NCBI GenBank assembly: GCA_025966435.1 | Contig: JAICRQ010000026.1 | Coordinates: 1-16,704 of the forward strand | Direction of reading: 5' to 3' | Source of the DNA: Anaerolineales bacterium | Lineage (GTDB): Bacteria; Chloroflexota; Anaerolineae; Anaerolineales; Villigracilaceae | Length of the DNA: 16,704 bases | Part shown: positions 1-16,704 of the stretch, piece by piece | Position numbering within the stretch: the first letter of the stretch is position 1 | Layout: every line of letters begins with the position of its first letter | Program-made: the position numbers and the translations under genes | The notes under the pieces: generated by a model | Told to the model about the DNA's origin: nothing | Database searches by the model: none | Seen by the model: only the letters and a program-made list of their open reading frames with translations

Positions 1-561
1 GGGCTTCACAGCGCGATTAAGCTGTTTGGGCAACCGTACGCCCTTGTCACCGAGGAAGTGTATGGCAGGTGCCCGTGGGGCTGGGTCAGTGTTATCGATA
101 TCACAAATGAGTCAGCTCCAAGCGTTGTGGCGGAATATAAGCTCGATCCCTATAACATTCTGGAGCAGTGCGGAGCATTTACTGCGAGTCATTATCGCGT
201 CACAAGTTTCGCCGCGCATAACCCCACTCTGACAAAGAATATTGCGTTCATCACCTGGCATTCGGGAGGCTTGCAGGCTGTTTCCATCCAAGACCCTTTA
301 CAGCCCAGGCAGGTCGCTCAATTCCTTCCGCCGCCCTTGCCCTCGGTCCAAACGGAAGACCCCGTCCTGAGCTCAGGCTTGGATAAGGTCGTCATGTGGA
401 GTTACCCCATTATCAACGACGGTCTTATGTATGTAGTCGATGTGCGTAATGGTTTATATATTCTTCGCTATCATGGACCGTTCGCTGAGGACGTGGCTCA
501 AATTCGCTTTCTGGAAGGCAACTCGAATCTCGGTGAGGCGCAGTTGTGGGAGGTGCAATGA
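1..561 (+). CDS. LVIVD-repeat beta-propeller-like protein, 3' end only
   Basis: The frame is open from the first base to a TGA at 559-561, so the gene begins outside the window; 186 residues are visible. The text has the texture of LVIVD-type repeats: a short strand run of the form V-S-V-I-D-I followed by N-E-S-A-P-S-V-V-A-E-Y, and later Q-A-V-S-I-Q-D-P-L-Q-P-R-Q-V-A-Q-F. In known LVIVD proteins each such unit is a blade of a secreted or surface beta-propeller of unknown function. A GTG at 58-60 could be taken for a start, but the reading frame and the repeat-like text continue upstream without a break. No catalytic motif is visible. The family assignment is by repeat texture only; the partial frame itself is secure. 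Confidence 0.6.
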   Translation, partial: GLHSAIKLFGQPYALVTEEVYGRCPWGWVSVIDITNESAPSVVAEYKLDPYNILEQCGAFTASHYRVTSFAAHNPTLTKNIAFITWHSGGLQAVSIQDPLQPRQVAQFLPPPLPSVQTEDPVLSSGLDKVVMWSYPIINDGLMYVVDVRNGLYILRYHGPFAEDVAQIRFLEGNSNLGEAQLWEVQ

Positions 562-630
562 TGGTCACATTCGGGGGGCAGCGGCTCTCATTTGTTGGTT
601 ATAATCGTTTCGATCGTTAATCTTAATGGT

Positions 631-1476
631 ATGACCTACATCAGTTATATTCCCTCTCCGCCCCTCAATGCCTATATCGAAGACCTCTATTATCTGGACG
701 GCCCCGCACCCTACCCGCGCCAGAAGGCGTTGCCTGTTGCATCGTCGAACTTGATGATCAACATGTTGGGCGACTCATTTGATGCCTATCAACCAGACCA
801 GTCCAAGCCGTTTATCACCTGCACGGATAGCTGGTGGGTAGGAGTATGGGGTACCTATCACAGTGTAGATTGGCAGCCGAGTGTGCGCTTTTTCGGCATC
901 CATTTTAAACCGGCTGGAGCCTATCCGTTCCTGCAACTTCCCCTCTCCAAAATCAATGATCAGGTCGTTCCGCTGGATGCGATCTGGGGACGCTTCGCTT
1001 CCGATCTCCGTGAACGCCTGCTTGCCGCGCCAACCGTACAAGCTGGGTTTGCTCTGTTGGAATGTTTGTTGCTTGGTCGCCTCCGTGAAGCACCGCAAAG
1101 CCTGAAGTTGGTGCAATGTGCCATTGGAGAGATCGCCCGTCAACATGGTTCGTTGTCGATTCGGGCGCTCAGCGATCAGATGGGGGTTAGTCAGAACCAC
1201 CTGAGTACGCAATTCAAACGCCTGGTGGGTATCCCACCCAAAGAGGTGGCACGACTCTGCCGCTTCGCGCGCATTCTGCATTTGATTGACTCAGTGCCGC
1301 TCGTCGATTTGACTTTTATTGCTTATCAATCCGGGTTTTACGATCAGTCCCACTTCAACAGGGATTTTATCTCCTTTACCGGGCACAGTCCCGGCGAGTA
1401 TGTGCAGCTTCGCCATCGTGTGCAGGCAGAACATCCGGAACATGCCCGCGCCTATCGCAACCTGCCAGTTGATTGA
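631..1476 (+). CDS. AraC-family transcriptional regulator
   Basis: A 281-residue regulator. The C-terminal 110 residues form the double helix-turn-helix typical of AraC/XylS: first helix pair around 175-200 (S-I-R-A-L-S-D-Q-M-G-V-S-Q-N-H-L-S-T-Q-F-K) and second around 227-255 with the family signature (Y-Q-S-G-F-Y-D-Q-S-H-F-N-R-D-F...G-H-S-P-G-E-Y). The N-terminal 150 residues look like the sensor half of AraC proteins resembling DUF6597, whose ligand cannot be read from sequence. The frame can be extended to a TTG at 592, but the ATG at 631 starts right where homologous-looking sequence begins. It lies 70 bases after the LVIVD gene and 125 bases before the glycoside hydrolase on the same strand, so it may regulate that gene; this is inference. 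Confidence 0.88.
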   Translation: MTYISYIPSPPLNAYIEDLYYLDGPAPYPRQKALPVASSNLMINMLGDSFDAYQPDQSKPFITCTDSWWVGVWGTYHSVDWQPSVRFFGIHFKPAGAYPFLQLPLSKINDQVVPLDAIWGRFASDLRERLLAAPTVQAGFALLECLLLGRLREAPQSLKLVQCAIGEIARQHGSLSIRALSDQMGVSQNHLSTQFKRLVGIPPKEVARLCRFARILHLIDSVPLVDLTFIAYQSGFYDQSHFNRDFISFTGHSPGEYVQLRHRVQAEHPEHARAYRNLPVD

Positions 1477-1601
1477 ATTTTTACAATCCATCTTTTTCAC
1501 AGTTGTATAAAATAGAAAAGGTCATTTCGTCCAGCTTCTGATTCTGCCGACCAATTGCCGTAAACTTCATCGTTTTTGATGTAGAGAAATGGAGGATGAG
1601 T

Positions 1602-3122
1602 ATGATGCAGAACATGAACTCTCAGGCTCCAGGAGCGTTGATGGTTTCGAAGACCAATCCCCGTTATTTCACTGTTGCCTCTGCCCCTGAACAAAAAGCG
1701 ATCTACCTTACCGGCTCGCACATCTGGAACAACTTCCACGATGGCATGGGTCCCGGCGCGGAGTGCTCTGAAACGCCGGAAGAGTCTGACTTCGATGCCT
1801 ATCTTGCGTTTTTAAAGGAACATAATCACAACTTCATCCGGCTCTGGCGCTGGGAGCAGTTCCAGTCCCAGGCGGCTGGCGGCGGCTATCATCTGTGCAT
1901 GACGCCTCAGCCGTGGGGACGAACCGGTCCCGGAGAGGCAAAGGATGGGAAACCGAAGTTCAACCTGGAAGTCTTCAACGATGCTTACTTTGATCGTCTG
2001 CGCGAGCGTGTCGTCGCGGCTGGTAATGAAGGCATCTATGTGGGCGTGATGCTGTTCGACGGCTGGGCGCTTCACCTCAGCCCCGCGCCAGATCATGTGG
2101 AGGGGCATCCTTTCCATGCGCGGAACAACGTCAATAGTGTGGCGATCGAATCGATCCTGGATCATCAAGTGCTCCCGCTTGACCCAGGTGTGCAGAGGTT
2201 TCAAGAGGCGTACATCCGCAAGGTGGTGGACACCCTCCACGATCTACCGAACGTCCTCTGGGAGGTCGCGAATGAATCCTCGGGCGGCGGGTCGGTGGAC
2301 GAAAGTTTTGCTCAAATGATGGGATATTCCAAAGTGCCAGATTGGGGCGACTCAACGGAATGGCAATACTGGGTGATCGATGTTGTCAAACGGCATGAGC
2401 AGGAGATGGGGTACGACCTACATCCCATGGGCATCACGATGCAATTCCCGGTCAAAGACCAGACGAAGGTTAATGATCCATTGTTCAACAGCAAAGCGGA
2501 ATGGATCTCGCCCGGCTATGACGATGAAATTTTCGCGCAAGGGGGGCATCCAATGGCACCCGGCAGCCCTCCTTCTCGCTGGCTTGATAACCCGCCCCCA
2601 AACGAGGGGAGGAAGGTTGTGATCACGGATACGGATCACTACTCGGGGACAGCGGATGCGTTGTGGGCTTGGAAGTCCTTCCTGCGCGGCCATCATCCGA
2701 TCCTGATGGATTATGGGATCATTGCCGGCGTGAACCCGGCTGATCCTTCAGCGGGAAGCCCGGGTGTTCCGCCGTATGCCGCCTTCGAAGCGGCGCGCTA
2801 TGCCATGGGTGACACATTGCGTTACGCAGAGAAGATGAATCTGATCGAGATGGAACCGCGCACCGATCTGACCTCCACTGGCTTTGCTTTGGCGAGTCCC
2901 GGTCAGGAATATCTCATTCTTCAGTCCGCTGACACCGCTGATCCATTCACCGTGAAGCTGGAGCCTGGCGTGTACACCGTCGAATGGTTTAGTGTTAATA
3001 CCCGCGAGACGAAAATTGACGGGCAAGTAGAAGTGGATAGCGTTGGAGATCCTAAGTTCATGACCCCCTTTGGCGATGGCGGCCCGGCGGTGTTGTATTT
3101 GAAGGCGGCCCGAGCTAGGTAG
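1602..3122 (+). CDS. cellulase-superfamily glycoside hydrolase (DUF4038/PF12904-like), cytoplasmic
   Basis: About 506 residues. The first 400 resemble a (beta/alpha)8 clan-A glycosidase: an early strand (K-A-I-Y-L-T-G-S-H-I-W-N-N), then F-I-R-L-W-R-W-E, then N-V-L-W-E-V-A-N-E-S, where the N-E pair (Glu at about 225) matches the acid/base position of the cellulase superfamily. A later strand V-V-I-T-D-T-D-H may carry the partner carboxylate; I cannot assign the nucleophile with certainty. The last 90 residues (Y-L-I-L-Q-S...V-K-L-E-P-G-V-Y-T-V-E-W-F-S) look like the beta-sandwich (PF12904) often following DUF4038 domains, as in GH140-type apiosidases. No signal peptide is visible, so it probably works inside the cell on imported oligosaccharides. 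GGAGG at 1591-1595 has a six-base gap to ATG 1602; an in-frame ATG at 1596 abuts it and is less likely. Substrate unknown. Confidence 0.82.
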   Translation: MMQNMNSQAPGALMVSKTNPRYFTVASAPEQKAIYLTGSHIWNNFHDGMGPGAECSETPEESDFDAYLAFLKEHNHNFIRLWRWEQFQSQAAGGGYHLCMTPQPWGRTGPGEAKDGKPKFNLEVFNDAYFDRLRERVVAAGNEGIYVGVMLFDGWALHLSPAPDHVEGHPFHARNNVNSVAIESILDHQVLPLDPGVQRFQEAYIRKVVDTLHDLPNVLWEVANESSGGGSVDESFAQMMGYSKVPDWGDSTEWQYWVIDVVKRHEQEMGYDLHPMGITMQFPVKDQTKVNDPLFNSKAEWISPGYDDEIFAQGGHPMAPGSPPSRWLDNPPPNEGRKVVITDTDHYSGTADALWAWKSFLRGHHPILMDYGIIAGVNPADPSAGSPGVPPYAAFEAARYAMGDTLRYAEKMNLIEMEPRTDLTSTGFALASPGQEYLILQSADTADPFTVKLEPGVYTVEWFSVNTRETKIDGQVEVDSVGDPKFMTPFGDGGPAVLYLKAARAR

Positions 3123-3212
3123 TGCGGGACCTTGTAGGATAGCTAATACACCTCTTGCCTCCCCGAACGGCTAGTTTTTGACATCCTGCCAATTGTAGTA
3201 GACTCGAGACGT

Positions 3213-4355
3213 ATGGCAAAGAAACCTCGCGCAACCCAACCACCCGCATCAGCTGCAGAAGATGAGCGTGTAACTACTCTCGAGCTATTTTTTGATCTGG
3301 TCTTCGTTTTTACATTGACCCAGTTGAGTGCACGGCTGCACGAGTCTTTGTCCTGGGAAAGTCTCCTCCAGTCATTTCTGATTTTCATTATCTTATTCTG
3401 GATGTATGGAGGGTACGTCTGGCTGACGAATAGTGTTCCGCCGGTAACCCCTGTGCGCCAGCTTCTGCTGATTGCTGGCATGGCAGCTTTTCTCATCTGT
3501 GCTCTAGCGATTCCAAACAGCTTCCAGGCTACAGGTGTCATATTCGGTGTTGGATACTTGATCGTCATCATTGTCCACGGTTTTATGTATATGCAAGCCG
3601 TAGGCTGGAAGGTCGGTCGCTTTGTGCCGCTGAATTTCGTTTCTGTGGCATTCGTAATCGCTGCCGGGTTCACAGATGGTTTCACACAATATTTCTTCTG
3701 GATTCTTGCTATTCTTTGTCACGTTGTGACGTCCATGTTAAGTTCGGGGATCAGATTCGACATCAAGGTTGGTCATTTCGTGGAGCGGCACGGGCTTTTA
3801 CTGCTCGTCGCCCTCGGAGAATCGATCATCGCAATCGGAGCAGGCATCCAGGATTTGAGTCTCCCATTCATCCTGGCAGCCGTCATGGGTTTGATTCTGA
3901 CGGCTGGTTTATGGTGGATCTATTTCGCACGTGACGAGGAAAAAGCGCGTGATACTATGCATACACGCGCTACCAGCGATCGGCTTCGTCAGGCGCTGGG
4001 TGCTTACTTCTATGCATTCATCCCGATGTTGTTTGGCATCATCCTGATGGCGACTGGCATTGAATCTTCTATCGAGCATCTGACGAAGCAGCTTGATCTC
4101 GCTCATGCCTTCGCGTTTAGCGGAGGTGTGGGGCTCTTCTTGCTCGGTACGATTATCTTTCGAATCGCATCTGGCATCCCGCAAGTTGTGTATCGTTCTA
4201 TAGCGGCTGTTCTCGCGTTGCTCACAGGGCTGATCGGAACTAATATTTCTGCCGGGTTCCAGTTCGTCAGTCTAATCCTTATCGTAATCGGATTGGTGCT
4301 TGCCGAATCCGCCTGGGGTGTCGCCAAGCAATATAAGAAAGTTACTTCGAGCTGA
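3213..4355 (+). CDS. ltrA: LtrA-family (low temperature requirement protein A) membrane protein
   Basis: A 380-residue polytopic membrane protein. After a soluble, basic N-terminus the family hallmark appears at about 27-45 (T-L-E-L-F-F-D-L-V-F-V-F-T-L-T-Q-L), followed by about ten hydrophobic segments and a conserved E-R-H-G-L-L-L-L-V-A-L-G-E-S-I-I-A-I-G stretch in the middle. LtrA was named from a cold-sensitive Listeria mutant; its biochemical role is still unclear. Upstream there is only a weak promoter candidate (TTGACA at 3178-3183) and no clear Shine-Dalgarno sequence before ATG 3213, so a short-leader or leaderless transcript is possible. It converges with the ABC transporter gene, 33 bases apart. 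Confidence 0.9.
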   Translation: MAKKPRATQPPASAAEDERVTTLELFFDLVFVFTLTQLSARLHESLSWESLLQSFLIFIILFWMYGGYVWLTNSVPPVTPVRQLLLIAGMAAFLICALAIPNSFQATGVIFGVGYLIVIIVHGFMYMQAVGWKVGRFVPLNFVSVAFVIAAGFTDGFTQYFFWILAILCHVVTSMLSSGIRFDIKVGHFVERHGLLLLVALGESIIAIGAGIQDLSLPFILAAVMGLILTAGLWWIYFARDEEKARDTMHTRATSDRLRQALGAYFYAFIPMLFGIILMATGIESSIEHLTKQLDLAHAFAFSGGVGLFLLGTIIFRIASGIPQVVYRSIAAVLALLTGLIGTNISAGFQFVSLILIVIGLVLAESAWGVAKQYKKVTSS

Positions 4356-4361
4356 AGTAGG

Positions 4362-4376
4362 CTTCGTTTTGCGAAG
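4362..4376. other. small stem-loop between convergent genes
   Basis: CTTCG (4362-4366) pairs with CGAAG (4372-4376) around a five-base loop, in the 33 bases between the convergent ltrA and ABC transporter genes. The position suits a bidirectional terminator, but the stem is short and no T-run follows on either strand, so the role is weakly supported. Confidence 0.25.
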
Positions 4377-4388
4377 GGCTATCACTCA

Positions 4389-6149
4389 TCAACCCGCAAC
4401 CACCTCAACAACGGCATGATCGAGCTGCAGATTGTATAAACGCGCATAGACTCCGTCGTGTGCTAATAACTCTTCGTGAGTTCCCTGTTCCTCGATGCCT
4501 CGATCGGTCAGGACCAGAATCCGTTTTGCCTTCCGAATCGTGGATAATCGATGCGCGATGATAAACGTCGTGCGGTCCTTGGCCAGGGTTTCCAGCGACT
4601 CCTGCACTACCCGTTCGCTCTCATTATCCAAAGAGCTGGTGGCTTCATCGAAGATGAGCATAGGCGGATTCTTCAGGAATACGCGTGCAATGCTCAGCCG
4701 TTGTTTTTGTCCGCCCGATAGCTTGACTCCGCGTTGACCGATATCCGTTTCATATCCTTTCGGCAGCGACAGTATGAAATCATGCGCATTGGCTTTTTTC
4801 GCCGCGGCGATGATCTCTGCTTCACTGGCATCTGGTCTTCCATAGCGGATATTCTCAATCACAGTGCCCGCGAACAAATAGACATCCTGCTGAACCACAC
4901 CTACATTCCTACGTAGATAACTTAACTTGATATCGCGGATATTGATGCCATCCAACAGGATTGCTCCCTCGCTGACTTCATAAAAACGGGGGATGAGGGA
5001 ACACAAGGTCGTTTTGCCTACGCCAGACAATCCCACGATCGCAACGGTATCTCCGGCGTTGACTGCCATCGAGATGTTCTTCAGGACATGGGCGTGGTCA
5101 TCCCGATAGCGAAATCCGACATTCCTAAATTCGATATTCCCCTGAGCATTCTTGATTTCAATCGCATTGGGAGCGTCCTGAATTTCCGGCTCGATCTCCA
5201 GAATTTCCATAAAGCGTTGGAAACCGGTGACGCCTTCCTGGAACTGTTCTGTCATGTGTGTGAGCTTCTGAATCGGTTCGATGAGATTGCCGATATACAG
5301 TAAAAACGTAATAAGGTCCGCCAGATCTAATCGCGCGTTTACGATATTGACGCCGCCATAAACCACCACGGTCAGAGTGATGAGCTTCGTGACGGCATCC
5401 ACTCCCTGCCAAATGTACGTTTCGTTCAGGTAAATGCTTTTACGGCTTTGCAGGAAGCGGTTGTTTTCGCGGGCAAATTTCTGCCTTTCCGTCTCTTCGT
5501 TCGTAAATGACTTTACAACGCGAATCCCAGCCAATGTATCTTCCACCTGAGCATTGACATCTCCAATTCGTTCCCTGCTTTCCTTGAAGGCAACATTCAG
5601 TTTCCTGGTGAGGTATAAGGAAAAGATCGCCAGGATGGGTAGGAAGAGAAAAACCGCGAGGGTCAACGGGACGTTGATGTTGATCAGGATGATGAAGGCG
5701 CCGATGAACTTCACCGAGTAGATTAGATAGTCCTCTGGAGCGTGGTGATACAACTCTGCCAGGGAAAACAGATCGTTCGTGATGCGCGACAGGAGCTGTC
5801 CCGTCCGTTGGTCGTCATAGAAACGGAAAGAGAGCTTCTGGTAATGGTCGAAAAGCTCCTTACGCATGTCGCTTTCCATCATGGCGCCCATGGCATGACC
5901 GTAATAATCTACGTAGGAATTGCAAGCCGTGTGGATCAGAATAAGTACCAGCATGAGCGTGCCGGTGCGGTAGATTTCACTTAGCGCGTTCGGCATACCG
6001 CCTTCCAGAACTGTTTTTGTGATATAGCGGGTTAGTAGGGGAAAGAGCAGCGTAATGCCAGCGACGAGAAACGCACAAAACATCACGGATAGTAACACCC
6101 TGAGGTAAGGTTTGTAATACGAGAAGAATTTTTTCGTGCGAGAAGACAT
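4389..6149 (-). CDS. multidrug-type ABC transporter, fused permease and ATPase half-transporter
   Basis: A complete 586-residue exporter of the MsbA/BmrA/LmrA type, expected to work as a dimer in the inner membrane and extrude lipophilic compounds. The transmembrane domain (about 15-320) has six hydrophobic segments. The ATPase domain (about 338-580) has every motif intact: Walker A G-L-S-G-V-G-K-T-T at 373-381, Q-loop Q-Q at 420-421, signature L-S-G-G-Q at 477-481, Walker B M-L-I-F-D-E at 497-502, D-loop S-L-D at 506-508 and H-loop His533. An in-frame TAA lies just before the ATG, so the start cannot be further upstream. The likely Shine-Dalgarno GGAG (6161-6164) has a rather long 11-base spacing. 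The gene is the only one downstream of the attenuator-like leader at 6150-6420. The substrate is unknown. Confidence 0.95.
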   Translation of the reverse strand: MSSRTKKFFSYYKPYLRVLLSVMFCAFLVAGITLLFPLLTRYITKTVLEGGMPNALSEIYRTGTLMLVLILIHTACNSYVDYYGHAMGAMMESDMRKELFDHYQKLSFRFYDDQRTGQLLSRITNDLFSLAELYHHAPEDYLIYSVKFIGAFIILININVPLTLAVFLFLPILAIFSLYLTRKLNVAFKESRERIGDVNAQVEDTLAGIRVVKSFTNEETERQKFARENNRFLQSRKSIYLNETYIWQGVDAVTKLITLTVVVYGGVNIVNARLDLADLITFLLYIGNLIEPIQKLTHMTEQFQEGVTGFQRFMEILEIEPEIQDAPNAIEIKNAQGNIEFRNVGFRYRDDHAHVLKNISMAVNAGDTVAIVGLSGVGKTTLCSLIPRFYEVSEGAILLDGINIRDIKLSYLRRNVGVVQQDVYLFAGTVIENIRYGRPDASEAEIIAAAKKANAHDFILSLPKGYETDIGQRGVKLSGGQKQRLSIARVFLKNPPMLIFDEATSSLDNESERVVQESLETLAKDRTTFIIAHRLSTIRKAKRILVLTDRGIEEQGTHEELLAHDGVYARLYNLQLDHAVVEVVAG

Positions 6150-6172
6150 ATATTTGTGATCTCCATAGAATT

Positions 6173-6202
6173 AAAAAAAAAAGCCGCGGGTTAGACCGCG
6201 GC
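6173..6202 (-). terminator. intrinsic terminator in the ABC transporter leader (distal, T2)
   Basis: Reading the minus strand, GCCGCGG (6202-6196) and CCGCGGC (6189-6183) form a perfect seven-base-pair G+C stem with the six-base loop TCTAAC, followed at once by ten T residues (6182-6173). This is a textbook Rho-independent terminator. It ends only 23 bases before the ABC transporter ATG, with no other gene end upstream on that strand to serve, apart from the 20-codon leader ORF. A strong terminator inside a gene's own leader is the core sign of conditional attenuation. Confidence 0.9.
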
Positions 6203-6211
6203 AGGGGCTGG

Positions 6212-6238
6212 GTTCCACACATACTAGCTGGTGGGAAC
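6212..6238 (-). other. leader stem-loop between the two terminator-like hairpins
   Basis: GTTCC and GGAAC (6234-6238 with 6212-6216) pair, extended by CAC/GTG (6231-6233 with 6218-6220) across a one-base bulge. It sits between the proximal and distal terminator-like hairpins of the ABC transporter leader and may be part of the switching fold. Function is inferred from position only. Confidence 0.4.
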
Positions 6239-6275
6239 AAAAACCACGGGATGCCATGCAAAGCACACCCGTGGT
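6239..6275 (-). terminator. terminator-like hairpin in the ABC transporter leader (proximal, T1)
   Basis: On the minus strand ACCACGGG (6275-6268) and CCCGTGGT (6250-6243) form a perfect eight-base-pair stem around a 17-base loop, and the stem runs into a TTTTT tract (6243-6239). The tract is shorter than that of the distal terminator, so this may be a pause or partial terminator. It begins 29 bases after the stop codon of the leader ORF, within reach of a ribosome stalled near that stop. Confidence 0.6.
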
Positions 6276-6303
6276 ATGGATTTAAGTCAACTGGTAGTCG
6301 AAA

Positions 6304-6366
6304 CTAGATGCAGTCTACGGATGCACTCACATAACAGACAATATTCTGTTGAACCATAGCTGACAT
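6304..6366 (-). CDS. 20-residue leader peptide upstream of the ABC transporter
   Basis: A short frame, ATG at 6366-6364 to TAG at 6306-6304, with sequence M-S-A-M-V-Q-Q-N-I-V-C-Y-V-S-A-S-V-D-C-I. The evidence that it is translated is its ribosome site: GGAGGTG (6380-6374) at an ideal seven-base spacing, much stronger than the site of the transporter gene itself. It lies about 50 bases after the predicted transcript start and 29 bases before the first of two terminator-like hairpins. I do not recognise the peptide. By analogy with BmrB of Bacillus and the Erm/Msr leader peptides, it would act in cis by stalling the ribosome when a translation inhibitor is present. The product itself probably has no other function. 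Confidence 0.68.
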   Translation of the reverse strand: MSAMVQQNIVCYVSASVDCI

Positions 6367-6392
6367 GTGAGCGCACCTCCTTCGACGAAAAT

Positions 6393-6412
6393 TTGGTCTT
6401 CTTGCAGACCAG
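6393..6412 (-). other. 5' leader hairpin (P1) ahead of the leader-peptide RBS
   Basis: TGGTCT and AGACCA pair around the loop GCAAGA on the minus strand (6411-6394), right after the predicted transcript start and before the leader-peptide Shine-Dalgarno. The 5' arm overlaps the segment TTAACTGGT (6416-6408), which can instead pair with a region beyond the leader-peptide stop, so two exclusive folds are possible. Confidence 0.45.
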
Positions 6413-6421
6413 TTAAGTCCG

Positions 6422-6450
6422 ACTATAAGAGAACTGGGAAAGATTGTCAA
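6422..6450 (-). promoter_or_regulatory. sigma-70-type promoter of the ABC transporter transcription unit
   Basis: Minus strand: -35 TTGACA (6450-6445), exactly 17 bases of spacer, -10 TATAGT (6427-6422), one mismatch from consensus in the -10. Transcription should start near 6418-6414, giving a leader of about 265 bases before the transporter ATG. A near-consensus promoter implies that the unit is strongly and constantly initiated, which suits control after initiation by the downstream attenuator. Confidence 0.8.
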
Positions 6451-6454
6451 GTAG

Positions 6455-6483
6455 GAAGATTTCTTCGCGGAGCATTCGCTCCG
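6455..6483. repeat. two inverted repeats upstream of the ABC promoter
   Basis: GAAGA-TT-TCTTC (6455-6466) lies 4 bases upstream of the -35 box, and CGGAGC-ATTC-GCTCCG (6468-6483) follows almost directly. Both could be operator sites in the divergent region shared with the amine oxidase gene, or the second could form a hairpin in RNA. The rest of 6484-6559 has two weaker stems (CCCC...GGGG at 6494-6510, ACCG-TTG-CGGT near 6518-6530) and no gene. Confidence 0.35.
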
Positions 6484-6559
6484 ATTATCGCCATCCCCAC
6501 AAGGACGGGGTTGCCACCACCGTTGCGGTCGGCAGTAATACTGGATGGTAGAATGCGGC

Positions 6560-7735
6560 ATGAGCAGCCGCTTTCAAACCATTGTCATCGGGTTGGGCGC
6601 TATGGGCAGCGCCGCGACCTACCAGCTTGCGAAACGGGGGACTCATGTTCTAGGAATCGACCAATTTTCTCCACCTCACATGTATGGATCGTCTCATGGG
6701 GATACAAGAATCACCCGCCAGGCGATTGGCGAAGGCGCGGAGTATGTGCCCCTGGTCCTTCGCTCATACGATATCTGGGAGGAAATTGAACGGGAAACAG
6801 GGAAGAAGGTCCTCACCATCACGGGTGGGCTGATCATGACGAGTGTAGATGGGGTGATGCGGCATGGCAGTAATTTTTTCAACCAGACCGTTGCCTGCGC
6901 GGAAAAATATGACATCGCCCACCGCCTTTTAGACGCAGGTGAAATCAAGGAGCGATTCCCGCAATTCCGGTTGACCGGGAACGAGAGAGGTTACTTCGAA
7001 GAAACGGCGGGATACCTGCGCCCGGAGCTTGCCGTCGAAGCACAGCTGGAACTTGCGCAACGATACGGGGCGACGCTTGCCTTGTATGAGAAAGTCGTTT
7101 CCGTTTCTGTAAAGGATGAAAAGGTAGTCGTGAGAACGGATAAGGGAGAATACGAAGCCGAAAAAGCGATTCTCACCGCGGGTCCCTGGATCACGAAACT
7201 ACTTGCGGAGAAGTATGCTCAGTTCTTTAAGATCTATCGCCAGGTAATGTATTGGTTCGATGTAGAGGACTCGATCTTAAAATTCGAGGCGCTGCATTTT
7301 CCGGTCTGGATATGGGAATTCGGAACAAGCGTGGAAGACCTGATGTATGGCTTTCCCGCCATTGACGGGGCTCATGGAGGCGTAAAGAGTGCTTTTGAAC
7401 AATACAGAGTAGAAACAGATCCAGATGCTGTCTCAAAGGAAGTTTCAAAGAAGGAGATAGAAAAATTCTACGGGCGTTATATCCAACCCCACTTTGCGGG
7501 GATCACAGAAAATTGCGTCAAAGCAGATTCTTGCCTGTATACTGTTACACCTGATCATAAATTCGTGATTGACAGACATCCTGAATTCCCCCAGATCATT
7601 ATCGCTTCGCCGTGCTCGGGGCACGGGTTCAAACACTCCGCCGCTATTGGAGAAATTCTGGCTCAGCTCGTCACGGACGGTCGAAGCGAGATTGACATTA
7701 GCGCGTTTTCGTTTCGAAGGCTTATAGAAAAATAA
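6560..7735 (+). CDS. solA: FAD-dependent amine oxidase of the MSOX/SolA family (sarcosine or N-methyltryptophan oxidase-like)
   Basis: A 391-residue flavoprotein expected to oxidise a secondary N-methyl amine, making formaldehyde and hydrogen peroxide. The N-terminal dinucleotide fold G-L-G-A-M-G is at 11-16. The stretch S-H-G-D-T-R-I-T-R-Q-A-I-G-E-G (45-59) is very close to the same region of monomeric sarcosine oxidase, as I remember it. Lys276 (G-V-K-S) aligns with the oxygen-activating Lys265 of MSOX, and Cys325 (S-C-L-Y-T-V-T-P-D) with Cys315, the covalent flavin site. The C-terminal S-G-H-G-F-K-H is also typical. An in-frame ATG at 6545 would add five residues; ATG 6560 matches family N-termini better. 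Neither has a strong Shine-Dalgarno. The exact substrate is not determined. Confidence 0.9.
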   Translation: MSSRFQTIVIGLGAMGSAATYQLAKRGTHVLGIDQFSPPHMYGSSHGDTRITRQAIGEGAEYVPLVLRSYDIWEEIERETGKKVLTITGGLIMTSVDGVMRHGSNFFNQTVACAEKYDIAHRLLDAGEIKERFPQFRLTGNERGYFEETAGYLRPELAVEAQLELAQRYGATLALYEKVVSVSVKDEKVVVRTDKGEYEAEKAILTAGPWITKLLAEKYAQFFKIYRQVMYWFDVEDSILKFEALHFPVWIWEFGTSVEDLMYGFPAIDGAHGGVKSAFEQYRVETDPDAVSKEVSKKEIEKFYGRYIQPHFAGITENCVKADSCLYTVTPDHKFVIDRHPEFPQIIIASPCSGHGFKHSAAIGEILAQLVTDGRSEIDISAFSFRRLIEK

Positions 7736-7742
7736 AAGTTCC

Positions 7743-7765
7743 TAAGCCTGGCAGGGCTTATTTTT
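7743..7765 (+). terminator. intrinsic terminator after the amine oxidase gene
   Basis: TAAGCC (7743-7748) pairs with GGCTTA (7755-7760), extended by a T-G pair, around a GGCA loop, followed by TTTTT (7761-7765). It lies 8 bases past the oxidase stop codon and overlaps the last codon and stop of the convergent LysE-type gene. Confidence 0.75.
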
Positions 7766-8372
7766 CACTCAACCCTAACCGCACTGCAAATATAGCAAGG
7801 ATGATGGCAAATGCCTGCTGAAGGCGTTTCACGGCTTGCACGGAGTTCGCTAAATAAGCGCTGATCCCACTCGCCAGGACTCCGTACAGCGCGAACACAA
7901 CAAACGTGATTCCCATAAACACGGCACTAAGCAGAATCATCTCCAAGGTGGGGGAGGAGGAATCTTTCGAGACGAAGAGAGGCAAAAATGCAAAGAAGAA
8001 GATTGTCAATTTCGGGTTGAGCAAATTGATCGCAATCGCTTTCAGGATGATGTTCCTGAAACTAGTTTCCGTGCTCTTCTTCTGGATCTCAAGCGTCCCT
8101 GCCTCGCGCCACATATTCCATGCCAGGTACAGTAAATAAAGAGCGCCCGCCCACTTTATGGCAGAAAAGACCTGCGCGCTCATATTTAGCAAGGCGGACA
8201 ATCCTAGTATGCTTGCCAGGATATGAGGGACGATCCCAAGTGTGCATCCCACGGCAGCTGCAAGGCTGGCTCGCCACTTAAGCGTCAGCCCGGTTGTAAT
8301 CGTATACACGACGCCTGTCCCGGGAATCAGCACGACAATCAGAGAAGCGAGAAGAAACTCAGGGTTCGTCAT
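7758..8372 (-). CDS. LysE/RhtB-family exporter
   Basis: A 204-residue inner-membrane protein of standard family length with about six hydrophobic segments. The N-terminal stretch L-I-V-V-L-I-P-G-T-G-V-V-Y-T-I-T-T-G (about 12-29) corresponds to the conserved P-G-P region of LysE/RhtB proteins, here P-G-T-G, and the motif region G-x-x-L-G-I-V-P-H follows at 42-50. Members export amino acids such as lysine, threonine or homoserine lactones; this substrate is unknown. GGAG lies 7 bases before the ATG. It starts 21 bases after the stop of the M20 dipeptidase gene and is probably co-transcribed, which would pair peptide cleavage with export of surplus amino acids; that link is inference. Confidence 0.88.
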   Translation of the reverse strand: MTNPEFLLASLIVVLIPGTGVVYTITTGLTLKWRASLAAAVGCTLGIVPHILASILGLSALLNMSAQVFSAIKWAGALYLLYLAWNMWREAGTLEIQKKSTETSFRNIILKAIAINLLNPKLTIFFFAFLPLFVSKDSSSPTLEMILLSAVFMGITFVVFALYGVLASGISAYLANSVQAVKRLQQAFAIILAIFAVRLGLSEK

Positions 8373-8393
8373 GTTTTATCTCCGTTCAAAAAG

Positions 8394-9761
8394 CTATTGC
8401 GTTAGCTTTGCAAAGTCGTTCAAAATACGCGCAATGTGACGAGCGCCATTCAGAAAATCGTCCAACCGTACATATTCATCGGGGGAGTGAGCGCGATTGT
8501 TCGAATTGCCGACCCCTGCCGAAATCACCGGGATATCCCCCAGCGGCGCCGCAAAGGCGTAAATGGGACTGCTGCCGCCCGCCAGCGGCGCAATCCGGTA
8601 AGCGCGGCTATAGACCGCTTCCGCATTCCGCTTCGCCAGTTGGACAAATGGATCCTCTGCCGAGGCTTTATAGGGCCACATCGCACCCAGCCGGGTTACC
8701 CTCACATCGGTGAAGCCTTCCCGATCTAAGTGCGCGCGCAGCTTCGTGAAAATGTCATCCGGGTCCTGATTGGGTATCAAACGAAAGTCAACCTTGGCCG
8801 TTGCCCGGGCCGGAATCACGGTTTTCAACCCTTCGCCCTGATGTCCGGCGGTCAGCCCGGCGATATTGCAGGTGGGATTAAAGACCGCTCTCTTGAAATC
8901 ATCTCCGGTGAGTCCGCCCACGAATTCCTTGACGCCATACGTTTCGCGAAGCCACTCCTCCGTGTCAGGCAGGGCATCGAACAATGCCAGGTCAGGGGCG
9001 GACGGCGGGTGAGCGTCGTCGTAAAACCCGGCAATTGCGATTTTTCCATCCGCCTCTTTGAGGCTCGCCAGTGCCTGCACCAGCCGCCAGGCTGCATTGG
9101 GCAAATGATGGGCGCCGCCCGAGTGCGCATCCAGCTTGAGGGTTTCCACCGCCAGCTCGACGTACAAAATCCCTCTACAGCCAAGCGTCGTAATGGGATT
9201 CCCTTCGGGGTCCGTGCCTCCTTCTTCCCAGATCGCCGCGTGGCATTCCAGCACATCGGTATGCTCGCGAACAAACCGGGCGATATGAGGGCTGCCAATT
9301 TCCTCTTCTCCTTCCACGACAAATGTCACATTACACGGCAGGCTTCCGTTATGAGCATGTCGTACGGCATCGAGAGCCGCCAGCCGGGCGATGAACTGCC
9401 CTTTATCATCCATGGCGCCGCGAGCATATAAGGCTCCGTCGCGCACGGCGGGCTGGAAGGGCGGCGTCGTCCACAATGCAAGAGGCTCGGGCGGTTGCAC
9501 ATCATAGTGATTGTAAAAGAGCAGCGTCCGTTCTGATTCCCCCGTCGCTCTGCCGACAAGGACCGGACTGCCAGCCGTTTCAAACTTCTGGGTTTGCAAG
9601 CCATGTCGCTCGAGAATTTGAATCACCAATTCTGCACATTCCAGCACTCCTTCCTTGCGAGCGGATATGCTTGGCTGCGCACATAGTTCGGAGGTCTCCT
9701 GAATGTAGAGATCAAGATTCTTCTCTAAGAATGTGTCTAGCTGGTTTTCGACATTTATCAT
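8394..9761 (-). CDS. M20-family metallo-dipeptidase (CNDP/DUG1-like)
   Basis: A 455-residue cytosolic zinc peptidase expected to cleave dipeptides. Ligands are recognisable: N-H-Y-D-V-Q-P with His85 and Asp87; the bridging Asp118 in G-A-M-D-D-K-G; E-G-E-E-E-I-G-S at 150-157 with the catalytic-base and metal glutamates; and His425 in N-N-R-A-H-S-P-D-E near the C-terminus. Length and motif spacing match bacterial 'dipeptidase' members of M20 with the inserted dimerisation domain (about 205-325). A good Shine-Dalgarno (GGAG 9770-9773, 8-base spacing) supports the ATG at 9761. It is the first gene of a probable two-gene operon with the LysE-type exporter. Confidence 0.92.
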   Translation of the reverse strand: MINVENQLDTFLEKNLDLYIQETSELCAQPSISARKEGVLECAELVIQILERHGLQTQKFETAGSPVLVGRATGESERTLLFYNHYDVQPPEPLALWTTPPFQPAVRDGALYARGAMDDKGQFIARLAALDAVRHAHNGSLPCNVTFVVEGEEEIGSPHIARFVREHTDVLECHAAIWEEGGTDPEGNPITTLGCRGILYVELAVETLKLDAHSGGAHHLPNAAWRLVQALASLKEADGKIAIAGFYDDAHPPSAPDLALFDALPDTEEWLRETYGVKEFVGGLTGDDFKRAVFNPTCNIAGLTAGHQGEGLKTVIPARATAKVDFRLIPNQDPDDIFTKLRAHLDREGFTDVRVTRLGAMWPYKASAEDPFVQLAKRNAEAVYSRAYRIAPLAGGSSPIYAFAAPLGDIPVISAGVGNSNNRAHSPDEYVRLDDFLNGARHIARILNDFAKLTQ

Positions 9762-9777
9762 GCCTTTTTCTCCAATT

Positions 9778-9807
9778 CTATTAGCAACACTCTGAGGTTG
9801 CTGTCAA
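9778..9807 (-). promoter_or_regulatory. possible promoter of the dipeptidase operon with an inverted repeat in the spacer
   Basis: Minus strand: TTGACA (9807-9802), 18-base spacer, TAATAG (9783-9778). The spacer is almost filled by a perfect inverted repeat AGCAAC...GTTGCT (9783-9788 and 9797-9802), an arrangement common for repressor operators. A start point seven bases after the -10 would fall on the Shine-Dalgarno, giving an unusually short leader, so the -10 assignment is uncertain. Confidence 0.4.
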
Positions 9808-9816
9808 CCATTCCAA

Positions 9817-9909
9817 TTATGGTTTCCTGCCAATATAGAGAAGATGCCTTGATGCGCCAGGGATGGATTTCCTATACAATTCGATAATATCGCTCACATC
9901 ATTGACCAT
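9817..9909 (-). CDS. possible small ORF of 30 codons upstream of the dipeptidase gene
   Basis: ATG at 9909 with GGGAG six bases upstream (9916-9920) opens a frame starting M-V-N-D-V-S-D-I-I-E-L-Y-R-K-S-I and ending in TAA at 9819. The first helix-like stretch looks protein-like rather than random, and it could be the surviving start of a decayed gene or a leader peptide. No family is recognised. Listed because it has a credible ribosome site in an otherwise empty 213-base gap. Confidence 0.22.
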   Translation of the reverse strand: MVNDVSDIIELYRKSIPGASRHLLYIGRKP

Positions 9910-9930
9910 GTGATTCTCCCAATTTTAGCT

Positions 9931-9967
9931 GGGTGGTACCCGGCACTGCGGAGTGATACCTCCACCC
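9931..9967. other. structured 37-base element downstream of the YcaQ-like gene
   Basis: GGGT (9931-9934)/ACCC (9964-9967), GGTA (9935-9938)/TACC (9957-9960) and CACT (9944-9947)/AGTG (9952-9955) stack into one bulged hairpin on either strand. It begins 7 bases past the stop codon of the YcaQ-like gene on the minus strand and lacks a T-run, so it is not a standard terminator. On the plus strand it starts with GGGTGGTACC, the conserved core word of T-box leaders, but it faces the wrong way for any gene here. Confidence 0.35.
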
Positions 9968-9974
9968 GCCGTAT

Positions 9975-11204
9975 TTACTTACTCAGAAGGCTTACGCGCC
10001 GGCGCAAAAGCGGCTCACGGATCGCCTTTGCATCCATCTTACGCGCACCAAGGAACTTGACGAATCGTTCAAACCCGCATGCCAATGCCTCCGCAAATGC
10101 CTCATCCTTGCCGAGGGCTTTGTCTTCCAGCCACAAGCCCAGTATGTTGAATGTATTTGTCGTCCTGTCGAGCTTGCTGTCGAAGCGCGCCACGAGACGG
10201 TCGCCCCACAACACGGGCAGGGTGTAGTAGCCGAACTTACGCTTGGACTCGGGCTTGTACACTTCCCATATATAGTCGAAGCCAAACAGCACCTTGGCGC
10301 GCCCGCGTGCACTGACGGGGTCGAGCGGCGCCAGGAAAAGGACTTCGTCTGTTGTAGTTGTTTCCAGCGGAGTCCATGCTTTTGGGATGCGCCCTGCGCT
10401 CAGGTCGCGCAAAAGCTTAGCGTCACTGGCGAGAGCGTAGTGGGATTCTTTCCAGCCTTCCACCTTAACTTCGATAAACTCACCATCCGCCAGCATTGCC
10501 TCGACAATTTGCCTGGATTTCTCAAAAGGCACACCGCGAAAGTATGAATCTGCCACGCGCTTCAGCCGCGCCAACCCGGCGAAGCTGACCTCTTTTTTGA
10601 AGAGGAAACGATCTGCCTCTTCCTCACTGCTCTCGTAATTCAGGTTTTCCGGCGCCACTGTTTCGGTGAGGGCATACACGCGCTCGAAGCGTTCGCGGTG
10701 ATGTGTCATCACATCGCCAATGCGCCACAAATAATACAACGCCAGCGCGCTATCCTTGCGGCCGCGGTAACTTTGGGTTCGTGTGCGCGTCGCCATCTGA
10801 AAGTCGCGATTGCTTACCGTGCCGCGCTCCTTCAGGATTTCCCTCATTTCGGCGACGGCATCGGCATGCTCGAGCCTCATGGCATCGCGCTCGCGGTGCA
10901 TGACCACCCTCCAGTGTGGCAGCTCGTCCATGGGACGGACGGCGAGCCAGCCGCCCCAGTCGAAGAATTTACGTTGTTTGTAGGTTACAGTCTCCCACAT
11001 GCCGGGTGTGTAATCGAGTACACGGCTGTGCAGGGTGATATCCTGGCTGCGTGCGATGATCTGGAGCGGGTCGAGCTGCAGGTACTCGATGGCGCGCATG
11101 GCTTTCTCTGTGCCTTTGAGTCCGCGCCAGCGCCGCCCGGGCCACAACCCCTGTTTGCCGAGGATAAAGTGACGAGCGATATCGATATCAATGGTCAGCA
11201 TCAT
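9975..11204 (-). CDS. YcaQ/AlkX-like winged-helix protein (HTH_42), putative crosslink-repair DNA glycosylase
   Basis: A 409-residue protein with the layout of the HTH_42 (PF06224) family. The key feature is Y-L-Q-L-D-P-L-Q-I-I-A-R-S at 41-53: Gln43 and Asp45 form the Q-x-D catalytic motif of E. coli YcaQ (AlkX), which unhooks interstrand DNA crosslinks, and Streptomyces AlkZ, which protects against azinomycin. Tryptophan-rich wing sequence follows (F-F-D-W-G-G-W-L-A-V-R-P), and the C-terminal half (G-F-D-Y-I-W-E-V-Y...L-P-V-L-W-G-D-R-L-V-A-R-F-D) is also family-typical. Two ATG codons open the frame; the second (11201) has better spacing to GAGG. It starts 42 bases after the zinc-ribbon/alpha-CTD gene and may share its transcript. 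Activity is inferred from the motif. Confidence 0.85.
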   Translation of the reverse strand: MMLTIDIDIARHFILGKQGLWPGRRWRGLKGTEKAMRAIEYLQLDPLQIIARSQDITLHSRVLDYTPGMWETVTYKQRKFFDWGGWLAVRPMDELPHWRVVMHRERDAMRLEHADAVAEMREILKERGTVSNRDFQMATRTRTQSYRGRKDSALALYYLWRIGDVMTHHRERFERVYALTETVAPENLNYESSEEEADRFLFKKEVSFAGLARLKRVADSYFRGVPFEKSRQIVEAMLADGEFIEVKVEGWKESHYALASDAKLLRDLSAGRIPKAWTPLETTTTDEVLFLAPLDPVSARGRAKVLFGFDYIWEVYKPESKRKFGYYTLPVLWGDRLVARFDSKLDRTTNTFNILGLWLEDKALGKDEAFAEALACGFERFVKFLGARKMDAKAIREPLLRRRVSLLSK

Positions 11205-11245
11205 AACCTCTTGTAGGCGGTCAAATGTAAATGATCAAGGAAGAG

Positions 11246-11557
11246 TCAAGCGAAACGGCTCTTCGGTTTAGGTTCCGCAAAAGCCATTCCAGCGTCCTGT
11301 AAAGCCTGTCTCAGTATCGGTAAAGACTTTGGCCCCATCCCGTGAAGTTTCAAAATCTCTCGCTCACTGTGCCGTGAGAGCTCCGTCAGCGTAGAGATCC
11401 CCACGTGTTCCATAGCGCCTCGGGCGTGGCCGCTGAGGAGGGAGAGAAAGCCAGTCTCCGGTTTATCCTGCGCGGCGCAAATCGGGCAGGATGGACAATC
11501 TGAGCTTTTGTAAAACTTGTGTCCCCTCTCGCAGACTTTTAGTCGTTTTGCGGGCAT
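11246..11557 (-). CDS. small zinc-ribbon plus RNA polymerase alpha-CTD-like (HhH) protein
   Basis: A 103-residue protein. The N-terminus carries a potential zinc site: Cys9, His13, Cys21, Cys24, Cys27 in the pattern C-x3-H-x7-C-x2-C-x2-C. Residues about 40-93 (A-M-E-H-V-G-I-S-T-L-T-E-L...I-L-K-L-H-G-M-G-P-K-S-L-P-I-L-R-Q-A-L) closely follow the helix-hairpin-helix DNA-binding fold of the RNA polymerase alpha C-terminal domain, including its G-x-K-S-L turn. Such stand-alone proteins occur in several phyla without a settled role. ATG 11557 is preferred because AAGGAG precedes it by 4 bases; the frame can be opened 11 codons earlier without a ribosome site. A nucleic-acid-binding role is inferred. 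Confidence 0.78.
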   Translation of the reverse strand: MPAKRLKVCERGHKFYKSSDCPSCPICAAQDKPETGFLSLLSGHARGAMEHVGISTLTELSRHSEREILKLHGMGPKSLPILRQALQDAGMAFAEPKPKSRFA

Positions 11558-11607
11558 AGGACTCCTTTTGTCTGGGCGAAGATAGTACAAGCGTTCTAAT
11601 TCGCTGG

Positions 11608-11613
11608 ATTATA
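11608..11613 (-). promoter_or_regulatory. TATAAT -10 box upstream of the zinc-ribbon/alpha-CTD gene
   Basis: A perfect TATAAT on the minus strand, 50 bases before the ATG at 11557. The matching -35 position (TTTCTC, 17-base spacing) is weak. It probably starts the transcript of the zinc-ribbon gene and perhaps of the YcaQ-like gene after it. Confidence 0.5.
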
Positions 11614-11668
11614 CCTTTACCTTCCACAAAGAGAAACTCCCTATTCCCGATAGCTGGCTTTTTATGGA

Positions 11669-12286
11669 TTAATAATCCTTATCCGTGATGATCGCATAGC
11701 GCTCATCGCTGACCTCTCTTCCCCAGAAATTTGAATTTTCGCTGAGATCCTGAAATGAATAATCAGGGAACGAGTTGGGAAGCATTTCGATCACTTCGCT
11801 TGCTCGTAAACCCGTATTCGTGCCCCAGTAGCCTTCGATTAGGATCAATCTTCCTTTTGGCTTCAGTAACCCTGCCCATCTCTGTAGAACCTCTTTGGGT
11901 TCCGGCAGGGTCCAAAGAAGATGCCTGCAAACGATCGCATCATAGTGGTTGAGAGGAAGTTGAGGCGAGGCGGCATCCATCACATGAAACTCCACTTGCA
12001 ACCCCAGAGCTGTTGCTTTCGTTCGTGCGAGCGCGATCATAGAGGGTGCCAAATCAATCCCTGTAACGTTATGCTCGAGCCCAGCCAACACAACACTTAA
12101 CGACCCTGTTCCGCAACCAATATCTAAAATCGTTGCATTGGTGAATGGGAGGGATGCCTGTAGGAAGTTCGTCCATTGTTCACGGACGACGGGGTCGCGT
12201 AAACCATGGTCTGGCTCGTCGTCAAACGACCGGGCGAAGTTATCCCAATATTGGCGTGATTTGTCTAATCGGTCTTCGTCGTTCAA
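11669..12286 (-). CDS. class I SAM-dependent methyltransferase
   Basis: A 205-residue Rossmann methyltransferase. Motif I is I-L-D-I-G-C-G-T-G-S at 53-62, the acidic residue ending strand 2 is Asp78 (V-T-G-I-D-L-A), and motif post-II V-M-D-A-A is near 102-106; Y-D-A-I-V-C-R-H-L-L-W at 115-125 is typical of the UbiE/type-11 group. The acceptor is unknown. The start codon is TTG at 12286, and its last bases overlap the TGA of the nucleotidyltransferase gene (TTGA), with AAGGAA about ten bases upstream, so translation is probably coupled. Third and last gene of the GNAT/nucleotidyltransferase/methyltransferase operon. Confidence 0.88.
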   Translation of the reverse strand: MNDEDRLDKSRQYWDNFARSFDDEPDHGLRDPVVREQWTNFLQASLPFTNATILDIGCGTGSLSVVLAGLEHNVTGIDLAPSMIALARTKATALGLQVEFHVMDAASPQLPLNHYDAIVCRHLLWTLPEPKEVLQRWAGLLKPKGRLILIEGYWGTNTGLRASEVIEMLPNSFPDYSFQDLSENSNFWGREVSDERYAIITDKDY

Positions 12287-13056
12287 GCTAACGTTTCCTT
12301 ATTCAATTCGCGCAGTTGTGGCTCCACTTTCGCTGATAACTCGCGAACCTCTTCTGTTTCACTCAGTAGTCCATCAATCACAAGACCTAAGGCGCGAAGC
12401 AATTCTTCTCGTTCCAGGGAAGCGACAAATGTATGGGCAAAGGAATTGCGCACTTCCTCAGGAAGGTTGTCATAGCCCCTGCCATGGAATGCAGAGAACC
12501 CACGACGGCGGCAAGCCAGATTGAGGGCAAGGTCGCGAGCGCTGCTGATCCAGTACTCCGCCTGCCAGAAGCGACCGCGCTCGATGCAGAAACGCGCCCG
12601 CAGCAAGTGATGTACGGCATAGCCAAAGAGTTCGTGGGCGGATGGTGGCGATGGGTGAGGCTTTTCCACGGACTCGCCGAAGAGCAAGCGGAACTTCGGA
12701 CCCGTAGCGCCAAACCGGGACGCCGGTGTGAAGGACAGGTCGAATTGTAAACAGCCGGGGAGCAAAAACACACGATAGATGGATGTGCCGCTTGGCAGGT
12801 CGAACAGGTGCGCCGCGTCGAATTCTGTGACGATGGTGCGCGTCCAGTCTTCCAGCACATCAAACATCGAAATGTCGTCTGCGACTGCGAACGTCAGATC
12901 GAGGTCAGACCAGCGATCTCCCTCCCCAAGCGCCAGAGAGCCCACGACAGCACCGGCAACGACCCGTGGGTCGGAGCTGGCTAACTGGAGAACACGGTCA
13001 CGAACGAGATTGCGTTCTTGAATACTGTACATGCAGGTGGATATTCTTTTTTGCAT
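12283..13056 (-). CDS. nucleotidyltransferase-fold protein (minimal NTase / aminoglycoside-adenylyltransferase-like)
   Basis: A 257-residue protein. Residues 39-53 carry the polymerase-beta-fold signature, G-S (39-40) and D-x-D (Asp51, Asp53) in V-G-S-L-A-L-G-E-G-D-R-W-S-D-L-D-L, and a third carboxylate is plausible at Asp106 (L-Q-F-D-L-S-F). A helical C-terminal domain (about 140-250) completes the shape seen in ANT-type antibiotic adenylyltransferases and in many uncharacterised relatives. The catalytic set looks complete, so it may transfer NMP to a small molecule or protein; the target is not known. The start is uncertain (13056 or 13032); neither has a strong ribosome site. It begins 11 bases after the GNAT gene and overlaps the methyltransferase gene by 4 bases. 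Confidence 0.8.
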   Translation of the reverse strand: MQKRISTCMYSIQERNLVRDRVLQLASSDPRVVAGAVVGSLALGEGDRWSDLDLTFAVADDISMFDVLEDWTRTIVTEFDAAHLFDLPSGTSIYRVFLLPGCLQFDLSFTPASRFGATGPKFRLLFGESVEKPHPSPPSAHELFGYAVHHLLRARFCIERGRFWQAEYWISSARDLALNLACRRRGFSAFHGRGYDNLPEEVRNSFAHTFVASLEREELLRALGLVIDGLLSETEEVRELSAKVEPQLRELNKETLA

Positions 13057-13067
13057 CGAGGGAGCTT

Positions 13068-13595
13068 CTAGGAAGCAATCACATCCCTGTGCAAGATCGC
13101 GTAAATCTCAACATCCTGGTGGCTGCCTCTGTTATACCAGGCCCCGCGCGCTGTGCCTTCGTGCCTGAAGCCGCATTTCTCAGCAAGGCGGCGTGAAGCC
13201 AGGTTGTCGGGATGTATGACCAACCGGATCCGGTTCACCTGTTTCGTCTCGAATAAGTAACGCACCAGCAAGTTCACAGCTTCGCTTGCTATGCCTTTGC
13301 GACGGTGTTCTGGTGCATAGACCTGATAGGAGAGCTCGAACTCATCCAGATAATTGACAGTCTTGAAGAATTCGATGTGCCCGAGGATCTCGTCCTCCGG
13401 GGAAACGATGACAAGCATCCCATCCTCTTTGCTCCAAAAGCCGGTCTCCTGAAATTGTTTACGGAATGTAGGTTGGGCGAGAATACCACGTGGAAAATAG
13501 TCACCCCGATTGTCAATATCAATATGATACGTATAGAGTTGATCAAGGTCGGCATCACGGATGGGTCGAAGTGTGATGGACTTGCTTTTGAGCAT
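13068..13595 (-). CDS. GNAT-family N-acetyltransferase (RimJ/RimL type)
   Basis: A 175-residue acetyl-CoA-dependent acetyltransferase of ordinary length. The opening I-T-L-R-P-I-R-D-A-D-L is the usual first strand and helix; motif A (R-R-K-G-I-A-S-E-A-V at 98-107) binds the cofactor pyrophosphate; H-P-D-N-L-A-S-R-R-L-A-E-K-C-G-F (128-143) is motif B. Substrates of such proteins range from ribosomal proteins to antibiotics. GGAGAG sits six bases before ATG 13595; the frame can be opened 27 codons earlier but lacks a ribosome site there and the extra residues do not resemble the fold. First gene of a three-gene operon. Confidence 0.87.
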   Translation of the reverse strand: MLKSKSITLRPIRDADLDQLYTYHIDIDNRGDYFPRGILAQPTFRKQFQETGFWSKEDGMLVIVSPEDEILGHIEFFKTVNYLDEFELSYQVYAPEHRRKGIASEAVNLLVRYLFETKQVNRIRLVIHPDNLASRRLAEKCGFRHEGTARGAWYNRGSHQDVEIYAILHRDVIAS

Positions 13596-13691
13596 AGCAC
13601 TCTCCTCTCTAAACGTGTATCTTACTGGGCAAACCGTATGTGAATTTGCCAGGCACTCTATGAATACAGCGGGCAATCAGGTGGGGCTAAG

Positions 13692-13718
13692 CAACGCCGA
13701 TTTGACGGAACGGGTGGA
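13692..13718 (+). repeat. 27-base imperfect repeat, copy 1 (flanks the PRC-barrel gene)
   Basis: Matches 14339-14365 at 22 of 27 positions in the same orientation. Read on the plus strand it encodes S-N-A-D-L-T-E-R-V, like the first helix of a BON domain, then soon meets a stop. The 168-base gap 13596-13763 between the GNAT and PRC-barrel genes holds this and no convincing promoter. Confidence 0.4.
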
Positions 13719-13763
13719 CACGCAGTAGTTTCAATCGTTCTTTAACTGACTCTACATCTTGAC

Positions 13764-14276
13764 TCACGCCTGTGGTAACGCGAGCGATTCAGCCTGTGCC
13801 AGATTGATTGTCATCGGTTCTTTCGTGCTTCCCAGGTTCATGATGGCATCGCGCACAATCGCTTTTCGTTCCGCCAGGGGACCCTGTGCATACACTTTGC
13901 CCAACCCGAATCCCAGCACGCGGGCTTCGTTATCCAAAATGACATGGTCGATCACCGCCACTTTGGTGCCGCCTTCGGTTTGAAGCTCTCTTCCACGCAG
14001 TTCACTAACCAGGATGAAGGTTCCCGACTCGGGAATGTCTTCTGGCTGTATGACCTTATCTGAGCCGGACACCAGCCAGGCATCGATGCCATACACCTGC
14101 ACGGCACTGCGGGCGATCACCAGCGTCTTGCGGCTGATGAGACCTTCCTTGCCGAGAAAGACGGCTGTCACTTGCCGCATATCGTGGTCCAGGTACAGAT
14201 CTTTGACCTCCCCCAGTTTTTTGCCATCGGTAATGCTGATGAGGGGTTTGCCTGAATGGTCTTTGGATGTAATCAT
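13764..14276 (-). CDS. double PRC-barrel domain protein
   Basis: A 170-residue soluble protein made of two PRC-barrel-like halves. The first (1-85) opens with S-G-K-P-L-I-S-I-T-D-G-K-K-L-G-E-V-K-D-L-Y-L-D, and the second (about 95-150) repeats the pattern with G-T-K-V-A-V-I-D-H-V-I-L-D-N-E-A-R-V-L-G-F. PRC barrels occur in photosynthetic reaction centre H subunits and in RimM; stand-alone pairs like this are common in environmental bacteria and mostly uncharacterised. GGAGG with five-base spacing supports the ATG. It is separated from its neighbours by 168 and 116 bases and seems to be a single-gene unit. Confidence 0.85.
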   Translation of the reverse strand: MITSKDHSGKPLISITDGKKLGEVKDLYLDHDMRQVTAVFLGKEGLISRKTLVIARSAVQVYGIDAWLVSGSDKVIQPEDIPESGTFILVSELRGRELQTEGGTKVAVIDHVILDNEARVLGFGLGKVYAQGPLAERKAIVRDAIMNLGSTKEPMTINLAQAESLALPQA

Positions 14277-14297
14277 GTGAGCCTCCGAAGGGTGAAG

Positions 14298-14323
14298 AAA
14301 AAGTTATTCCGGGGTATCCCCGG
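14298..14323 (-). terminator. hairpin and T-run downstream of the sulfotransferase gene
   Basis: CCGGGG and CCCCGG form a perfect six-base-pair stem with a three-base loop (14309-14323). On the minus strand it is followed, after six bases, by TTTTT (14302-14298). The position, between the sulfotransferase stop and the PRC-barrel start, suits a terminator, though the T-run is offset. Confidence 0.5.
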
Positions 14324-14338
14324 TTGTGCAGGACGAGA

Positions 14339-14365
14339 CAACGCCGCTTTGACCGAATGGGCGAA
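14339..14365 (+). repeat. 27-base imperfect repeat, copy 2 (flanks the PRC-barrel gene)
   Basis: Pairs with the copy at 13692-13718. On the plus strand the surrounding frame reads D-N-A-A-L-T-E-W-A-N-E-T-F and then R-D-A-T-H-V-Y-G-R-I, close to the start of a BON domain. It runs into the antisense of the sulfotransferase 3' end without a plausible continuation, so it may be a gene fragment. Confidence 0.4.
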
Positions 14366-14392
14366 TGAGACTTTCCGAGACGCGACCCACGT

Positions 14393-15274
14393 TTATGGCA
14401 GGATCACACCATCTCCAAAATCAAACTGCAGACCGCTGTCCTTTATCTTCTTCATGAATACGTTATCCATCTGCTGGCTTTGTTCGGCAGTAAAATGATT
14501 TCTCCAATCCCCAATATCTCCCTTGCGGAAATGCTTTGGTTTGTCTGCTTTTTGAGGAATCCAGTCGAAATTGGTTGTCTCGTTCGAGGTCATGGATTTG
14601 AAGCTGCTCAGGGCGACAACCCTGTCTATTAATCCCGGGTTTGCTTGCAGGTCCAGAAAAGAAGCGATCCGGGCGACGCTGCCGGCGTGGTCGTGTTTCA
14701 TATCCTCATATTTCATGAATAGAATGCGCTCATCCTTTTGGCTGGCTTGCCACCACGGCAGGATGTGATCAAAATAGGGACCGAACCCCACGTCTCCATG
14801 CAGGAACTCCTGGAAGTGTTCCTCCCAGGTGCCTTCATAGCCGAGCTTGCTTTGGTTGTGAAAATATGTGGAGGTCGCCACGTCCTTTGGATTGCGTGCT
14901 ACATAAATAACCTTTGCCGTTGTGTCGCCCAGGGGCGGCATGAGGACGTGAGGCAGGTGACTCGTGAACAGGCGGCGCTGCGGCATGGTCTTCAAAAATT
15001 CGATCATACCGCCGGGACGATGAGGCAACGTCTCCAGCCAGGGCACGGCGTCTGTGAGGCGCTGCGCGCCCTGCTCGCCTTTGTTCACCAGAAGATGCAC
15101 CATTTGTTCCGTCCAGGTCGTCCCCGAGCGCGGGTAGGTGACTACGAAGACATCGCCATCCTTTACTATGAATTCTTTTCCGATCAGGTCCATATCTTCC
15201 TGCGAAATAAATATGGGAAATTTGATCTGCCCGCCGTTGCCGTCCCGTACTAGATTTGATTGCAGGTGTGCCAT
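14393..15274 (-). CDS. PAPS-dependent sulfotransferase, cytosolic SULT-like
   Basis: A 293-residue Sulfotransfer_1 protein. The 5'-phosphosulfate loop is V-T-Y-P-R-S-G-T-T-W (45-54); the catalytic histidine is probably His106 in F-T-S-H-L-P-H, matching the S/T-H-L-P of eukaryotic-like SULTs; the 3'-phosphate site is Y-V-A-R-N-P-K-D-V-A-T-S (124-135); and R-K-G-D-I-G-D-W (250-257) closes the cofactor pocket. All key residues are present. It would sulfate a hydroxyl or amine on a small molecule. ATG 15274 has GGAG nine bases upstream; an earlier in-frame ATG (15346) lies inside the monooxygenase gene and is not used. It follows that gene by 19 bases, so the two are probably one operon. Confidence 0.9.
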   Translation of the reverse strand: MAHLQSNLVRDGNGGQIKFPIFISQEDMDLIGKEFIVKDGDVFVVTYPRSGTTWTEQMVHLLVNKGEQGAQRLTDAVPWLETLPHRPGGMIEFLKTMPQRRLFTSHLPHVLMPPLGDTTAKVIYVARNPKDVATSTYFHNQSKLGYEGTWEEHFQEFLHGDVGFGPYFDHILPWWQASQKDERILFMKYEDMKHDHAGSVARIASFLDLQANPGLIDRVVALSSFKSMTSNETTNFDWIPQKADKPKHFRKGDIGDWRNHFTAEQSQQMDNVFMKKIKDSGLQFDFGDGVILP

Positions 15275-15293
15275 GCGTGGAATCTCCTCTGCT

Positions 15294-16547
15294 CTAATAG
15301 ATATGAAGCTGGTCCAGGAGCGCGTCCCTGTTATCGATAGACTCAAATAAATTTTTGTTGTGTTTGATCATCTTGCTGCGCATGTAGACGCGAAGCCACT
15401 GCTTGTAGCTGTATAGCTCGTAGCGATCGAGCATGTCTCTCCGTGGCAGGTCAGGCTGGGCAATGAGCCCCGCCAGAAACATGGCACACTCGAAGCCCAG
15501 CGAAATCGCCTGAAAATACGGTGAGCCGATAGCCGAATCGCCGGCAAGAAACACGGGTGATGTGGCGAATGGATGACCCGCGTGCTCCGCGGTGCGCCAC
15601 TGCCGGCTGGTCGCGTTGCGAGCCCGGTATAGGTTCAGGGGTATGCGGATGATCTCCAGATCGCCGAGGATCTCCCCATGGGTTTCCTCTTTGATCTTAT
15701 CGATGAATCGGTCCATGGACTGCGCCGCGGCGGGGAAATTGTCCCGAAGCCACTGACCATCGAACCGGGATGGCATCGCCTCATACTCCTCCGCCGTGAT
15801 ATTGACGATCCCAGTTACGTGAGTGACGCTGCCATCGTAGTGCGTGCGCTGCACCATGGGAATGAATTTGTACTGCGGGTTTTCGAGGTTTTTGGTGTAC
15901 TTACAATATTCGTTGCAGTCGTATTTCTGGCCGTACAGGAAGGCGACGACAAGCGCGTATTCGAGCCTGATGTTGAGGGTGTTCGTGCCGTTTCCCTCGC
16001 CGGAGCCAGGAATCAGATGGTCTCGAAGCAGCGACTTGGTTCCCGTGCAGTCGATGAGGATGTCTCCCGGTGCGAGCATGGTCATCGCCTCTTCCGGCGT
16101 CACGACCGCGGCAGTGCGCTGCACTGTCCCTGATTTGCGCGCGTCGATCAGGTCGCTGAGGGAGCGCTCGATGGTGTTGAGCGGACAGAACCCGAGCGTC
16201 CATTGCTGAAGAAGTGTCATCAGGTCTGACGGGATAGCGCTTCTGAACGCGAGCCCCTCGTCGAGCTCTGGTGGATCGAAGACGGCAAAGACGTTGTCTC
16301 CGTCGATGTGATCGGCACTATAGCTCTCGACCGAGTCCGCTACGAGGTACGAGGAGAGCTGGACCATCCGGGTGCGCGTATACTCATGCCGCTTCTCATA
16401 GAGATGGACCGAGAGCCCTTCCACAGGTTGGAGCAACGCTGTTAGGAAAAGACCCACCGGTCCTGCGCCGACGATGTGGACTCGGCGGTCGCTGGCAGGC
16501 AGAGTTTCAGTGGCTGCAATACTGGCTTCTGTTTTTGTGGATGTCAT
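15294..16547 (-). CDS. FAD-dependent monooxygenase (aromatic-hydroxylase/KMO fold)
   Basis: A 417-residue flavoprotein. The dinucleotide fold V-H-I-V-G-A-G-P-V-G-L is at 23-33, and the GD motif V-F-L-A-G-D-S-A-I-G-S-P at 331-342 contacts the FAD ribose, followed by the helix Q-A-I-S-L-G-F-E-C-A. I-D-C-T-G-T-K-S-L-L-R lies mid-protein, where class A hydroxylases have D-A-D-G-A-x-S; here the variant is T-G-T-K-S. The tail (about 375-417) is rich in aromatic and basic residues. The first 20 residues are polar and low-complexity. Substrate unknown. GGAG lies seven bases before the ATG. First gene of the operon with the sulfotransferase, which suggests hydroxylation followed by sulfation. The 157 bases upstream (16548-16704) show no clear promoter or gene. 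Confidence 0.83.
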   Translation of the reverse strand: MTSTKTEASIAATETLPASDRRVHIVGAGPVGLFLTALLQPVEGLSVHLYEKRHEYTRTRMVQLSSYLVADSVESYSADHIDGDNVFAVFDPPELDEGLAFRSAIPSDLMTLLQQWTLGFCPLNTIERSLSDLIDARKSGTVQRTAAVVTPEEAMTMLAPGDILIDCTGTKSLLRDHLIPGSGEGNGTNTLNIRLEYALVVAFLYGQKYDCNEYCKYTKNLENPQYKFIPMVQRTHYDGSVTHVTGIVNITAEEYEAMPSRFDGQWLRDNFPAAAQSMDRFIDKIKEETHGEILGDLEIIRIPLNLYRARNATSRQWRTAEHAGHPFATSPVFLAGDSAIGSPYFQAISLGFECAMFLAGLIAQPDLPRRDMLDRYELYSYKQWLRVYMRSKMIKHNKNLFESIDNRDALLDQLHIY

Positions 16548-16704
16548 CTACCTGCTCCTCTTATTCGGTCGTTTGATGTATTTACTACGTTAGATTGTCT
16601 ATGTTCATTTTGGAACTTGATTTCTTGCCTGCACACTGTGGATGATACCCTAGAACAGCGTGATCTCCCTTTGGAGCATTTGAAACGTATCCACCAAAGC
16701 ACAA

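Follow-up and report, generated by a model that had tools for sequence, protein, structure and literature searches.

A leader upstream of an Anaerolineales ABC exporter and its counterparts before genes for ribosome building and drug export in many related bacteria suggest an undescribed translation-stress regulon

The stretch of DNA analyzed here in its full length of 16,704 nucleotides (henceforth the window) is contig C49 of the Anaerolineales genome G000, which is 80% complete. On its minus strand lies a gene for an MsbA/Sav1866-like ABC exporter of 586 amino acids (4389..6149), preceded by a leader that contains all the parts that a first-pass annotation had listed. The leader begins with a sigma-70-like promoter, TTGACA-17-TATAGT, with 11 of the 12 consensus bases (6422..6450, minus strand, as are all the leader features). 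A small hairpin, TGGTCT..AGACCA (6394..6411; -7.7 kcal/mol), lies between this promoter and an upstream open reading frame (uORF) of 20 codons, MSAMVQQNIVCYVSASVDCI (6304..6366). The Shine-Dalgarno (SD) sequence of the uORF, AAGGAGGTG (6374..6382), together with its 3' flank up to 6367, contributes to a stem, the putative anti-antiterminator, whose other strand is an anti-SD segment, GTGAGTGCATCC, in the 3' part of the uORF (6319..6330). This anti-SD can pair either with the SD region or with the 5' arm of the first of two intrinsic terminators, T1 (6239..6275), which consists of a hairpin (6275-6243) and a five-T run up to 6239, and whose 5' arm and loop are of SD-like sequence. A middle stem (6212..6238) separates T1 from the second terminator, T2 (6173..6202), with a hairpin of seven G-C pairs (6202-6183) and ten Ts (6182-6173), and the exporter gene starts at 6149, 23 nt past the last of these. 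On the plus strand, the divergent gene at 6545-7735 encodes an N-methyl-L-tryptophan-oxidase-like flavoprotein, scoring above the curated cut-off.

Scans of positions 5000-7500 recovered two promoter-like sites against 2.6 expected from shuffles; the promoter is thus not significant when taken alone, since shuffled sequences give such sites as often. In the same interval seven terminator-like sites were seen against 2.8 expected. The small hairpin at 6394-6411 is followed by AATTTT and also scores as terminator-like in the scan. A stricter scan of the whole 16.7 kb window on both strands returned two sites; one is T2, which alone of the pair has a long T run. T1 fails this setting because its stem has a bulge.

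Pairing of the SD region with the 3' part of the uORF, which the first-pass annotation had missed, gives a duplex of -21.9 kcal/mol, and none of 200 shuffles produced one as good. The same anti-SD segment forms a candidate antiterminator with the 5' arm of T1 (-17.3 kcal/mol), and no other segment of the scanned region pairs better with that arm. An antiterminator had earlier been sought in a pairing between the 5' arms of the first and second hairpins, and this was dropped in favor of the anti-SD. The attenuator part of the original interpretation is supported, while the identity of the antiterminator is replaced by the anti-SD paired with the 5' arm and loop of T1.

Orthologues of the exporter (E≤1e-180) are patchily distributed: the family has them in 4 of the 152 genomes searched (window included), the order in 11 of 400 and the class in 36 of 396. 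The best 80 of 511 related places (59-72% identity) are in Bacillota, with Paenibacillus frequent, and in Chloroflexota, together with MAGs of Chlamydiae and a handful of other groups. After removal of 13 duplicates, 106 transporter loci were examined, of which 27 carry, in the 700 nt upstream, an AAGGAGG-type SD followed by a uORF no longer than 60 codons; 24 of these 27 are of Chloroflexota origin. From these data 14 transporter leaders were chosen in which the uORF is followed by T-run terminators. A uORF-coupled transcription attenuator, as the annotation had proposed, is still the best reading of the leader, and the uORF and terminator are kept in L003, L072 and L089, the three other genomes of the family that have the transporter at this threshold. 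Against the reading, the closest Chloroflexota homologue that was fetched (L114, 69% identity) is without such a uORF and has a hairpin preceding the gene, and the leader is absent in L004 and others. In the minimum-energy folds, the partner of the SD is in the later half of the uORF, or spans the uORF stop, in 11 of the 14 leaders, and is elsewhere in L096, L122 and L131. Taken singly, the SD:anti-SD duplex reaches p≤0.05 against shuffles in eight leaders, and the anti-SD is a poor partner for T1 in four (L093, L122, L096 and L131). The leader of L118, from another family of the order, is nearly the same as that of the window, with the uORF stop falling within the anti-SD; judged by sequence, the RNA is kept here and the peptide is not.

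Homologues of the same pump carry other kinds of uORF leader. In 13 of the 106 loci, all from Bacillota (L033, L034, L037, L042, L043, L044, L050, L061, L063, L065, L076, L083 and L098), the last 160 nt upstream of the transporter contain a uORF with GGAGGG, a CCCTCC right after its stop, and then GGAGG or GGGGG near the gene start. These uORFs end in (W/R)-R-(A/G/V)-x-x-x-stop, and the arrangement looks like a translation attenuator. That two uORF-leader designs appear to guard one pump would support translation stress as its signal. A second Chloroflexota type (L038, L040, L049, L057, L060, L070 and L073) has a uORF that spans GTCG(A/G)A(A/T)CAGG and is frame-shifted in some loci, and mostly CGCTTAG at the uORF stop matched by a downstream CTAAG; this type may be translational. 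In L053 a short ORF, MLIKNIGIYAHVDAGKTTLLRGGI, lies 76 nt upstream of the transporter, and we take it to resemble the GTP-binding motif of EF-G/TetM-like proteins.

A covariance model (R1) built from 12 of the transporter leaders and run against 63 loci matched 16 at E≤1e-3, including the 12 used for training; outside these it recovered L152 (42.3 bits) and L149 (40.3 bits), and, weakly, L101 and L096. At E≤0.01, R1 matched 223 of the 400 genomes of the order, in 88 of 130 genera, although the transporter occurs in just 11 of the 400; a training leader was among the matches in five genomes (G000, G004, G146, G159 and G301). A second model (R2), built from 79 sequences and applied at E≤1e-3 to a draw from the phylum, matched 25 of 301 genomes, 21 of them in the same order, three elsewhere in the class and one elsewhere in the phylum. 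Within Chloroflexota, to which the searches were directed, the element therefore belongs mainly to this order. In the genome of the window itself there are five copies at E≤0.01, and reading of the translations places them before a RIO kinase gene cut by a contig end, the present exporter, two more ABC exporters and a GNAT acetyltransferase. ABC exporter-like matches lie about 2.5-7 kb from a RIO-kinase element on the same contig in G000:C99, G008:C49, G009:C66 and G024:C9. Rfam release 15 gave no match at the gathering threshold for the window and none up to E 0.1 for 10 loci; a search of 14 loci up to E 0.1 gave two matches, both below the gathering score, namely Leu_leader in L227, away from the element, and suhB in L226, overlapping it.

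The genes behind the element are of few kinds. We collected 65 non-transporter loci (the 25 best matches, one per genome, and 40 picked by hand), 64 of which had a downstream reading frame. These comprise 42 RIO kinases (38 by motif and four partial), seven RsgA GTPases, four ABC exporters, three ABC-2-type ATPases, two MFS transporters, two GNAT proteins, one M24-like peptidase, one alpha/beta hydrolase and two genes that were not assigned. A further 17 loci picked from L224-L253 added seven ABC exporters, five GNAT proteins (three of these genes more than 600 nt downstream), three RIO kinases, one ABC ATPase and one locus with none, itself a weak match (E 0.14). As mainly high-scoring loci were read, these proportions should not be taken for those of all matches. 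Pfam searches with eight representatives returned RIO1 (three), RsgA (two), MFS, GNAT and ABC_tran, and a search against solved structures grouped one representative with Rio1 kinases and one with RsgA; the remaining genes were assigned by motif or by eye. RsgA acts in maturation of the 30S subunit, and RIO kinases act in small-subunit maturation in archaea and eukaryotes; we know of no established role for the bacterial RIO kinases.

Comparison of these sequences bears on the proposed pairings. In the set of 12 leaders aligned with MAFFT, RNAalifold recovered the SD:anti-SD stem and T1 unprompted, with changes on both sides in eight of 15 pairs. Stem and T1 together are paired in 83.3% of cells against 76.7% in shuffles, and have 27 cells changed on both sides against 10.8, with none of 500 shuffles as high. 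In a larger alignment (A3) of 79 elements, which leans to structure because it was fitted to a covariance model, the corresponding figures are 86.2% against 80.3% of cells paired and 137 against 45.7 changes on both sides; none of 500 shuffles was as high in percentage paired, in both-side changes or in covariation score, and slid versions of the two helices pair in at most 51.1%. The T1 helix is paired in 99.8% of cells over the 79 elements. The annotation had looked to covariation in related leaders, and the SD:anti-SD stem and T1 do covary strongly in both the 12 and the 79 sequences, which supports these two as predicted helices. The antiterminator has weaker support, as it stands above shuffles in the 79 sequences but not in the 12, where it is paired in 76.1% of cells against 74.5% with 100 of 500 shuffles as high. 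In the 79 elements the count draws on T1 bases beyond the seven counted stem pairs, some of which pair in the upper stem of T1 in the window: 387 of 474 cells (81.6%) of these loop bases are complementary to the anti-SD, against 78.2% for permuted loops, with one in 5000 permutations as high. Slides by -1, +1 and +2 pair in 14.8%, 26.6% and 55.9%, and a slide by -2 still pairs in 75.4% because of CGCG repeats. Position 165 of the anti-SD and loop base u5 form C-G in 45 elements, T-A in 10, T-G in seven, C-A in four and other combinations in 13, and covary with a Fisher p of 5.6e-5 (n=79), and of 0.0015, 0.0033 and 0.011 in sets thinned to 67, 56 and 36; since base 165 is a partner of the SD as well, and thinning takes away relatedness only in part, this signal may be partly indirect. 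For 164 and u6, p is 0.0043 (79), 0.010 (67), 0.11 (56) and 0.44 (36).

Folding gives some indication of when each helix might form. With transcription halted before the 3' arm of T1 and the SD and early codons masked as if by a ribosome, antiterminator formation is predicted above 0.4 in 74 of 79 elements (median 0.85; window 0.99). With no mask it exceeds 0.4 in 37 of 79 (median 0.36; window 0.01), and therefore not every member needs the ribosome mask; with the anti-SD masked the count is 0 of 79, as it must be. When the letters of the anti-SD were shuffled under the early mask, 246 of 474 cases exceeded 0.4 (median 0.43). Once T1 is complete, its predicted probability is above 0.5 in 74 of 79 elements when free, in 56 under the early mask and in 77 under the late mask, and in the window it is 0.91 under the early mask. 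T1 therefore wins at equilibrium even with an early ribosome, and the switch would have to be kinetic. In the mask-and-fold experiment that the annotation had put forward, the complete leader of the window did not flip to antitermination. Among complete leaders the early mask flipped L085, L086, L137 and half of L132, and L122 was open without a mask. T2 forms at 0.99 in both states.

Taken together, we read the leader as a ribosome-read transcription attenuator and a member of an RNA element common in this Chloroflexota order, at a probability of roughly two in three. When no ribosome is present, or when the uORF is quickly finished, the SD region would pair with the anti-SD in the 3' part of the uORF; a ribosome near the uORF stop would instead cover the anti-SD. 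In either state T1 would fold and transcription would stop. A ribosome that starts on the uORF but lingers over its first codons, owing to a drug or other stress, would mask the SD and leave the anti-SD free to capture the emerging 5' arm and loop of T1, so that T1 would not form in time and the gene would be transcribed. The length of the uORF would suit such a race between ribosome and polymerase. The timing, a drug or translation stress as the signal, and the manner in which polymerase would pass T2 belong to the conjectural part of this scheme.

Several features of the uORF bear on what the ribosome reads. An ATG lies 6-12 nt past the SD in all 79 elements (the ATG being part of the model that selected them), and from it the reading frame runs without a stop to the anti-SD motif in all 79, against 32 and 52 in the other frames, and through the anti-SD core in 76, against 23 and 50. 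The uORFs are of 12-32 codons (median 20), and in 76 elements the stop lies 4-27 nt past the start of the anti-SD CCT. This conservation points to a translated uORF with a ribosome-binding site, and an intrinsic terminator stands between it and the gene (T1 in the 79 elements, T2 as well in the window). The annotation had held that uORF changes that shift frame freely would speak against it. The uORF stays open to the anti-SD, whereas its frame relative to the CCT is not fixed, being in frame in 63 elements and in the other frames in 13 and 3. A rival explanation is that the uORF encodes an arrest peptide, with peptide-specific stalling setting the switch. Its peptides do contain S-A-P in about half of the elements (41), S-A-P-P in 27 and R-S-A-P in seven, the CCT is in frame in most, and Arg-Ala-Pro-Pro arrest peptides are known from uORFs, going by passages of PMC10951233 and PMC12992588. 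However, RAPP, RGPP, RAPG and RAGP occur in none of the 79 peptides, the window reads V-S-A-S, and the same bases lie in another frame in 16 elements, including the seven RsgA leaders, six of which read (V/A)-R-L there; these bases are also explained by pairing with the SD. The differences in frame, along with the stop within the anti-SD of L118, argue that what is conserved is not one arrest peptide, and the reading by conserved peptide was set aside as the frame changes across elements. Across the elements compared, what is kept is the openness of the uORF up to the anti-SD and not a peptide, and we regard an arrest peptide as improbable.

Two other explanations put the ribosome in a lesser role. 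The presence of one element, with its conserved RNA core, before many genes that are unrelated to each other would also fit a protein or small molecule that binds the leader, in the manner of a riboswitch or protein-controlled attenuator, with the uORF secondary. Against it, the conserved stretches are the SD, the ATG, the anti-SD and T1, with no further core seen in the alignment, the uORF is open to the anti-SD motif throughout, and Rfam gave no match at gathering score; we consider it very unlikely. Marginally less likely still is that the two terminators serve for ordinary insulation and the uORF is mere decoration, with constitutive read-through or a start further down. T2 is not explained by the switch, and seven of the 14 transporter leaders have a further terminator-like site after T1; against this stand the SD:anti-SD covariation, the openness of the uORF and the repeated occurrence of the whole element before a narrow set of genes.

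A broader proposal, which we consider evenly balanced, is a regulon without a regulator protein, wherein, in this Chloroflexota order, one ribosome-read RNA switch, based on three-way competition among the SD, the anti-SD and a terminator arm of SD-like sequence, acts before genes for small-subunit assembly factors (RIO kinase and RsgA), drug exporters and acetyltransferases. If so, slow early translation would turn on these genes in cis, much as the Actinobacteria do in trans through WhiB7, and a large, mostly uncultured bacterial group would sense ribosome trouble through a reusable RNA module. The genes behind this module would tell how the cell responds to such trouble, would give bacterial RIO kinases a regulatory context that links them to ribosome stress, and could make the element a marker for finding unknown self-protection genes. 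Among the matches listed in our search of open full-text literature, which included a term search of two structured-RNA surveys (PMC2864571 and PMC8632094), we found this element nowhere described. Mechanisms of this kind are known; what appears new, within the literature and Rfam searched, is the three-way SD design together with the family and the set of genes behind it.

The closest parallel is the leader of vmlR, an ABC-F resistance factor gene of Bacillus subtilis. According to passages of PMC9226507, its uORF lies inside an anti-antiterminator stem, and a drug-stalled ribosome lets an antiterminator form that blocks the intrinsic terminator; by analogy, the mechanism proposed for the window would work alike. 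As described there, the vmlR uORF is a tripeptide whose SD is single-stranded before the stem, whereas here the SD region of the uORF is itself a strand of the stem, the T1 arm is SD-like and one element recurs before several types of gene. The bmrB-bmrCD leader, also of B. subtilis, likewise places a short ORF and a terminator before a multidrug ABC exporter, and translation of the leader is needed for induction by lincomycin (passages of PMC4191407); in that case the terminator is inside the coding sequence of bmrB, the exporter is made of two subunits, and those passages mention no leader family such as that found here. The ApdA and ApdP arrest peptides of the RAPP type are similar in having a proline-containing motif near the end of an upstream ORF, and differ from the present uORFs, which carry none of the four motif variants and whose frame is not fixed (compared with the passages of PMC10951233 and PMC12992588). 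At the level of the regulon, the likeness is to WblC/WhiB7 of Actinobacteria, which, in passages of PMC7157823, controls translation-stress genes for drug removal, acetyltransferases and ribosome-linked functions, similar kinds to those behind the present element, with wblC itself under attenuation control by a uORF. In that system one transcription factor runs the regulon, whereas here each gene seemingly has an attenuator of its own.
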